Positions 1 through 64,000 of a DNA stretch of 64,000 bases are shown here, piece by piece. Origin of the DNA: Paludibacter sp. (GTDB lineage: Bacteria > Bacteroidota > Bacteroidia > Bacteroidales > Paludibacteraceae); assembly GCA_017882285.1 (NCBI GenBank), contig JADGPS010000001.1:1-64000 (forward strand), given 5' to 3'. Position 1 is the first letter of the stretch, and each line of letters begins with the position of its first letter. The notes under the pieces were generated by a model. It ran no database searches. It was not told where the DNA came from and was given only the letters and a program-made list of their open reading frames with translations. The translations under genes were made by a program, and so were the position numbers.

Positions 1-325
1 TAAACCATACTTACTCAAAAATAACCAAAATGTCAAAGAGCTACTATTATACGGCACTATTGCCGCTTAAATGTAAATTATTTTTTACCGAACTATTGTC
101 ATTATGAACATGCAAAATTAATCATAATGATTGAAATTTTAATTAATTGCAGATAATCGTTTTTGTAATTTATTTGTTGGTTACGAAATGAAACAGAATG
201 ATTTTATTAAATAATAATATCACTCTTTTTTGTGCTTACTATATTTGATTTGTAATTCTGATGATTTTTTGAAACTGAATTTAAAGCATGAATTTTCTTA
301 TTTGTGAATTAAGCAAAGTGCCTTC
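1..325. other. intergenic, no gene recognised
   Basis: AT-rich stretch at the window edge. I see no open frame with a recognisable product, no tRNA and no strong hairpin. It lies downstream of engB on the minus strand, so it may hold its 3' untranslated region. Confidence 0.5.
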
Positions 326-934
326 TTAAACTATTGGTTTTAAACTTTTATTTATCTCTTCAATATATTTAAGGAGTTCATCACTTCCAACTCGTTTTTC
401 AGATGAAGTAAGGAAAACAGGGGGTAATTCTTCCCATTGTTCGGATAATTTTTCTTTGTAAACCTGAATATTTTCTTTGCCTTTAGCATGAGTCAATTTA
501 TCCATTTTTGTGAAGATGACCGAGAAAGGAACTCCATTTTCCCCCAACCACTCCATAAATTCGAGATCGATTTTCTGCGGTTCATGTCGACAATCAATTA
601 ACAAGAACAGGCAAGTCAATTGTTCCCGGTTGAGAATGTAATTTTCAATAATTCTCTGTAACTGATCGCGCATCTTTTTACCAGCTGTGGCATACCCAAA
701 ACCAGGTAAATCTACCAAATGCCAATTATTATTTATCAAAAAGTGATTGATTAACAGCGTTTTTCCCGGTTTCGACGAAGTCATAGCCAAATCCTTACGG
801 TTGCAAAGCATATTAATAAGTGACGATTTCCCCACATTCGAACGCCCGATAAAAGCATATTCCGGCAAACGACTATCAGGACATTTCAGATAATCGGTAT
901 TGCTGATAATAAATTCTGCAGATTTTATTTCCAT
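326..934 (-). CDS. engB: ribosome biogenesis GTPase EngB/YsxC
   Basis: TRAFAC-class GTPase that in other bacteria assists late assembly of the large ribosomal subunit. The 202-residue length is normal for the family. Visible motifs are the G1 P-loop GRSNVGKSS (residues 30-38), G3 DLPGFGYA (75-82), G4 TKMD (142-145) and a G5-like TSS near residue 175. There is no membrane segment, so it is cytosolic. It stands just downstream of the symporter gene on the same strand, but the gap has no sign of functional coupling. The identification rests on motifs and length and is firm. Confidence 0.95.
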
Positions 935-981
935 ATTTTTTTAGTTACAAGTTACGAGAAAAAAAATCACATGAAAACAAT

Positions 982-2448
982 TCATGGTTTCAACAATTCA
1001 ACATTTCCGCGATTCAACGACAGAAAATACATTCCTCCAAACGTTATCAACCCATTTATCATTAATAATTCATATCCAAGCGGATAGTTGAATAAATTTG
1101 TAGTCAACGAATTCAAACCAAAACAAAGCAAAGGCGAAATTATTGCAATTATCGGAACCATTTTATCAAGCACTTGTCGTTTGGTAAACAGTCCAAAAGC
1201 AAACAATCCCAAAAGTGGTCCATAAGTGTAAGAAGCGATGGTATAAATGGCATCAATAACACTTTTATTATTCAACACTTTAAAAATGAGAATTATCGCC
1301 ACAAATAAAACTGACATGCCAATATGTGTATATTTTCGTTTGCGTTCAGCAACTTTCGGTTCGTTATGTTTTACCCCCAAAATATCAACCGAAAACGAAG
1401 TGGTAAGCGAAGCCAACGCAGAATCTGAGCTGGCAAAAGTAGCTGCAATAATTCCAATTACAAATAAAAACGTCACTACCGGACCCAAATATTGCGTCGC
1501 AAACAGTGGCAAAATATCGTCGGACGAAGCCGGTAAAGCTATATTGTTTTTAGTTGCCAACATAAGCAACATTGCTCCCAATGTCAGAAACAACAGATTC
1601 AGTGGAACATACGAGATACCGTACCAATACATGTTTTTCTTAGCATCATGTAGATTTTTGCAAGTCAGATTTTTTTGCATCATATCCTGATCAAGTCCGG
1701 TCATCACGATAGCAATAAATATTCCACTGAAAAATTGTTTGAAAAAGTTTTGCTTCGAATGCCAGTCGTCAAACACAAAAATGCGTGAGTGCTTATAATT
1801 TATCATGGAGGTTGCAAACTCTCCAAGGTTAAAATTCAATTGTTTCGAAACCTGAATAACCATCAAAACCAACGCAGTAATCAAACAAATGGTTTGAAGC
1901 GTATCTGTCCACACAATGGTTTTAATTCCGCTTCGGTGCGTGTAAAGCCAAATCAGAAAAACCGCTACAGATGCCGTCACCACAAACGGAATATGCCATG
2001 CATCAAAAATCAAATGTTGCAAAATAAGTGTTGCCAGATACAACCTCACTCCGGAACCAATAGTACGCGAAAGAAGGAAAAACGATGCACCGGTTTTGTA
2101 TGTATATTTTCCGAAACGCTCTTCCAAATAGGTATAAATACTGGTCAGATTCATTTTATAATACAATGGCAAGAGCACGTTGGCAATCAACAGATATCCG
2201 AAAAAGAACCCGAAAACAGTTTGCATGTACGTAAAATCAATGTTACCCACCATGCCGGGAACAGACACAAAACTCACTCCCGAAATGGACGAACCCACCA
2301 TACCGATGGCTACCACCCACCATGGAGATTTTTTATTTCCTAAAAAGAAAGCGTCATTATCCGTACTCTTTCTGCCTACAAAATAGGATATGAGCCATAA
2401 TGTCAAAAAATAGACAACAATGATAAGCAAAATAGAAAATCCCGACAT
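982..2448 (-). CDS. sodium:solute symporter (SSS family)
   Basis: Membrane carrier of the SSS/SLC5 family, 488 residues with about 13 hydrophobic segments spread evenly along the chain. The N-terminal block of polar-glycine motifs (GSSISGVSFVSVPGMVG near residues 52-68) is the usual position of the sodium/substrate site, and a long loop containing LEERFGKYTYKTGASFF follows helix 3 as in the family. The substrate cannot be read from the sequence; Bacteroidetes relatives are annotated as sugar, sialic acid or proline transporters. It lies head-to-head with recR, sharing an intergenic region of about 130 bp. Confidence 0.9.
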   Translation of the reverse strand: MSGFSILLIIVVYFLTLWLISYFVGRKSTDNDAFFLGNKKSPWWVVAIGMVGSSISGVSFVSVPGMVGNIDFTYMQTVFGFFFGYLLIANVLLPLYYKMNLTSIYTYLEERFGKYTYKTGASFFLLSRTIGSGVRLYLATLILQHLIFDAWHIPFVVTASVAVFLIWLYTHRSGIKTIVWTDTLQTICLITALVLMVIQVSKQLNFNLGEFATSMINYKHSRIFVFDDWHSKQNFFKQFFSGIFIAIVMTGLDQDMMQKNLTCKNLHDAKKNMYWYGISYVPLNLLFLTLGAMLLMLATKNNIALPASSDDILPLFATQYLGPVVTFLFVIGIIAATFASSDSALASLTTSFSVDILGVKHNEPKVAERKRKYTHIGMSVLFVAIILIFKVLNNKSVIDAIYTIASYTYGPLLGLFAFGLFTKRQVLDKMVPIIAIISPLLCFGLNSLTTNLFNYPLGYELLMINGLITFGGMYFLSLNRGNVELLKP

Positions 2449-2545
2449 GCAAATTAAATTTCTAATTCAAAAACGTACAAAAATAACTAAAAACCCCCGA
2501 AAACAATTGCTTCGTGTAAAAATAGTTTTGAACCGTTTTTTTTTA

Positions 2546-2553
2546 TAATTTTG
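2546..2553 (+). promoter_or_regulatory. putative -7 element before recR
   Basis: TAATTTTG matches the Bacteroidetes TAnnTTTG -7 element and lies 23 bp before the recR start. A TTTG at 2527-2530 is only 15 bp upstream, shorter than the usual 19-21, so the -33 element is uncertain. Confidence 0.4.
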
Positions 2554-2575
2554 CAGCTGCATTGAAAAACAGAAC

Positions 2576-3199
2576 ATGAGTATCCAGCAATTTTCATCCT
2601 CCTTACTCGAAACCGCGGTCAACGAGTTTGCCAAATTACCCGGAATCGGTCGCAAAACGGCACTGCGGCTGGTTTTGCATTTGTTGAAACAATCAGAACA
2701 CGAAGTGGAAGTTTTTGGAAATTCGTTTATTCAATTGCGCAAAGAAATTATTTACTGTAAGGTTTGTCACAACATTTCGGATAACGAAATTTGTCGCATT
2801 TGCGGAAATTCTTCAAGAGATCACGAAACTGTGTGTGTGGTTGAAAACATTAAGGATGTGATGTCAATTGAAAACACGCAGCAGTTCAGGGGATTATATC
2901 ACGTTTTGGGTGGAATAATTTCGCCAATGGATGGCATCGGACCAAGCGATTTGGAAATAGAAAGTCTGGTTCGGCGTGTTAAGGATGAAAATGTAAAGGA
3001 AGTCATTCTTGCTTTAAGTACAACAATGGAAGGTGACACAACCAACTTCTATATTTTTCGCAAACTTGCTCCGTTAAACATTAAAATCACCACCATTGCA
3101 CGTGGAATTGCTATTGGTGATGAACTCGAATATGCCGACGAAGTAACGCTGGGACGTTCGATATTAAATAGAGTAGAATTTACAAATTCATTTAAATAA
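2576..3199 (+). CDS. recR: recombination mediator protein RecR
   Basis: DNA repair protein that, with RecO/RecF, loads RecA at gaps. 207 residues, typical length. Domains in order: helix-hairpin-helix with LPGIGRKTA (residues 21-29), a C4 zinc finger with cysteines at 61, 64, 73 and 76, then a Toprim domain starting with the CVVEN segment near residue 86, and the conserved C-terminal [23 protein letters not shown]-type end. It is followed after 9 bp by a small membrane-protein gene, probably in the same transcript. Confidence 0.97.
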
Positions 3200-3208
3200 T
3201 AAACAACA

Positions 3209-3655
3209 ATGGAAAGAATCGTAAAAAAAATCAATCTTACTTATTATCTTATTTACACCGTTACCATTTTAGCTACTATTATTGGTTATATCCTAACAAT
3301 GAACAAAGCAAACACTGTTGATTTCAAAAGCACATTTAGCATTACTTTATCATCGGTCGTTATACTTTATATTATCGTTTCAATACCGGCTGCATTAGCC
3401 ATATTCCACAGAAATACAAAAAAATGGAGTGAAATAGAAGATCGGCTTACAAAACTAAACAAATATACTACAGGGGCAACATTGCGTTTATTAATCATCG
3501 GTTCAGGGCTGGTTTTTAGTGTAATAGCTTTTTATTTTCTACGAACCGAATCAATGATTTTCTGTGCGGTAATTTCAGCCATTGCATTGCTTTTTTGCAA
3601 ACCTACTGAAGGCAAAATAATTTCAGACCTTAAATTGGAAGACAAAGAAGAATAA
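3209..3655 (+). CDS. small membrane protein of unknown function
   Basis: 148 residues with four hydrophobic segments (about residues 13-32, 46-66, 92-112 and 115-132) and charged ends. The short loop between helices 2 and 3 is rich in Lys and Glu. I do not recognise a named family. It begins 9 bp after recR, which suggests co-transcription but does not indicate a role in recombination. The ATG start is preceded by an A-rich stretch, normal for this phylum. Confidence 0.75.
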   Translation: MERIVKKINLTYYLIYTVTILATIIGYILTMNKANTVDFKSTFSITLSSVVILYIIVSIPAALAIFHRNTKKWSEIEDRLTKLNKYTTGATLRLLIIGSGLVFSVIAFYFLRTESMIFCAVISAIALLFCKPTEGKIISDLKLEDKEE

Positions 3656-3726
3656 TCAATTATCAGTCAACAGTTTTCAGTAACCAGTTCTTTCTAATTT
3701 CAACCTTCAAATTTTCAAACTAAATT

Positions 3727-4152
3727 ATGATTATAGCAGTAGATTTCGACGGAACCATAGTAACTCACGAATATCCAAAAATAGGGAAAGAATTACCTTT
3801 TGCCATAGACTCGCTGAAACGACTTCAACAAAATCCTGAAAATCAATTAGTATTATGGTCTGTACGTGAAGGTAAAGAACTGGAAGAAGCAGTGGAATTT
3901 TGTCGAGAGCGAGGATTAGAATTTTACGCTGTCAACAGTAATTATCCCGAAGAATCAGCTGAGCATTCCGAACCCCGAAAACTCAAAGTCGATTTGTTTA
4001 TCGACGATAGGAATCTGGGTGGCTTACCCGATTGGGGTGTGATTTACAGGATGATTACTACCGGAAAATATCTCGAACCTATTACAACTGAAATTGACTC
4101 TGAATATCAGTCTAAGAAAAAAGGTTTTTTAAAAAAGATTATTAGACAGTAA
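3727..4152 (+). CDS. HAD-like hydrolase
   Basis: 141-residue protein with the HAD motif I DFDGT (nucleophile Asp6, acid/base Asp8 in VDFDGTIV). A segment LVLWSVREG matches motif II and DLFIDDRNLGG matches motif IV, so the minimal Rossmann-like HAD core is present without an obvious cap domain. Short proteins of this type are common in Bacteroidetes and the substrate is unknown. It sits alone between recR's neighbour and a GNAT gene on the same strand. Phosphatase activity is inferred from motifs only. Confidence 0.85.
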   Translation: MIIAVDFDGTIVTHEYPKIGKELPFAIDSLKRLQQNPENQLVLWSVREGKELEEAVEFCRERGLEFYAVNSNYPEESAEHSEPRKLKVDLFIDDRNLGGLPDWGVIYRMITTGKYLEPITTEIDSEYQSKKKGFLKKIIRQ

Positions 4153-4251
4153 TTTATATTGATCTTCAAGCATTGAGTTATCATTAACTAGCTAATAGGA
4201 AATCGTTAATAATTAAACCTGCTTGCAGCAGGCAAGTTGTAAATTAAAAAG

Positions 4252-4770
4252 ATGTTGTTAGAAAACGAAATTATACGGCTTCGTGCTGTTGAACCAGAAG
4301 ATTTGGAAAGATTATATGCATGGGAAAACAATCCTCAATTGTGGGTTGTAGGCAATACCCGGAATCCGTATTCTCATTTCCAACTGAAACAATATATTCT
4401 CAATTCCGACAAAGATATTTACGAAAATAAGCAACTTCGATTGATGATGGTCTGTTTAAAAACCGGCGAAACCATTGGTACGGTTGATTTATTCGATTTT
4501 GATATTCACCACAGCCGCGTCGCGCTCGGACTGTTTGTTGACATTGCATTTCAGGGGAATGGTTATGCCAAAGCCGCTCTGCTTTTGGTGGAAGACTATG
4601 TTTTCAACTTCCTTAAAATAAACCAACTCTATTGCCAAATTGCTGAAAATAATACCGCCAGCCGACATATATTTGAAAAAGAAGGCTACGAAACTAACGG
4701 AGTCTTGAAAAATTGGATAAAAACCCCCGATGGATTTGAAAATATAATTGTTTTTCAGCGATTTAAATAA
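4252..4770 (+). CDS. GNAT family N-acetyltransferase (RimJ/RimL-like)
   Basis: 172 residues in the RimJ/RimL-like GNAT fold: N-terminal IIRLRAVEPEDLERLY, central strand VALGLFVDIAFQGNGYAKAAL carrying the acetyl-CoA loop (QGNGYA in place of Q/RxxGxG/A), and the C-terminal NNTASRHIFEKEGYETNG helix-turn typical of the family. It would transfer acetyl groups from acetyl-CoA to an amine; the acceptor is not evident. It is monocistronic by spacing and followed by the ribosomal operon promoter. Confidence 0.88.
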   Translation: MLLENEIIRLRAVEPEDLERLYAWENNPQLWVVGNTRNPYSHFQLKQYILNSDKDIYENKQLRLMMVCLKTGETIGTVDLFDFDIHHSRVALGLFVDIAFQGNGYAKAALLLVEDYVFNFLKINQLYCQIAENNTASRHIFEKEGYETNGVLKNWIKTPDGFENIIVFQRFK

Positions 4771-4819
4771 ATTTTCATGATAGTATTTTAATTAAAATTC
4801 ATTTTCATCAAATTAGCTC

Positions 4820-4850
4820 TTTGTCAATCAAAGATTTATTCCTATCTTTG
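4820..4850 (+). promoter_or_regulatory. promoter of rpsF-rpsR-rplI
   Basis: TTTG at 4820-4823 and TATCTTTG at 4843-4850, separated by 19 bp, match the Bacteroidetes housekeeping sigma consensus TTTG-N19-21-TAnnTTTG. It lies about 55 bp before the rpsF start. Confidence 0.85.
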
Positions 4851-4903
4851 TCCCCGCTTTAATAAAAAACAAAATATTCATTCATTAAAAGCTAACAAAC
4901 AGT

Positions 4904-5254
4904 ATGTTAAACCATTATGAAACCGTTTTCATTCTAACTCCCGTTTTGTCTGATGTCCAGATGAAGGAAGCGGTAGAAAAGTACAAAGCTATTTTGACAG
5001 AGAATGGCGCAAAAATTACCAATGAAGAAAATTGGGGATTACGCAAATTGCAGTATCCAATCCAAAAGAAATCGACAGGTTTTTATTCGTTACTTCAGTT
5101 CGACGCTGAGTCGACCGTAATCGCTACGCTGGAAACCCAGTTCCGTCGCGACGAACGTGTTTTACGTTTCTTATCGTTCCGTTTGGACAAATATGCGTTC
5201 GAATACGCCGAAAAAAGAAAGAGTCTTAAATCTAAAGAAGTAAAGGAGAACTAA
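4904..5254 (+). CDS. rpsF: 30S ribosomal protein S6
   Basis: 116 residues. Starts [25 protein letters not shown] and contains the central [19 protein letters not shown] block and [14 protein letters not shown] strand of S6. It binds the S15/S18 platform of 16S rRNA as a heterodimer with S18. The rpsF-rpsR-rplI order is the conserved bacterial arrangement; rpsR follows after 3 bp. Confidence 0.98.
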
Positions 5255-5257
5255 ACC

Positions 5258-5527
5258 ATGGCAGCAAACAACGGAGATATCAGATATTTGACTCCACCCT
5301 CAGTAGATGTAAAAAAGAAAAAATACTGTCGTTTCAAAAAAAGCGGTATTAAATACATCGATTATAAAGATGCGGAATTTTTGAAAAAATTCCTGAACGA
5401 ACAAGGAAAAATTCTTCCACGTCGCCTTACCGGTACTTCGTTGAAATATCAACGCAAAGTAGCTCAAGCAGTTAAAAGAGCACGCCACATCGCGTTGCTT
5501 CCTTATGTAACCGATATGATGAAATAA
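5258..5527 (+). CDS. rpsR: 30S ribosomal protein S18
   Basis: 89 residues. Contains [28 protein letters not shown] and the C-terminal block [33 protein letters not shown], diagnostic for S18. Forms a dimer with S6 on the 30S platform. Only 3 bp after rpsF and 19 bp before rplI, so translation is probably coupled. Confidence 0.98.
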
Positions 5528-5546
5528 TTAAGAAGGAGGAAAAAGT

Positions 5547-5990
5547 ATGGAAATTATATTAAAAGAAGATGTAAGTAACTTAGGTTACAAAGGCGATATT
5601 CTGAAAGTAAAAGATGGTTACGGTCGTAACTTCCTGATTCCAACAAAAAAAGCTGTGTTGGCAACTGCATCGGCTAAAAAAATGTTGGCAGAAGATTTGA
5701 AACAACGTGCTCATAAACTGGAACGTATTAAAAACGAAAGCCTTGAATTGGCTGAAAAACTAAAAGACATTACCTTAACTGTAGGCGCAAAAACCAGCAC
5801 AACAGGCAAAATCTTTGGCGCAGTTGGTCCTGTCCAATTGGCTGATGCTTTCGAAAAAGCAGGATTTGCTGTTGACCGCAAAGTAATTGTACTAAAAGAT
5901 GCCGTTAAAGAAATCGGCTCATACAAAGCTACACTGAAACTTCACAAAGAAGTAACTGTTGAAGTTGCTTTTGAAGTAGTAGCTGAATAA
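5547..5990 (+). CDS. rplI: 50S ribosomal protein L9
   Basis: 147 residues: N-terminal rRNA-binding domain (MEIILKEDVSNLGYKGDILKVKDGYGRNFLIP), long connecting helix, and C-terminal domain with SVGA-like segment GKIFGAVGPVQLADAF. Last gene of the operon; a strong terminator follows within 25 bp. A GGAGG stretch 9 bp before the start is one of few clear Shine-Dalgarno sequences here. Confidence 0.98.
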   Translation: MEIILKEDVSNLGYKGDILKVKDGYGRNFLIPTKKAVLATASAKKMLAEDLKQRAHKLERIKNESLELAEKLKDITLTVGAKTSTTGKIFGAVGPVQLADAFEKAGFAVDRKVIVLKDAVKEIGSYKATLKLHKEVTVEVAFEVVAE

Positions 5991-6010
5991 GTTTTCAATT
6001 CAAAATCATA

Positions 6011-6047
6011 AAAAACCGATACACGGCCTGTGTATCGGTTTTTTTAT
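6011..6047 (+). terminator. rho-independent terminator after rplI
   Basis: Perfect 14-bp stem, ACCGATACAC pairing with GTGTATCGGT extended by A/T, with a 5-nt loop, followed by a T run. The A run on the left arm would also serve the converging mnmE transcript. Confidence 0.9.
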
Positions 6048-6086
6048 GTGAAAACCTGAACCATAAATAATTTTTAATTCTTGGTT

Positions 6087-7484
6087 TTATTTTCCGATAC
6101 AAAATTTCCCAAATATATTTCCAAGTATCTCATTGTTAGATATTTGACCTGTAATTTCGCCAATGAAATAAATACATTCCCGAATATCTTGTGAAAGAAA
6201 ATCACCGGAAATGCCAGTATCTAATCCTTCAATAACTCGACTAATGGCTCTATGCGCATTTTGCAAAGCCTCAAAATGTCGAATATTATTAACAACTACA
6301 TCTCCGGGGTTTATTTCAGGCAATTGTGCAGCTTCAATCAGAGCTTTTTGAAGACCATCTGTGTTAATACGATCGCGCGCTGAAATATAAATGCGTTCAC
6401 TTTCAAATTGTTCAAAAAGTTGACTGAGTATTTCACGTTCATCTTCGGCAATTTTATCAATTTTATTGAAAACTAAAATTATTTTTTTCCCTTCCGCACG
6501 TTTTGCAATACGATCAGTAAGCCATTCAATATGTTCACTAACCTGCGTACAATCAACTATCCATAAGACAATAGCAGCCTGTTCAATCTTTTGATACGTT
6601 CGCTCAATGCCCATATTTTCAACTTTATCTTTCGTGTTTCGTATACCGGCTGTGTCTATAAAACGAAATGTGATACCGTTTATATTTATCGAATCTTCAA
6701 TTGAATCACGCGTTGTTCCATGAATATCAGATACAATAGCTTTGTCTTCATTCAATAATAAATTTAACAAAGTAGATTTGCCAACATTAGTTTCACCCAC
6801 CAAAGCCACAGGAATACCATTTTTAATTGCGTTTCCAACCCGGAATGAGTCAGATAGTTTTGTCATAAGCATTTCGATATCATTAGCTAAAACTTTTAAT
6901 TTACTTCGATCTGCAAATTCTACATCTTCTTCGTTGAAATCTAATTCTAATTCAACAAGCGAAACAAAATCAAGTAATTGTGTGCGAAGCTTTTGCAATT
7001 CATTTGAGAATCCACCACGCATTTGATTTAACGCCATACGATGTGAAGCGGCTGATGTCGAAGCTATCAAATCGGCCACTGCTTCGGCTTGGGAAAGATC
7101 CATTTTGCCGTTCAAAAAAGCACGTTGTGTAAATTCACCGGGTTGAGCTAAAACACATCCTTGTTCAATCAATAACTGCAATATTTGTTGCTGAACAAAT
7201 ACCGAACCGTGACACGAGATCTCCACCACATCTTCACCAGTAAATGAATGAGGTGATCGGAATACAGATATTAATACGTCATCAATCGCTTCATTATGAG
7301 TATTAACAATGATTCCAAAACTCACCGAGTTAGGTTTTTGTTGTAATAATGAAAAAGATTTTTTCTTAGATACAAAAATTGCATTACTGTATAATAATGC
7401 ATCATTTCCTGATACCCTAATTACTGCAATTCCTCCAATACCTGGAGGGGTAGAAATGGCTGTTATGGTTTTAGAAATGTTCAT
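6087..7484 (-). CDS. mnmE: tRNA uridine-5-carboxymethylaminomethyl modification GTPase MnmE
   Basis: 465 residues, normal length. N-terminal tetrahydrofolate-binding domain (ISTPPGIGGIAVIRVSG), helical domain, inserted G domain with P-loop GETNVGKSTLL (about 230-240), DTAGI and NKID motifs, and the invariant C-terminal CIGK whose cysteine is required for catalysis. With MnmG it modifies U34 of tRNAs reading NNA/NNG codons. Its start overlaps the stop of the upstream acetyltransferase gene by 4 bp, so the two are probably translationally coupled. Confidence 0.98.
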   Translation of the reverse strand: MNISKTITAISTPPGIGGIAVIRVSGNDALLYSNAIFVSKKKSFSLLQQKPNSVSFGIIVNTHNEAIDDVLISVFRSPHSFTGEDVVEISCHGSVFVQQQILQLLIEQGCVLAQPGEFTQRAFLNGKMDLSQAEAVADLIASTSAASHRMALNQMRGGFSNELQKLRTQLLDFVSLVELELDFNEEDVEFADRSKLKVLANDIEMLMTKLSDSFRVGNAIKNGIPVALVGETNVGKSTLLNLLLNEDKAIVSDIHGTTRDSIEDSININGITFRFIDTAGIRNTKDKVENMGIERTYQKIEQAAIVLWIVDCTQVSEHIEWLTDRIAKRAEGKKIILVFNKIDKIAEDEREILSQLFEQFESERIYISARDRINTDGLQKALIEAAQLPEINPGDVVVNNIRHFEALQNAHRAISRVIEGLDTGISGDFLSQDIRECIYFIGEITGQISNNEILGNIFGKFCIGK

Positions 7485-8065
7485 TCATGTTCCTTTTTTA
7501 TAAAATTATCAGGAAATACTCCATTATCCAAGGAGGATTTATGAGAAATAATTTGAGCAGGAATACCTCCTACAGTAACATTATCGGGAATATTATGATT
7601 AACAACTGCATTTGCTCCAATTGAGACATTATTTCCAATGGTGATATAACCATAAAGTTTGGCTCCAGGTCCAATATACACATTATTTCCAATAGTGGGA
7701 GCGCCATTGTAATATCCAATTGACGTTGATGGATGAATACGGCAATTTTCGCCTACATTTGCATTTTGACTTACAACTATTGTCCCATAGTGAACTAAAC
7801 AAAGTCCAGCACCAAAAACATTTTTTGGAATTGAAAATCCTAAACGCACAGCTAAGCGATGATTAATTATTTCAAGAATAACACGATATATCCGACAAAA
7901 TATATTTCTTTTTCGTACATTGAATAAATATTCAATTTTGCGTAATCGACATTGAAATCGGACAGAATCCATCCACCAATAATTATAAAAAGATAATTTC
8001 TTCAGTTGATAAGCTTTTAAATCTTGTTCAAGATAATAATTGTAAGAAGCTTTGTCAATTATCAT
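7481..8065 (-). CDS. serine O-acetyltransferase-like hexapeptide transferase
   Basis: 194 residues. An N-terminal helical part (1-85) precedes a left-handed beta-helix built from hexapeptide repeats (NVGENCRIHPSTSIGYYNG, TIGNNVYIGPGAKLYG, TIGNNVSIGANAVVNHNIPDN). The order helical-then-LbH and the HYG tripeptide resemble CysE, but the sequence is also like acetyltransferases of surface polysaccharide pathways. It overlaps mnmE by 4 bp and follows the nucleoside phosphorylase gene by 22 bp, so a three-gene minus-strand operon is likely. The acceptor is undetermined. Confidence 0.8.
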   Translation of the reverse strand: MIIDKASYNYYLEQDLKAYQLKKLSFYNYWWMDSVRFQCRLRKIEYLFNVRKRNIFCRIYRVILEIINHRLAVRLGFSIPKNVFGAGLCLVHYGTIVVSQNANVGENCRIHPSTSIGYYNGAPTIGNNVYIGPGAKLYGYITIGNNVSIGANAVVNHNIPDNVTVGGIPAQIISHKSSLDNGVFPDNFIKKEHE

Positions 8066-8087
8066 ATATTCAGGCTTTTCTGAGGTT

Positions 8088-8957
8088 TTATATACGTTCT
8101 AAAACTTTTGTAACCAGTTTTTCAATATAGGGTTTATAGTCAGTAATGGCTGCTTCAGCTCGTCTGTTAGCTATTATGCAGCAAACAGTCATAGCTTTAT
8201 GTCCCATTAATTTAGAAAGCCCTGCAATGGCAGATCCTTCCATCTCGTAATTAGTGATTTTATATTTTCCATATCGGAAACTTTCAATTTTGTCATTCAA
8301 TTGCATATCGGCCAAATCAATCCGTAATACACGACCTTGTGGTCCGTAAAAACCGTTTGCGGAAATCGTTACACCCCGTAACATATCATTTTTTCCGATA
8401 CGGTTAACTAATTCTATGTCAGCGTCTACCACATAAGGAGCTGCTAATTGTGGATTCCATACCAAATGTTTTTTCATAGCTTCTTCAAACGCTAAATCAC
8501 TTACCGAATCACGTCCGGCATAGAAATTAAGCATCCCATCAAAACCAATTGATTTTTCTGAAATCAAAGAACTACCAAGTGGAATTTCAGATTGCATACC
8601 ACCTGAAGTGCCTATTCTTATAATAGTTAGCTGGCGAAAATTAGGTTTTTCAGTTCTTGTTCCGAAATCGATATTTGACAACGCATCCAATTCGTTCATG
8701 ACGATATCAATATTATCTGTTCCAATTCCGGTAGAAATTACCGAAATGCGTTTGCCTTTATGCATCCCGGTAATTGTATTAAACTCACGACTAGAAACTG
8801 AACATTCCTGTGAATCAAAATAAGCTGCAACTAAAGCAACCCTTCCTGGGTCACCCACTAAAATTACATTGTCGGCAAGTTGTTCAGGTTTTAAATGCAA
8901 GTGGAAAATGCTTCCATCACTATTAATTATCAATTCTGATGGTGGGAAATGTTTCAT
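8088..8957 (-). CDS. nucleoside phosphorylase, uridine phosphorylase-like
   Basis: 289 residues of the PNP/UDP family. Phosphate-binding region ILVGDPGRVALVAAYFD near the N terminus, the signature TIIRIGTSGGMQSEIPLGS around residues 120-138, and the nucleoside-binding motif NYEMEGSAIAGLSKLMGHKA near 235-254 are all present. It would cleave a nucleoside with phosphate to base and ribose-1-phosphate in pyrimidine salvage. Uridine is the most likely substrate by overall type; purine cannot be excluded from sequence reading alone. Confidence 0.85.
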   Translation of the reverse strand: MKHFPPSELIINSDGSIFHLHLKPEQLADNVILVGDPGRVALVAAYFDSQECSVSSREFNTITGMHKGKRISVISTGIGTDNIDIVMNELDALSNIDFGTRTEKPNFRQLTIIRIGTSGGMQSEIPLGSSLISEKSIGFDGMLNFYAGRDSVSDLAFEEAMKKHLVWNPQLAAPYVVDADIELVNRIGKNDMLRGVTISANGFYGPQGRVLRIDLADMQLNDKIESFRYGKYKITNYEMEGSAIAGLSKLMGHKAMTVCCIIANRRAEAAITDYKPYIEKLVTKVLERI

Positions 8958-9060
8958 AATCTATGTTTTAAAAATAATTTCAAGTTTTTAGAGAAAACTA
9001 CAAATATACAAATTTTTTAATTCAGATTTTTCATTCTATAAATTTAGTTCAAATTTAAAC

Positions 9061-9096
9061 AAAAAAGCCGAAGTATTATACTTCGGCTTAATTTTT
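9061..9096 (-). terminator. terminator of the ECF sigma factor gene
   Basis: GCCGAAGTAT / ATACTTCGGC perfect hairpin (9067-9087) with an A run on the plus strand that becomes a T run in the minus-strand transcript. It lies 35 bp beyond the sigma factor stop codon. Confidence 0.88.
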
Positions 9097-9130
9097 ATAA
9101 TTTAATTTGTTGTTATACAATGAAAACGAA

Positions 9131-9637
9131 CTAATAACGATAATCTTTAAGTTGTTCTTGAAGTCTTTTGCGAGCCAGGAAAATGCGGCTCTTAACAGTT
9201 CCGATTGGTAAATTCATGTGTTGTGCAATTTCTTCATATTTAAATCCTTGAATATGCATGGAAAAAGGAATGCGATATTCGTCCGCAAAAGCTGCAATAC
9301 TATTGGAAATTTCACCAATAGCATAAGAACCTTCAGGACTATCGAAACCGGAATTTTGTGGTAAATTTAAATGATGTAAGTCTTCAGTTTTATCAACAAC
9401 GGTTTGATTTCGTACAATTTTACGGTAATTGTTTATGAAGATATTCTTCATAATAGTTAATACCCAACCTTTAAAATTGACATTATCAGTAAATTTCTCC
9501 TGATTATCCAATACTTTAAGCGTAGTGTCTTGCAATAAATCTTCGGCATCGTCACGATTTAATGTCAGTGAAAATGCAAAATTACGCATATTGCTTTGAA
9601 GCGCTACTAATTCATTTTCAAATTGAACGTCTTTCAT
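9131..9637 (-). CDS. ECF-type RNA polymerase sigma factor
   Basis: 168 residues. Region 2 with RDDAEDLLQDTTLKVLDN (about 24-41) and NFKGWVLTIMKNIFINNYRK; region 4 with YEEIAQHMNLPIGTVKSRIFLARKRLQEQL near the C terminus (helix-turn-helix for -35 recognition). No region 3, hence ECF/sigma-24 type. No anti-sigma gene is adjacent, so this is an orphan ECF factor; many Bacteroidetes have one highly conserved stand-alone example. Its regulon cannot be told from this window. Confidence 0.93.
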   Translation of the reverse strand: MKDVQFENELVALQSNMRNFAFSLTLNRDDAEDLLQDTTLKVLDNQEKFTDNVNFKGWVLTIMKNIFINNYRKIVRNQTVVDKTEDLHHLNLPQNSGFDSPEGSYAIGEISNSIAAFADEYRIPFSMHIQGFKYEEIAQHMNLPIGTVKSRIFLARKRLQEQLKDYRY

Positions 9638-9987
9638 AATGCTGTAGTTTTAGGTGTGAATAAATAAAACTTAGTAATAGATAATATTACAAAGCCGGTA
9701 AATTTATTTATCAAAACAAATATTTCTTGAAAAAACTTTCTGAAATAGAAATAAGTAAATGATTGTCAGTTGTCTATACTGAAGAATATTAAATAAAGAG
9801 CTCTTTCGAAATCAATTGTTTTAGATTTACGTGACAAATATAGATATAATTTTTTTATTATAGTACACATTCCGATTAAAATCATTAACTATATATGATT
9901 TATATATATTAATTATATAATTGTAACAATAACAAATTGCTTCCAAGAATATTTTAATATTAACTAACGAAATAAATGCTCAAATAC

Positions 9988-10110
9988 CTTTTGTCGTGTG
10001 ACAAAACCCGAAAACGATTCAAATTTGACTTTTGTCGTGTGACAATTCGCAAATATGATTCAAAATTGGCTTTTGTCGTGTGTAAACAGAAAAATATAAG
10101 TGTAACTGAA
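9988..10110 (+). repeat. 41-bp direct repeats with palindromic core TTGTC-GTGT-GACAA
   Basis: Three units start at 9988, 10029 and 10070, period 41 bp. Units 1 and 2 share CTTTTGTCGTGTGACAA and a conserved ATTCAAA near the end; unit 3 keeps only CTTTTGTCGTGTG. The core is an inverted repeat (TTTTGTC / GACAAAA in unit 1, 7 bp with a 4-nt loop; TTGTC / GACAA in unit 2). About four helical turns separate the cores, as in arrays of protein binding sites. No function is known to me. Confidence 0.7.
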
Positions 10111-10257
10111 ATTTATATCTTTTTAAGAATTCTCAAAAAGAAGCTTGTAAGAGAAGATACTTAAAATAAATTGGAAATTATTTTAAAAATGTGTTATTAA
10201 TGTAAAGAATAGTTTTTATCTTTGAGGTTTAATTAAAATAAATAATCAAAAAACTAA

Positions 10258-10300
10258 AGTTTATATAACGTCACCTGGGTAATGATATAAACTGTTAGGC
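10258..10300 (+). repeat. inverted repeat ending in GTTAGGC, possible cassette boundary
   Basis: AGTTTATAT (10258-10266) pairs exactly with ATATAAACT (10285-10293) across an 18-nt loop and is followed directly by GTTAGGC (10294-10300), which fits the integron core site GTTRRRY. The complementary upstream half-site expected of a full attC is not visible, so this could be an ordinary hairpin. Confidence 0.35.
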
Positions 10301-10321
10301 ACAAACTAAAAACATAGATAC

Positions 10322-11044
10322 ATGAATGACATACCTAGTTTTTTTGGAGATCCAAAAGTAATAATTTCTCTTCTTGCTCTGTTAATTGCGGGTGTCAGCT
10401 TGATTTGGACATTTGCAAATCAATGGGAGCAAAATAGAAAATGGGATAAGCTAAATGAAGGAAATCCTGAGATATTCGAAATTAGACTTCAAAATTGGAA
10501 AGAATTTACGAAAGAGGAAGCTATGACTATTCAATGGGGATATGATCCATTATTGTTTGAAAAAGGGGAGGCTTCGGAGAGATATTTAACCATCAATTGT
10601 CTAGTTATGAGAGATGCAAATACAAATCAAAAGATTCCTAATACAAATCCAGTATATACTATGCCAGAGGCAGAACAAGAGCTTAGGCGAGTTGGCTATT
10701 CAGGGAATGCAAACCTTTATAGACTCTTCAAGCCAAGATTTGCAATTGAAAATATGGGTAAAACGGAAGTTCGAGATTTATCTATTTTCATTGATGCAAA
10801 ACTTCCGAACAAAGAATGGGATAGAGTATTTACTTCAAATGCTAATTTCAACCTTACAGCATCCCAAAGAAGCACTATTACTTTTACAATTGAATATCTA
10901 CTTGCGAACATTTTACCTGAACAAATAAGTTATAAAATTCATTTCAGTTATCTGGATTATAAAAATAGAAACAATGACAAAATTATTGGGGCAAAATGGA
11001 CATCAACTGATAATTCTTGGTCTTATGAAACAATCAATGAATAA
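10322..11044 (+). CDS. orphan protein with N-terminal membrane anchor
   Basis: 240 residues. One hydrophobic segment near the N terminus (about residues 12-30, VIISLLALLIAGVSLIWTF) followed by a mostly polar, beta-rich domain without a signature I recognise; it contains an ENMGKTEVRDLSIFIDAKLPN segment of the sort seen in Ig-like or membrane-tethered sensor domains. No family is assigned. It is alone between two palindromic elements (10258-10300 and 11053-11190), the layout of a gene cassette. Codon use is AT-rich like the surrounding genome. Confidence 0.7.
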   Translation: MNDIPSFFGDPKVIISLLALLIAGVSLIWTFANQWEQNRKWDKLNEGNPEIFEIRLQNWKEFTKEEAMTIQWGYDPLLFEKGEASERYLTINCLVMRDANTNQKIPNTNPVYTMPEAEQELRRVGYSGNANLYRLFKPRFAIENMGKTEVRDLSIFIDAKLPNKEWDRVFTSNANFNLTASQRSTITFTIEYLLANILPEQISYKIHFSYLDYKNRNNDKIIGAKWTSTDNSWSYETINE

Positions 11045-11052
11045 ATAAAGTC

Positions 11053-11190
11053 TGTGCATAACAAAAACTATATGTCAATTGCCGTTTCCGTGCAGAATTG
11101 GAAGTTCACAGCGTGCAACAACTTCGGTGCGGCTCGACAGGAAAACAACCCGCAGTCGGCAACTGCATATAGTTCCGAACGTTATGGGCA
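11053..11190 (+). repeat. attC-like imperfect palindrome, 138 bp
   Basis: Outer boxes TGTGCATAAC (11053-11062) and GTTATGGGCA (11181-11190) are complementary at 8 of 10 positions. Inside them, a 19-nt arm at 11066-11084 (beginning AACTATATG) pairs with the arm at 11157-11174 (ending CATATAGTT), and a small inner hairpin GAAGTT (11101) / AACTTC (11120) follows. Length and nested architecture agree with integron attC sites. A REP-like or MITE-like intergenic element is the alternative. Confidence 0.5.
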
Positions 11191-11233
11191 AGCTAAAAAA
11201 AGAAAGTATAAACTTAATAAAAAATCATGAAGT

Positions 11234-11620
11234 ATGTTTGAAGTAAAATCATTAGGACAAAACAATCCTAATAAAATCACTCTGTTGAATGGGCTTACAT
11301 TTGGATTTATTGGATTACCATTGTTTTTTGAAGTTAGACATGAAAAAATAGAAACCAATCTATTAGTTGAATTTACTGTAAATAATGATGAAAAAAAGAA
11401 ATCTAATGAATTTGTAGCGAATAAGATTGAAAACAATGTTTTGAAACTTTATTATTACAATCCTAGTATTGGGACAAGCGGATTAGTACAACCTATAAGT
11501 ATTGTACAATTAGATAGTGAGCTATTTGCTCTTATATTCTATATTGATTATTTGAAGAATTCAGAGACATATCGATTAACCTATGAATTTTATCACGGCC
11601 AACTACCCAAAAGCATATAA
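11234..11620 (+). CDS. orphan cytosolic protein
   Basis: 128 residues, no signal peptide or membrane segment. Starts MFEVKSLGQNNPNKITLLNG; alternating hydrophobic pattern suggests a beta-sandwich. I recognise no family. The next gene starts 2 bp after its stop, so the two form a unit that lies between the palindromes at 11053-11190 and 11903-12040, as a two-gene cassette would. Confidence 0.65.
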   Translation: MFEVKSLGQNNPNKITLLNGLTFGFIGLPLFFEVRHEKIETNLLVEFTVNNDEKKKSNEFVANKIENNVLKLYYYNPSIGTSGLVQPISIVQLDSELFALIFYIDYLKNSETYRLTYEFYHGQLPKSI

Positions 11621-11621
11621 T

Positions 11622-11897
11622 ATGAAAGACTGGAGCGAATATACAAAAGTTGTATCAGAAGCAAAAACAACGACTGGAGAACGACCAAGAATTGGTGGAT
11701 ATATCTTAGTGAAACTTGCTGATAATTTCCAAATAATTTTATTAGTTGCATTTACCTTGATTTTTGCAGGAATTGGAATTTTTTATATAACAAAGGAACC
11801 CGAGAAAACAAACTGGGCTCTTCATGCATCCGAACTTTGTCTAGGAGTATTCTTAGGGGTAATATCGACAAAATACAAATCTGAAAAAGAAGAATAG
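11622..11897 (+). CDS. small orphan membrane protein
   Basis: 91 residues from the ATG at 11622, chosen because it begins 2 bp after the preceding stop; a longer frame from 11583 would overlap that gene. Two hydrophobic segments (about residues 34-55 and 65-80) separated by KEPEKTNWALHASELC, then a charged tail KYKSEKEE. Likely an inner-membrane partner of the upstream gene product. Function unknown. Confidence 0.65.
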   Translation: MKDWSEYTKVVSEAKTTTGERPRIGGYILVKLADNFQIILLVAFTLIFAGIGIFYITKEPEKTNWALHASELCLGVFLGVISTKYKSEKEE

Positions 11898-11901
11898 CCT
11901 A

Positions 11902-12040
11902 GCCCATAATACACGCCTATGGGTCATTGGCTGGCTGACCCCGCTAGGGCGGGGCAAGCAGTGCATTTAGCAGGTTTTGCTCCCGCATTCACTTTGTCGC
12001 TGGGCGATAGTGAACGCTCCTGCAAACCGCCAAATGCCCC
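11902..12040 (+). repeat. second cassette-like palindromic element
   Basis: Begins with GCCCATAAT, matching the complement of the GTTATGGGC box of the element at 11053-11190. Contains three nested hairpins: CCCATA/TATGGG (11903-11923), CCCCGC/GCGGGG (11939-11954) and long arms GCATTTAGC.. (11963 on) pairing with ..GCCAAATGC (to 12037). The expected 3' GTTRRRY core is not present, so the element is degenerate or truncated on its right side. Confidence 0.45.
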
Positions 12041-12057
12041 ATACTCGTCCAAGTCTG

Positions 12058-12564
12058 TTGAAAATTTGTAATTGGTGGATAGAAATTTATAAACTTGGAC
12101 GAAGAAGAGGTGAGCTTACAACACTATCGGAAACGTCTTTATTAGAACTAAAAAATCTGTTAAGCAGTATTGAATTACAAATTGAAAGGTATAATCCTGA
12201 AAGTAAATATAATGTAGAATATAAAAAATTCAAAGAAATGAAAAATAGAATGGAACCAATTCAAAAGTTTGAAGAATTTCAGATAGGATCGTATAAACTA
12301 AATACTACAACCCGAATGTTGACAAGGAATGATATAAGCAAAAAACTGTCCAAAACAGATACAAATTTACTTGCCTATTTCTGCGCAAACAATGGAGTAA
12401 GCATTAAACGGGGCGATTGTTTGAAAGCTGTTTGGGGAGAAGACAACTTTAATAATTCAAGAAGTATGGATGTCTTTATGTGCAAACTTAGAAAGTATTT
12501 GAAAGAGGATACTTCCATTTACCTGATAAACATACATGGCAATGGTTACAGATTCATATTTTAA
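12058..12564 (+). CDS. orphan winged-helix protein (OmpR/PhoB-type effector domain)
   Basis: The C-terminal 100 residues are a Trans_reg_C winged helix of the kind found at the end of Bacteroidetes response regulators: IGSYKLNTTTRMLT, SKTDTNLLAYFCANNG, RSMDVFMCKLRKYL (recognition helix) and INIHGNGYRF wing. The receiver domain is absent; instead a short Lys/Glu-rich helical part precedes it. The start is uncertain: TTG at 12058 is the first codon outside the palindromic element; ATG at 12238 would leave only the DNA-binding domain. Either a 5'-truncated response regulator or a stand-alone DNA-binding protein. An inverted repeat TCGTCCAAGT / ACTTGGACGA (12045-12102) straddles the proposed start. 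Confidence 0.6.
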   Translation: MKICNWWIEIYKLGRRRGELTTLSETSLLELKNLLSSIELQIERYNPESKYNVEYKKFKEMKNRMEPIQKFEEFQIGSYKLNTTTRMLTRNDISKKLSKTDTNLLAYFCANNGVSIKRGDCLKAVWGEDNFNNSRSMDVFMCKLRKYLKEDTSIYLINIHGNGYRFIF

Positions 12565-12740
12565 GTTGTAATTCCTACTCGTTGCATACGAGGGGGAGGA
12601 AAAATATCTGGTATTGAGATAAGAAATAAAATGGCACGGTTTGCAGAAACGCACCAGCGAGCTAGACAGACAGACTAACTTTCGGATATAGAAATATAGT
12701 ATCAAATAAATAAAAATATTACCCTAAAATAGATACACAT

Positions 12741-14606
12741 ATGAGATTACTGAAACAATTGATGTTTGTCCTGGCATTTGCTGTTAGTCCTATTCTGGCA
12801 GCTCAAAATGTGGTGCATGTCTGGGAAAAGCAGGAACTTACTTTTACTGCCGCAAATTCTTATAAGAATGCATATACAGATATCACCATCTGGGTAGATC
12901 TCGTCGGTCCAGGGTTCAACAAGCGGGTTTATGGATTCTGGGATGGCGGTCAGGTATTTCATTTACGTCTTGTCGCCACTCAGCCCGGAACATGGACATG
13001 GAAAAGCGGATCGAACCCGGAAGATCCGGGATTAGCCGGCAAGTCAGGGTCCTTCAAAGTGATTGACTGGACAGATATAGAGAAAAACAAAAATCCTTTG
13101 CGACACGGCTTTATTAGGGCAACCTCTAACCAGCATGCTTTGGAACATGCTGATGGTACACCATTTTTCATCATTGGCGATACATGGTACTCGGCTGGGG
13201 CCAACCGCTTCCTCTGGTACGATGATGATAAGGAGCGCCCAATTGGTCCAACAGCGGGATTCAAGGATTATGTCAGCTACCGCAAAGCACAGGGTTACAA
13301 CTGGGTGAATGTCATCGCCGCATTTCCAAATTGGATGACCGATGGGAAATCATGGCATCTCGTTATGGATGATTCAGCTAAGACAACCATCCGTTCTGCC
13401 TGGCTCGAATTCGGCACAGGTAGTGCGAAGAACATGGACAATGAAGGAGGACGACCGTTCTTTTTTCCGGGGAAAGTACCGGGTTACGAAAATCAATTCC
13501 CCGATATGGATCGAATCAACCCCGACTATTTCAAGTATCTGGATCGGAAGATTGACTACCTTAATGCAAACGGATTCGTTCCTTTTATAGAAGTTTCCAG
13601 GCGTGATGCCGGTCTTTGCTGGTACAAATACTATGGCTGGCCCGAATCTTATACGCGTTTCATTCAGTACATCTTCTCACGTTATCAGGCCAATAATACC
13701 GTTCTGAGCCCAATCCATCTCGATATCATAGATGAAACAGTAAGTCCTGACGACTACACCGCTGCAATTCATTACATGGTGAAAAAATATGGCCCTCCAC
13801 CTTTCGGAACGCTGCTATCTGCAAATGCAAATCCCTCAACACTCGAAAACTGGGGTGACGATTCGTGGGTAACACTTCATCAGATCGGGAATATGCGCGA
13901 ACACAATAACTACTGGTATCTTACTGAAATTTTCAATCTGAAGAGCTCTAAACCAGCACTCAATGGTGAACCTTACTATGCAGGTTACCGGGATGCACGC
14001 GGACCCGGATCAGCTAATTATATCCGAGGTGCAGTGGGTGGCACCGATCTCGACAATGAGTTTGTACGTTCAGGCATGTACGGAAGTTTTCTCTCCGGTG
14101 GGCTGGCTGGACACGTTTATGGAGCCGAAGGAATCTGGGGCGCCGATATTGAGCCTACTGCACCTGTACATATGTGGGATGCATTCCAATGGCGATCGGG
14201 AGCCGAGATGCAATATCTGCGTTCATTTGCTTTCTCAATTGGTAAGCGCTATCAGGAACTCGTGCCTCTGGCCGACCTGGTATCCCCAAATAAAACCCAC
14301 GAAACGCTTAGTTACGAGGGCTGGGCTTACTGCGCACGCACCGAAGACAAGCAGATATTTCTTGCCTACTTCGAAAAGGGATGTCCAACATCTCAGATCC
14401 GCGGAGCGCGACTCAATAGTGTCTATCGTGCGCAATGGTTCAATCCACGTAATGGCATATGGTTGGATGCAGACAAAGGTAAGCTGGTATCATCCAAAAT
14501 CGGTATCGTTCAATTGCCGGATTTCCCTGGCGATACAGACTGGGGTCTACGGCTAATCTACGAAGGCACTGTAACGGTAAAAGTTATTAAGCCGTCTGCT
14601 GATTAA
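12741..14606 (+). CDS. putative glycoside hydrolase, DUF5060 + DUF4038 (apiosidase-like)
   Basis: 621 residues with a cleavable signal peptide (MRLLKQLMFVLAFAVSPILA). Residues about 25-105 are a DUF5060-type beta-sandwich (VHVWEKQELTF ... GTWTW), followed by a DUF4038 TIM barrel (GTPFFIIGDTWY at about 140, IIDETVSP, and ALNGEPYYAGYRDARG) and a C-terminal beta domain ending in WGLRLIYEG. Related proteins include GH140 apiosidases; Asp/Glu in IIDE and NGEP are plausible catalytic residues but this is inference. It is exported, probably periplasmic. The gene is noticeably richer in G and C than its neighbours, which may mean recent acquisition. Confidence 0.82.
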   Translation: MRLLKQLMFVLAFAVSPILAAQNVVHVWEKQELTFTAANSYKNAYTDITIWVDLVGPGFNKRVYGFWDGGQVFHLRLVATQPGTWTWKSGSNPEDPGLAGKSGSFKVIDWTDIEKNKNPLRHGFIRATSNQHALEHADGTPFFIIGDTWYSAGANRFLWYDDDKERPIGPTAGFKDYVSYRKAQGYNWVNVIAAFPNWMTDGKSWHLVMDDSAKTTIRSAWLEFGTGSAKNMDNEGGRPFFFPGKVPGYENQFPDMDRINPDYFKYLDRKIDYLNANGFVPFIEVSRRDAGLCWYKYYGWPESYTRFIQYIFSRYQANNTVLSPIHLDIIDETVSPDDYTAAIHYMVKKYGPPPFGTLLSANANPSTLENWGDDSWVTLHQIGNMREHNNYWYLTEIFNLKSSKPALNGEPYYAGYRDARGPGSANYIRGAVGGTDLDNEFVRSGMYGSFLSGGLAGHVYGAEGIWGADIEPTAPVHMWDAFQWRSGAEMQYLRSFAFSIGKRYQELVPLADLVSPNKTHETLSYEGWAYCARTEDKQIFLAYFEKGCPTSQIRGARLNSVYRAQWFNPRNGIWLDADKGKLVSSKIGIVQLPDFPGDTDWGLRLIYEGTVTVKVIKPSAD

Positions 14607-15129
14607 TTGATTATAGATAAAAAGAAGCTATTGATAAATTAATAAAAAACGGAATGAGAAAAAGGGAATTTCTTAAAAAGGATGGTCTCTACATAGCGAA
14701 AGTTTGAGCGAAGCGGTAATTTGTGCTGGAAATTTAAACGGATTGTATCTGTTTGGAAGTTGAAAACTTACTTTATTATGGGTACAAGTTGAAAATAGAT
14801 ATTTTCAAATTTTTGTCATGTACTTAGAGGAAATTATAAAAAAAAATTTAATTTTGAAGCGTAAAATACAAACAATCCTATATGAAGATAGTTTTTCTGT
14901 AAAAACGCACAAATGAAACAGCAAATACGATTTCCGGGATTTCACGTCACAATCAGATTGTTTCAAATATTCAGGCTTCGGAGTCATCTGATATAACAAA
15001 TGAGCAACTCACAGGTAGTAAAAAACCTCCGAATAATATATTTGAATCGATTTAGCCAAAGAAAATGGTGATACTTTTGATTTGTTTACAAGTGAATCAA
15101 TAATTATCAACTACTTAAATGTAAATAAT
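14607..15129. other. intergenic region with gene remnants
   Basis: No intact gene. It holds a short frame at 14654-14707 resembling a broken Tat signal, and an open stretch 15046-15129 in frame with the DUF1080 gene (IDLAKENGDTFDLF) that reads like the end of another protein. The rest is AT-rich with no strong hairpin. Confidence 0.45.
14654..14707 (+). pseudogene. possible remnant of a Tat-signal gene
   Basis: ATG followed by RKREFLKKDGLYIAKV and a TGA. The start resembles the RRxFLKK Tat signals that begin many secreted oxidoreductases and sugar-isomerase proteins of such clusters, but the frame stops after 17 residues. Weak: a chance match is possible. Confidence 0.25.
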
Positions 15130-16014
15130 ATGCGAAACTTACTATTACTTTTTTTCTCAGTAATGACGATTTTCACAAGCAATGCGCAAGATAATTGGAC
15201 AAAGTTATTAGACAAAGACCTGACTCATTGGAATACTTATCTGAGTTTTAAACATCAACCCGGATACGACGGTAAAGCACCTAAAGACAAAGATGGAAAC
15301 CTGATTGCTCCAATTGGTTTAAATCACGATGAATACAAAGTTTTCACAGTAATCGAAGAAAACAACGAGATCGTTTTAAAAATTAGTGGCGAAGTCTATG
15401 GATGTCTTTTTACCAAAGAGGAATATGCTAATTATGACCTCAAATTAAAGGTTAAATGGGGTGATAAGAAATGGACACCCAGAAAGAATTTATTGAAAGA
15501 TACCGGTATATTGTATCATTCTATAGGACCTTTAGGCGCTGATTATTGGAGAACATGGATGCTCTCACAAGAATTTCAGATTATGGAAGGTCACATGGGT
15601 GATTATTGGAGTCAGGCTACTTCTGCCATTGACATAAAAGCATTTATTCCCGAATCAACCATGAACCCGGTGGCAGATAAAGGACAACCTTTTATTTCTA
15701 TGGGGTATGGCGAAAAAATACCGGGTTTTTGCCTGCGCAGTGCAAATTATGAAAATAAAGAAGGAGAATGGAATACACTCGAATTAATCTGTTTTGAAAA
15801 TAAAAGTTTACACATTGTAAATGGTCACGTGGTGATGATTTTGGAAAATTCAAGCTATGTTCAGAATGGGGAAAAGATACCGTTGATAAAAGGAAAAATT
15901 CAGCTACAGAGTGAAGCGGCCGAGGTGTTTTTTAAAGATATTGAAATACGGCATTTAGAATCATTTCCGGCAAAATATCTTCAATATTATACTGAACCTG
16001 AGAACAAAAAATAA
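15130..16014 (+). CDS. DUF1080 (3-keto-disaccharide hydrolase-type) secreted protein
   Basis: 294 residues from the ATG at 15130, chosen because MRNLLLLFFSVMTIFTSNAQ is a clean signal peptide; a longer TTG-started frame adds an unlikely leader. The domain begins WTKLLDKDLTHWNTYL and carries NYDLKLKVKWG, GILYHSIG and EFQIMEGHMGDYW, all typical of DUF1080/LamG-like jelly-roll proteins, ending with FFKDIEIR. Characterised members act on 3-keto-glycosides. Next to a TIM-barrel isomerase-like gene and Gfo/Idh/MocA oxidoreductases it probably cleaves the oxidised sugar in the periplasm. Confidence 0.85.
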   Translation: MRNLLLLFFSVMTIFTSNAQDNWTKLLDKDLTHWNTYLSFKHQPGYDGKAPKDKDGNLIAPIGLNHDEYKVFTVIEENNEIVLKISGEVYGCLFTKEEYANYDLKLKVKWGDKKWTPRKNLLKDTGILYHSIGPLGADYWRTWMLSQEFQIMEGHMGDYWSQATSAIDIKAFIPESTMNPVADKGQPFISMGYGEKIPGFCLRSANYENKEGEWNTLELICFENKSLHIVNGHVVMILENSSYVQNGEKIPLIKGKIQLQSEAAEVFFKDIEIRHLESFPAKYLQYYTEPENKK

Positions 16015-16059
16015 CAAGAATAACGAACTATCTATTTTATACTTTTAAAGAAAATACTT

Positions 16060-17052
16060 ATGAACAGACCGGTTACCCTTTACACAGGACAATGGGCGGA
16101 TTTACCTTTTGAAACTGTATGTCAGAAAGCCAAAGCGTTTGGTTATGACGGCTTGGAACTCGCTTGTTGGGGCGACCATTTCGAAATAGATAAAGCGGAC
16201 GACGCTTATTGTAAAAATAAAAGAGAAATACTTGCCCGGTACGGTCTTACCGTTTATGCTATCTCTAATCATTTGGTAGGACAAGCTGTTACCGACCAGA
16301 TCGATCAACGGCATAAAAGTATTTTACCTGCTTATGTGTGGGGCGATGGCGAACCGGAAGGTGTACGTCAACGGGCGGCACAGGAAATGATCCGTACAGC
16401 AGAAGCCGCGAAACGGTTGGGAGTGAATATCGTCAACGGTTTTACTGGAAGTCCTATCTGGCATTTGATTTATTCTTTTCCACCTGTTACTCAGGCCATG
16501 GTTGACGAAGGTTATGCTGATTTTGCAAGCCGTTGGATACCAATTCTGGATAAATACCAAGAATTGGGAATTCGTTTTGCTCTCGAGGTTCATCCTACAG
16601 AAATTGCTTTCGATATCGCTTCCACTCACAGGACGCTTGAAGCTATTCATCAACATCCTGCTTTCGGTTTCAACTTCGATCCTTCCCATTTAGGTTATCA
16701 GGGAGTGGATTATGTAGGATTTCTATATGCTTTTGCCGAAAAGATTTTCCATGTACACATGAAAGATGTAGGTTGGTCGAAAGTACCTACCGAAGCTGGA
16801 GTATTTGGCGGACATACCGAATTCGGAACCCTAGGACGTTACTGGGATTTCAGAAGTCTGGGCCATGGTGATATAAATTTTGAAGAAATTATCAGGGCAT
16901 TGAACCGCATTGACTACAAAGGTCCTTTGTCTGTGGAATGGGAAGACAGCGGCATGGATCGTGAATATGGAGCCAAAGAGGCTTGTGAGTTTGTTCGCAG
17001 GATTGATTTTCCGTCCTCCAATATTGCCTTTGATGCCGCTTATGAAAAATAA
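16060..17052 (+). CDS. sugar phosphate isomerase/epimerase-type TIM barrel protein
   Basis: 330 residues of the xylose-isomerase-like TIM barrel superfamily (AP endonuclease family 2 fold). Metal ligands are suggested by [12 protein letters not shown] (Glu and His), [22 protein letters not shown] and [11 protein letters not shown] (final Glu). No signal peptide, so cytosolic. It lies 45 bp after the DUF1080 gene. In comparable Bacteroidetes clusters such proteins process 3-keto sugars or their elimination products; the reaction here is inferred from context only. Confidence 0.85.
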
Positions 17053-17378
17053 TTTCAAAAAGTAGTCAATACATTTACTTTAAATAATAGACATTAAATA
17101 AGTTGCAATCCTGATAATTCTTAATCCAAAAATAATAAGAGTTTTTACCGATATTTATTTAGTTCTGACCCCCAAACCCCCAAATGGGGGCTTTAAGACG
17201 AAGTATCTGATATTTCCATTAACGTCAAACCGTTTCTTGGAAGCACTCTTAAGCCCAGGATACTAGATTTCCTTTATCTTTCTCCTTTGGAGAAAGTACC
17301 CGAAGGGGGATAGAGGTCAGGGGTTTGGGGGTCAATAAAAAACAAACTTATATAATCTCTAATAAAAATCACAATAGT
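17053..17378. other. intergenic region with MITE-like inverted repeat
   Basis: The central part is an inverted-repeat element described separately. Nothing else recognisable except AT-rich sequence; the transporter start is at 17379. Confidence 0.6.
17166..17334. repeat. intergenic inverted-repeat (MITE-like) element
   Basis: Perfect 15-bp terminal inverted repeat TGACCCCCAAACCCC (17166-17180) / GGGGTTTGGGGGTCA (17320-17334), about 140 bp apart, with inner hairpins CCCCCAAATGGGGG and CTTTCTCCTTTGGAGAAAG. The inner part (CTTTCTCC..GGAGAAAG..GGGATAGAGGTC) recurs at 61399-61522. No transposase is encoded. Confidence 0.75.
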
Positions 17379-18557
17379 ATGAAAAAAATGACGGCAATTG
17401 TTGCACTTATGGCGGTTTTCACCTTAGCCATTTGTTTTATAATTCTGGGTTCTGTATCTGTCGAATTAATGGAGGCATTGAAAATTGATGCCGGACAATT
17501 CGGTTCGTTGGTCATGGGTTTATTCCTGACGAGTTGTATCGTTCAGTTTTTTATCGGTCCGTTGGTCGATAAATACGGTTATAAATCGTTGGCGGTTTTT
17601 GGTTTTAGTGTAACTGCTTTAAGCATGTTTCTGTTGGCTTTTGCCACAACATTTTCAGTAGCTTTTATGGCATGTATTCTGTTAGGATTTGGTGCCATGT
17701 CGTTAAATACTGTAGGGAATACGCTTATTCCGGTAGTTCTTTTCGAAGGAAAAGATCCTGCCCGCGCCAGTAACTTTGGTAACGGCTTCTTCGGTTTGGG
17801 ATATGTCCTTACTCCTCTTCTCATAGTTTTTATACTTCAAACGATGGGTTTAAACTATAGCACGGCTTTAATCATTATTGGCGTTTTATCACTTGTATTT
17901 TTAGTATTTGCACTTTCAACCAGCTTTCCACAAGTTCCGAGTGGTTTTACATTCTCAAAAGCATTCAAGGTACTTCTTAAACCGGCAGTTTTGTTAGCAG
18001 CTTTTGCCTTATTCTGTTATATGTCGTTGGAAATATCGATGGGTACCTGGATTAAAAAGTTGATGGAAGAACTTTTCGGAGGAAGTGCGAATATAAACGC
18101 TACCACTCAGGCAGGATTGGTTTTGAGTTTATTTGGAGCATCGATGATGATAGGCCGCTTTCTGACTTCATCCATCAAAAATCTGACAGCCATAGGATCG
18201 AAAGTGATCATTTTTTCTTCAGTACTGGCTTTAGTTTCAATATTTTTAATGATTATAGCTAAAAGTCCGGTACTTGGAATCATTGCTGTTCTGCTTGCAG
18301 GAATAGCCTTTGCTCCTATTTTTCCTACTATTGTGGGAGTCACTTTTTCCAAGTTTGATCCAAGTTTGTATGGCAGTATTTTCGGTGTAATTTTCTCGGC
18401 CGGATTATTGGGCGGAACACTGATACCAAAGTTTATAGGTGATTTAAGTGTCGGATCAACTGTTCAACAAAGTTTACCGATAGCTGCTATTATGGCAGGT
18501 ATGCTATTGGTTATTTCGTTGTTTCTCGGTCGTGTAGGCAAACTGAAAGTAAAATAG
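17379..18557 (+). CDS. MFS transporter
   Basis: 392 residues from the ATG at 17379; a longer TTG frame from 17325 starts inside the inverted repeat and is not credible. Twelve hydrophobic segments, with the loop 2-3 motif GPLVDKYGYKSL that matches the MFS signature GxxxDRxGR/K. The first 20 residues after the Met-Lys start form helix 1. Stop is TAG. Positioned between the TIM-barrel and Gfo/Idh/MocA genes, it probably imports the sugar released by this cluster, but no substrate motif is readable. Confidence 0.88.
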   Translation: MKKMTAIVALMAVFTLAICFIILGSVSVELMEALKIDAGQFGSLVMGLFLTSCIVQFFIGPLVDKYGYKSLAVFGFSVTALSMFLLAFATTFSVAFMACILLGFGAMSLNTVGNTLIPVVLFEGKDPARASNFGNGFFGLGYVLTPLLIVFILQTMGLNYSTALIIIGVLSLVFLVFALSTSFPQVPSGFTFSKAFKVLLKPAVLLAAFALFCYMSLEISMGTWIKKLMEELFGGSANINATTQAGLVLSLFGASMMIGRFLTSSIKNLTAIGSKVIIFSSVLALVSIFLMIIAKSPVLGIIAVLLAGIAFAPIFPTIVGVTFSKFDPSLYGSIFGVIFSAGLLGGTLIPKFIGDLSVGSTVQQSLPIAAIMAGMLLVISLFLGRVGKLKVK

Positions 18558-18604
18558 AATCAGAGGTTCCTTAATGTAAAATCTTTAAATACTAAAAAAA
18601 GTAG

Positions 18605-19726
18605 ATGAGAAAATTAAAACTCGGAATGATAGGTGGTGGCACAGGTGCTTTCATTGGTGATGCCCATCGCCGTGCTTCCCGTATTTGTAATGATTTTGAA
18701 TTATTGGGCGGGGTTTTTGATGTTGATTATGAAAAAAGCAAACAGTTTGCTATTAACGAAGGCCTAAGTCTTAGTCGTTGCTACGAAAGTGTTGATGCAT
18801 TAATTAAAGGTGAATTAGCATTGCCGGTTGCAAACCGAATCGAGATAGTGTCAATAGTTACTCCGAATGCTTTCCATTATCCTTTTGCAAAAAGTCTTTT
18901 GAGTGCGGGTTTTCATGTAGTATGTGAAAAACCTATGACAATGACCGTTGAGCAAGCTGAAGAACTTGAGATGTTGGTGGCATCAAACGAGTTGACATTT
19001 GCACTCACACATACTTATACTGGTTATCCAATGATCCGCCAGATGAAGGGTTTGATTGAACAAGGTGCTCTTGGCACTATTCAACGGGTCGATGCACAAT
19101 ACTATCAGGGCTGGATAAACTCCATCATTCATGAAACTGAAAGCCGGATAACGGGAGTGTGGAGACTTGATCCGAAATATGCAGGAGTGAGCAGTTGTAT
19201 GGCAGATATCGGAGTACATGCTTTTAATCTGATTGAATATACTACAGGATTGGAGGTGAAAGAAGTGCTTTCAGATTTAAGCCCTGTCAAACAAGAGATT
19301 CGATTGGATTTGGATGGAACAGTGTTACTTCGTTTGGGCGAAAATCTAAAAGGGGTTATTCGAGCCAGTCAGGTTTGTGCGGGTGAAGAAAATAACCTTA
19401 CAATAGCCGTTTATGGTTCAAAGGCGAGCCTTAAATGGTCGCAGGAAAATCCAAATTATCTCTATTTATTGAGCGATACCGAACCGACAAAGATTTATAA
19501 GCCCGCGCACGGTTATAATAATCCATTTGCCGAAGACAGTCAAACCTTGCCGGCCGGTCATCCCGAAGGATTGTATGAAGCTTTAGCAAATATTTACAAA
19601 GGCGTAGCCAAATCAGTACGGGGTGAAAAATTCAGACCGGGAGAATTTCCAACTGTTCATGACGGTACCAGAGGAATGAGGTTTATTTACGCCGTGGTGG
19701 AGTCTAATGAAAAAGGAAACAGTTGA
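18605..19726 (+). CDS. Gfo/Idh/MocA family oxidoreductase
   Basis: 373 residues. N-terminal Rossmann domain with MIGGGTGAFIGDAHRRA (dinucleotide-binding loop) and the EKP motif in VVCEKPMTMTVEQAEELE (about 110); C-terminal Gfo/Idh/MocA domain with GVSSCMADIGVHAFNLIEY (conserved D and H). No signal peptide. Such NAD(P)-dependent dehydrogenases oxidise sugar hydroxyls, often at C3. It begins 48 bp after the transporter gene. A second, different member follows at 20179. Confidence 0.9.
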   Translation: MRKLKLGMIGGGTGAFIGDAHRRASRICNDFELLGGVFDVDYEKSKQFAINEGLSLSRCYESVDALIKGELALPVANRIEIVSIVTPNAFHYPFAKSLLSAGFHVVCEKPMTMTVEQAEELEMLVASNELTFALTHTYTGYPMIRQMKGLIEQGALGTIQRVDAQYYQGWINSIIHETESRITGVWRLDPKYAGVSSCMADIGVHAFNLIEYTTGLEVKEVLSDLSPVKQEIRLDLDGTVLLRLGENLKGVIRASQVCAGEENNLTIAVYGSKASLKWSQENPNYLYLLSDTEPTKIYKPAHGYNNPFAEDSQTLPAGHPEGLYEALANIYKGVAKSVRGEKFRPGEFPTVHDGTRGMRFIYAVVESNEKGNS

Positions 19727-19840
19727 ATTCAGGTTTAGACTTATCAATTTTTTTCAATGTATATGAGGGTTGAAAATATAAAAGATATAAAAATACTTAC
19801 TCTCAAAAAACCCTGTTCCTTCGGATATATCTAACTTTGA

Positions 19841-20070
19841 TTAGATGTACAAATGATGCGGATTGGTCGGTGGAATTTGCCGCTCGGCTCTGCCGCTTGG
19901 TTTACCAAGAATTCCACCTTTTGTACTATGAGGATTTTTTAATCCGATTAATAATAAGTTTTCTTATAAGAACGCATTACAAACCTGCCTGCCGCACCTT
20001 AATGCTAAGCATACAAAAGTTGGGATTAGAAATAAATCCCAACGGCAGCGTCCAGCATTTGAACATCTAA
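19841..20070. repeat. long imperfect inverted repeat with internal hairpins
   Basis: Outer arms TTAGATGTACAAATGATGCG (19841-19860) and AGCATTTGAACATCTAA (20054-20070) are complementary with small gaps. Inside are GGTGGAATT/AATTCCACC and GTTGGGATT/AATCCCAAC hairpins. It separates the two Gfo/Idh/MocA genes. A 77-residue open frame crosses it but is a by-product of the repeat. Confidence 0.65.
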
Positions 20071-20178
20071 TAAAGGGTATATGCGGTAGGACGAGGAAAT
20101 GATTATTTTATATGGAATTATTTCAGTGATAATACGAACGATAACAAAAAACAAACTCACATATAAAACATAAATTCA

Positions 20179-21162
20179 ATGAAAAGATATAATTGGGGTA
20201 TCATAGGAACCGGGTATATAGCACAAAAAATGGCAGATGCATTGCCTTTGGTATTACAATCCCGGCTTTACGCGGTGGCATCGAGGAGTATGGATACAGC
20301 CAATGAATTTGCAGCTAAACATAACTGTAAAGCATACGGGAGTTATGAAGAACTGGCCAATGACCCTGATATAGACATTGTCTATATTGCCACGCCACAT
20401 AACTATCATTGTGAAAATACATTGATGTGTATAAGCAAGGGTAAACATGTATTATGCGAAAAACCTTTTGCTGTGAATGGATGGGAGGTACGTTTGATGA
20501 TAGACGCTGCCCGTGAAAAAGGGGTTTTTCTTATGGAAGCACTTTGGACTAGATTTAATCCACGGGTGGTTAAAGCCAAAGATATTATTGAATGGGGACA
20601 ACTAGGCAAGATAAAACTGTTTACCAGCAATCTGGGAGATCAAAAACCCTTCGACCCGACGAATCGATTTTTCAATAAGGAATTAATTGGCGGATCCTTA
20701 CTCGATTTGGGTATTTATCCCTTATTTATGGCTTTGTTAATGCTTGGGAAACCCAAAACAATAAATGCAAGTGCCGGAATCGGCTCTACCGGAATTGATA
20801 CCAATTGTAGTTTCACGCTGGGTTACGAAGATGATGCCATGGCTGTAATGCATTCCTCTCTGGTTGCCGCTACAGATGGTATTTCGACTATCTTTTGCGA
20901 AAAAGGAAAAATTCAGTTTGGTCCTTACGTTTATGCACCCGAACAAGTAACTATCGTGCACTTAAATGGAGAAAAGGAAGATATTACGCTACCATTAACG
21001 GGCAATTATTATCAGTACGAAGCTATTGAAGTGATTCAATGTCTTGAACAGGGGAAAACCCAAAGCAGTATGTGGAGTTGGGACGACAGTCTTATGATGA
21101 TAGATGTTCTTGATGAGATCAGAAAACAGATTGGTTTAGTATATAAAGGGCATGACATTTAG
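20179..21162 (+). CDS. Gfo/Idh/MocA family oxidoreductase
   Basis: 327 residues. Rossmann start WGIIGTGYIAQKMADAL, EKP motif in HVLCEKPFAVNGWEVR (about 93-108), and catalytic-domain segment ELIGGSLLDLGIYPLFMALLMLG. The shorter length and the EALWTRFNP motif place it with the trans-1,2-dihydrobenzene-1,2-diol dehydrogenase/glucose-fructose oxidoreductase-like subgroup, unlike the protein at 18605. Cytosolic. Probably a second redox step or a different stereochemistry in the same sugar pathway. Confidence 0.9.
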   Translation: MKRYNWGIIGTGYIAQKMADALPLVLQSRLYAVASRSMDTANEFAAKHNCKAYGSYEELANDPDIDIVYIATPHNYHCENTLMCISKGKHVLCEKPFAVNGWEVRLMIDAAREKGVFLMEALWTRFNPRVVKAKDIIEWGQLGKIKLFTSNLGDQKPFDPTNRFFNKELIGGSLLDLGIYPLFMALLMLGKPKTINASAGIGSTGIDTNCSFTLGYEDDAMAVMHSSLVAATDGISTIFCEKGKIQFGPYVYAPEQVTIVHLNGEKEDITLPLTGNYYQYEAIEVIQCLEQGKTQSSMWSWDDSLMMIDVLDEIRKQIGLVYKGHDI

Positions 21163-21335
21163 AATGTTCCATTCCTCCATCTGCTATAACTTTACTTAAT
21201 TCTTGCACTCATAGAAGTAGGTTTAATGAATGTCGAATCCGTTTGATGCTGAACCTTTCGTTTTTTCAATTGTTTTAATCGTCACATAATTAATAAACCG
21301 GGATTGCAGATTTGCACCCTTAAAAATATTGTAAG

Positions 21336-22367
21336 ATGAAATATAATGAACTTGGAAAAACAGGCATATTGGTTTCGGAGCTTTGTCTGGGAACTATGAC
21401 ATTCGGAGGAAAAGGTTACTGGGAAGCTATAGGAAAATTGCCACAGGACGAAGTGAACCAAATTATAAAAACATCATTGGATAGTGGTATCAATTTTATT
21501 GATACTGCCAATGCTTATTCCGAAGGTTTATCGGAAACCATGCTGGGAGAATCATTAAAAAAACTGAGTGTTTCCCGACAGGAAGTGGTGATTGCCACCA
21601 AGCTACGCATACGCATGGGTGCCGGTGCAAATCAAATTGGACTTTCGCGACTTCATATTATGGACTCGGTAAACGACAGTCTTCAAAGGTTGCAACTTTC
21701 GCATATCGATTTACTATATATTCACGGAGTTGATCCTATTACGCCAATTGAAGAAACTATGCGTGGACTGGAAGATGTGGTTCGATCCGGTAAAGTACGC
21801 TATATAGGCATAAGCAATCATCCTGCCTGGATGGTGATGAAAGCAAACTCCTATGCTGAAAAAATGGGTTGGACGAAATTTGTAGCTTCGCAAAACTATT
21901 ATACCATTGCCGGTCGCGATATAGAACGTGAAATTGTACCCATGGCTTTAAGCGAAGGAATCAGCATTATGCCATGGAGTCCTTTGGCAGGTGGTTTTCT
22001 TTCCGGAAAATATACCAGGGATATAGCATTAGCAGGCAACAGCCGACGAGATTCATTTGACTTTCCACCTATCAATAAAGAAAAAGCTTACGACATTATT
22101 GATGTTATGATAGAAATTGCAGGGCGTCATAAGGTTTCGGTAGCAACTGTTGCATTAAACTGGGTTATCAAACAACCTTCGATTACCAGCACTATTATTG
22201 GAGCAAAAAACCTGCAACAACTGAACGACAATATTGCAGCGGTTAAGTTGGAACTAACTTCTAATGAAATGAAACAGTTGAATGAAGTTAGTGTACTGAG
22301 TCCGGAGTATCCGGGTTGGATGATTAATCGACAAATGCAAGGTCGTTGGCCGGAATCAACTTTATAA
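21336..22367 (+). CDS. aldo/keto reductase
   Basis: 343 residues. AKR features in order: MKYNELGKTGILVSELCLGTMTFGG, catalytic Asp/Tyr in NFIDTANAYSEGLSE (about 54-68), Lys in VVIATKLRI, His in LSHIDLLYIHGVDP, and the C-terminal NADPH-binding SVATVALNWVIKQPSITSTIIGAKNLQQL. Cytosolic TIM barrel that reduces carbonyls with NADPH. It is downstream of the dehydrogenases and would fit reduction of a keto sugar or aldehyde. The next (truncated) gene starts 2 bp after its stop. Confidence 0.93.
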   Translation: MKYNELGKTGILVSELCLGTMTFGGKGYWEAIGKLPQDEVNQIIKTSLDSGINFIDTANAYSEGLSETMLGESLKKLSVSRQEVVIATKLRIRMGAGANQIGLSRLHIMDSVNDSLQRLQLSHIDLLYIHGVDPITPIEETMRGLEDVVRSGKVRYIGISNHPAWMVMKANSYAEKMGWTKFVASQNYYTIAGRDIEREIVPMALSEGISIMPWSPLAGGFLSGKYTRDIALAGNSRRDSFDFPPINKEKAYDIIDVMIEIAGRHKVSVATVALNWVIKQPSITSTIIGAKNLQQLNDNIAAVKLELTSNEMKQLNEVSVLSPEYPGWMINRQMQGRWPESTL

Positions 22368-22369
22368 AA

Positions 22370-22711
22370 ATGCAAACAATACTGGGAGCAAACGGGATTA
22401 TAGCTACAGAGTTAGCCAAAGAACTGTATAGTAAGTTCACGAAAGATATCAGACTGGTAAGTCGTAACCCGAAACAGGTAAATGGAACTGATCTTTTGTT
22501 TACTGCAAATCTGTTGGATGCAGGTGAAACTGAAGAAGCTGTAAAAGGAAGTGATATTGTGTATTTGACTGTAGGTCTTCCAAATAACTGGAAAATAGCC
22601 AAAGAACAATGGCCGGTTATTATGCGCAATGTTATCGATGCCTGCATCAAAAACAATTTCGGGTGTTCAGTAAATTCTATTATGATGGCGGGACTGCGAA
22701 CTCAGAACTAA
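22370..22711 (+). pseudogene. truncated NAD(P)-binding epimerase/dehydratase
   Basis: From ATG 22370: MQTILGANGIIATELAKELY is a Rossmann nucleotide-binding start, followed by IRLVSRNPKQVNGTDLLFTANLLDAGETEEAVKGSDIVYLTVG and WPVIMRNVIDACIKNN, a normal first 100 residues for extended SDRs of about 300 residues. After this the sequence leaves the family (FGCSVNSIMMAGLRTQN) and stops. The catalytic YxxxK part is missing, so it is probably non-functional. The break coincides with another coding-like fragment in a different frame (22657-22761). Confidence 0.75.
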
Positions 22712-22761
22712 ATGAAATAAAGAAGAATTATAAGAATGCTTATTTATTCGAAATGCCCTGA
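22657..22761 (+). pseudogene. C-terminal fragment of another protein at a deletion junction
   Basis: In the frame +1 relative to the truncated epimerase, the sequence reads FRVFSKFYYDGGTANSEL then NEIKKNYKNAYLFEMP and a TGA at 22759. It looks like the end of a soluble protein, possibly a SPOR-like tail, but no start is present. Together with the preceding truncated gene this suggests a deletion that joined two genes. Confidence 0.4.
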
Positions 22762-22855
22762 TTATATTTTGGCGCTAATCTGGAGAAGCTCAATACCAGG
22801 TAAAATAAATAGATCGTAAACTTCTTTCAGGGCATTGTTAGCCCGTGTAAAATTA

Positions 22856-23551
22856 TCACACGGCAAAGTATGCTTCCAGTTCTTTCAAGGTATCTGAATC
22901 GGTATTCAAATCCTTTACCATTTTGCCTTTTTCGAGCACCACAATGCGTTTGCACACTTCGGTAATGTGGTTCAAATCGTGGCTGGAAATCAGCATGGTC
23001 ATATTGAAACGGGTTTGTAAATCAGTCAGGAAGCGTTTCAAACGAATTTGCGACGATGGATCTAACGCGGTAAATGGTTCGTCGAGAATCAGAATATTAG
23101 GATCGCCAATTAATGCTGCTGCAATGCCGATTTTTTTTTGATTTCCTTTCGAAAGATCGCGGATAAGCTTTTTAGAACCAAGTATCTCGTCGTTGAAAAA
23201 ATCTTTCATTGCATCCAGAAAAACGGCAATATCACCTTCGGATTTATGATGCAATTTGCCTACAAAACCGAAGTATTCTTCCGGTGTCAGGAAATCGATT
23301 AAAAAGCCCTCATCTAAAAACGAACCGGTCGATGTTTTCCATGCATCGTTACGCATAACACATTGATCGTCAATTTTTACTTCACCAGTTGTCGGTTCAA
23401 TCAAATCGAGTATTAACCGAAAGAAGGTCGTTTTTCCGGCACCATTATTTCCTACCAATCCAAAACTTTCGCCCTTAGAAATAGTCAAAGCAGGAATATT
23501 TAATACGGTTACACCGTTATAAGCTTTTTGTAAATCAGTTACTTGAATCAT
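22856..23551 (-). CDS. ABC transporter ATP-binding protein
   Basis: 231 residues: Walker A GLVGNNGAGKTT (about 32-43), Q-loop, signature LSKGNQKK (about 134-141; a K at the position usually Q/E variant), Walker B ILILDEPFTALDP and the H-loop SSHD. Type matches ABC-2-style exporters. It pairs with the DUF5687 membrane gene located 157 bp upstream on the same strand; the two probably form one exporter. Confidence 0.93.
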   Translation of the reverse strand: MIQVTDLQKAYNGVTVLNIPALTISKGESFGLVGNNGAGKTTFFRLILDLIEPTTGEVKIDDQCVMRNDAWKTSTGSFLDEGFLIDFLTPEEYFGFVGKLHHKSEGDIAVFLDAMKDFFNDEILGSKKLIRDLSKGNQKKIGIAAALIGDPNILILDEPFTALDPSSQIRLKRFLTDLQTRFNMTMLISSHDLNHITEVCKRIVVLEKGKMVKDLNTDSDTLKELEAYFAV

Positions 23552-23708
23552 ATATTTAATTTGGTTATTTGTTTAGTTAGATAACTGGTTGATTGGTTAT
23601 TTGTTTAGTTAATAGAAATAATATTGAGTTTTAACAGTGAAAATCAATTTAATTCTAACCACGAAACATGAGACACAAAACATGAAACACGAAACACGAA
23701 ATACAAAA
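23552..23708. repeat. intergenic simple repeats (GGTT(A/G)TTTGTTTAGTTA and GAAACACGAAACATGAAAC types)
   Basis: Two low-complexity stretches: imperfect copies of a GGTTATTTGTTTAGTTA unit (23565-23615) and a run of degenerate GAAACAC/GAAACAT units (23660-23706). Similar units recur at 39420-39475, 39950-39985, 29125-29160 and 62955-63005. Confidence 0.6.
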
Positions 23709-25193
23709 CTATTCTCCCTCTCTGAATCCTTCAGCCAGTTTGTACTTCCGACGATTAAACTGATTAACGCAGATGGATATTAACTGTTTGCGGAATAAAA
23801 TGCCCGTAATACCCAATAGGGTTAATGTCCAAAGTGCAGCTGCAGGAGAAAAAAAAGTAGAGATAGTTCCAACAATGAGCATGGGTAAAAGCATGATTGG
23901 CACCACGATCAGGAAACTTTTAAAGGTGGTTCCCTGATAATTCATAGCCGACGATTTCGATAAATCAATTCGCCGGGTATTATAAGTAGCCAGATACATG
24001 AGTAAATAAACATTCACACCCACATTGAAAATAAATGCAGCCAGATGTATATACACTATTCTCATTCCGAAGAAAAAATACGGCGTTGTCAGTACAAAAC
24101 AAATTATATTGAAAGCAATCATCAAATAATAATTGGCATTCAGATACGTACGAATCGGGATATTCTGTGTCATCAAACTATCAAAATGGCTACTATCCCA
24201 ACTGATTAACCATTGACCAAACATGAGCATGAGTAAACCCGTCATAAACATCGCCACGAAAAATAACATCCCATTGCTGTTAGTATAAGCTTTTTGTGTA
24301 TAAAAAATCAAGCCGTAAAGCAAAAAGAAACCTGACATATATAAAATACTTTTGGTGCGTTTGTGACGTAATATTAATTTGATTTCCAATGAAATAAGTT
24401 CGCCTATAATGCCAAATCGGTTTAAAAAAGACAAATTAGCAGTAACCGTTTTATCCCCTTTTATTTTGCGGTTAAAGTTTTCGGGATAATAGTTTTGTGA
24501 GAAAAACCATTTGTTGAGTGCAAAAGCAGCACCTACACCGAGAAAAGGAATGACCAACCCAAGAGGAGTCAGGACATAAAAATTATAGATAGTTTTAGAG
24601 AGATTGAAGAGAGAAAAGATTTTGAGATATTCTAATTCAAAAATACCGACTAAAATCACAAATATCAAAATAGAGGTGAGTAAGCCCGAACCGAATTTTC
24701 GTTTCAGAAATGATGCCATCAGGGAATTGAACCAGACCATAAAGATGAAGCTCAACACAAATCGCAATGCTACTAATGCACTATAATAACCGATAACCGA
24801 CTTAATGGAAAAAGGTACAACCACCAACAATAAAAAGTAATTAACCGGATTGGTAAGTGGCTTTAGCAAGAGGAAATTAATGAGTAAAGAACGTTTTATA
24901 GGCAGAACCTGATAAGGCGGTAAGTCGAAAGTATTCAATTGTTGCATAAAAAAACGGATAGCCAAACCGAATAACATCAAATACAACATGGCTCCATTGA
25001 ATAATTCCATCGGATTTAATTTATTATTCGCTTTTTCAAGTATCTCATTCAGCGAAAAACCTAAAAAAAGGAAAATACCAGCCATATAAAGTGCAAAAAA
25101 CCCTAGCATAATACTAACAGCCAGATTTTTATAAAAACCTTGCGCTCTGTAACTTTTTTTCCACTCCTGAGTTATCAGATTCAATATCAACAT
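23709..25193 (-). CDS. DUF5687 family membrane protein (ABC permease)
   Basis: 494 residues from the ATG at 25193 (MLILNLITQEWKKSYRAQGFYKNL, the characteristic start of this family); a start 11 codons earlier is possible. About 11-12 hydrophobic segments. The conserved cytosolic stretch WKKSYRAQGF and LISWDSSHFDSLMTQNIP loop are typical. It is the likely membrane partner of the ATPase at 22856. The exported substrate is unknown. Confidence 0.82.
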   Translation of the reverse strand: MLILNLITQEWKKSYRAQGFYKNLAVSIMLGFFALYMAGIFLFLGFSLNEILEKANNKLNPMELFNGAMLYLMLFGLAIRFFMQQLNTFDLPPYQVLPIKRSLLINFLLLKPLTNPVNYFLLLVVVPFSIKSVIGYYSALVALRFVLSFIFMVWFNSLMASFLKRKFGSGLLTSILIFVILVGIFELEYLKIFSLFNLSKTIYNFYVLTPLGLVIPFLGVGAAFALNKWFFSQNYYPENFNRKIKGDKTVTANLSFLNRFGIIGELISLEIKLILRHKRTKSILYMSGFFLLYGLIFYTQKAYTNSNGMLFFVAMFMTGLLMLMFGQWLISWDSSHFDSLMTQNIPIRTYLNANYYLMIAFNIICFVLTTPYFFFGMRIVYIHLAAFIFNVGVNVYLLMYLATYNTRRIDLSKSSAMNYQGTTFKSFLIVVPIMLLPMLIVGTISTFFSPAAALWTLTLLGITGILFRKQLISICVNQFNRRKYKLAEGFREGE

Positions 25194-25233
25194 AATTCTA
25201 TTTTTGGATGAATTTAAAACTACCAACTAAAAA

Positions 25234-25758
25234 CTATTTTTTTTCTTCTTTATACCAACCGGCATACATGGCATACTGATGTGCAATTTTTCGATTGATT
25301 TCGTTGGTTTGCTCCGGCTCAACGTTTTTGATAAATTTTGCCGGTACACCTGCCCAAAGCGTAAACGGAGGAATTGTTGTGTAACTCAACACCAATGCAC
25401 CGGCCGCAACAATCGCGCCTTCACCCACTTCGGCATAATCGAGCAATGTGGCTCCCATTCCAATCAATGCATAATCATTAATTTTTGCACCATGAACAGT
25501 CACATTATGACCAATAGAAACGTAATCGCCAATTTCCACCGTCGATTTTTCGTACAAGGTATGCAAAACAGAACCGTCCTGAATATTGACATGATTCCCG
25601 ATACGAATGGAGTTTACATCGCCACGCAACACGGTGTTAAACCAAATGCTGCATCCATCGCCCATAGTCACATCGCCAACAATAGTTGCATTTTCGGCTA
25701 AAAAACAATTTTCACCCATTTGCGGAGTAAATCCACGAACCGATTTTATCAGAGCCAT
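25234..25758 (-). CDS. gamma-carbonic anhydrase-like hexapeptide protein
   Basis: 174 residues from the ATG at 25758, whose product begins MALIKSVRGFTPQMGENCFLAENATIVGDV, the normal start; an 8-codon longer start is less likely. Left-handed beta-helix built from hexapeptide repeats, with histidines at the zinc-site positions (DGSVLHTLYEK, SIGHNVTVHGAKI). Family includes YrdA/PaaY and gamma-CA; enzyme activity is not certain. Followed 8 bp later by the DUF5687 gene in the same direction. Confidence 0.88.
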   Translation of the reverse strand: MALIKSVRGFTPQMGENCFLAENATIVGDVTMGDGCSIWFNTVLRGDVNSIRIGNHVNIQDGSVLHTLYEKSTVEIGDYVSIGHNVTVHGAKINDYALIGMGATLLDYAEVGEGAIVAAGALVLSYTTIPPFTLWAGVPAKFIKNVEPEQTNEINRKIAHQYAMYAGWYKEEKK

Positions 25759-26031
25759 GATTTTTAAAAATTTGAACCACAAAGATACAAGATATGTTAG
25801 AATATTAAAATGGAATCTTCTTTATTTTGAAGAAAAAATGGGTAAATAATATGTAAATCGAATAACTTGCATAAAAAGTAAAATAATCAGTAGGATTTCC
25901 AACTTGAAATAAGTAGTTTGGAGTTTTAAAATTCAACTTTAGTTAAGTGCATTTTATGGCATATCAGATATATTTTACTGAAGGTGCGAAATTATTAAAA
26001 GCAATAAGAATTGATTCAAAAAATTATAATT

Positions 26032-26841
26032 ATGAATCTTACTAATTTTGATAACAGCATGGGTCGGATGCCCGTGCTGTTTGTTGGTCATGGCAGCCCA
26101 ATGTATGCCATTGAAGAAAATGAGTTTGTCCAAAAATGGCGTGATTTGGGAAAAAGTCTTCCAAAACCGAAAGCTATTATTGCAGTTTCAGCGCATTGGG
26201 AATCGCGGGGAACGCAAGTCACAGCTATGCCAAAACCGCAAACCATTCACGATTTTGGAGGTTTTCCATGTGAACTTTACGACATTCAATATCCAGCACC
26301 CGGAAATCCGGAACTTGCAACAGAAATTATGAAAACGGTCAGAAATTCAGAAGTTCTTGCCGACCAAAAGTGGGGATTGGACCATGGAACCTGGAGTGTG
26401 CTCAGACGAGTTTATCCAAATGCCGATATTCCGATTGTACAATTAAGTCTGGATTACAATAAATCGCCGAAAGAACATTATGAATTAGCAAAAGAACTGG
26501 CTTTATTTCGGGAAAAAGGAGTGCTGATTGTTGGCAGCGGAAATATTGTCCACAATCTGCGTCAGGTGGCCTGGGATAAAACGGATGATGAAGAATTTGG
26601 TTTCGATTGGGCGATAGAAGCCAATGAGAAAATCAAGAAACTTGTTCGTGAAAACGATTACAAAGCGTTGATTGACTATCATTTGTTGGGGAAAGAAGTT
26701 CAAATGGCAGCTCCGACTCCAGATCATTATTTGCCTTTGCTTTATGCGTTGGCATTGAAAAGTGATGATGAAGAAGTAGAATTTTTCAATGATAAAGCTG
26801 TGATGGGTTCGTTAACAATGACTTCATTAAAAATTGGTTAG
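26032..26841 (+). CDS. ygiD: LigB/YgiD-type extradiol ring-cleavage dioxygenase
   Basis: 269 residues from ATG 26032 (MNLTNFDNSMGRMPVLFVGHGSPM); a start 7 codons earlier is less likely. Metal-site signatures: VLFVGHGSPMYAIEEN (His), AIIAVSAHWESRGTQV (His), DHGTWSVLRR and VLIVGSGNIVHNLRQV. Relatives include YgiD and plant 4,5-DOPA dioxygenase. Cytosolic. The physiological substrate in Bacteroidetes is unknown, so the gene name is tentative. Flanked by the ribosomal L21 promoter downstream. Confidence 0.85.
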   Translation: MNLTNFDNSMGRMPVLFVGHGSPMYAIEENEFVQKWRDLGKSLPKPKAIIAVSAHWESRGTQVTAMPKPQTIHDFGGFPCELYDIQYPAPGNPELATEIMKTVRNSEVLADQKWGLDHGTWSVLRRVYPNADIPIVQLSLDYNKSPKEHYELAKELALFREKGVLIVGSGNIVHNLRQVAWDKTDDEEFGFDWAIEANEKIKKLVRENDYKALIDYHLLGKEVQMAAPTPDHYLPLLYALALKSDDEEVEFFNDKAVMGSLTMTSLKIG

Positions 26842-26930
26842 TTGAAATGGTTATTTTACCATTGATAAAGTTCTTAAAGTCAATGTGATAATTTTTTTAG
26901 GGTTGAGTGAAAATTATTTTTACTCAACCC

Positions 26931-26961
26931 TTTGCATATTAAAAATAAAGTTGTATTTTTG
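26931..26961 (+). promoter_or_regulatory. promoter of rplU-rpmA
   Basis: TTTG at 26931-26934 and TATTTTTG at 26954-26961 with exactly 19 bp between, the same arrangement as in front of rpsF. It lies about 84 bp before the rplU start. Confidence 0.85.
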
Positions 26962-27044
26962 CAGTCCGTTTCGGATAAGGTAATAAAGAAGCAATGCTAA
27001 GGGCAACTCACCTTCCCGATGTAATCAGAAAAGTAGTTAAAATA

Positions 27045-27359
27045 ATGTACGCAATCGTAGAAATTTTGGGACAACAGTTCAAGGTGGAAGCCGGAAGAAG
27101 ACTGTATATCCATCGCATGGAAGAGGCCGAAAGAGGTTCTCAGATTGAATTTGATAAAGTGTTGTTAATTGACAACGAAGGTGTTATCACTGTTGGCGCT
27201 CCGGTAGTTGCAGGCGCAAAAGTTGTTACTGAAGTATTATCGCATGTTCGTGGTGAAAAAGTAATTATTTTCCACAAGAAACGTCGTAAAGGATACCGCA
27301 AACGCAATGGTCACCGTCAAAACTTCACAGAATTATTTATTAAAGAAATTGTAGCTTAA
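27045..27359 (+). CDS. rplU: 50S ribosomal protein L21
   Basis: 104 residues from ATG 27045 ([22 protein letters not shown]), the standard L21 start; a 17-codon upstream extension in the same frame lies in the 5' leader. Conserved [21 protein letters not shown] near the C terminus. Followed after 19 bp by rpmA, the universal arrangement. Confidence 0.97.
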
Positions 27360-27378
27360 CCGATAAAATTAGAAAAAA

Positions 27379-27645
27379 ATGGCACATAAAAAAGGGGCGG
27401 GTAGCTCAAGAAACGGTCGTGAATCGGAAAGCAAACGACTTGGCGTTAAAATTTACGGTGGTCAATTTGCTAAAGCAGGTAACATCATAGTTCGTCAACG
27501 CGGAACAGTACACCATATTGGTGAAAACATTGGAATGGGTAAAGACCACACTTTATTTGCATTAATTGACGGAATTGTAGAATTCAGAAAGAAAAAAGAT
27601 AACAAATCATTTGTTTCTGTAAAACCTATCGCAGTAGCTAACTAA
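27379..27645 (+). CDS. rpmA: 50S ribosomal protein L27
   Basis: 88 residues. Starts [28 protein letters not shown], the diagnostic L27 N terminus that reaches the peptidyl-transferase centre; contains NIIVRQRGT and [16 protein letters not shown]. No N-terminal cleavable extension of the Firmicutes type. Last gene of the operon, terminated by the hairpin at 27689. Confidence 0.98.
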
Positions 27646-27688
27646 ACACTATATCCCAAAGGGAATCAAATAGTTCGCTTGAAATTAT

Positions 27689-27736
27689 AATCTCCTGTTG
27701 TTTTACCGTAGTGTAAAATTGCGGGAGATTTTTTAT
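27689..27736 (+). terminator. terminator after rpmA
   Basis: AATCTCCTG (27689-27697) pairs with CGGGAGATT (27722-27730) and an inner TTTTAC/GTAAAA stem continues it; a T-rich tail follows. Confidence 0.85.
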
Positions 27737-27739
27737 TTA

Positions 27740-27771
27740 GACAAAAGAACCAAGACAAAAGAACCAAGACT
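27740..27771 (+). repeat. tandem 14-bp repeat ACAAAAGAACCAAG x2
   Basis: Two exact copies of ACAAAAGAACCAAG (27741-27768) in the rpmA-serS gap. Similar low-complexity sequence occurs in other gaps of the window. No function apparent. Confidence 0.6.
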
Positions 27772-27817
27772 TGATTTGCAATTGTCAATCGTAAATTATT
27801 AAATTGTAAATTGTATT

Positions 27818-29122
27818 ATGTTGACACTCAAATATATTACTGAAAAAACGGACGAAGTAATTGCCCGACTGGCAAAAAAGCATTTCGACGGAATTGCGAT
27901 AATTGCACAAGTTGTAGAATTAGATAACCTACGCAAATCTACTCAGGTTCAGGCTGAGACTGCTTCGGCTGAAATGAATGCAATTTCGAAAGAAATTGGA
28001 ATTATCATGCGGAATGATGGCAAATTAGAAGAATTTGAAGTTTTTGTTGAAAAAAGAAAAAAAATTGATTCTCTAAAAGAAAAAACCTTACAACTTAAGG
28101 AAACGATCAAAATCATTGGTGATCAACAAGCTGAAGCTGAACAAAAACTGAACGAATTGCTTGTACAAATTCCAAACTTACCGCACGATAGCGTTCCATT
28201 TGGCAAACATGCTGAAGATAATTTAATTGAACGTACCGGTGGTAAGATGCCGAATCTGCCTGCCGATGCTGTTCCTCACTGGGATTTAGCCAAGAAATAC
28301 GATTTGATTGATTTTGAATTAGGCGTAAAAATAGCAGGAGCAGGTTTTCCGGTTTACAAAGGAAAAGGTGCCCGTTTACAACGTGCGTTGATTAATTTCT
28401 TTTTGGACAATGCCCGTGAAGCCGGTTATCTGGAAGTGCAGCCACCTTATGTGGTCAATGCAGCTTCGGGTTACGGAACGGGACAATTGCCCGACAAAGA
28501 AGGACAAATGTACCATTGCGATTTGGATGATTTATATTTAATCCCAACCGCTGAAGTTCCTGTAACCAATATTTACCGTGATGTGATTCTGAACGAAAAC
28601 GAATTACCGATTAAAAATACGGCTTATTCGGCTTGCTTTCGTCGTGAAGCAGGCTCGTATGGTAAAGATGTACGAGGCTTAAATCGTCTGCACCAATTTG
28701 ACAAAGTTGAAATCGTGCAAATCCAACATCCGGATAAATCGTACGAAACGCTGGATCAAATGGTGAATTATGTACAAACGCTGGTTGACAAACTCGAACT
28801 GCCTTGGCGTATTCTTCGCCTTTGCGGTGGTGATATGGGTTTCACTTCGGCCTTGACATTCGACTTCGAAGTATTTTCTGCTGCACAACAACGTTGGTTG
28901 GAAGTCAGCTCGGTTTCGAACTTTGAAAGTTATCAGGCGAACCGTTTGAAATGTCGTTTCAGAACTGCGGACAAGAAAACGCAACTTTGTCACACGTTGA
29001 ACGGAAGTGCACTAGCTCTGCCACGCATTGTGGCAGCATTGCTCGAAAACAATCAAACGCCTGAAGGTATCCACATTCCGAAAGCGCTGATTCCTTATAC
29101 CGGATTTGAAATTATTAATTAG
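27818..29122 (+). CDS. serS: serine--tRNA ligase
   Basis: 434 residues. N-terminal coiled-coil tRNA-binding arm (about 25-110, rich in Lys/Glu/Leu), then the class II core: motif 2 with FRREAGSYGKDVRGLNRLHQFDKVE and motif 3 with TLNGSALALPRIVAALLENNQ near the C terminus. Charges tRNA-Ser. Transcribed alone, with a terminator 60 bp after the stop. Confidence 0.98.
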   Translation: MLTLKYITEKTDEVIARLAKKHFDGIAIIAQVVELDNLRKSTQVQAETASAEMNAISKEIGIIMRNDGKLEEFEVFVEKRKKIDSLKEKTLQLKETIKIIGDQQAEAEQKLNELLVQIPNLPHDSVPFGKHAEDNLIERTGGKMPNLPADAVPHWDLAKKYDLIDFELGVKIAGAGFPVYKGKGARLQRALINFFLDNAREAGYLEVQPPYVVNAASGYGTGQLPDKEGQMYHCDLDDLYLIPTAEVPVTNIYRDVILNENELPIKNTAYSACFRREAGSYGKDVRGLNRLHQFDKVEIVQIQHPDKSYETLDQMVNYVQTLVDKLELPWRILRLCGGDMGFTSALTFDFEVFSAAQQRWLEVSSVSNFESYQANRLKCRFRTADKKTQLCHTLNGSALALPRIVAALLENNQTPEGIHIPKALIPYTGFEIIN

Positions 29123-29181
29123 AGGTTTGGTTGACTGGTTGATTAGTTAATTAGTTGATTTTAAATCGAAGAAATAAAGAG

Positions 29182-29216
29182 AAAAGGTCATTTGCATAGC
29201 AAACGACCTTTTTTCT
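29182..29216 (+). terminator. terminator after serS
   Basis: AAAAGGTC-A-TTTGC / GCAAA-C-GACCTT hairpin followed by T6; the A-rich left arm may also act on ruvC transcripts from the other strand. Confidence 0.85.
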
Positions 29217-29253
29217 TCTTAGATAAATTAACCTGCTTAGTTCAATTCACCAA

Positions 29254-29841
29254 TTAACTCAATCTACCTTTTACCGCTTTTGGTTTCTTCACCTTATTCT
29301 CATTTTTGGCAATAAAATCTTTCCAACCGGTATAAGCTTTTTCGGAAGTTGGCCTTCCTAACTGCAAAAAATGGCAATAAGCGGCTGCCAGTCCATCTGT
29401 AGCATCCAATTGAGGAAGCATACTTTCTTTGGGAATATTCAAATAACGTCGTAACATATCTGCTACCTGCTCTTTTGAAGCATTTCCATTCCCGGTTATC
29501 GCCATTTTAATTTTGAGCGGAGCATATTCAGTTATCGGAATATCGCGATACAAAGCAGCCGACATAGCCACGCCCTGTGCCCTTCCAAGTTTCAACATAG
29601 ATTGCACATTTTTACCGAAAAATGGTGCTTCAATAGCCAGACAATCGGGATGAAACTCATCGATTAAGGATAAAGTTCGTGCAAAAATTCGTTGCAGTTT
29701 CAGATAATGATCTTTGTACTTTTTCAGGTCAAGCACTCCCATAGCCAACATATCGGTTTTGTTTCCCGTAACTTTCAGAATGCCGTAACCCATTATCGTG
29801 GTTCCGGGGTCGATACCTAATATGATTAGTTCTTTTACCAT
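29254..29841 (-). CDS. ruvC: Holliday junction endonuclease RuvC
   Basis: 195 residues. RNase-H-like fold with catalytic acidic residues in [14 protein letters not shown] (Asp11), [12 protein letters not shown] (Glu near 71) and [15 protein letters not shown] (two Asp near 142-145). C-terminal tail is Lys-rich. Resolves Holliday junctions with RuvAB. A DUF4286 gene starts 1 bp upstream on the same strand, so the two are likely one transcript. Confidence 0.96.
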
Positions 29842-29842
29842 C

Positions 29843-30148
29843 TTATTCTACCATCTCCAGAACAGTTGTAAAAAACAGAACTTCGGGTCCGAATTGTTGA
29901 GAGCAGTTTTCTTGAAAAGATGAGCTAAATTGCTGATTCCAAAGTTTAAGTGTTCGCATATCGCTGATCAGAAATTGAACTGAAAAAGAAGTGCCATCCT
30001 GTTTATCGCTGGTAATTACCCTTGCCACTTGAGGTTGTGAAAAGTATGTAGTATCAAGCATGAAAGGAATATGTTGTTCGCGAATCCATTTAAGCCAGAC
30101 ACCATGAACTTTGTCGGAAACGAGATAAGTTGTATTAAAAATAAGCAT
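29843..30148 (-). CDS. DUF4286 family protein
   Basis: 101 residues beginning [22 protein letters not shown], with [20 protein letters not shown] and [17 protein letters not shown]; small ferredoxin-like fold protein conserved in Bacteroidetes beside ruvC. No catalytic motif. The stop is 1 bp from the ruvC start, indicating coupled expression. Function unknown. Confidence 0.85.
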
Positions 30149-30209
30149 CGAATCGGGATTTTGTTGATAAAATCATAAACAAAAGTACGCATAATTTCTA
30201 AAACTTTCT

Positions 30210-30217
30210 TATCTTTG
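30210..30217 (+). promoter_or_regulatory. -7 element before tRNA-Ala
   Basis: TATCTTTG fits TAnnTTTG and lies 25 bp before the tRNA. I see no good TTTG at the -33 position. Confidence 0.5.
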
Positions 30218-30241
30218 CGTTGCAATTTCAAAATCAAAAGC

Positions 30242-30315
30242 GGGGGTTTAGCTCATCTGGCTAGAGCGCGACACTGGCAGTGTCGAGGTGACCGGTTCGA
30301 GTCCGGTAATCTCCA
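30242..30315 (+). tRNA. tRNA-Ala (anticodon GGC)
   Basis: 74 nt cloverleaf: acceptor GGGGGTT / AATCTCC, D arm GCTC..GAGC, anticodon stem CGACA/TGTCG around loop CTGGCAG (anticodon GGC), variable AGGTG, T arm ACCGG-TTCGAGT-CCGGT, discriminator A. The G3:U70 wobble pair, the alanine identity element, is present. CCA is not encoded. Confidence 0.97.
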
Positions 30316-30333
30316 CTTGTTTCAATAAAATAA

Positions 30334-30368
30334 GGCTTATCGAGCAATCGGTAAGCCATTATTGTTTT
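30334..30368 (+). terminator. terminator after tRNA-Ala
   Basis: GGCTTA-T-CGA / TCG-G-TAAGCC hairpin (30334-30357) followed by ATTATTG and a T run. Confidence 0.75.
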
Positions 30369-30385
30369 TTTTAATTACAATAATA

Positions 30386-30886
30386 TCAATTGATTATTTC
30401 TGCAAAATCAGCTACATGTTCATCCACATAAGCCGCAATTATTGCAGTTTGCTTTTCTTCAATATCGAAATAGATTTCTTCCAAATCGTCGAACGCTTCA
30501 AACTCAACATACAATGCATTAAATTCTTCGTCAATCGTTTCGTGCTCTAAAGTTGCTTTGTTAGGATCGTAAATTTCTTTGGCTTTATAAATCAGTTTCG
30601 ATAATTCCACCGCACCGAATTGTTTAATAGCTTTAGCAAAAGGATTTGCAAATATATATCCGCCATACCCATTTTGAATAAGTTGCACAAACCCACCATC
30701 ACGCATTTCGGTGGAGAAAAAATGCCAGGCCAGAAAGGTGTGCTGATTTCCGTTCAACAAAGGCATGGTTTTAGCTGTCAGCTCACCACCAATCTCTTTC
30801 AGATAAGCATCAGTAAAAACCTGTAAAAATTCATCCATTCCTTTTTTGGCTGCTACAGCCAAATCAATGTCTTTAAGTTGGATCAT
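30386..30886 (-). CDS. DUF4375 (DMP19-like) protein
   Basis: 166 residues, soluble and acidic. Contains HTFLAWHFFSTEMRDGGFVQLIQNGYGGYI, the signature of DUF4375, and an acidic C-terminal half (EFEAFDDLEEIYFDIEEKQ). Members occur as DNA-mimic DMP19 in Neisseria and as immunity-like proteins, but no toxin gene is beside it here. It lies just past the end of the amylase operon, in the same direction. Confidence 0.78.
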   Translation of the reverse strand: MIQLKDIDLAVAAKKGMDEFLQVFTDAYLKEIGGELTAKTMPLLNGNQHTFLAWHFFSTEMRDGGFVQLIQNGYGGYIFANPFAKAIKQFGAVELSKLIYKAKEIYDPNKATLEHETIDEEFNALYVEFEAFDDLEEIYFDIEEKQTAIIAAYVDEHVADFAEIIN

Positions 30887-30919
30887 AATTTAGTTACAAA
30901 GTTAAAAGTTATTAAGGTT

Positions 30920-33286
30920 TTAAAGTAGGATGTCTGCACTATAAGCAGGCAATTTTATACTTATTTCCTGATTTCTTTTAATAAACCGGTTTTCAAAAGT
31001 AGATTTCAGGTTTTCCGATTTAAGAATTTCAGGCAAAGTTACTTCAATTTCTTTAGAGTCGGACGAGTTGTTGATAAACACAATTGCTTCTTTATCAAAG
31101 TATTTACGGGCATAAACCCAACAATCTTTCGAAGTTTGAAGATTAATAAAATCGCCGTAAACAAGCACCGGATTGTCAAGACGCAAATGGGCAAGTTTAG
31201 CCACATTATTGAAAAGCTTTTGTTCTCGTGAATTCAGGTTTTCAAATTTCATCATTCGGCGGCAATCCGGATCATTGGCTCCGGTCAACCCGATTTCGTC
31301 ACCATAAAAAATAACAGGTATTCCGGGAATAGTCATATTAAAAGTGTGCATCAGAAATAATTTGTCGTAAGCAGTAGAATCGGTTATTCCAATGTTACGT
31401 TGCCAACCGGCTGCTTTTGAATCTTCACCAAATTTCAAATCGCCCGAAGCCAAAGCCATAAAGCGCGGTTTATCGTGATTTCCGGAAATATTCCCCATCA
31501 AATTATGATTTCCATACCGGTACAAACTTGAATTCAGAATGGTTTGAACTTGCTGCAAATTACTTCCGCCAACTCCTGCAAAAGTGGTATTGGCAATATC
31601 ATACACATTAAAATCAAATTGTCCGTCGAGCATCCCCGTTGTGAGGTAACTGCTTATCAATTCAGGACTTCCGTAGGTTTCACCAATCTGATACAATTTA
31701 TTTCCGTGGTTTTGTTTTTTGATTTTCAAGGTCAATTCCCGCCAAAACCGTTCGGTAATATGTTTGGTGGCATCGTGACGGAAACCATCCAATTTGAATT
31801 TTTTTATCCAAAACATGGCTGAATCGGTCATCATATCCACCACTTTTGGGTTCGATAAATCGAGCGTCGGCATAAACGTATCGAACCACGTTGTGAGGCG
31901 GTATTCGTCCCATTTTTCAGTGTTCAAGGTTCCATCCGGTAAATAAAGTGAAGTTGTATATTCCGGATGTTGTTTGTAAAACGGATGTTCAATATGAACA
32001 TGATGAGCCACATAATCCAGTAAAATATTCATGTTTTTATCATGTGCATCGGTCACCAGTTTTTTAAATTCCTGATTTGTTCCAAACCGAAAATCAACTT
32101 TTGACGAGGAAATAGGCCAATAACCATGATAGCCTGAAAATTTGGTTTTCATTGGTGCATAATAACCGTATGGTTCGGTTGGATTCTGATTCAGCGGCGA
32201 AATCCAAAGTGTATTTGCTCCGATTTTACTAAAATAATCCTTATCAATTTCCTGTTTCAAACCTGCAAGGTCACCACCCCAAAAATCTACTTTATGATTT
32301 ACATCAGGCCGATTCATTGGGTGATCGTTGGTTTTGTCACCATTTTTAAACCGATCAACCAACATAAAATACATAATCTGTGCTTCCTTGTCGGTGCGGT
32401 TAATTTCATCAGCCCGATCAATCACTTTTCCATATTGCAATGGAACAAGAATATCATTGCTGACACCAAATTCGTTACTTGCCCAAACACGAATAAACGA
32501 ACGTTCCGTTTTTCTTGCTTCGGAAGGAATTATAACGTTTATCTTACCATTTTTTATTGAAATAAAACGATCCGGTAAACGGTAATTTTGCCAGTAAGCA
32601 AAAACCTCATTTACTTTATTTTGAGTGATTAAGGAAAATTTACCCGCTGAAGTTTCGTTGGTTAAGAGTATAGGAAATTTTTCGTCATTGCCGGGAACCT
32701 GTAAAATTGAATTGAATTTTCCGAAACCATTATCCACTTTATTTAGATTATTTGGATCATGATTCTGGTTGCCGTCCAATGCCATTTGATATAAATAAGT
32801 TCCGGGACTCAGATTCAGTTTTACTTCGTACAATCCTTTGCTATTCAGCAATAAATCCGGCGTTCGCGAAGCAGTCCAATCGTTCATTTGACCTGCAAGT
32901 TGAACTCTATTGTAGGATTTTCCCTTAGGATTGAATGTGAATGTATAATCAATTTTATCCGTTTTTCGACAAGGAACTGAGAAGGGAATTCCTTTCGCCC
33001 ATATTTTTATATCGACAAACTGCTCCATGGTCGTTTCAACTGCAAGAGTTGCATTCATTTTATCTCCAGAAACGGTGATCTTCAACGTTTTTGAGTTCGA
33101 AGTAACCGAATCAATTTCTGTTGGATTCAGAATATAATCCTGTAGAAATAATTTATTATCACCAACTTCAAGCGTAGTAAGTGTGTTCAGATTCCGGTTG
33201 TTTTCATTAATTGCCGGAAGATTGAGTTTTTGTTGACAAGCGGTCAACAAAAAAAGAAGAACAAAAAATAAATGATTTCTTTTCAT
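30920..33286 (-). CDS. outer-membrane lipoprotein alpha-amylase (GH13, SusG-like role)
   Basis: 788 residues. Lipoprotein signal with lipobox LTAC (Cys about 17). Residues about 60-300 form two beta-sandwich modules (KSYNRVQLAGQMNDW is CBM48/E-set-like). The GH13 barrel starts at AQIMYFMLVDRF (about 310); motif I is DYVAHHV, where the usual Asn is His; motif II DGFRHDATKHI holds the nucleophile Asp; motif III QIGETYG holds the acid Glu; motif IV SGNHDKPRF. A C-terminal beta domain ends it. It is the last gene of the minus-strand operon. It probably hydrolyses starch or maltodextrin at the membrane; exact side of attachment is inferred. Confidence 0.9.
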   Translation of the reverse strand: MKRNHLFFVLLFLLTACQQKLNLPAINENNRNLNTLTTLEVGDNKLFLQDYILNPTEIDSVTSNSKTLKITVSGDKMNATLAVETTMEQFVDIKIWAKGIPFSVPCRKTDKIDYTFTFNPKGKSYNRVQLAGQMNDWTASRTPDLLLNSKGLYEVKLNLSPGTYLYQMALDGNQNHDPNNLNKVDNGFGKFNSILQVPGNDEKFPILLTNETSAGKFSLITQNKVNEVFAYWQNYRLPDRFISIKNGKINVIIPSEARKTERSFIRVWASNEFGVSNDILVPLQYGKVIDRADEINRTDKEAQIMYFMLVDRFKNGDKTNDHPMNRPDVNHKVDFWGGDLAGLKQEIDKDYFSKIGANTLWISPLNQNPTEPYGYYAPMKTKFSGYHGYWPISSSKVDFRFGTNQEFKKLVTDAHDKNMNILLDYVAHHVHIEHPFYKQHPEYTTSLYLPDGTLNTEKWDEYRLTTWFDTFMPTLDLSNPKVVDMMTDSAMFWIKKFKLDGFRHDATKHITERFWRELTLKIKKQNHGNKLYQIGETYGSPELISSYLTTGMLDGQFDFNVYDIANTTFAGVGGSNLQQVQTILNSSLYRYGNHNLMGNISGNHDKPRFMALASGDLKFGEDSKAAGWQRNIGITDSTAYDKLFLMHTFNMTIPGIPVIFYGDEIGLTGANDPDCRRMMKFENLNSREQKLFNNVAKLAHLRLDNPVLVYGDFINLQTSKDCWVYARKYFDKEAIVFINNSSDSKEIEVTLPEILKSENLKSTFENRFIKRNQEISIKLPAYSADILL

Positions 33287-33298
33287 GTAATTATAAAT

Positions 33299-35041
33299 TT
33301 ATTTTAAAAATATGTTTGCTTCAAAGTTGTTAATTTTTATACTGTCATTTTTAAAAAAGTAATTACCACTGACATTATTAACAATTAATTTATAAGTATC
33401 ACCGGTTACTTCAAATTCCTTACAACTGATTGCCCCATTATCTTGATCTGTCTTAATAATTGAAATCAATTTCGATTTTAGAGGAATAGAAATGAAAGGT
33501 ATTGATTCTGCTTTCTTAAAGACGTAAATATTAACATCTTTCAGGTTAATTTTCAAGTTTTTATCTTCGTATAGATTTTCTTTTCCCTTACTGTTTTTCA
33601 AACTAAGACATTGGCTGTAAGATTTTAATTCTATTTTTTGATTTGTGTTTTCAACATTAATATTAAAGTATTTTAAACTGTCTCGGGTTTTTCGAACTAT
33701 AGTATATTCTAAACCAAGTTTTCCTTTAATTTCCGATGATCTCAAATTTAGAATCGATTGCTTAAAATAGGGCTGCAAACTTTCATTGCCATAAGTACCT
33801 GATAAATACTCAATTTTAGCCGCTAATGATTCTGATAACTTCGATTCAATTTGAATTGATTTATCAGTGTTGTCTATTACTTTATTTTCTTTCAATAATT
33901 TAGCTTCAGTAAATAATTGTCCGATTTCTTTTACCATTGACCGTTTTGTAACATTGAAAACACTCCATGGACCAATAGATGAAATGAAAAGTACTGTGGT
34001 AAACGAAATAACAATCCATTTTAAGTGATTTGCTTTGGAAAGAAAAAGATAAATGCTAATTCCATAAAGCCACAGATTGAGAATCAATACATAACCTCGA
34101 TTAATGGTCAATCCGTAATCGCCAATACGACGAAATATGCCAACCGACATGAGCATCAATAATGGAAAAAGAACAACAGGGAAAAACCTTGACAAAGTAT
34201 CTACCAGTTTATTTTCTTTAGTTAACCGGAGTGGATATAAAATCATCAGGCACAAGAAACCAACCATTCCAAGCACCGAGACTAAGGTTGATACCCATCC
34301 ATTTGGCAATTGCCATTTTATAATGATCTGGAAAAGATACACATACAATATCAACATATATGCAGCCAGAATGGGAAGTAAAATGTACAAACTAAAAATC
34401 TTTATTATTTTATGGAATGTAAATTCTTGTTTTCGCTTTTCAAATTCATCGGGTATATTCGAAAGAAAATACAGCGGAGCAAAAATTACAAAACAAACAA
34501 CAGCCAAATTGGAGTAAACTTTTACATCGATATGAATACTAAACAATTTATCTAAAGATAAAATTGCAAGACCCAATCCGGCAAATAATACCTGAGAAAA
34601 AATAGAAGTTATGAAAAGTTGAATTATACTATCGCGACTGAAGTTCCAGAACGGTATCTCGTTGTTTTTCTTTAAAAACGATACAAAAAATGCCGATAAA
34701 ACAAAAACTACTCCAAATGCTACTAATTGAAACATCTGATATTCAGCCAATTTCAAAGGAAGCGTAAAACAATAAACCGCCAAAAGTACGATTGAAAGCA
34801 AATTAAGTGAAATCCGTATTATTAAATTTTTAAATTCTTCCAAAAACAAGGTTACTGCCACAGTAAGTAGCAAACCCAAAATAAAAAACGCCCACAAACT
34901 TTCGTGGATTTCAACTTTTACTTTTTGAATTGACAAAAAGCATAATACAGCTAACCCAATGATAAACAAGAGTGTAAAAGGAAACCGTACAAGAACCAAT
35001 TGCAATTTACTGATCCATGCTTTTAATGATAGTTTTTTCAT
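33299..35041 (-). CDS. DUF4153 family membrane protein
   Basis: 580 residues from the ATG at 35041 (MKKLSLKAWISKLQLVLVRFPFTLLF); an earlier ATG two codons upstream also fits. The N-terminal two thirds hold about 12 hydrophobic segments, the last third (from about 380) is a soluble, beta-rich domain with LAAKIEYLSGTYGNESL. DUF4153 proteins are inner-membrane proteins of unknown function. It lies between two GH13 genes of the same operon, 12 bp before the lipoprotein amylase and 47 bp after the SusA-like gene, which is an unusual place for this family. Confidence 0.82.
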   Translation of the reverse strand: MKKLSLKAWISKLQLVLVRFPFTLLFIIGLAVLCFLSIQKVKVEIHESLWAFFILGLLLTVAVTLFLEEFKNLIIRISLNLLSIVLLAVYCFTLPLKLAEYQMFQLVAFGVVFVLSAFFVSFLKKNNEIPFWNFSRDSIIQLFITSIFSQVLFAGLGLAILSLDKLFSIHIDVKVYSNLAVVCFVIFAPLYFLSNIPDEFEKRKQEFTFHKIIKIFSLYILLPILAAYMLILYVYLFQIIIKWQLPNGWVSTLVSVLGMVGFLCLMILYPLRLTKENKLVDTLSRFFPVVLFPLLMLMSVGIFRRIGDYGLTINRGYVLILNLWLYGISIYLFLSKANHLKWIVISFTTVLFISSIGPWSVFNVTKRSMVKEIGQLFTEAKLLKENKVIDNTDKSIQIESKLSESLAAKIEYLSGTYGNESLQPYFKQSILNLRSSEIKGKLGLEYTIVRKTRDSLKYFNINVENTNQKIELKSYSQCLSLKNSKGKENLYEDKNLKINLKDVNIYVFKKAESIPFISIPLKSKLISIIKTDQDNGAISCKEFEVTGDTYKLIVNNVSGNYFFKNDSIKINNFEANIFLK

Positions 35042-35093
35042 GACCAATTGATTTTAAATTGATAAATAAGAAAATTAATTAAAAGGGATATTG

Positions 35094-36944
35094 TTATTTT
35101 ATTTCGAGTATCAGAACTGTCTTTGCCGGAATAGAAACCGGAGTTTCCAAAGAATACGTTTTAGAATTTGTAATTTCAGTGCCTATGGTTTTTCTTACCA
35201 ACATTTCAGCAAATCTTCCGAGTTGTAACTCTTTGTTTTCCTGATTATTATTAGCAATAATCATAATCGTTTTTTCATTGTTATACCTAAAATTAACGTA
35301 AATTCCATTTTCAGGAATAAATTGTTTCATTTTTCCATTTTGTAGAACCGGATTGTTTTTTCGGTAATTCAATAAAGTTTTCAGGTAAATAAACACTTCA
35401 TTTTCAGCATTTGTTCTACCTTCTGTTTCAAAAGCATTCCGTTTGTCGGAAGTCCAACCTCCCGGGAAATCAAAGCGATTACCTTCATAACTTCCGGCAA
35501 TTCCATCCAACATAATTTCTGTACCGTAATAAATTTGCGGATAACCACGAGCTGTAATAAGCATGGCCAACGCCATTTTATATTTTTGTACATCTCTTTT
35601 TACAGCTGTTGAATAACGGTCAATATCATGATTATCGAGAAAATTCATAATCATATTTGGATTTGGGTACACAAAATCCTGTGCATAAAGGGAATAAAAC
35701 CGCGCCATTCCTCCATCCCAACTTTCTTTTTCGTTGAATGCAGAATAAAATATATCCTTCAAACAGAAATCCATTACGCTTGTCAGGTGTGAGTCAAAGT
35801 CATCTTTATTATTGTTACCCGATTGATAATAAGCAATTTCTGCTGGAGTTTTCACCCAACATTCTCCAACAACATTCATATTCGGATACTCATTTCGGAT
35901 GGATTGAATGAATCTGGCAGCCGTTTTAATATCGTTATATGGATAGGTATCAACGCGCATTCCATCAATGTTTGCCGATTCAATCCAATAAACATAAACC
36001 TGACGTAAATATTCGAAAAGCAGTGGATTTTGAAGATTCAAATCGGGCATATTGGGTGCAAACCAACCATGAGTCAAGCGATACAAATCGACTTCAGAAG
36101 CATGTGGATCTGTCCATGCCGTCATACGATAATTTGACGAAGTATAAGTTGGCCAGGTGTTTAGCCAGTCTTTTGCAGGCAAATCGTTCATCCACCAATG
36201 CGACGAACCGCAATGATTCGGAACCACATCGATAATCAATTTTAAACCGTTGGCATGGCACGCATCCGAAAGCCGCAAATAATCGTCATTTTTCCCCAGC
36301 CGCGGATCAATTTTGTAATAATCCGAACAAGCATAATGGTGGTATGAATAATTGGTGTCATTGTTATCAAAAAGCGGTGTCGTCCACAACGTTGTTATTC
36401 CTAAATCGGCCAGATATGGAATTTTGGAAATAATTCCCTCAATATCACCGCCATGGCGTGCTCCGGGAATTTCACGATGAACGCCCTGATGATATCCTGT
36501 TATTGAATCGTTTGACGAATTTCCGTTGGCAAACCGGTCAGGCATAAGCAAATAAATGGCATCAGCTTCGGTAAAACTTTTTCGGGAAGCAGAACCTTCT
36601 CGGCGTTTTTTCAACTCATAAACAAGGATTTGCTTTTTCTTGTCTTTTTTGAGAATGATATTAAATTTCCCCGGTTGTGTGTTTTTTGCAATGGTTAAAT
36701 ATAGAAAAACATAATTCGGATTATCTGTCAATTCTTTTTTTGAAATAGAAACTCCTTGATAATCAATAGAAATATCTGCTTTGCTAATATCAATTCCGTA
36801 CAACATAATTTGAAGTTCAGGTGAATTCATTTCCGTCCACCAAAAAGTAGGATCAATTCGTTGCACCCAAGCCGGAGTTTTTGCTTCGAGTTGAAAAATA
36901 AGGGAAATGGATAGGATTAACAATAATAAATAACGTTGAATCAT
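35094..36944 (-). CDS. periplasmic neopullulanase/cyclomaltodextrinase (GH13, SusA-like)
   Basis: 616 residues. Signal peptide MIQRYLLLLILSISLIFQLEA. N-terminal cyclomaltodextrinase-N-like domain (about 25-110), then the GH13 barrel from DAIYLLMPDRFANG. Motifs: I DVVPNH, II GMRVDTYPY (nucleophile Asp), III VVGECWV (acid Glu), IV FLDNHD, all complete. C-terminal beta domain from about 520. Like Bacteroides SusA it should cut maltodextrins in the periplasm. Follows the truncated GH65 gene by 42 bp. Confidence 0.93.
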   Translation of the reverse strand: MIQRYLLLLILSISLIFQLEAKTPAWVQRIDPTFWWTEMNSPELQIMLYGIDISKADISIDYQGVSISKKELTDNPNYVFLYLTIAKNTQPGKFNIILKKDKKKQILVYELKKRREGSASRKSFTEADAIYLLMPDRFANGNSSNDSITGYHQGVHREIPGARHGGDIEGIISKIPYLADLGITTLWTTPLFDNNDTNYSYHHYACSDYYKIDPRLGKNDDYLRLSDACHANGLKLIIDVVPNHCGSSHWWMNDLPAKDWLNTWPTYTSSNYRMTAWTDPHASEVDLYRLTHGWFAPNMPDLNLQNPLLFEYLRQVYVYWIESANIDGMRVDTYPYNDIKTAARFIQSIRNEYPNMNVVGECWVKTPAEIAYYQSGNNNKDDFDSHLTSVMDFCLKDIFYSAFNEKESWDGGMARFYSLYAQDFVYPNPNMIMNFLDNHDIDRYSTAVKRDVQKYKMALAMLITARGYPQIYYGTEIMLDGIAGSYEGNRFDFPGGWTSDKRNAFETEGRTNAENEVFIYLKTLLNYRKNNPVLQNGKMKQFIPENGIYVNFRYNNEKTIMIIANNNQENKELQLGRFAEMLVRKTIGTEITNSKTYSLETPVSIPAKTVLILEIK

Positions 36945-36986
36945 AATTGAAATAATTAAATTAAAAATAAAATGCTATCCACTATT

Positions 36987-38012
36987 TTATTCACTGACAT
37001 TTGGGATTTCATCAGTATTATCAAGGCTTTGAATGGTACGAAATATCTTATAGCGAGCCTGAAGAGTTTCAATTCCATCAATAATTTTGTCGGAATGTAA
37101 CCATTTTTGGGCGAATACAGCAGAGTGTTCTTCAAACAATTTATTCCAACCTTTTTGTTTTGATGCACGTGCCAAGATACAAGCTTGTTCTGTGAGTTTT
37201 TCCCGCGGATGATTTAGGGAACTCAAAATAGCCACGAATTTATTTAAACTAAGAGTATCACCTGCTTTTACATCAGTTCCAATGCTAAATCCAGCAATCT
37301 TTTCCTTTTCAATTTTTGTTGCAATGATGTTTAATTGTTCATTATTTTTGTACAAAATATAGGTCAGTGCTGCACAAACATGAAAATTCGTACGGCGAAT
37401 CTGAGTCCATAAATGAGCCACATCATGTTGTGTCTTTGTTTGTAATACATTCCAAAATGGTTCGTTAATGTTTTGAAGTTGATCATTTAAATCGCCATCT
37501 ATTATTGGCATAAATGAAATACGTCCTTCAAAATTCAATGATTTAACGGCATAACTAATTGCCCCGACTTCTGTTTCAGCCATACTCAGGAATCGTTTAG
37601 AAGATACCTGGATGTGATGACCTTTAGTAGATATTGCCTCAAAAGTTCTTTCCAGAAAACCTTCACGCATATTCAGAATGCATTTGAAATTCTGCACCTC
37701 CCAAGTTGCTAAATCTAATTTATCATCATTTAATCGGACTATAATTCCTGTCCAATTTGGAGCATTGATAACTTTATCAGTTGTTTCTGAAGTAGTATTT
37801 TTCCAATTTGTGTACAAAACATTTTCGGGGTAATAAATGCCTGTAAGATGACAACCAAGCTTAGTTTTACCCGAGTAATATTCTTCAAAATTGGCTTGTT
37901 GGCATATCAGATTATTACCCAAACTAAAAACATTTTCGGATACCAGCTGATTATTCTTATTAAAATCCGTTTCAATTATACACCAGGGGTCAGTTTGAAG
38001 GTAGTTGTTCAT
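36987..38012 (-). pseudogene. truncated maltose phosphorylase-like GH65 protein
   Basis: 341 residues matching only the N-terminal half of GH65 phosphorylases, whose usual length is about 750-780. Present: start YLQTDPWCIIETDFN, VFSLGNNLICQQANFEEYYSG, LTGIYYPENV, NAPNWTGIIVRLN, NMREGFLERTF, the full super-sandwich domain, and the linker GWNKLFEEHSAVFAQKWLHSDKIIDG. The (alpha/alpha)6 barrel with the catalytic Glu and the phosphate site is missing; after RYKIFRTIQSLDNTDE the frame ends. A 42-bp gap to the next gene has no barrel remnant. Probably inactive. It stays in the operon between the sugar transporter and SusA-like genes. Confidence 0.85.
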
Positions 38013-38072
38013 AGTTCCGGGAGTTTGAGTATGTCGTTTCGTGTCCTGCGTTAAATTGTAAATTGTAAATGA

Positions 38073-39491
38073 TTAAATCGTAAATTCTTGTTTGTCTTCC
38101 ACCCAGATAACACTTATGGCAGCAATCAACAAAAAACATCCCGACATAATTAATGCGTAAATGGCTTGTGAGTCAAACAATCGTTTTACTATCATTCCTC
38201 CAAATATTCCATTCACAATTTGTGGAACTGTAATAAAAATATTGAAAATTCCCATATAAATTCCCATTTTGCGAAGCGGAAGTGCCGGTGCCAAAATTGC
38301 ATAAGGCATAGATAAAATACTTCCCCAAGCCATTCCTACTCCAATCATCGAAAAAATTAGATTTGTGGGATTTGTAATGAAATATATTGATAATAAACCG
38401 ATTGCACCTGCAGTCAATGAAAGACTATGTGTTAGTTTACGACCAATTTTGTGTGCAATAGAAGGTAATAATAGGGCATAGATCATAGCTACACCATTAT
38501 AAACACCAAAAATAATTCCAACCCAATTGCCTGCATCCTGATATAATGACGACTTTGTGTCCGAAACTGCTAGTCCATAAACATGTTGAGCAACAGCCGG
38601 TGTTGTAAAAACCCACATTCCAAACAAGGCTATCCACGAAAAAAACTGTACCAAACCAAGTTGTTTCATTGTTTTAGGCATGGCTAAAATGTCTCTGAAA
38701 ATATCCGAAAACTTACTTTTTTCTTCTACAACAATTTCTTTATCAGCATTAAAGCGTGCTAATTCTTCCGGTGAATATTCTTTAGTTGTAAATACCGTCC
38801 AAAGAATGGTAAGAATCATAACTACAGCGCCAATATAAAATGAGAAGACCACGTTATCTGGGATTCCACCATTTGTTGACACTTTTGAAATACCAATCCA
38901 TTCAGCCAGAATATAGGGTAGCCATGAACCAATAACGGCTCCAACACCGATTAAAAAAGTTTGAATGGAAAAACCCAGCGTACTTTGATCTGCAGGAAGC
39001 ATATCAGCAACTAATGCACGGAATGGTTCCATTGCCACATTAAAAGAAGCATCCATTATCATTAAAAATCCGGCACCGACAAACATGGCTGGTAAGAAAC
39101 TTGCAAAAACACCTGCATTGGGCATGAGTATCAAAGCTATTGCAGCAAGTATAGCACCTGCGAGAAAAAATGGTCGCCGCCTACCTAAACGAGTCCAGGT
39201 ATGATCAGAATAATGACCGATTATGGGTTGAATAATCATTCCTGTTATTGGGGCTGCAAGCCAAAACCATGAAAGTTGTTCGATGTCAGCGCCAAATGTC
39301 TGAAGTATGCGGCTGGCATTGGCATTTTGTAAAGCATAACCAAATTGAATACCTAAAAAACCCATACTCAGTGAGAGAATTTGTAAGAAGTTGAAACGAG
39401 GTTTTGCGTTTCGAATTTCTGGTTTCGCGTTTCGCGTTTCGGGTTTCATATTCATCTTTTCGTGTTTCATGTTCTTATTCGACTTTATCAT
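38073..39491 (-). CDS. sugar (probably maltose) MFS transporter, SLC45-type
   Basis: 472 residues. Twelve hydrophobic segments; GHYSDHTWTRLGRRRPFFLAGA after helix 2 is the RxGRR motif of SLC45/GPH-like sugar:proton symporters. LDQ-type C half includes LRKMGIYMGIFNIFITVPQIV. The first 30 residues are an odd Lys/Arg/Asn/Glu-rich leader (KPETRNAKPEIRNAKP) encoded by a degenerate GAAACGCGAAAC simple repeat. The ATG at 39491 overlaps the upstream pseudogene; ATG 39470 is equally possible. First gene of the minus-strand maltodextrin operon; imports maltose or short maltodextrins across the inner membrane. Confidence 0.88.
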   Translation of the reverse strand: MIKSNKNMKHEKMNMKPETRNAKPEIRNAKPRFNFLQILSLSMGFLGIQFGYALQNANASRILQTFGADIEQLSWFWLAAPITGMIIQPIIGHYSDHTWTRLGRRRPFFLAGAILAAIALILMPNAGVFASFLPAMFVGAGFLMIMDASFNVAMEPFRALVADMLPADQSTLGFSIQTFLIGVGAVIGSWLPYILAEWIGISKVSTNGGIPDNVVFSFYIGAVVMILTILWTVFTTKEYSPEELARFNADKEIVVEEKSKFSDIFRDILAMPKTMKQLGLVQFFSWIALFGMWVFTTPAVAQHVYGLAVSDTKSSLYQDAGNWVGIIFGVYNGVAMIYALLLPSIAHKIGRKLTHSLSLTAGAIGLLSIYFITNPTNLIFSMIGVGMAWGSILSMPYAILAPALPLRKMGIYMGIFNIFITVPQIVNGIFGGMIVKRLFDSQAIYALIMSGCFLLIAAISVIWVEDKQEFTI

Positions 39492-39885
39492 TATCTTTTT
39501 TGAATTTCACTCCTTTGAATTCGGAATTTCTTAGATAACTTATAAATTTTCCTAACCGTTCTGATAAAGAAATTGTTTCTTTAATCAAAAAATCAAATTC
39601 CTCCTGATTTATATACCCATAATCAAATGCTCTGTAACTTTGGGAACGAACTTCTCCAATTGACCCTTTTGAAATTGTCAAGAAGTTCACAAATTCCTTA
39701 TTTCCTTCCCTTTCAAAACCTTCAGCTCTGTTGTCCATTGCAGACCCACTTGAACGTTTAATCTGATCTTTTAAAGAAAAATCTCTTGAAAAGTTTTCTT
39801 TACTTGTCAGTTTGTAAACATACTTACATATTTCTCTGGTTTTTTTCCAAACTTCCTAATCCTCAAACCGTTGTATTGTTGCCAT
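39475..39885 (-). pseudogene. four-helix-bundle (23S IVP-type) protein with in-frame TAG
   Basis: Read from ATG 39885 the product is MATIQRFED, a TAG at 39858-39856, then EVWKKTREICKYVYKLTS and onward without further stop to 39475 (136 codons). The family normally reads FEDLEVWKKAR, so TAG replaces one Leu codon (TTG to TAG is one change). RSSGS.MDN.AEGFEREGNKEF and KGSIGEVRSQ are diagnostic of the S23/IVP family. An internal ATG at 39738 leaves only helices 2-4. The final 17 bp overlap the longest start of the sugar transporter. Confidence 0.85.
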
Positions 39886-39987
39886 AATAAATTTGAAATT
39901 TAAATTAAGCATAAACAAAAAGAAATAATAATATATTTAACGCAAAAACGCAGAACACGAAACATTGAACACGAAACCCGAAACGTC

Positions 39988-40998
39988 TTACCTCGTTGTT
40001 CCTCTGATGATTAGGTTTGTTTTCACAATTTTATTCGTGTATTGGTCATGTGTCTTTCCATTTATTTTATCTATTAATAAAGTTGCTGCATTTAACCCCA
40101 TTTCATACCCGTGTTGTTCAACGGTGCTAAGCATTGGATCACAGGCTTTTGCCAATTCACCATCCGAAAAACCGAAAATAGAGATATCATTGGGAATTCG
40201 TAAATTTGCTAATTTAACCGCATACATAATTCCTGATGCACAATGATCGTTAATAGCAAAAAAACCATCAGGTCTGTTTGGTCTGTCTAAAATTTCGGGA
40301 GTGATAATAATGGCTTCTTCACGCGTATCACAAACGTGAATCAAAGTTTCATCAATAGAAAGACCGTATTTACGAAGTGCGTCCAGATAACCGTTTTTTC
40401 TGTTCTTTGAGATTTCTAAATGAAAAGGTGAACTGTAAAAAGCAATTCGTTTGCACCCGGTTTGAATCAAGTATTCTACTGCAGCAAAAGCACCTGCATA
40501 ATCGTCAACTACAACACGGTCGGTATGAATGCCAATACAAATTCTGTCGAAGAAGACTAATGGGATATCACTGTCAATAATTTCCTGAAAATGGTCATAA
40601 TTCGTTGTGTGTTTTGATAAACATGCTAATACGCCCGAAACGCGGGTTGAAATTAAAGATTCGGCATTGCGAACTTCTTTCTCATAATTTTCGCTCGATT
40701 GGCAAATAATTACATTAAATCCTTCCTGATTGGCTATTTGCTCAATACCGGAAAGTATGGATGAGAAAAAATAATGGATAAGTTCAGGAATGATAACTCC
40801 AATTGAGTTGTTTCTACTCATACGAAGACTCAATGCCAACGTGTTAGGCTTATAATTAAAGTCTTTTGCATACTTATTTACAGCATCTTTTGTGTTCTGA
40901 CTAATATCCGGATGATTTTTGAGTGCCCGTGAGACTGTTGAAGGAGAAATATTGAGTGCACGCGCAATATCTTTGATTGTGATTTGGGGTTTATTCAT
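39988..40998 (-). CDS. LacI family transcriptional regulator of the maltodextrin locus
   Basis: 336 residues. N-terminal helix-turn-helix and hinge ITIKDIARALNISPSTVSRALKNHPDIS (about 4-31) with the LacI hinge KPNTLALSLR, then the periplasmic-binding-like effector domain beginning NSIGVIIPELIHYFFSSILSGI, ending TNLIIRGTT. Divergent from susC across about 400 bp containing a perfect GCAAACGTTTGC palindrome, the classical LacI/GalR target. It probably senses a maltose-type sugar and controls susC and the amylase genes; activator or repressor action cannot be decided from sequence. Confidence 0.93.
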   Translation of the reverse strand: MNKPQITIKDIARALNISPSTVSRALKNHPDISQNTKDAVNKYAKDFNYKPNTLALSLRMSRNNSIGVIIPELIHYFFSSILSGIEQIANQEGFNVIICQSSENYEKEVRNAESLISTRVSGVLACLSKHTTNYDHFQEIIDSDIPLVFFDRICIGIHTDRVVVDDYAGAFAAVEYLIQTGCKRIAFYSSPFHLEISKNRKNGYLDALRKYGLSIDETLIHVCDTREEAIIITPEILDRPNRPDGFFAINDHCASGIMYAVKLANLRIPNDISIFGFSDGELAKACDPMLSTVEQHGYEMGLNAATLLIDKINGKTHDQYTNKIVKTNLIIRGTTR

Positions 40999-41197
40999 AA
41001 GATATTAATTGTCAACAAAAATTTAAGATTTAAAAAACACGAATCCAACTCTGGTATATAGTTGAATAATAATAGTTTTAATAAAGTAAATCATCAATTT
41101 AGCAACTTATAAATCAACTTGAAATAATATCCAATGCAAAAGTAAAACAGATAATCCGAATAAAAAAGTATTTTCAAAATTTATTAAAATATTAATC

Positions 41198-41209
41198 GCA
41201 AACGTTTGC
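41198..41209. promoter_or_regulatory. LacI-type operator before susC
   Basis: GCAAACGTTTGC is a perfect 12-bp palindrome with the central CG typical of LacI/GalR-family operators, followed by ATAAC. The same GTTTGCATAAC follows in the operator at 48921. Confidence 0.85.
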
Positions 41210-41264
41210 ATAACTTTTTCTAATTATAGTAAGGAACAAAGATTGCAAATAATCATTAATGCTC

Positions 41265-41272
41265 TATTTTTG
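41265..41272 (+). promoter_or_regulatory. -7 element of the susC promoter
   Basis: TATTTTTG fits TAnnTTTG; ATTG at 41242-41245 sits 19 bp upstream. About 130 bp before the susC start, leaving a long leader. Confidence 0.6.
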
Positions 41273-41404
41273 TCCTACGAAATGATTAACAAATTATTAA
41301 GAACAATATGATCTTTTCTCAGGAAGAATTTGTTAAATATAGAAATGAATTTTTACTTTAAGAATTAAATAATCAATTTTTTCAACCTTTAAAAAACTTA
41401 ATGC

Positions 41405-44395
41405 ATGAAGTACAATCACTTTAAGCTCAAAATGCGTGCTATTCTAGCCGTTTTTGCGATGTTTGTTCTTGGCATGACTGCCAATGCTCAACAAATATCA
41501 GTTTCAGGGATAGTGAAAGATGCAAGTACCGGAGAAGCAATTCTTGGTGCTAGTATTCTTGAGAAAGGCACCTCTAAAGGTGTTATCACTAATTTTGATG
41601 GGGCATTTACCATTTCGGTTGCCTCAAAAGCCACTTTAGTAGTCAAATACTTAGGCTACCTCTCGGTGGAAGTTCCATTAGCTGGAAAAACTAATTTTAC
41701 AATTTTATTAAAAGAGGATGCTATCGCCTTGGGTGAGGTTGTAGCAATTGGTTATGGAACTGTTAAGAAAAACGATGCTACCGGTTCGTTAACATCTATC
41801 AAACCCGACAACATGAACAAGGGACTCACAACTAACCCTCAGGACATGCTTGTTGGTAAAATTGCCGGTGTAAATGTCACATCCGACGGTGGTACACCTG
41901 GAGGAGGATCAACAATTCGTATCCGTGGTGGATCTTCATTGAATGCGAGTAACGATCCGTTAATTGTAATTGATGGATTAGCAATGGATAATAACGCAGT
42001 AAAAGGTGTTTCAAATCTGCTTAACACAATAAATCCGAATGACATTGAAACATTCACAGTTTTGAAAGATGCATCTGCTACAGCCATCTATGGATCACGA
42101 GCTTCAAACGGGGTTATAATTATTACAACCAAAAAAGGTGAAAAAGGAGCCAAAATGAGAATTTCTTATGATGGCAATTTTTCAGTAGGATCAATCCGTA
42201 AAACACTTGATGTAATGACGGGAGATGCATATAGAACTTTTGTTACAAATTTATTTGGAGCTCAAAGTAATGCCGTAAAAATGTTAGGGACAGCTTCAAC
42301 TGATTGGCAAAGTCAAATTTATCAAACAGCACTAAGCCATGATCATAATATCAGTATTTCTGGTGGTACAAAAAATATTCCTTACAGGGTTTCATTAGGT
42401 TACACAAATCAAAACGGTATAATCAAAACTTCAAATTTTGAACGGTTAACAGGTGCAATTAATGTAAATCCATCTTTCTTTGAAGATCATTTGAAAGTTA
42501 ATATTAACCTCAAAGGAATGTTATTAACTAACAGATATGCCGATAATGGTGCTATTTGGCAATCTGCACAGATGGATCCTACACAGCCTGTTACTTCATC
42601 AGAAGAACCTTATTTAACACAATTTGGAGGATATTGGCAAAATTACACCACTGACAGTAATGGTAATTTTGTTACTTACAATAACTTAGGAGTTCCAAAT
42701 CCGGTAGCTACATTAATGCAAAAGAAGGACATTTCACATGCTAACGATTTACTTGGGAATGTTGAATTCGATTATAAATTCCACTTTTTACCTGAGTTGC
42801 GCGCGCATTTAGGTTTAGGTACTGATGTAATAAACTCGAAGGAAGATTTTAACAATGAAATTACTGCTGCTGATAATTTTCCCCATGGTTATGCAGGTTG
42901 GGAAAAAGCATACAAATCTAACACCTCATTAAACGCTTACTTACAATATACCAAAGAATTTTCAAATCAAAAATTTGATATAATGGGTGGATATGAATGG
43001 CAACATTTTTATCGGGATGGAAGCAGATTTGGAGTAGGATTAGATAATTTTGTTTATATGGATAAAACATTTAATTGGGCTACTGAATACTACCTTGTTT
43101 CATTCTTTGGTCGTTTAAATTATACTATTGCAGACAAATACCTTTTTACTGCTACACTACGCGATGATGGTACTTCTCGTTTTTCTCCCAGCAACCGTTG
43201 GGGTCTTTTCCCATCAGCAGCTTTTGCATGGAAAATTAATAACGAAAGTTTCTTAAAAGACAATGCAACCATTTCGGACATGAAATTAAGGTTAGGTTAT
43301 GGGGTTACGGGTCAACAGGATATCAACCAGGGCGATTATCCATATATCCCTGTATATCAAATAAATACTACCGGTGCTTATTATCAGTTTGGAAGTAATT
43401 ATTATCCAACTGCACGTCCAAATGCGTACAATCCATCCTTGAAGTGGGAACAAACTACCACGAGCAATGTCGGGTTTGATTTAGGATTACTGAACAATAG
43501 ATTCACTGGTTCTATCGATTATTATTTCAGGCAAACAACTGATTTATTAAACAGCATTCACGTTCCAGTAGGTACGAATTTTTCAAATGTTGTTTTAAGC
43601 AATATCGGTTCACTTCAAAATCAGGGCTTAGAATTAACTTTAAACGGCAAAGTAATCAGTACGAAAGAGACCACTTTGGATTTAGGATTTAATATTACAA
43701 ATAATCAAAATAAAATTACCAAGTTAATAACATCAGATGCTGCAACTACTATAATTAATACCGGTAATATTTCTGATTTTGGTACTATTCAGGCTTATAA
43801 AGTAGGGTTCCCTACTAATTCGTTTTTAGTTTATCAGCAAGTTTATTCAAGTCAAGGTATACCTATTCAAAACTTATATGTTGATCGAAATGGTGATGGT
43901 CAAATAACCTCAGCTGACATGTATTTGCATCATAAACCGGCTCCTGATTTTACAATGGGATTTTCAGCAAAACTAATTTATAAGGGATTTGACCTCAGTA
44001 CTTCATGGCGTTCAAGTATTGGAAATTATGTTTATAACGATGTCGCTGCTGAGCATGCAAATTTATCAACTGCTAAGATTTTAATGAACAGTTCTTTACG
44101 CAATAAACCAACTTCAGCTTTCGATACTAATTTCTCTGGAACAAATATTGATTATAAATTTTCAGATTATTACATAGAAGATGCTTCATTCTTAAAATGT
44201 GATAATATAACGGTTGGGTACAGTTTTAAAAAATTGTTTAAGGTTATTACTAGTGGTAGAATATCTGCAACAGTTCAAAATGCTTTTATTATCACTAAAT
44301 ACAAAGGTTTAGATCCTGAAGTATTTAATGGAATTGATCAGAATATCTATCCAAGACCTATAACAACAGTTATCGGTTTGAGTCTTAATTTCTAA
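41405..44395 (+). CDS. susC: SusC/RagA-type TonB-linked outer membrane transporter
   Basis: 996 residues. Signal peptide (ILAVFAMFVLGMTANAQ), N-terminal carboxypeptidase-regulatory-like domain (ISVSGIVKDASTGEAILGASI, about 30-115), plug domain with NPQDMLVGKIAGVNVTSDGG and the SusC signature IRIRGGSSLNASNDPLIVIDGL, then the beta barrel ending in an aromatic residue (VIGLSLNF). Works with SusD to import oligosaccharides across the outer membrane using TonB. The neighbouring GH13 and SusE/F genes make maltodextrin the likely substrate. An out-of-frame ATG just before the start at 41401 is not used. Confidence 0.96.
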   Translation: MKYNHFKLKMRAILAVFAMFVLGMTANAQQISVSGIVKDASTGEAILGASILEKGTSKGVITNFDGAFTISVASKATLVVKYLGYLSVEVPLAGKTNFTILLKEDAIALGEVVAIGYGTVKKNDATGSLTSIKPDNMNKGLTTNPQDMLVGKIAGVNVTSDGGTPGGGSTIRIRGGSSLNASNDPLIVIDGLAMDNNAVKGVSNLLNTINPNDIETFTVLKDASATAIYGSRASNGVIIITTKKGEKGAKMRISYDGNFSVGSIRKTLDVMTGDAYRTFVTNLFGAQSNAVKMLGTASTDWQSQIYQTALSHDHNISISGGTKNIPYRVSLGYTNQNGIIKTSNFERLTGAINVNPSFFEDHLKVNINLKGMLLTNRYADNGAIWQSAQMDPTQPVTSSEEPYLTQFGGYWQNYTTDSNGNFVTYNNLGVPNPVATLMQKKDISHANDLLGNVEFDYKFHFLPELRAHLGLGTDVINSKEDFNNEITAADNFPHGYAGWEKAYKSNTSLNAYLQYTKEFSNQKFDIMGGYEWQHFYRDGSRFGVGLDNFVYMDKTFNWATEYYLVSFFGRLNYTIADKYLFTATLRDDGTSRFSPSNRWGLFPSAAFAWKINNESFLKDNATISDMKLRLGYGVTGQQDINQGDYPYIPVYQINTTGAYYQFGSNYYPTARPNAYNPSLKWEQTTTSNVGFDLGLLNNRFTGSIDYYFRQTTDLLNSIHVPVGTNFSNVVLSNIGSLQNQGLELTLNGKVISTKETTLDLGFNITNNQNKITKLITSDAATTIINTGNISDFGTIQAYKVGFPTNSFLVYQQVYSSQGIPIQNLYVDRNGDGQITSADMYLHHKPAPDFTMGFSAKLIYKGFDLSTSWRSSIGNYVYNDVAAEHANLSTAKILMNSSLRNKPTSAFDTNFSGTNIDYKFSDYYIEDASFLKCDNITVGYSFKKLFKVITSGRISATVQNAFIITKYKGLDPEVFNGIDQNIYPRPITTVIGLSLNF

Positions 44396-44415
44396 CTATA
44401 AATGATTCGAAGAAT

Positions 44416-46032
44416 ATGAAAAAAATAATAAAAAATTGGAGTCTGTATACGGCCATGCTGTTTATTGGTGTAAATTTAACTTCTTGTGTGAATGATTTAA
44501 ATGTAACACCAATTGATCCCAGCGTAAATCAGACTTTTAATCAAAATGCCGTTTTTGCTAAAATTTATGCCGGATTTGAATTAACCGGATTGGAAGGACC
44601 TGCTGGAAATCCAGATGTTTCAGCATCTGATGAAGGACAGTTTGGACTATATCGTACATTCTGGAATATGAATGAATTATCTTCTGATGAGTGTTGTTGG
44701 GCTTATGAAGCCAATGCTGGAATTTATGGAATTCAGACAAATGCTCCAACATCTGACAATCCTCTTACTCAAAACTTTTATGAATATTCCTACATAGAAA
44801 TAGTTATGTGTAACTCATTTTTGGATCAAACTGCAAGTATTAAAAATGATTCTACAGTAAAACAGCGTGCTGAAATAAGGTTTATTCGTGCATTGCATTA
44901 TTTTAATTTACTGGATATGTATGGAAATGTTCCTTTTACTACCACAGTAAGTACTGATTTACCGAAACAGATCAGTCGTGCAGATTTATTTACATGGATT
45001 GAAACAGAATTGAAAGACATTCAGAATGATATGTATCAAAACAGATCACATGATTATTATCGGGTAGATATAGCTGCAGATTGGTTACTGTTATCGCGTT
45101 TGTATTTAAATGCCGAAATTTACTCTGGAACAGCCCGTTGGAACGATGCAGCTGTTTATGCAAAGAAAGTCATTGATTCTGATTATACATTGGCAAAGAA
45201 ATACAGGTATCTATTTATGGGTGATAATGCAGGTTCAATCGATGGATCCAGTGTAAACGATGCTCCAAATGAAATTATCTTCCCGATTGCTGCAAATGGT
45301 AAAAAAACATCTTCTTACGCAGGTTCATGTTATTTGGTTGCTTCGCCTGCTTTTAATAAAATGTCAAATAGGGCGGTTTATAATTATTTACCAAAAAGCG
45401 AATGGGGATGTAATCGAGTGCGTGCAACATTGTCAAAGAAATTCTTTCCAGGTGGGACAATTCCTTCCGGAGCCAATTTAATTGATTTAAGAATAGCTGC
45501 AAACGATGATCGTGCAATGTTGTATGCCGGTGATGGCAGAACTATTGTAATGACAGATAAAACTGATCCCGATAAAGGTTTAACTACATTTAAATTCACT
45601 AACGGCAGAGCTGATGGAGATACTACAAAAATATCTGATGAAACAATGCCAGACATGGATATTCCACTGTTGCGTAAAGCGGAAGCTTATTTAACCTATG
45701 CTGAAGCTATACTTCGGGGAGGTTCAGCTGTAGGTGGATTAACTGCATTAGCTTCTGCAAATGAATTACGCAAACGTGCCAATGCTCAACAGTTTAGTTC
45801 AATTTCTTTAGATGACGTTTTAGATGAATGGGCAAGAGAGTTTTACTTTGAAGGTCGCCGTCGTACGGATTTAATTCGATTTGGATATTTTGGAGGTAGT
45901 AGTAATTATAACTGGGATTGGAAAGGCGGAACCTTAGCCGGGACTCAATTTAGCAAGGATTATAATTTATATCCGATACCACAAACAGATATGAGTGCAA
46001 ACAGCAATTTAAATCAAAATCATGGCTATTAA
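44416..46032 (+). CDS. susD: SusD-like starch-binding outer membrane lipoprotein
   Basis: 538 residues. Lipoprotein signal with Cys in LTSCVNDLNV (about residue 24). RagB/SusD fold: TPR-like helices including KQRAEIRFIRALHYFNLLDMYGNVPF (characteristic), and C-terminal LLRKAEAYLTYAEAILRGG and DEWAREFYFEGRRRTDLIRFG. Forms the lid of the SusC channel. Starts 20 bp after susC. Confidence 0.95.
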   Translation: MKKIIKNWSLYTAMLFIGVNLTSCVNDLNVTPIDPSVNQTFNQNAVFAKIYAGFELTGLEGPAGNPDVSASDEGQFGLYRTFWNMNELSSDECCWAYEANAGIYGIQTNAPTSDNPLTQNFYEYSYIEIVMCNSFLDQTASIKNDSTVKQRAEIRFIRALHYFNLLDMYGNVPFTTTVSTDLPKQISRADLFTWIETELKDIQNDMYQNRSHDYYRVDIAADWLLLSRLYLNAEIYSGTARWNDAAVYAKKVIDSDYTLAKKYRYLFMGDNAGSIDGSSVNDAPNEIIFPIAANGKKTSSYAGSCYLVASPAFNKMSNRAVYNYLPKSEWGCNRVRATLSKKFFPGGTIPSGANLIDLRIAANDDRAMLYAGDGRTIVMTDKTDPDKGLTTFKFTNGRADGDTTKISDETMPDMDIPLLRKAEAYLTYAEAILRGGSAVGGLTALASANELRKRANAQQFSSISLDDVLDEWAREFYFEGRRRTDLIRFGYFGGSSNYNWDWKGGTLAGTQFSKDYNLYPIPQTDMSANSNLNQNHGY

Positions 46033-46071
46033 TGCTGGTAAAAAATTAGTTACAATTAAAAAATAATTAAT

Positions 46072-47277
46072 ATGAAAAAAATAAATATTGTATTTCTCAT
46101 TTTTTGCTTTATAGGAATTACTTCCTGCGAAAAAGAGGTATTAATAAAAATAAATCCTAAAGCAGAAGAAGGTACTTTAAAGTTTCATTTGAACAAACTA
46201 ACTTATGCTGACTGGACTTATGTACTTGAAGATGCCAATGCATCTTTTGATATGGATTCACTTACCTGCGTTCAACCCGATTATGGATTTACAGCGGCAG
46301 TAAATTATTCAACTCAGGTTGGTTTTGATTCTCTTTTTGTTGCTGGTACATATCAAACTCTTGCAACTACGGTTAATGGCGAGAAAGTAGGTATCAATAC
46401 GAAAGAAATGGACAAAGCAATCATTGCACTTTATGGAGGCAAATTGCCAGACCCTGTAGTAAAAAAACAGGTTTTTATTCGTTTAATGGCGTATATTAAT
46501 AATGCTACTCACTCAGCTTTAACTGATAGTTTAATAGTTAAGCCATTGTATTCTAATGCTATAGAATTGAATATTATGCCTTATGTTTTGCCATTGTTCC
46601 CTTACACTGAAATAACTCCAAAGCTTTGGTATATTATCGGTTTAGGAGACGGAAACTGGACGAATGCTACATCTGCAATAGGGACTTCGTTAATTCCGCT
46701 AAGTATAGAATCTGGAAAGAAATATAACTTAAATGGAGATGGCGAGTTCACATATACAGGATATTTCTCAGCTTCCAAATCATTTAAATTAATGGGACCC
46801 GGATTAAAATGGGATGCAAATGTTTGGGGTATGACAGGAACAACTTATATTCATGGCGGTGGAGATAATATTACTGTACCTAGTGATGGATATTACACCA
46901 TAACTCTTAACTCAATTGAAAATACTTTGACGATTGTGCCTGCAATTATTACACCGACAAGCTATAACGCAATTGGCCTTATTGGCGCATTTAACGGTTG
47001 GGGAGGTGATGTAGCATTAACAGCTACTGCTGGCACAAACAATCATATCTGGTATACTACCTATACTTTAACAGCTGATTCTCAATTAAAATTACGGGCT
47101 AACGGAGCTTGGGATGTTAACTGGGGAACTCCAAGTCCAAATGATGGAGATCCTCTATATTCAGCAATGGGTATAGGTTATCAAAGTAGTAGTAGTAAAA
47201 ATTTGATTGAACCTGCTGGTACTTATATAGTTGTATTTAACGATATAGATAGTGTTTATTATTTCATAAAACAATAA
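46072..47277 (+). CDS. SusE/SusF-like starch-binding lipoprotein
   Basis: 401 residues. Lipoprotein signal (GITSCEKEVLI, Cys about 20). Residues about 25-150 form the SusE N-terminal Ig-like domain; two CBM-like modules follow (KLWYIIGLGDGNWTNATSAIG and SYNAIGLIGAFNGWGGDVALTA), both with aromatic residues and the NGWG loop of SusE/F starch-binding modules. Surface-exposed binding of starch is inferred by analogy. Follows susD by 39 bp; a strong hairpin separates it from the next, related gene. Confidence 0.88.
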   Translation: MKKINIVFLIFCFIGITSCEKEVLIKINPKAEEGTLKFHLNKLTYADWTYVLEDANASFDMDSLTCVQPDYGFTAAVNYSTQVGFDSLFVAGTYQTLATTVNGEKVGINTKEMDKAIIALYGGKLPDPVVKKQVFIRLMAYINNATHSALTDSLIVKPLYSNAIELNIMPYVLPLFPYTEITPKLWYIIGLGDGNWTNATSAIGTSLIPLSIESGKKYNLNGDGEFTYTGYFSASKSFKLMGPGLKWDANVWGMTGTTYIHGGGDNITVPSDGYYTITLNSIENTLTIVPAIITPTSYNAIGLIGAFNGWGGDVALTATAGTNNHIWYTTYTLTADSQLKLRANGAWDVNWGTPSPNDGDPLYSAMGIGYQSSSSKNLIEPAGTYIVVFNDIDSVYYFIKQ

Positions 47278-47282
47278 AGAAC

Positions 47283-47313
47283 ATGAGTTCTGCCTGTATA
47301 AGGCAGAACTCAT
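47283..47313 (+). promoter_or_regulatory. intra-operon hairpin between the two SusE/F genes
   Basis: ATGAGTTCTGCCT (47283-47295) pairs perfectly with AGGCAGAACTCAT (47301-47313) over a 5-nt loop. Only A/T-mixed sequence follows, not a T run, so it is more likely an mRNA-stabilising or processing element, or a weak attenuator, than a full terminator. Confidence 0.7.
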
Positions 47314-47357
47314 TAAAATAATTTATAATGTTTTACGATATTAAAATTAATATAAAA

Positions 47358-48818
47358 ATGAAAAAAACGATAAAATATATTTTCGCATTAGCCGTGGGTT
47401 GCATGATTTTTACTTCTTGTGAAGATCCCTATGCCGGCCAATATGTTGCTAAACCGGGCGCATACGAACAAGCTGCCCTGCAAGATCCAACTTTCACAGT
47501 TGCACTCAAAAGCGGTGTAAGTCCTCTTGTTATTCAGTCAAGTCAACTATCTTCTCAATTATCTTTATTGACTTGTACGGCTGTTCCTGTTCCTCTCGAT
47601 ACGTTGGCAACAGTTTCTTACAAATTACAGCTTTCGAATTTAACTACTTTTGCTGCTTTCAAAAATGTCAACTCCACTTACAGTGGTAAAGTTAACGAAG
47701 ATGTAAAAGTAAATTATAAGGAATTTAATGACTCAATTAAGACTTATAATAAAAATGCAGTACAACGTCCGGTTTATCTTCGACTGGTGGTTTATATCTC
47801 AAGAGCTGGGCTGAAAACGGCTGTAAATTCAGCTATTTCCACATTGACTGTAACTCCATATAATTATCCACCGGTAGCAGTTAACGATGTTGCAACTTTA
47901 TCTATGAATAGTACTATAAATATTGATGTAAAGGCAAACGACACTGATCCTGAAAGTGACGTTTTGACTGTGTCGAGCACAACAACTCCTTCACACGGAA
48001 CTATAACAATTAATACAGACGGGACAGTTAAATACACGCCAACAAACGGTTATTTTGGAGCTGACAACTTTGGTTATACAATTAGTGATGGAAATGGTAA
48101 TACAGCTTCAGCCAATGTTGATGTGACAATTCTTGCAGTGAATCCTTATAATGCTGTTACATTAAGACCTTGGTATCTGGTTGGTGAAGCCATTGGTAAT
48201 GGTTCATGGAATAATTCAACCTCAGGATTAGGTGCCGCATTATATCCATTAAGTGTTGTACCAGGAAATAAGTATAATTCTGCAGGCGATGGTGAATATT
48301 CTTATACTGGATATCTTGTTGCAGGTAAGGGATTTAAGCTTCTTCGTAACGTTGGCGATTGGAATAATGACTTGTGGGGTATGGATGGTTCAACTTATGT
48401 TCACAATGGTGGTGGTAACATTTCAGTTCCAACTAGTGGATATTACACTATAACACTGAATTCAATTGCAAATACACTTACAATTGTTGCTGCTACAGCA
48501 CCAACTGCAAGTTACACTTCAATGGGATTAATTGGAGAATTTAATGGTTGGGGTTCTGATGTATTAATGACTCCAGGTCAAACATCCAATAATCATATCT
48601 GGTACACAACTTATACTTTTACAACTGACTTCACACCTCCTGTTGGAAATGGTGGATTAAAATTCAGAGGAAACAGTGATTGGTCTTTTAATTGGGGTGC
48701 AGGTTTTTTCCCTGTTGGTCTTGGAACAAATAGTGGCACAAATATTCCATTTAAAGCAGGAACTTACGTTGTGATTTTCAATGACATTGATGGATGTTAT
48801 TATTTTATCAGTCAATAA
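47358..48818 (+). CDS. SusE/SusF-like lipoprotein with cadherin-like insertion
   Basis: 486 residues from ATG 47358 (MKKTIKYIFALAVGCMIFTSCEDP, lipoprotein Cys about 22); the frame is open ten codons upstream. N-terminal SusE-type domain, then at about 168-260 a complete Big_9/cadherin-like tandem-type domain (PVAVNDVATLSMNSTINIDV ... GADNFGYTISDGNGNTASANV), then two SusE/F carbohydrate modules (LRPWYLVGEAIGNGSWN, SYTSMGLIGEFNGWGSDV). The two modules are closely related to those of the preceding gene, so the pair arose by duplication. The insertion probably acts as a spacer extending the binding modules from the surface. Confidence 0.87.
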   Translation: MKKTIKYIFALAVGCMIFTSCEDPYAGQYVAKPGAYEQAALQDPTFTVALKSGVSPLVIQSSQLSSQLSLLTCTAVPVPLDTLATVSYKLQLSNLTTFAAFKNVNSTYSGKVNEDVKVNYKEFNDSIKTYNKNAVQRPVYLRLVVYISRAGLKTAVNSAISTLTVTPYNYPPVAVNDVATLSMNSTINIDVKANDTDPESDVLTVSSTTTPSHGTITINTDGTVKYTPTNGYFGADNFGYTISDGNGNTASANVDVTILAVNPYNAVTLRPWYLVGEAIGNGSWNNSTSGLGAALYPLSVVPGNKYNSAGDGEYSYTGYLVAGKGFKLLRNVGDWNNDLWGMDGSTYVHNGGGNISVPTSGYYTITLNSIANTLTIVAATAPTASYTSMGLIGEFNGWGSDVLMTPGQTSNNHIWYTTYTFTTDFTPPVGNGGLKFRGNSDWSFNWGAGFFPVGLGTNSGTNIPFKAGTYVVIFNDIDGCYYFISQ

Positions 48819-48872
48819 ATTCTTTTAATTCTGTTTGATTTAATAATTAAAAGATAACTTAATCAATTAATC

Positions 48873-48907
48873 AAGAGGCTTTCTCAAATAGAGGAAGCCT
48901 CTTTTTA
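48873..48907 (+). terminator. terminator after the susCDEF genes
   Basis: AAGAGGCTTTC / GAGGAAGCCTCTT stem-loop followed by T5. It separates the sus genes from the secreted amylase, which has its own operator. Confidence 0.85.
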
Positions 48908-48920
48908 AAAATTATATCTT

Positions 48921-48932
48921 GCAATCGTTTGC
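48921..48932. promoter_or_regulatory. LacI-type operator before the secreted amylase gene
   Basis: GCAATCGTTTGC differs from the palindrome at 41198 by one base and is followed by the same ATAAC. It lies 56 bp before the -7 element at 48988-48995 (TATTTTTG). Confidence 0.78.
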
Positions 48933-48987
48933 ATAACAAATTGACATATCGTTTTAAAATTCAATTACAAAAAACAGAATATTAAAC

Positions 48988-48995
48988 TATTTTTG
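48988..48995 (+). promoter_or_regulatory. -7 element of the secreted amylase gene
   Basis: TATTTTTG fits TAnnTTTG, 91 bp before the start. No clear -33 TTTG is visible, which would fit a promoter that needs an activator. Confidence 0.5.
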
Positions 48996-49086
48996 TCAAT
49001 AATTAAATAGAATGAAATATGATTAATAAAAAGTCATAATTTCCCAAACGAAAAAAGGCGACATTTAACAATAAATTAATACTAAA

Positions 49087-51801
49087 ATGAAAAAAATAAC
49101 AATTTCAACGCTTGCATTACTCATAACATTGATAAGTTGGGCACAAATTATTACCACTTCACCGGCTTTTGTAACTCAAAGCGGAGGTGCCATTGACATT
49201 ATTTATGATGCATCGTTGGGAACAGCTGGATTAAATAATTATGCCGGACCTGTATATGCTCATACAGGTGTAATTACCTCATTAAGTTCTAGTAGCAGCG
49301 ATTGGAAACATGCACCTATATGGTTAGACAACTCTTCTAAGTATCAATTGACTTCATTAGGAAGTAACAAGTGGAAATTGAGTATTACTCCTGATATGGC
49401 AACCTATTATGGTTTGACAACCGGTGAAGTTGTTACTAAAATGGCTTTTGTTTTTAGGAATGCAACAGGATCTTTGCAGGGAAAGGATACCGGAGGTGCC
49501 GATATTTTTGTTAATGTTTATCAGGCAGGGTTAAATGTAGCGTTTACAAATCCAACAAGCAGTCAAAGTGTTACTGCAGGTACAATATTGTCGATACAGC
49601 TGGCTTCTTCCATCACTGCTAATCTTGGATTAACAATAAACGGTTCAAATGTTCAGAACTTTACTTCAACAACAAGCCTCAGTTATTCGTATAATTTTGC
49701 TACGGCAAACGATTATACGTTAATAGGTTCAGCAACTGCAAGTGGCGTAACGGTTTACGATACAATTCAAATTTGTGTTCCAGCACCGGTTGTAACTCAA
49801 AGTCGCCCTGCAGGTTTACAGGATGGCATAAATTATATAGATAATACCACCGCTACCCTGATAATGTATGCTCCCGGAAAAACAAACGTTTTCCTGATTG
49901 GTGATTTCAATAGCTGGACACAGCTAAATGCCTATCAAATGAAAAAAGATGGGGATTATTGGTGGTATACGCTTACAGGTCTTACTCCCGGAAAAATGTA
50001 CGGTTTTCAATATCTGGTGGATGGAACCTTGAAAGTAAGCGATCCTTACACAGAATTAGTTTTAGATCCATGGAACGATAAATGGATCAATCAATATTAT
50101 ACCATTTATCCCAACTTAAAAGATTATCCCTTTGGAAAAACTGATGGATTGGCAGCCACTTTGCAAACAGCTAAAACTGCTTATAATTGGCAAGTCCCGT
50201 CATTTACGATGCCATTACGCCAAAACATGGTTATTTATGAATTGTTGTTACGAGACTTTACTCCCGAGAAATCATTGGATGCTGCTATTTTGAAGCTCGA
50301 TTATTTAAAGACGCTGGGTGTAACAGCTGTAGAATTAATGCCAATTCAGGAGTTTGACGGAAATAACAGTTGGGGATACAATCCCAATCATTATTTTGCA
50401 CCCGATAAAGCTTACGGAACACCCGATACCTATAAAAAATTCATTGATGAATGTCATAAACGAGGCATTGCTGTGATTCTGGATATGGTTTTTAATCAGG
50501 CTACCGGAATTTGTCCTTTTGCCATGTTATATTGGGATAGTGCAAACAACAGACCGGCAGCTAATAATCCATGGATGAATCCGGTTGCACCACATGCATA
50601 CAGTGTGTTTAATGACTTTAATCATTCATCCATATATACAAAAGCATATTTCAACCGAGTGTTACAGTATTGGATAACCGAATATAAAGTGGATGGATAC
50701 AGAATGGATTTAGCCAAAGGATTTACGCAAAATAACAGCGCAGATGTCTATGATGCATCACGCATAGCTATTCTTGAAGCATACTATGATGCAGCTAAAC
50801 AAGCTAAAAGCGATGTGATGTTTATTTTAGAACACTTAGGCGATAGTGGAGAACAAAGTGCTTTTGCCAATTATGGAATGTATTTATGGGCTAAATGCAA
50901 TTATGCTTTTTCACAGGCGGCTGAAGGTATTCAAACCAGTAGTGGTTTTGATGGAATGAATTCTTCCCCTCGTCAATGGGTCGGATATGCAGAAAGTCAC
51001 GATGAGGAACGTAACTTTTATAATGCAAAGGCCAGTGGAATAGGAACGATAGCTACAGATTCTATCTATCGTGTCAGTCGTGTACCGTTGAATATTGCCT
51101 TTACTACTTTGATTCCGGGACCGAAAATGATTTGGGAGTTTGGTGAAATGGGTTACGATTATAGTATAAATTACGGGGGCAGCAATGTAAGTAATAAACC
51201 TTCTGCGTGGGGATATCTGAACCTTGCTCATCGAAAAGCCGCCTACGATGCTGACTCCAAAATCATTTCGTTGCGGAGATCGTATCCGACTGCATTTACA
51301 CAGGGAACATTTGCTCTCAATATTTCTCAATCTGACTGGAACGCAGGAAGACGCATTGCGTTGACACACTCCGATTTGAATATGGTGGTTTTAGGAAATT
51401 TCAATGCTTCTGCAACCATTACAGCTAATCCTAATTTTCAGAAAACAGGGACATGGTATGAGTTGATGTCAGGTACTACATTGAATGTTACTAATACTCA
51501 AATGACATTGAGTATGCCTGCGGGACAATTATTGATTTATACTGACAAAGTAATCAGTGGAATTTCAACCCCTGTTGCTGATCCTGATTGTAAGGTTTAT
51601 CCTTCGGTTACCGATTCTAAAGTATATGTTTCAAGTTCATCAACTGTAAAAACAGTAAAAGTATATAACGTTCAGGGTGCATTGATTAAAACCAACCAAA
51701 ATGTAACAGAAATTGATATTAGCAATTTGTCGAAAGGACTTTATCTTTTGGAAGTGAACACTCAGCAAGGAAGGAGTATTCATAAAATAGTTAAGGAATA
51801 A
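49087..51801 (+). CDS. type IX-secreted alpha-amylase family protein (GH13)
   Basis: 904 residues with signal peptide (ISTLALLITLISWAQ). N-terminal beta domains (about 20-230), a CBM48/E-set domain (NVFLIGDFNSWTQLN), then the GH13 barrel from MVIYELLLRDFTPE (about 380). Motifs: I ILDMVFNQ (Gln where most have His), II DGYRMDLAKGF with the nucleophile Asp, III FILEHLGDS with Glu, IV AESHDEERN. The last 80 residues (KVYPSVTDSKVYVSSSS ... GLYLLEVNTQQGRSIHKIVK) are a type IX secretion sorting domain, so the enzyme is exported to the surface or medium. Own operator and terminator. Confidence 0.93.
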   Translation: MKKITISTLALLITLISWAQIITTSPAFVTQSGGAIDIIYDASLGTAGLNNYAGPVYAHTGVITSLSSSSSDWKHAPIWLDNSSKYQLTSLGSNKWKLSITPDMATYYGLTTGEVVTKMAFVFRNATGSLQGKDTGGADIFVNVYQAGLNVAFTNPTSSQSVTAGTILSIQLASSITANLGLTINGSNVQNFTSTTSLSYSYNFATANDYTLIGSATASGVTVYDTIQICVPAPVVTQSRPAGLQDGINYIDNTTATLIMYAPGKTNVFLIGDFNSWTQLNAYQMKKDGDYWWYTLTGLTPGKMYGFQYLVDGTLKVSDPYTELVLDPWNDKWINQYYTIYPNLKDYPFGKTDGLAATLQTAKTAYNWQVPSFTMPLRQNMVIYELLLRDFTPEKSLDAAILKLDYLKTLGVTAVELMPIQEFDGNNSWGYNPNHYFAPDKAYGTPDTYKKFIDECHKRGIAVILDMVFNQATGICPFAMLYWDSANNRPAANNPWMNPVAPHAYSVFNDFNHSSIYTKAYFNRVLQYWITEYKVDGYRMDLAKGFTQNNSADVYDASRIAILEAYYDAAKQAKSDVMFILEHLGDSGEQSAFANYGMYLWAKCNYAFSQAAEGIQTSSGFDGMNSSPRQWVGYAESHDEERNFYNAKASGIGTIATDSIYRVSRVPLNIAFTTLIPGPKMIWEFGEMGYDYSINYGGSNVSNKPSAWGYLNLAHRKAAYDADSKIISLRRSYPTAFTQGTFALNISQSDWNAGRRIALTHSDLNMVVLGNFNASATITANPNFQKTGTWYELMSGTTLNVTNTQMTLSMPAGQLLIYTDKVISGISTPVADPDCKVYPSVTDSKVYVSSSSTVKTVKVYNVQGALIKTNQNVTEIDISNLSKGLYLLEVNTQQGRSIHKIVKE

Positions 51802-51821
51802 AACTTATTTCTCCTAAAAAA

Positions 51822-51856
51822 AACAAAGGCATAGTTTTATTGGCTATGCCTTTGTT
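51822..51856. terminator. bidirectional terminator
   Basis: AACAAAGGCATAG / CTATGCCTTTGTT perfect 13-bp stem with a 9-nt loop between converging genes; A/T runs on both sides suit both strands. Confidence 0.88.
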
Positions 51857-51908
51857 ATTCAAAAAATTGTTGTGAATTTGATTAATAAAAGCTTTTAAAC
51901 CTGGTTGT

Positions 51909-52685
51909 TTAAATTATCCTTTTAATTATCCGAAGTCTGTGTGTGTATTCACCTGTTTGAGCTGAAATAATTCCCTGTGAGTCTATGGTTTCAATTTTAA
52001 CCCACCCCGAAGCATGAATAATTTGATGTGAATTGAGCATAATCCCTACATGAATAATTTTTCCTTCCACATTTTCGAAGAATGCCAAATCTCCGGCTTT
52101 TACCTCGCTCAGAAAATCTATAATCCGACCATTTTCAACTTGTTGAGAAGCATCGCGTTGTAATTGAATGCCACACATTGAAAAAACTATCTGAACTAAT
52201 CCGGAACAGTCAATTCCCAAAACGCTTTTCCCTCCCCACAAATACGGAGAATTGATGTATTGTCGAGCAAGACTGACCACTTTATTCTCCTTGATTTCAT
52301 CTTTTTCTCTTAAATCAGAAATATTAATTTGGTAGGTTTCGCCAACAAGTATGAATTTACCTTCAACCAAATCAGGTAAAATACTACCACCCGGCAAGAA
52401 CATTTTTTCGTTGGAATTGGTTTTAATGCAAGCCAATAATGGAAGCTGAACAGGATATTTTTTTGAATTGGTAATTCGTTGTTCTTCTTCCGGAGATAGT
52501 AATTGAGCCATTTTCCGGTCAATCCAGCCGATATAATTATCGGAAAAATTACGAACATAAAGCCAACGATCTTGAATTTCTAAAATTTCAATCTGTTCAC
52601 CAAAAAGAAGCTGTGAGCACATTTCGCTGGGTTCGCTATTATTTGTTCGAAGCGGGGTAAGGCTAAGGGTAATGATTCCGGTCAT
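51909..52685 (-). CDS. NlpC/P60 family cell-wall peptidase with SH3-type domain
   Basis: 258 residues, no signal peptide visible. N-terminal bacterial SH3-like domains (about 1-120, LLFGEQIEILEIQDRWLYVRN), then the NlpC/P60 domain: catalytic Cys in LGIDCSGLVQIVFSM (about 162), His in IIHVGIML, and the third polar residue in IIHASGWV. Cuts gamma-D-Glu-diamino acid bonds in peptidoglycan peptides. The absence of a signal peptide fits members that process imported muropeptides in the cytoplasm. Confidence 0.9.
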   Translation of the reverse strand: MTGIITLSLTPLRTNNSEPSEMCSQLLFGEQIEILEIQDRWLYVRNFSDNYIGWIDRKMAQLLSPEEEQRITNSKKYPVQLPLLACIKTNSNEKMFLPGGSILPDLVEGKFILVGETYQINISDLREKDEIKENKVVSLARQYINSPYLWGGKSVLGIDCSGLVQIVFSMCGIQLQRDASQQVENGRIIDFLSEVKAGDLAFFENVEGKIIHVGIMLNSHQIIHASGWVKIETIDSQGIISAQTGEYTHRLRIIKRII

Positions 52686-52868
52686 ATTATTTAGTTTGAA
52701 AGTTTTGAAAGTTGAAAAGTCTATAAGTTTGATTTGTTTTCAGCTTAAATTCAAAAGTATTGCTACAAAAATACCGAAAGTTTTAGGATTATGTTTATAT
52801 AAAGGATTTTTTTTGTATTTTTCGGCGAATTTCAAGCAATCATACTCACTTTACTAAAAAGTCCCGTT

Positions 52869-54899
52869 ATGAAATTTATATTAACACACGTTCAGCTTCA
52901 CAATATCAAAAGAGCGGGCTTATTTGCTTGTTTAGCCGTGCTTATTGTTCTTCTTTATCCTTCTGAAAACACCTTTAAATATCAGTTTGAGATAGGAAAA
53001 CCCTGGTCTTACGAATTGATTACCGCTTCTTTTGATTTCCCAATTTATAAAAGCGACCAGCAAATTGCCAAGGAAAAAGAAGAAATCCTCAAAGATTATA
53101 CGCCATTCTACACGTTAGATACAACGGCAATTGACCGACAATTGAAGAAACTTTATTCCGACTTACAGAAAAATGGAGAAAACTCCCCTCGCATTCCAAA
53201 TTACATCAAAAATAAGTTTAAATCGATTTATTCCACCGGAATAATTTCGGTAGATGAATATAATAAATTGCTTGCCGAAAGGAGAGAAAATATTTCATGT
53301 ATTTTACCCAATCGTGTTACGCATACTACCCCGGTTGAGAAATTATATACTCCTCGTACAGCTTACGAGGAAATTATGAATGACGCACCGGCTACTCTAA
53401 AATCATATAACATTAATTTATATCTGGCTGAGAATCTGAAATATGACAGTCTGACTTCAGAAATTTCAAAAAATGAAATGCTGAAAAGCCTCTCGCTCAC
53501 TTCGGGAATGATTCAATCCGGCGAACGGATTATTGACCGCGGTGAGAAAGTTACACCAAGTAGTTATTTAGTGCTACACTCATTAAAATTAGAATCTGAA
53601 AAAAACAAATCTTCACTTCAACAGTCATCCATAGTTGTGATTGGTGAAATAATTATGATATTGAGTTTAATTACCTTGTTCTTCTTATATATTTATCTTT
53701 TCCGCCCCCGCATTTACGAAAGCACAAGCAATTTATTATTTGTTTTGTTGCTTATTCTAATGATTGTAAGCATGACTTCATTAACAACCAAATTTTCTAC
53801 CTTGAGTTATTACATGGTTCCATTTGCTTTATTGCCAATGATAATTCGGGTATTTTTCGATGCAAGAACCGCCTTGTTTGCTCATATTATCACTGTTTTG
53901 ATTATTTCATTTATGGTTGATGATGCTTTTCAGTTTATACTTTTACAAATTACAACAGGTATGGCGGCTGTGTCAAGTTTAAAGGATATGTCGCAACGCT
54001 CACAATTAGCTCAAACTGCCTTATATATCTTTTTAAGTTATGTTTTAATGTTCTTAGCCTTTGAGTGTATATCGAAAGGAGATATTAATCGCATTGACTG
54101 GCAATATATTGTCTATTTTGCAGTGAGCAGTGTTTTCCTTTTGTTTGCTTATGTCTTGATTTATCTTTTCGAGAAGATATTCGGTTTGCTTTCAAGTGTC
54201 ACGCTGATAGAACTTACTAATATAAACAGTGATTTGATGATGAAATTTTCAGAGCGCGCACCGGGTACATTCCAACATTCTTTACAGGTATCAAACCTTG
54301 CCACCGAAGCTGCAAAAAAAATCAATGCCAACAGTTTATTGGTGCGTACAGGAGCCTTGTATCACGATATCGGTAAAATGAAACATCCCGAATACTTTAT
54401 TGAAAATCAAGGTGGAGGCAAGAATCCATTGATTGATCTTGATTTTCAAGAAGCATCTAAAATTGTGATTAATCACGTTACTGATGGGGTAGAAATTGCG
54501 AAAAAGAGTCATTTGCCGGAACAAATTATTAACTTTATTGGCACGCATCATGGCGTAGGCAAAACCAAATATTTTTATAATTCATATCTCAATGCAAATC
54601 CTGATAAAGAGCCGAATGAAGCAGTTTTTACCTATCCCGGTCCACGTCCAAACAGTAAAGAATCAGCTATTTTAATGATGGCAGATGCTGTGGAAGCCCG
54701 ATCAAGAAGTTTTTCGGAATATACTGAGGAAAGTATTGACGAAATGGTGGAAACCATGATAAATAATCAGATTGCTGACGGTGAATTTAAAGATGCACCT
54801 ATCACTTTCCGCGATGTGGAATTAGTAAAAGCTGTGTTTAAAGAAAAAATCAAGAATATTTACCATAACCGGATTAAATATCCTGAAGTGAAAAAATAA
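52869..54899 (+). CDS. 7TM-HD family (PgpH/YqfF-like) phosphohydrolase
   Basis: 676 residues. One N-terminal hydrophobic segment, an extracytoplasmic 7TMR-HDED domain (about 45-260), seven hydrophobic segments (about 262-450), then a cytosolic HD domain with the metal motif ...PGTFQHSLQVSNLATEAA.. and GALYHDIGKMKHPEYF (HD), plus IGTHHGVGKTKYF. Relatives such as PgpH degrade cyclic di-AMP; this substrate is inferred. Divergent from the NlpC/P60 gene. Confidence 0.92.
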   Translation: MKFILTHVQLHNIKRAGLFACLAVLIVLLYPSENTFKYQFEIGKPWSYELITASFDFPIYKSDQQIAKEKEEILKDYTPFYTLDTTAIDRQLKKLYSDLQKNGENSPRIPNYIKNKFKSIYSTGIISVDEYNKLLAERRENISCILPNRVTHTTPVEKLYTPRTAYEEIMNDAPATLKSYNINLYLAENLKYDSLTSEISKNEMLKSLSLTSGMIQSGERIIDRGEKVTPSSYLVLHSLKLESEKNKSSLQQSSIVVIGEIIMILSLITLFFLYIYLFRPRIYESTSNLLFVLLLILMIVSMTSLTTKFSTLSYYMVPFALLPMIIRVFFDARTALFAHIITVLIISFMVDDAFQFILLQITTGMAAVSSLKDMSQRSQLAQTALYIFLSYVLMFLAFECISKGDINRIDWQYIVYFAVSSVFLLFAYVLIYLFEKIFGLLSSVTLIELTNINSDLMMKFSERAPGTFQHSLQVSNLATEAAKKINANSLLVRTGALYHDIGKMKHPEYFIENQGGGKNPLIDLDFQEASKIVINHVTDGVEIAKKSHLPEQIINFIGTHHGVGKTKYFYNSYLNANPDKEPNEAVFTYPGPRPNSKESAILMMADAVEARSRSFSEYTEESIDEMVETMINNQIADGEFKDAPITFRDVELVKAVFKEKIKNIYHNRIKYPEVKK

Positions 54900-55201
54900 A
54901 AACTCCTATCTCCCAAGGGTCCTTGCTGCCGCACGAATTCTATCGTGTGGCATTACTGCCGGTGCGACGATGTATCTAAAATCTTGCTTCTAACCGTTTT
55001 CCCACGCGATACAATCGCGCGGGAGCTGGGGGCCAATACAAAAATGACTTAATTGCCAGATTATAAATACGTTTTTTTGAATATCGGTTCGCACGGATTA
55101 CAAATCTGTGCGAGCGGGGGCTGCACCTTTGATAACTCTGCCTATTTTTCTACAAATATCTGGGTGCGCTGCACCTGAATTTTAAATAGACGATTAGTAA
55201 T
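54900..55201. repeat. cluster of REP-like hairpins
   Basis: Three strong GC-rich hairpins in a gene-free gap between converging genes: GCCGCACGA/TCGTGTGGC (54928-54951), CCCACGCGAT/ATCGCGCGGG (55001-55023) and TCGCACGGATT/AATCTGTGCGA (55089-55113), plus a repeated GCTGCACCT (55131 and 55172 regions). The composition is unlike REP-free neighbours. They may act as terminators or be relics of REP elements. Confidence 0.6.
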
Positions 55202-55516
55202 TTATTTTCGTGAGAACTCAACTCCGTCAAAATAGAGTTTATCCTGGTCCTTAGAATATGTAATGTCACCATATTGGGTATTGCCCGTTTTAATAATCCC
55301 ATTTTCATATTTTCCTGCGAATGTCTCAGGACCTCCTCCTGTACCATCAAAATTTATTATATAATTTTCACCATCCATTTTTATAGACAATTGATTCCCA
55401 TAGTCTCTATTACCATGCCATTCTCCGGTTAGATTTGGGCCACTGCTTTTACAAGAAATAATACTTGTAGTAATTAAAACTACAAATAAGAATTGAATAA
55501 AATTTTTCCTTTCCAT
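55202..55516 (-). CDS. small lipoprotein of unknown function
   Basis: 104 residues with a lipoprotein signal (LFVVLITTSIISCKSSG, Cys 22). The mature part reads as a small beta-barrel (GEWHGNRDYGNQLSIKMDGENYIINFDGTGG ... DKLYFDGVEFSRK), resembling lipocalin-like DUFs that report on buried ligands, but no family is assigned. It is the last gene of an array of small genes separated by a common repeat. Confidence 0.7.
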   Translation of the reverse strand: MERKNFIQFLFVVLITTSIISCKSSGPNLTGEWHGNRDYGNQLSIKMDGENYIINFDGTGGGPETFAGKYENGIIKTGNTQYGDITYSKDQDKLYFDGVEFSRK

Positions 55517-55536
55517 TTTAAATTAATTTTAGTTTT

Positions 55537-55594
55537 CCTACTCTTCTGGCTTTTCAGAATACGCCCCGTTTATTTAAGTGGTTTCTGGACTCCA
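55537..55594 (-). repeat. intergenic repeat copy A
   Basis: 58 bp from CCTACTCTTCTGGCTTTTC to GTGGTTTCTGGACTCCA, shared with copies at 56419 and 57035. Core GGCTTTTC, CGCCCCGTTT and GTGGTTTCTGGACTCCA are invariant. It lies just upstream of the lipoprotein start and just downstream of the FISUMP stop. Confidence 0.85.
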
Positions 55595-55648
55595 TATATT
55601 TATAATTTAATGATAACTTGCTTATTAACGTTAATATAAATAAATGAG

Positions 55649-56398
55649 TTAATCCTTTATACAACGGACAGATAAACCATAACTCTTCGCAAAGTCGACC
55701 CTGCCCAGAGCGCCGCCACCGTAGCCCAAGGACCTGTCCCAAGCACCTGTGGTACTGTACTCGGTAGAACTCCACCAGAAACCGTTGCCTCCAATACCGT
55801 AGAATGCCGCAATACTGCCGCGGAAACCACCCGGCAGAGCTGTAAAGCCAGAACTGTTATTTTTTGTTAAATCATTGCCGATAGTACCGGTGCCTGTATC
55901 AGCGAGCCAGTCGGTAGTAGCAGCTAAGGATTTGGCTATTTTGTTACCGGTGGTTGTGCCATCGTAATTATATCCATTTGCTATCAGGTAGTTTGCGAGC
56001 GTTGTCCATTCGATATCTGTAGGCACATGCCAGCCTGTAGGAGCTAACTTAGCTGTGTTTACCGCGTACCAATTGTATAAAGCTCCATACGTATTTTTAT
56101 AGGTGGTGGCATCATTGTTATACCAACAATACGCAGAAGTTGACAATGCTGCCCACGCTGTATTATCCGTTACCAATGGAATTGCTGTGCCGTCGTTGTA
56201 TTTGGTGGTTTTTAGGTTCTCAACCATCCACGTTTGAGTACCAATTTTTACTGTATGATAAATATTCCCATCCCTGTCTTTTATAGTTCCCACACTGCTA
56301 CCATCGGGTAGGTTTTTTGAATTACAGTCTGTGGTAAACACGAATACTAAACTCAACAACATGGAAGTGATTATCCAAAACCGATTGATTGTTTTCAT
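55649..56398 (-). CDS. FISUMP-domain lipoprotein-like secreted protein
   Basis: 249 residues. Signal sequence MKTINRFWIITSMLLSLVFVFTTDC with a possible lipid-attached Cys. FISUMP domain (Fibrobacter major paralogous): DRDGNIYHTVKIGTQTWMVENLKTT, AYCWYNND.., GALYNWYAVN, GWHVPTDIEWTTL and the C-terminal WWSSTEYS ... YGLSVRCIKD. Exported surface protein of unknown role. Long identical DNA stretches (56024-56098 against 57541-57617) show recent duplication with, or conversion by, the gene at 57145. Confidence 0.88.
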   Translation of the reverse strand: MKTINRFWIITSMLLSLVFVFTTDCNSKNLPDGSSVGTIKDRDGNIYHTVKIGTQTWMVENLKTTKYNDGTAIPLVTDNTAWAALSTSAYCWYNNDATTYKNTYGALYNWYAVNTAKLAPTGWHVPTDIEWTTLANYLIANGYNYDGTTTGNKIAKSLAATTDWLADTGTGTIGNDLTKNNSSGFTALPGGFRGSIAAFYGIGGNGFWWSSTEYSTTGAWDRSLGYGGGALGRVDFAKSYGLSVRCIKD

Positions 56399-56418
56399 AT
56401 CTATAAGTATTTAATTTT

Positions 56419-56475
56419 CCTATTCATCTGGCTTTTCGGATCCGCCCCGTTTATTTTAGTGGTTTCTGGACTCCA
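56419..56475 (-). repeat. intergenic repeat copy B
   Basis: 57 bp, CCTATTCATCTGGCTTTTCGG to GGTTTCTGGACTCCA; same family as copies A and C, between the FISUMP gene and the lipoprotein gene at 56485. Confidence 0.85.
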
Positions 56476-56484
56476 CTTTATTTA

Positions 56485-57024
56485 TTATTGTATTCTCCAA
56501 CCGTCATCATATTTTTTAAAATACGCAACCTTTTGTATACTATTCGTGCCTAACAAAATCTCACCAAAGGGAGTTAAATCAGTGCACTTTAATGTGTAAT
56601 GAACTTCTTTATTAAATTCGTCATTATCAGAAATACCTGTAATTTCATCAAAGTTTAAAATTCCCAATTTAACTATTGGGTTATAATCTCCATCAAATTG
56701 TACCAGATATTTCTTTCCTTCTTCTGTAATATCATAAGGAAACCCAAGCTGAACGCTGACTTGTGGAATAAAGACACCACCTCTTGAACTATAAACATTT
56801 GAATTGTGTTCTTCTTCTTTCTTTTGTTCTGTAAAGAGCCCTCTACTAATTAATTCCTTACAATAAGAATCATATTCATGCAACGTTTGAGTGCAAGCTG
56901 TAGGCAGTTTAAGTTGTGTAATTATTTGCTCTTTTGCATTTCCTCTTCTTAAACCAGAGCTACAAGAGATTAAAAAAAGAGAAATACAAAACAAAATAGT
57001 TACTGTTAGATTTTTCATTTTCAT
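56485..57024 (-). CDS. lipoprotein of unknown function
   Basis: 179 residues. Lipoprotein signal ILFCISLFLISCSSGLRRG (Cys about 21). The mature protein begins with a helical part (KEQIITQLKLPTACTQTLHEYDSYC) and continues beta-rich with a Tyr/Asp-rich middle. I recognise no domain. It sits between two FISUMP genes, separated from both by repeat copies. Confidence 0.72.
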   Translation of the reverse strand: MKMKNLTVTILFCISLFLISCSSGLRRGNAKEQIITQLKLPTACTQTLHEYDSYCKELISRGLFTEQKKEEEHNSNVYSSRGGVFIPQVSVQLGFPYDITEEGKKYLVQFDGDYNPIVKLGILNFDEITGISDNDEFNKEVHYTLKCTDLTPFGEILLGTNSIQKVAYFKKYDDGWRIQ

Positions 57025-57034
57025 TTATTTTTTT

Positions 57035-57090
57035 CCTACTCTTATGGCTTTTCGGTTACGCCCCGTTTTTTAAGTGGTTTCTGGACTCCA
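57035..57090 (-). repeat. intergenic repeat copy C
   Basis: 56 bp, CCTACTCTTATGGCTTTTCGG to GTGGTTTCTGGACTCCA. A partial fourth copy (CCTACTCTCAAGCTTTTCGG) lies at 57901-57930 beyond the next gene. Confidence 0.85.
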
Positions 57091-57144
57091 CATATTTATA
57101 ATTTAATGATAACTTGCTTATAAACGATGCTATTAATAAATAAG

Positions 57145-57888
57145 TTAATCCTTTATACAACGGACAGAAAAACCATAACTCTTCGTACCGTAGTTCCTGC
57201 CCAGAATGTTGCCAGCGTAGTACAAGAGCCTGTACCAGGCATCGGCGGACTTGCCTTCGGAAGAACTCCACCAGTTACCGCTGTCCCCAACGTTGCCGAA
57301 TGCCCCACTGCCGTAGCCGAATGCCCCACTGCAGTAGCGGTTACCACCCGGCAGAGCTGTGAAGCCAGAACTGTTATTTTTTATTAAATCATTGCCAATA
57401 GTACCTGTATTTGTGGAGCTAATCCAATTGGTGGTAGCGGCTAATGCTTTGGCTATTTTGTTAACAGTAGTTGTGCCATCATAATTATATCCATTCGCTA
57501 CCAGGTAGTTTTCGAGCGTTGTCCATTCGGTATCTGTAGGCACATGCCAGCCTGTAGGAGCTAACTTAGCTGTGTTTACCGCGTACCAATTGTATAAAGC
57601 TCCATACGTATTTTTATAAGTTGTGGCATCATTGTTATACCAACAATAGCCGGGAGATATTAGATTTGTCCACGCTGTATTATCCGTTATTAATGGAATT
57701 GCTTTACCATCTTTGTAGTGGGTGGTTTTCAGGTTTTCTACCATCCATGTCTGTGTACCTATTTTCATGGTATGATAAATATTGCCATCAAAATCAGTTA
57801 CTGTTTGATAAGTTTTTTGTCCAAAAACATAAATGTTATAGAAAAATAATACAAATAATAGGACTGTTGTGTTCTATATTGATTTCAT
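57145..57888 (-). pseudogene. FISUMP-domain gene with early in-frame TAG
   Basis: From ATG 57888 the frame reads MKSI, a TAG at 57876-57874, then NTTVLLFVLFFYNIYVFGQ (a signal peptide) and a complete FISUMP domain (KIGTQTWMVENLKTT ... SFSVRCIKD-like end) to 57145. No ATG, GTG or TTG lies between the TAG and the FISUMP start, so without the first start the signal peptide would not be made; the ATG at 57768 would give a cytosolic protein. The gene also carries a 21-bp in-frame duplication at 57295-57336. The rest of the frame is intact, which suggests a recent mutation or recoding. Confidence 0.8.
57295..57336 (-). repeat. 21-bp tandem duplication inside the FISUMP gene
   Basis: GCCGAATGCCCCACTGCCGTA followed by GCCGAATGCCCCACTGCAGTA, one base different, adding a second GYGSGAF-type heptapeptide. 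The sister gene lacks it. Confidence 0.85.
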
Positions 57889-57900
57889 AATTATTTTTTG

Positions 57901-57930
57901 CCTACTCTCAAGCTTTTCGGCTTCCGCTCC
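57901..57930 (-). repeat. partial intergenic repeat copy D
   Basis: CCTACTCTCAAGCTTTTCGG and CTTCCGCTCC resemble the left half of copies A-C; the right half (GTGGTTTCTGGACTCCA) is missing. Lies between the DUF6261 and FISUMP genes. Confidence 0.55.
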
Positions 57931-58013
57931 CTACTCTTTTTAGGATTTTCAGGGTTGTTCCTATTTGTATTTTCCCCCACCGCTCATCGCAGCAGGGGAA
58001 AACTTAATTTTTA

Positions 58014-58754
58014 TTATACCACCGATGGCACAACAGGCGGTGTATCTTTCGTTCCCCCTTCGAGCAAATGGGATTTTTTGCGTAGGTCGTCTAATTGGTT
58101 GAAAAGTAAGATAAGATCGTCGGTTGGTGTGAAGTTTACTGCCTGTTCCAGGGCCGTGCAGAACTGAATGTAACTTGCCACGGCTGCAGGTCTTAGCTTT
58201 GTACCCGATACCTTGCTGCGTGCTGCCGTTTCAGTAGTTCGGCTGTTGTAAAGCGCTTTGAACTCAGTATTTTTAGCTTCCAAAGCCGTAAACTGGGCAT
58301 CAATTCCCAATGTCAGGGCAGCTGAGCTAAGCTCACTTTGTGCATGATATTTACCAAAAACTTCAACCAGAATATCCGTTTCGGTATTCCACGGCAGGGA
58401 TAAGGCATCCCAATAAGGAGCAAGAAACAACTGCAATGTACTGGCTGCAGTTTTTTTACCGGCATCGCTGCTTTTCAGGTACGATGTAACGATTCTTCGA
58501 ATTTCTGCAAACAAGGCATCCCGTTCTTTGTCCAACGGTTTCAGATCGGCGGTTAGTCCGCTTTTCTGGTTCTTGTTTATTTCTTTCCCAAATGCAACAT
58601 TGTCGGCTTCAAGTTGATTCAGTGCAGCCACCAATATCGGGCTTAGCTGCGGTTCCACAGCCCGGGCAAGTTCAATACTCGATTTAAAGAGTGAGAACGC
58701 GTTGTTAATAGTCAATTTAGCAACGTACAGAATTGAAAACAAAAAATTTGACAT
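58014..58754 (-). CDS. DUF6261 family protein
   Basis: 246 residues, mostly helical, no signal peptide. Contains the repeated AAxTLQLFLAPYW and SYLKSSDAGKKTAAST segments, LFxEIRRIV and the Pro/Thr-rich C terminus TKDTPPVVPSVV seen in DUF6261 proteins of Bacteroidetes. Function unknown; the alternating hydrophobic pattern suggests a helical bundle. Its upstream region (58834-59079) is a strictly periodic array of palindromes, which may control it. Confidence 0.8.
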   Translation of the reverse strand: MSNFLFSILYVAKLTINNAFSLFKSSIELARAVEPQLSPILVAALNQLEADNVAFGKEINKNQKSGLTADLKPLDKERDALFAEIRRIVTSYLKSSDAGKKTAASTLQLFLAPYWDALSLPWNTETDILVEVFGKYHAQSELSSAALTLGIDAQFTALEAKNTEFKALYNSRTTETAARSKVSGTKLRPAAVASYIQFCTALEQAVNFTPTDDLILLFNQLDDLRKKSHLLEGGTKDTPPVVPSVV

Positions 58755-59362
58755 ACTGATTTTTTTAAAATGATTACTGGAAAATAATTACTCTATTTAG
58801 TTTTTGTAAATAGCATTTTAAAGGTTTCATTTTGCTGAAAATTTCTGTAATCGCGATATTCCCCCATTCAACCTGAAGAAATTTTCTATAGCTCCAATGA
58901 ACGTTCAATCCTCCTGTAGAAAATTTCTATATCCTAAACGGACGTTGATTCATGCCGTAGAAATTTTCTATAACCTAAACGGGCGTTCATTCATGTCGTA
59001 GAAATTTTCTACACCCTGGACGGACGCTAATTCATACCGTAGAAATTTTCTACAGCATGAACGTTAATAAATTATGCATTTTTCATTTTTCAAAGAACAA
59101 TAACGACACAAAGATATAGAAAGATTTCATTTTGTTAATCATCTTTTCTACATTTTTTTAAAGAAATTTTTATAAATACGGAAAGTGTGAATTGGTGCGG
59201 ATTTCAGGGTTAATGTTTTTTATGTATGTACAAGACCTTACAGCCACGAAGATAAAATCATACCCATTACTAACAGCGAAATAAGCCAAAATGCATTATC
59301 CAGCAGCCAAAGTCCCTATGGTTTTTTCTCGTAGAGTTTTGTGGTTAATGTTATTGGGGCAA
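58755..59362. other. intergenic region with 41-bp palindrome array; remainder without features
   Basis: The first part contains the array at 58834-59079. The rest (59080-59362) is AT-rich, crosses the 3' side of the amidase gene on the minus strand, and shows no gene or strong hairpin. Confidence 0.6.
58834..59079 (-). repeat. 41-bp tandem repeat array with GTAGAAA-T-TTTCTAC palindrome
   Basis: Six units start at 58834, 58875, 58916, 58957, 58998 and 59039, every 41 bp exactly. The 15-bp palindrome GTAGAAATTTTCTAC is perfect in unit 5 and in unit 4 (58998) and has one or two changes in the others; unit 1 (58834) is degenerate (12/15). The spacer is also conserved (CCTAAACGGACGTT..ATTCAT). 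The array lies 80-325 bp upstream of the DUF6261 start. It is not a CRISPR: spacers are alike. Confidence 0.85.
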
Positions 59363-60964
59363 TTAATCCTTTATAAACCTTGGTGCCTTCCGATACAGTG
59401 TTCCTTGTTCGTATGCATAAGCAATTTCCAGCAAAACAGGCTCGCTCCAGGCTCTGCCAAAAAATGAAATTCCCACCGGTAATTCATCTATAAAGCCCAT
59501 AGGAACAGTAATGTCGGGATAACCGGCTTGTGCTGCCGGTGACGAAGTTCCGATCTGAAAACTGTCGCCATTGGTTAAATCCGTTCTCCAGGCCGGACTT
59601 CCGGTTGGAGCTATGATGGCATCCAACCGGTTTTCGTTCATTACTTTGTCTATCCCGTCTTCGCGACTTCCTTTCATCAGGCTGGCAAGGGCTTCTTTGT
59701 ACTCTTTCGAGTTTAAATCGCCTTTTTCACGTGCCTGCTCCAGGTAACGTTGGTTGAAATAGCGCAGTTCGATTGAATCCGCTTTATTAAATGCAATCAA
59801 ATCGTCGATGTTTTTAATCGTGGCTTTCGATCCGAGCGAGCGGAAATATTTGTTCAGTCCGTCTTTGTATTCATACAGCATGATTTCATTTTCCTGTTTA
59901 TCCATTTTGGCATTGGTTATTTCAGCAATCTCTACAATTTCCACACCCTGACTTTTCAGATAGCGTACCGCACGGTTCATCAAAGTATCCACTTTAAAGT
60001 TTATGCCGTAAGGTGCTTTAAATAAACCAATCCGTTTGCCTTTTAAGCCGTCTTTCTTTAAAAATTGAGTGTAATCTTTGTAAAAATGTCCCGGACTTGC
60101 CAACGTTTTTTCATCGGTTGAATCAACACCCACCAAAGTCCCAAGGCAAATAGCAACATCCCGTACTGTCCGACCCATGGGTCCCGGTGTGTCTTGCGTA
60201 GAGGAAATGGGAATAACTCCGGCACGACTTACAAGCCCCACGGTAGGTTTAATGCCCACAATGCCATTAGTCTGTGAAGGGCAAACAATGGAACCATCTG
60301 TTTCGGTGCCAATGGCTATTGTGGTCAGATTGGCCGATACCGCTACTGCCGAACCCGAACTCGATCCGCAAGGATTCCGACTTAATATGTATGGATTCTT
60401 TGTCAGTCCACCCAATCCGCTCCAGCCACTGGTAGATAATTGTCCACGGAAATTCGCCCACTCACTTAAGTTAGATTTCGCTATAATAATGGCACCTGCA
60501 TCCCGTAACCGTTCGGCAACATAACTATCCTTCAACGGAAATGAATTCATCAATGCGCGTGAACCGGCTGTGCAAGGCATCTTGTCGTGGGTGTCGATAT
60601 TATCTTTGATGACCACCGGAATGCCAAAAAGCGGTCCCCGTATTTTTTTCGACTGCTTCATTTCTATGTCTAATGCAGTTGCAATTCGAATAGCATCCGG
60701 ATTTACCAAAATAATGGAATGAAGTGCCGGACCGTTTTTATCAATATTTTCAATGCGGTTCAGATATGCCTGAACCACTTCTTTGATGGTAAACTTGCCG
60801 TCTTTGTATCCCTGTTGAATTTGAGTAATGTTCATTTCCAGAAACCGAAAACTGCCTTTTTCAGGAATTGGAGTTTTTCCATACGTAGATTGAAAAGGAA
60901 GTTGTATGAAAAAAATTAGTAAAACGATAATTTTAATCGTTTGCGAGAAGTGAGTTTTGTTCAT
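59363..60964 (-). CDS. secreted amidase of the amidase signature family
   Basis: 533 residues from the ATG at 60964 (MNKTHFSQTIKIIVLLIFFIQLPFQSTYG, a signal peptide); ten further codons upstream are open but unnecessary. Amidase signature Ser-cisSer-Lys triad visible: Lys in IPVVIKDNIDT (about 125) and Ser residues in PCGSSSGSAVAVSANLTTIAIGTETDGSI. Normal length for periplasmic members; substrate unknown. Convergent neighbours on both sides are intergenic repeats. Confidence 0.92.
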   Translation of the reverse strand: MNKTHFSQTIKIIVLLIFFIQLPFQSTYGKTPIPEKGSFRFLEMNITQIQQGYKDGKFTIKEVVQAYLNRIENIDKNGPALHSIILVNPDAIRIATALDIEMKQSKKIRGPLFGIPVVIKDNIDTHDKMPCTAGSRALMNSFPLKDSYVAERLRDAGAIIIAKSNLSEWANFRGQLSTSGWSGLGGLTKNPYILSRNPCGSSSGSAVAVSANLTTIAIGTETDGSIVCPSQTNGIVGIKPTVGLVSRAGVIPISSTQDTPGPMGRTVRDVAICLGTLVGVDSTDEKTLASPGHFYKDYTQFLKKDGLKGKRIGLFKAPYGINFKVDTLMNRAVRYLKSQGVEIVEIAEITNAKMDKQENEIMLYEYKDGLNKYFRSLGSKATIKNIDDLIAFNKADSIELRYFNQRYLEQAREKGDLNSKEYKEALASLMKGSREDGIDKVMNENRLDAIIAPTGSPAWRTDLTNGDSFQIGTSSPAAQAGYPDITVPMGFIDELPVGISFFGRAWSEPVLLEIAYAYEQGTLYRKAPRFIKD

Positions 60965-61117
60965 AATATTCATTACTTCATTAATTTGCCACAAATGTAC
61001 AAACTTATATTAACACAAACAATTTTTCATTCACTTTTTTATTGAGAAATTGATGGCACAGGTTATACCAACTGTACATATAAAACATACCAATATGTTC
61101 TATATGTCTACTGTTGT

Positions 61118-61299
61118 TAATGCCGATTGGAGCGAAGCGGAAATTCCGACTTGTCGGAATGGATATCGAGTACACCGACATTCCGAGTATTTCCGACAGA
61201 TCGGAACAAGCAGGAACAAACAAATAGGACAATAAGACGAACTTGTCCCGACTTGACGGGAGTCGAAATTGGGCTATATTGTTTGTTCAATCGGTATTA
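61118..61299. repeat. imperfect inverted-repeat element
   Basis: TAATGCCGATTG (61118-61129) and CAATCGGTATTA (61288-61299) are complementary at 11 of 12 positions. Inside are ATTCCGAC/GTCGGAAT (61143-61160) and TCCCG/CGGGA (61246-61261) hairpins. Confidence 0.6.
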
Positions 61300-61398
61300 G
61301 TGGAATTTTTTTATTATCAAGTGGCAAAAAGGAGTGACAATTTCCGAACAATGCGTTATAAGTAATGAAGCTAATATATTGATATATTTCTTAATTTA

Positions 61399-61522
61399 GA
61401 CCTCTCCCTAAATCCCTCTCCCAAGGAGAGGGACTTTGCCGAGTGAGAAAAATGAGAGAACTATAATAATACAGGTGACATGTCCCCTTTCTCCTTGGGA
61501 GAAAGGGTTAGGGATAGAGGTC
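61399..61522. repeat. MITE-like inverted repeat, same family as 17166-17334
   Basis: GACCTCTCCCTAAATCCCT (61399 on) pairs with AGGGTTAGGGATAGAGGTC (to 61522); inner arms CCCTCTCCCAAGGAGAGGG and CTTTCTCCTTGGGAGAAAGG. Shares the CTTTCTCC and GGGATAGAGGTC segments with the element at 17166. No coding capacity. Confidence 0.7.
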
Positions 61523-61651
61523 AATCAAATAAAATATGTGCAAGATAAAACATATCATTAAATATTATTGATTACTTAACAGATTAAGATCTTCGCGATT
61601 GGTTGAAACTGATTGAATAAATTTTTTAGTACAACTTGATACTTTTGCACT

Positions 61652-62956
61652 TCAGTGGTGAGATTCTACAAACGACTTTAACCGTTCTTCCAACACCGTC
61701 ATTTGATCCATGCGCACAAACGACACGCAGGCACGCAGTCCGTTGGGGTTTTCGCTGCCGGTGATAGCCAGAGAGATAGCGCTGATGCCGTAATACAGAA
61801 ATTCTTTCATCAATTCACCGCTTGTCATGTCGGGATAAGCGATGGTAAAATAGAAACCATCCGCCAATTCACGATCTTCGTCGTTATACACGATATAAAA
61901 ACCATATTTCAGAAACAATGCTTTCATCAACTTCGCTTTTTCGCCATAAAGGTGAAGTTTATTCACAAAATCAATTTCACCATCATTTACAGCTTTAAGC
62001 AGGACTGCCAGTGCGTATTGCGCCGAATGCGAAGTTCCTGCTGTAGTGGCGTACAACACGCCGTACGGAATAAAATGCCCGAGCACATCACTGGTGAAAT
62101 AGTTTTTCAAATTTGGGTAACGACGTGTTCGGAGTTTTTCGGACGTAATCATCATCCCAATACGTTGTCCGGCATAACTGAAAATTTTGGAAGCCGAAAG
62201 CAACAACACATAATTGTCGGTATAATGCGCCACGGTGGGTTGAAACGGAGCAACAGCGGGCGTTCCGTAATGCTGACGAAAATCCATACCGAAGTACGCC
62301 AAATCTTCCACCACGATGACATCATATTTCGTGGCCAGTTCTCCGATAATTTTCAATTCATTTTCCGAAAAACAAATCCACGACGGATTGTTGGGCGACG
62401 AATAGCAAATGGCACAAATATTGCCTTCTTTCAAATAGGTTTCCAGTTTGTCGCGAAGCTTTTCGCCACGAAAATGCAGTATATCGAAAGATTTAAACGG
62501 AACGCCGATTAATTGCAGTTGTGATTTTTGCACCGGAAATCCCGGATCGATAAAGAGTGTGTAAGGTTTTTCGGGATTGGTTCGGGCTGCAGCCAGTAAT
62601 GCCGCGAAACTTCCCTGCATTGCTCCAACTGTTGGCACACAATTCAAGGACGAAACTTCCAGATTCATAAACTGTTTGGCAAAGCGTGCCATCTCGGTTT
62701 TAGCAAACGGAATGCCTTCGATATGCGGATACATAGTTGCCAATCCTTTGTCCAACGCTTCTTTTTCCGCCGCAATAGCTATTTCAGAAGCAGGCAAACC
62801 TGGCACACCCATTTCCATGTGAATAAATTCCTGTCCGCTTTGTTGTTCGATTTGTGCAACGAGATTTCCCACTTCACGTATAGATAAACGGGTTATATCC
62901 GGTTCACCGAATGTGGAAAAAAGAGAATCGACGAGAGTTTTAGGTATTGTTGTCAT
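61652..62956 (-). CDS. PLP-dependent aminotransferase (class I/II)
   Basis: 434 residues. Fold-type I aminotransferase: PTVGAMQGSFAALLAAARTNPEKPYTLFIDPGFP, ICYSSPNNPSWICFSENEL, VVEDLAYFGMDFR (Asp for the pyridine nitrogen) and the Schiff-base lysine in LLSASKIFSYAGQRIGMM. Cytosolic. It lies 95 bp downstream of the phenylacetate-CoA ligase gene on the same strand; such pairs occur where an aryl or branched acid is made from an amino acid, so the two may act in one pathway, but the substrate is not readable. Confidence 0.9.
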   Translation of the reverse strand: MTTIPKTLVDSLFSTFGEPDITRLSIREVGNLVAQIEQQSGQEFIHMEMGVPGLPASEIAIAAEKEALDKGLATMYPHIEGIPFAKTEMARFAKQFMNLEVSSLNCVPTVGAMQGSFAALLAAARTNPEKPYTLFIDPGFPVQKSQLQLIGVPFKSFDILHFRGEKLRDKLETYLKEGNICAICYSSPNNPSWICFSENELKIIGELATKYDVIVVEDLAYFGMDFRQHYGTPAVAPFQPTVAHYTDNYVLLLSASKIFSYAGQRIGMMITSEKLRTRRYPNLKNYFTSDVLGHFIPYGVLYATTAGTSHSAQYALAVLLKAVNDGEIDFVNKLHLYGEKAKLMKALFLKYGFYIVYNDEDRELADGFYFTIAYPDMTSGELMKEFLYYGISAISLAITGSENPNGLRACVSFVRMDQMTVLEERLKSFVESHH

Positions 62957-63049
62957 TTTTGTTGTGTAATTGTTTAACCGGTGAATTGTTTAACCGTTTA
63001 ACTAGTATTTTTCAACTCTATTCAATCTATAAATTAACACATTATCACA

Positions 63050-64000
63050 TCATTTTTTCCTCTTATCCACAACTCTCACTGCTTTTCCTTCGCTGCGGGC
63101 AATCGTTTTCGGTTCCACTAATGTAACCTTCACACTCAAACCTATAGCGTTGTTAAGCGCATGCTGAATTTTCCGCGAAAGCATTTGCAGGTCGCGGATG
63201 GTTTCCATCCTGTTCGTTTCATCCAGTTCCACTTTTAGTTCCAGGGTATCAAGGTTATTTTCCCTGTCGACGTACAACATGTAATGTGCACTTGTCTCGC
63301 CCATTTCCAATAAAACATGTTCAATTTGCGATGGGAACAGATTTACACCACGGATAATGAGCATATCGTCGCTGCGTCCGGTAATCTTTTTCATGCGCAC
63401 TGTCGTACGTCCACATTTACATGTTGAGCGATTTAGGGTGGAAAGGTCTCGGGTATTATAACGCAACAATGGAATTCCTTCCTTAGTCAATGTTGTGAAA
63501 ACAAGTTCACCTTCTTCACCATCAGCCATAGGCAGTTTGGTGCCAGAATCAACAATTTCGGGGAAGAAATGATCTTCGTGAACATGTAATCCAACATGAT
63601 GAATACAATCGTTGGCCACACCAGGTCCCATAATTTCGCTGAGTCCGTAAATATCAAAAGCCTTGATTCCCCATTTCTTTTCAAGTTCCAAGCGCATATT
63701 TTCAGTCCAGGGTTCAGCGCCGAAAACTCCTACTTTCAGTTTCATGTCTTTCAATGAATAACCATTTTCAGCAAGTGCATCAGCTAAGTGAAGCGCGTAC
63801 GAAGGTGTACAAGCCAAAACGGTAGAGCCGAAATCGGACATCAATTGCAATTGACGACGCGTATTACCTCCGGAAATCGGAATAACAGTACAACCGACTG
63901 TTTCAGCACCATAATGAACTCCTAATCCGCCGGTAAATAATCCGTAACCGTACGAAACCTGCATTACATCGTCCGACGAAATTCCGGCCATTGTCAGGCA
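63050..64000 (-). CDS. paaK: phenylacetate-CoA ligase (partial, runs off window)
   Basis: C-terminal 316 residues; the frame is open to the last base (CLT before the internal Met), so the N-terminal 110-120 residues lie outside. Adenylating domain with TPSYALHLADAL, the acyl-CoA ligase stretch YGLSEIMGPGVANDC, ELVFTTLTKEGIPLLRYNTRDLS and the hinge TGRSDDMLIIRGVNLFPSQIE, followed by a C-terminal domain with IARSEGKAVRVVDKRKK containing the catalytic Lys. Activates phenylacetate or another aryl acid to its CoA ester. In Bacteroidetes it often pairs with indolepyruvate:ferredoxin oxidoreductase genes, which are not seen here. Confidence 0.93.
   Translation of the reverse strand, partial: CLTMAGISSDDVMQVSYGYGLFTGGLGVHYGAETVGCTVIPISGGNTRRQLQLMSDFGSTVLACTPSYALHLADALAENGYSLKDMKLKVGVFGAEPWTENMRLELEKKWGIKAFDIYGLSEIMGPGVANDCIHHVGLHVHEDHFFPEIVDSGTKLPMADGEEGELVFTTLTKEGIPLLRYNTRDLSTLNRSTCKCGRTTVRMKKITGRSDDMLIIRGVNLFPSQIEHVLLEMGETSAHYMLYVDRENNLDTLELKVELDETNRMETIRDLQMLSRKIQHALNNAIGLSVKVTLVEPKTIARSEGKAVRVVDKRKK

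Follow-up and report, generated by a model that had tools for sequence, protein, structure and literature searches.

Helically phased arrays of palindromic repeats upstream of DUF6261 genes in Bacteroidota keep their spacing and vary in sequence

Introduction

Iterons and phased operator arrays, as known from the replication and partition systems of plasmids, consist of repeats placed about two helical turns apart, on which an oligomer assembles along one face of the DNA, and such arrays often adjoin the gene under their control. Several other repeat systems of bacteria resemble them in outline. In Porphyromonas gingivalis, the minisatellite MITEs known as MITE464/PgRS (41 nt) and BrickBuilt (23 nt) form intergenic tandem direct repeats without spacers (PMC4596501). 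Type III toxin-antitoxin systems (ToxIN, CptIN, and TenpIN), the layout of which is described in PMC5086642, place several tandem repeats between a promoter and one gene, and in ToxIN examples these repeats measure 34 to 36 nt. REPs are many scattered copies of one short palindrome found together with a tyrosine transposase (REP/RAYT, PMC3733652), and the latter report was the only one returned by a literature search for 41- or 42-bp arrays in Bacteroidetes. DUF6261, the protein family discussed below, was mentioned in the literature searched only on an unrelated subject.

Here, we describe an array of palindromic 41-bp repeats located in a window of 64,000 nucleotides from Paludibacter sp. 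(contig JADGPS010000001.1, positions 1 to 64,000), together with its counterparts in related genomes, and compare it with these systems.

Results

The array and its leader position

The DUF6261 (PF19775) gene in question occupies positions 58014 to 58754 of the reverse strand, codes for 246 amino acids (Pfam E 5.5e-25), and belongs to a set of four paralogous genes in this genome. Read in the direction of its 5' leader, it is preceded by a stretch that separates the start codon from the final array unit (58755-58833, -), in which no intrinsic terminator was found, and by an array of six units (58834-59079, -), each carrying a dyad of about 15 bp of the GTAGAAA-T-TTTCTAC type. The units begin at 58834, 58875, 58916, 58957, 58998, and 59039, i.e. 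at steps of exactly 41 bp, as the initial annotation had it, and this periodicity was borne out by sequence identities of 0.71 at lag 41 and 0.66 at lag 82, compared with at most 0.33 at all other lags from 8 to 99 and a maximum of 0.40 across lags 30 to 59 in 2000 shuffles. The core called by TRF extends from 58868 to 59056. Units 2 to 5 share 63 to 88% identity with one another, and the degenerate units, 1 and 6, are 46-63% identical to the others. The palindrome GTAGAAATTTTCTAC is matched exactly at 58998 and 59039 and with one or two mismatches at 58875 to 58957.

A genome search for the exact palindrome revealed no further copy beyond chance, and most other loci described below carry a palindrome of their own; the proposal that GTAGAAATTTTCTAC is the feature common to such arrays was therefore not supported. 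What is conserved is the architecture and not the sequence of the window array, as follows from the lack of further copies beyond chance. No Rfam family matched positions 58834 to 59079, no terminal inverted repeats surround the array, and the inverted repeats detected between 57800 and 59350 were either units of the array or short, weak pairs. On the other side of the gene, between it and the next downstream gene, lies a stretch that scores just below threshold for DUF805b, a cis-regulatory motif of Rfam (57912-57963, -; 34.7 bits versus a gathering score of 35.6).

The array had initially been placed within the promoter region. A Bacteroidetes-type -7 box, TATCTTTG (TAnnTTTG), is found upstream of it (59109-59116, -), with no clear -33 box. 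Among the DUF6261 loci, two-box promoters (TTG-n-TAnnTTTG) no more than 250 bp ahead of the array were present on the gene strand in 28 of 78 loci versus 7 on the opposite strand, these being consensus matches rather than mapped start sites and the strict two-box match occurring in a minority of loci; between the array and the ATG there were two on either strand. Since the predicted promoter lies upstream of the array, the array itself is probably located in the transcribed leader, downstream of the promoter and not within it. Intrinsic terminators between array and gene were called in 4 of 103 loci in the sense direction versus 2 antisense.

The DUF6261 protein

For the protein encoded in the window, PF19775 was the sole Pfam match, NCBIfam gave nothing, and PADLOC nothing convincing. 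Its AlphaFold2 model is all-helical (pLDDT 84.6) and shows no recognizable DNA-binding fold. A fold search with this model yielded no significant match, the hits of middling Z score being generic helical bundles, and the fold may still be a known one. The bodies of DUF6261 proteins are mostly acidic, with a median pI of 5.6. A scan of viral contigs with this single protein revealed no relative that would point to a phage origin; the members of the family are too divergent for an alignment-based scan.

Occurrence at DUF6261 loci

All four DUF6261 genes of the Paludibacter genome are preceded by a 41- or 42-bp array, each of a different sequence. The family was present in 36 of 100 related genomes, one of which had 21 matches. 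Among the 145 DUF6261 loci with enough upstream sequence, TRF called an upstream array in 119, with a period of 41 bp in 67, 42 bp in 49, and 33, 43, and 44 bp in one each. Thus, 116 of the 145 loci, and 116 of the 119 called arrays, have a period of 41 or 42 bp, which corroborates the suggested link between array and gene family. Where TRF called none (26 loci), the identity still peaked at lag 41 or 42 in 8, compared with 15 of 150 random windows. The median array spans 202 bp, or about five units, and ends 93 bp (median) before the ATG. Arrays scoring at least 100 numbered 118 upstream of DUF6261 genes versus 9 in the 600 bp downstream. Carriers include Paludibacter and Mariniphaga, and distant DUF6261 loci in other orders and classes of Bacteroidota show the same period, several of them being without a called array.

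Arrays before other genes

Specificity of such arrays for DUF6261 was not supported. In 1.2 Mb of the complete genome of a relative, G016, which served as background, 24 of the arrays scoring at least 100 have a period of 41 or 42 bp, and several of them precede genes other than DUF6261. Two further families of small proteins with an upstream leader array were distinguished (X and Y; loci L224-L246 / L209-L223, L325-L331), the first comprising proteins of about 207 amino acids with a helical N-terminus and a weakly Fn3-like C-terminus, and the second proteins of about 223 amino acids. No homology was detected among X, Y, and DUF6261, apart from a weak link between X and Y, and a relationship of DUF6261 with either family was discarded. 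Upstream of X genes, 19 of 22 loci had a best period of 21, 42, 63, 84, 105, or 126 bp, and the rest gave 85 bp, 40 bp, or none; upstream of Y genes the best period was a multiple of 21 bp in 12 of 13 loci. Since TRF may report multiples of a base period, we read the base unit of both families as 21 bp, i.e. two helical turns, repeated over roughly 200 bp; distant Y-like genes in another genome (G259) are preceded by 21-bp units, mostly in 8 to 14 copies. Together with the 41- and 42-bp periods of the DUF6261 arrays, these multiples of 21 bp support the earlier proposal that helical phasing is the key feature. By the same logic the DUF6261 unit may consist of two 21-bp half-units that face each other; lag 21 is not raised in DUF6261 arrays.

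Orphan arrays were encountered as well. The window holds a second 41-bp array of the same architecture (9988-10097, no strand assigned; 2.7 copies, dyad TTTTGTC-GTGT-GACAAAA), situated between a gene for an ECF-like sigma factor (9131-9637, -) and an open reading frame of 240 amino acids (10322-11044, +), with no DUF6261 gene or remnant nearby. In G016, locus L169 (401509-401863 and 409134-409404) contains large 41-bp arrays of units resembling the DUF6261 type, with flanks that lack a DUF6261 gene. The idea that orphan arrays mark the sites of DUF6261 remnants was dropped, no such remnants having been found.

Symmetry at the level of DNA

The dyads are more symmetric than the repeat content requires, with a mean score of 5.01 out of 7 versus 4.08 in column-permuted arrays of the same repeat content, and scores of at least 5.5 in 37% of arrays versus 0% after permutation. 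Double changes kept complementarity in 59 of 81 cases in the dyad arms versus 62 of 226 outside them (p=1e-12), a count that is somewhat favored, as each dyad center could shift to its best position. Furthermore, a weak symmetric skeleton, TTY..A / T..RAA, spans most of the unit and reaches about 16 bp to either side of the center, positions at about 13 and 16 bp also being symmetric.

If pairing of the RNA were under selection, G:T mismatches should exceed A:C mismatches on the sense strand; the two were equal (26 and 29). Folding of whole arrays was likewise equal for sense and antisense RNA (p=0.33), and in the window array each of the two strands folds better than shuffles. Because of this parity, and because neither strand folds better, the constraint on the dyads looks like one acting on double-stranded DNA, as had been proposed at the outset, and an array of RNA hairpins was rejected as the main constraint. 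The same data bear on the possibility that the leader is an RNA antitoxin similar to that of type III systems, the repeat transcript binding and neutralizing the downstream protein. The order of promoter, repeats, and gene, the number of repeats (about five), and the position of the predicted promoter upstream of them are as such a system would have them, but the near-absence of terminators between repeats and gene, the lack of a G:U preference or of a folding advantage of the sense strand, the period locked to turns of DNA, and an all-helical product for which Pfam, NCBIfam, and PADLOC gave no convincing match to a known toxin family leave this explanation with only a slim chance.

We think it similarly doubtful that the arrays are neutral minisatellites, i.e. 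functionless products of slippage. Their sequences do vary and become homogenized within a locus, and intergenic minisatellites of 41 and 23 nt exist in P. gingivalis (PMC4596501); nevertheless, these arrays are restricted to positions before a few gene families, as the excess of strong arrays upstream over downstream of DUF6261 genes illustrates, their period and total length are nearly constant, and their dyads are under covariation.

Dyad sequence and the downstream protein

Among DUF6261 loci, dyads as different as TTCCCAATATTGGGAA, TTCGTACTAGTACGAA, and TTGCCCAAGCTGGGCAA were found, and the spacing and the single dyad per unit were kept. Dyads tend to be odd in length in arrays of 41 bp and even in those of 42 bp (28:6 and 9:25, p=7e-6). 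Within a subfamily, related loci have dyads that resemble one another, the window-like AGAAATTTTCT recurring in four loci (L033, L068, L072, and L088), and dyad cores become more alike as protein identity rises. Nevertheless, two loci whose genes share 91% identity, L017 and L041, have CGTAC-type and GGATGA-type units, respectively, and L041 itself contains a single unit of the CGTAC type, after which its units are of the GGATGA type. The paralogs L082 and L083 of one genome (G032) encode proteins that are 97% identical, with six differing residues all located within positions 172 to 192, and differ in their dyad arms. Units of one array can also have different arms that are still symmetric. 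Such differences between close paralogs and between units would not be expected of a dimer with strict sequence specificity.

These observations are pertinent to the idea of cognate binding, according to which the DUF6261 protein binds its own array as an oligomer, as an autoregulator or as one of a pair of gene and array partners, with the dyad core evolving along with the protein. It would account for the fact that arrays are as numerous as DUF6261 paralogs in the Paludibacter genome, for the greater likeness of dyad cores among closer proteins, and for the coincidence of six residue changes with altered arms in L082 and L083. However, when the whole family is considered, these six positions do not covary with the core of the dyad (mean z -0.6 to -0.7, p about 0.95), so that a recognition helix at residues 172 to 192 was discarded for want of family-wide support, and the overall covariation of protein and dyad core is weak, only columns 11, 12, and 152 passing the permutation threshold. 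Nor do paralogs within one genome avoid common cores, as the search for such avoidance revealed. The weak covariation and the lack of core avoidance make direct recognition of the array by DUF6261 possible but unsupported. Given also the acidic protein body, the lack of a recognizable DNA-binding fold in the model, and the presence of the same kind of array before the unrelated X and Y genes, we consider cognate binding unlikely.

Cassettes at the pirin locus

At one chromosomal site, next to a pirin gene, two genomes (G000 and G040) have cassettes of the L007 type, a third (G038) has a member of another subfamily (L069) between similar flanks, and two others (G032 and G022) retain C-terminal DUF6261 remnants (L290 and L292); many of the relatives compared (L287-L306) have no cassette within the sequence examined. 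These varied cassettes, remnants, and empty sites indicate gain and loss of array-gene units and probably also their replacement.

Such turnover would be expected if the dyads were DNA hairpins or recombination sites serving the exchange of array-gene cassettes, their symmetry being maintained by templated palindrome repair. The mixture of unit types in L041 and the compensatory changes without strand bias fit this explanation too. On the other hand, the difference between L007 and L069 could also reflect fast divergence, hairpins would not need a spacing phased to the helical turn, neither a recombinase nor a transposase was a constant neighbor, and in the window the unit is not flanked by a terminal inverted repeat, for which reasons we regard a recombination element as quite unlikely.

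Discussion

The reading that we favor, and to which we give about an even chance, is that of a docking array phased to the helical turn, lying in the leader and controlling the downstream gene. Judging from position, period, and symmetry, the array would be a cis-acting DNA element that is transcribed as part of the leader and lies between the promoter and the start codon. Along its length of about 200 bp, putative protein docking sites would recur at intervals of about 21 bp, or two helical turns. Adjacent half-sites in the leaders of DUF6261 genes would face each other, giving one dyad per four turns (41-42 bp). A DNA-binding protein that forms oligomers would then occupy every unit from the same face of the DNA, and the array is a plausible candidate for cooperative protein binding; the bound oligomer would control transcription of the downstream gene, most simply by blocking or pausing it. 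More tentatively, and in our view possible rather than probable, the arrays might belong to an undescribed module found throughout the phylum, in which a small-protein gene from one of several unrelated families is joined to an array of about 200 bp with docking sites every two turns, selection acts on spacing and dyad symmetry and leaves the sequence free, and the array-gene units are exchanged as cassettes, possibly as a defense or competition locus. An element preserved by geometry and not by sequence is invisible to ordinary sequence searches; such arrays can be found by their period alone, and they group three uncharacterized families of small proteins.

Among published repeats, PgRS and BrickBuilt are the closest, as they are intergenic tandem repeats of Bacteroidales and, in the case of PgRS, 41 nt long. 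In them, however, one and the same sequence is dispersed in copies that have terminal inverted repeats and no associated gene family (PMC4596501), whereas sequences vary between the loci described here, the array in the window occurs once and has neither the many-site repeat sequence nor the terminal inverted repeats of a MITE, and the arrays precede defined gene families. With REPs the array shares short palindromes, and the window copy also starts with GTAG, but dispersed palindromes of one sequence were not found, the window sequence being present at one locus only, and no tyrosine transposase (RAYT) was recognized among the open reading frames neighboring the window array.

Type III toxin-antitoxin systems are similar in having a promoter, several tandem repeats, and one gene, as well as divergent copies, and the upstream promoter has its counterpart here in consensus matches. 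The missing terminator between array and gene argues against such an identity, which was rejected on this ground and for want of a strand bias, no structured repeat RNA being indicated by mismatches or folding. The product also appears unrelated, and the period is locked to the helical turn. With regard to an endoribonuclease of the ToxN, CptN, or TenpN type, the protein gave only PF19775 in Pfam and an all-helical model without a significant fold match. Since the array fails to qualify as a type III, MITE, or REP element, it appears to be a DNA control element of a kind not described before, and the statement of the initial annotation that no named element fits can be upheld within the literature searched.

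Iterons and phased operator arrays share with it the spacing by whole helical turns, which was found both in the DUF6261 arrays and before the X and Y genes. No Rep or Par homolog was found, and in contrast to those elements the arrays described here are chromosomal, accompany mostly solitary genes, and vary in sequence from locus to locus with their spacing kept. If a binder is found, the array may prove to be a new variant of the operator array.
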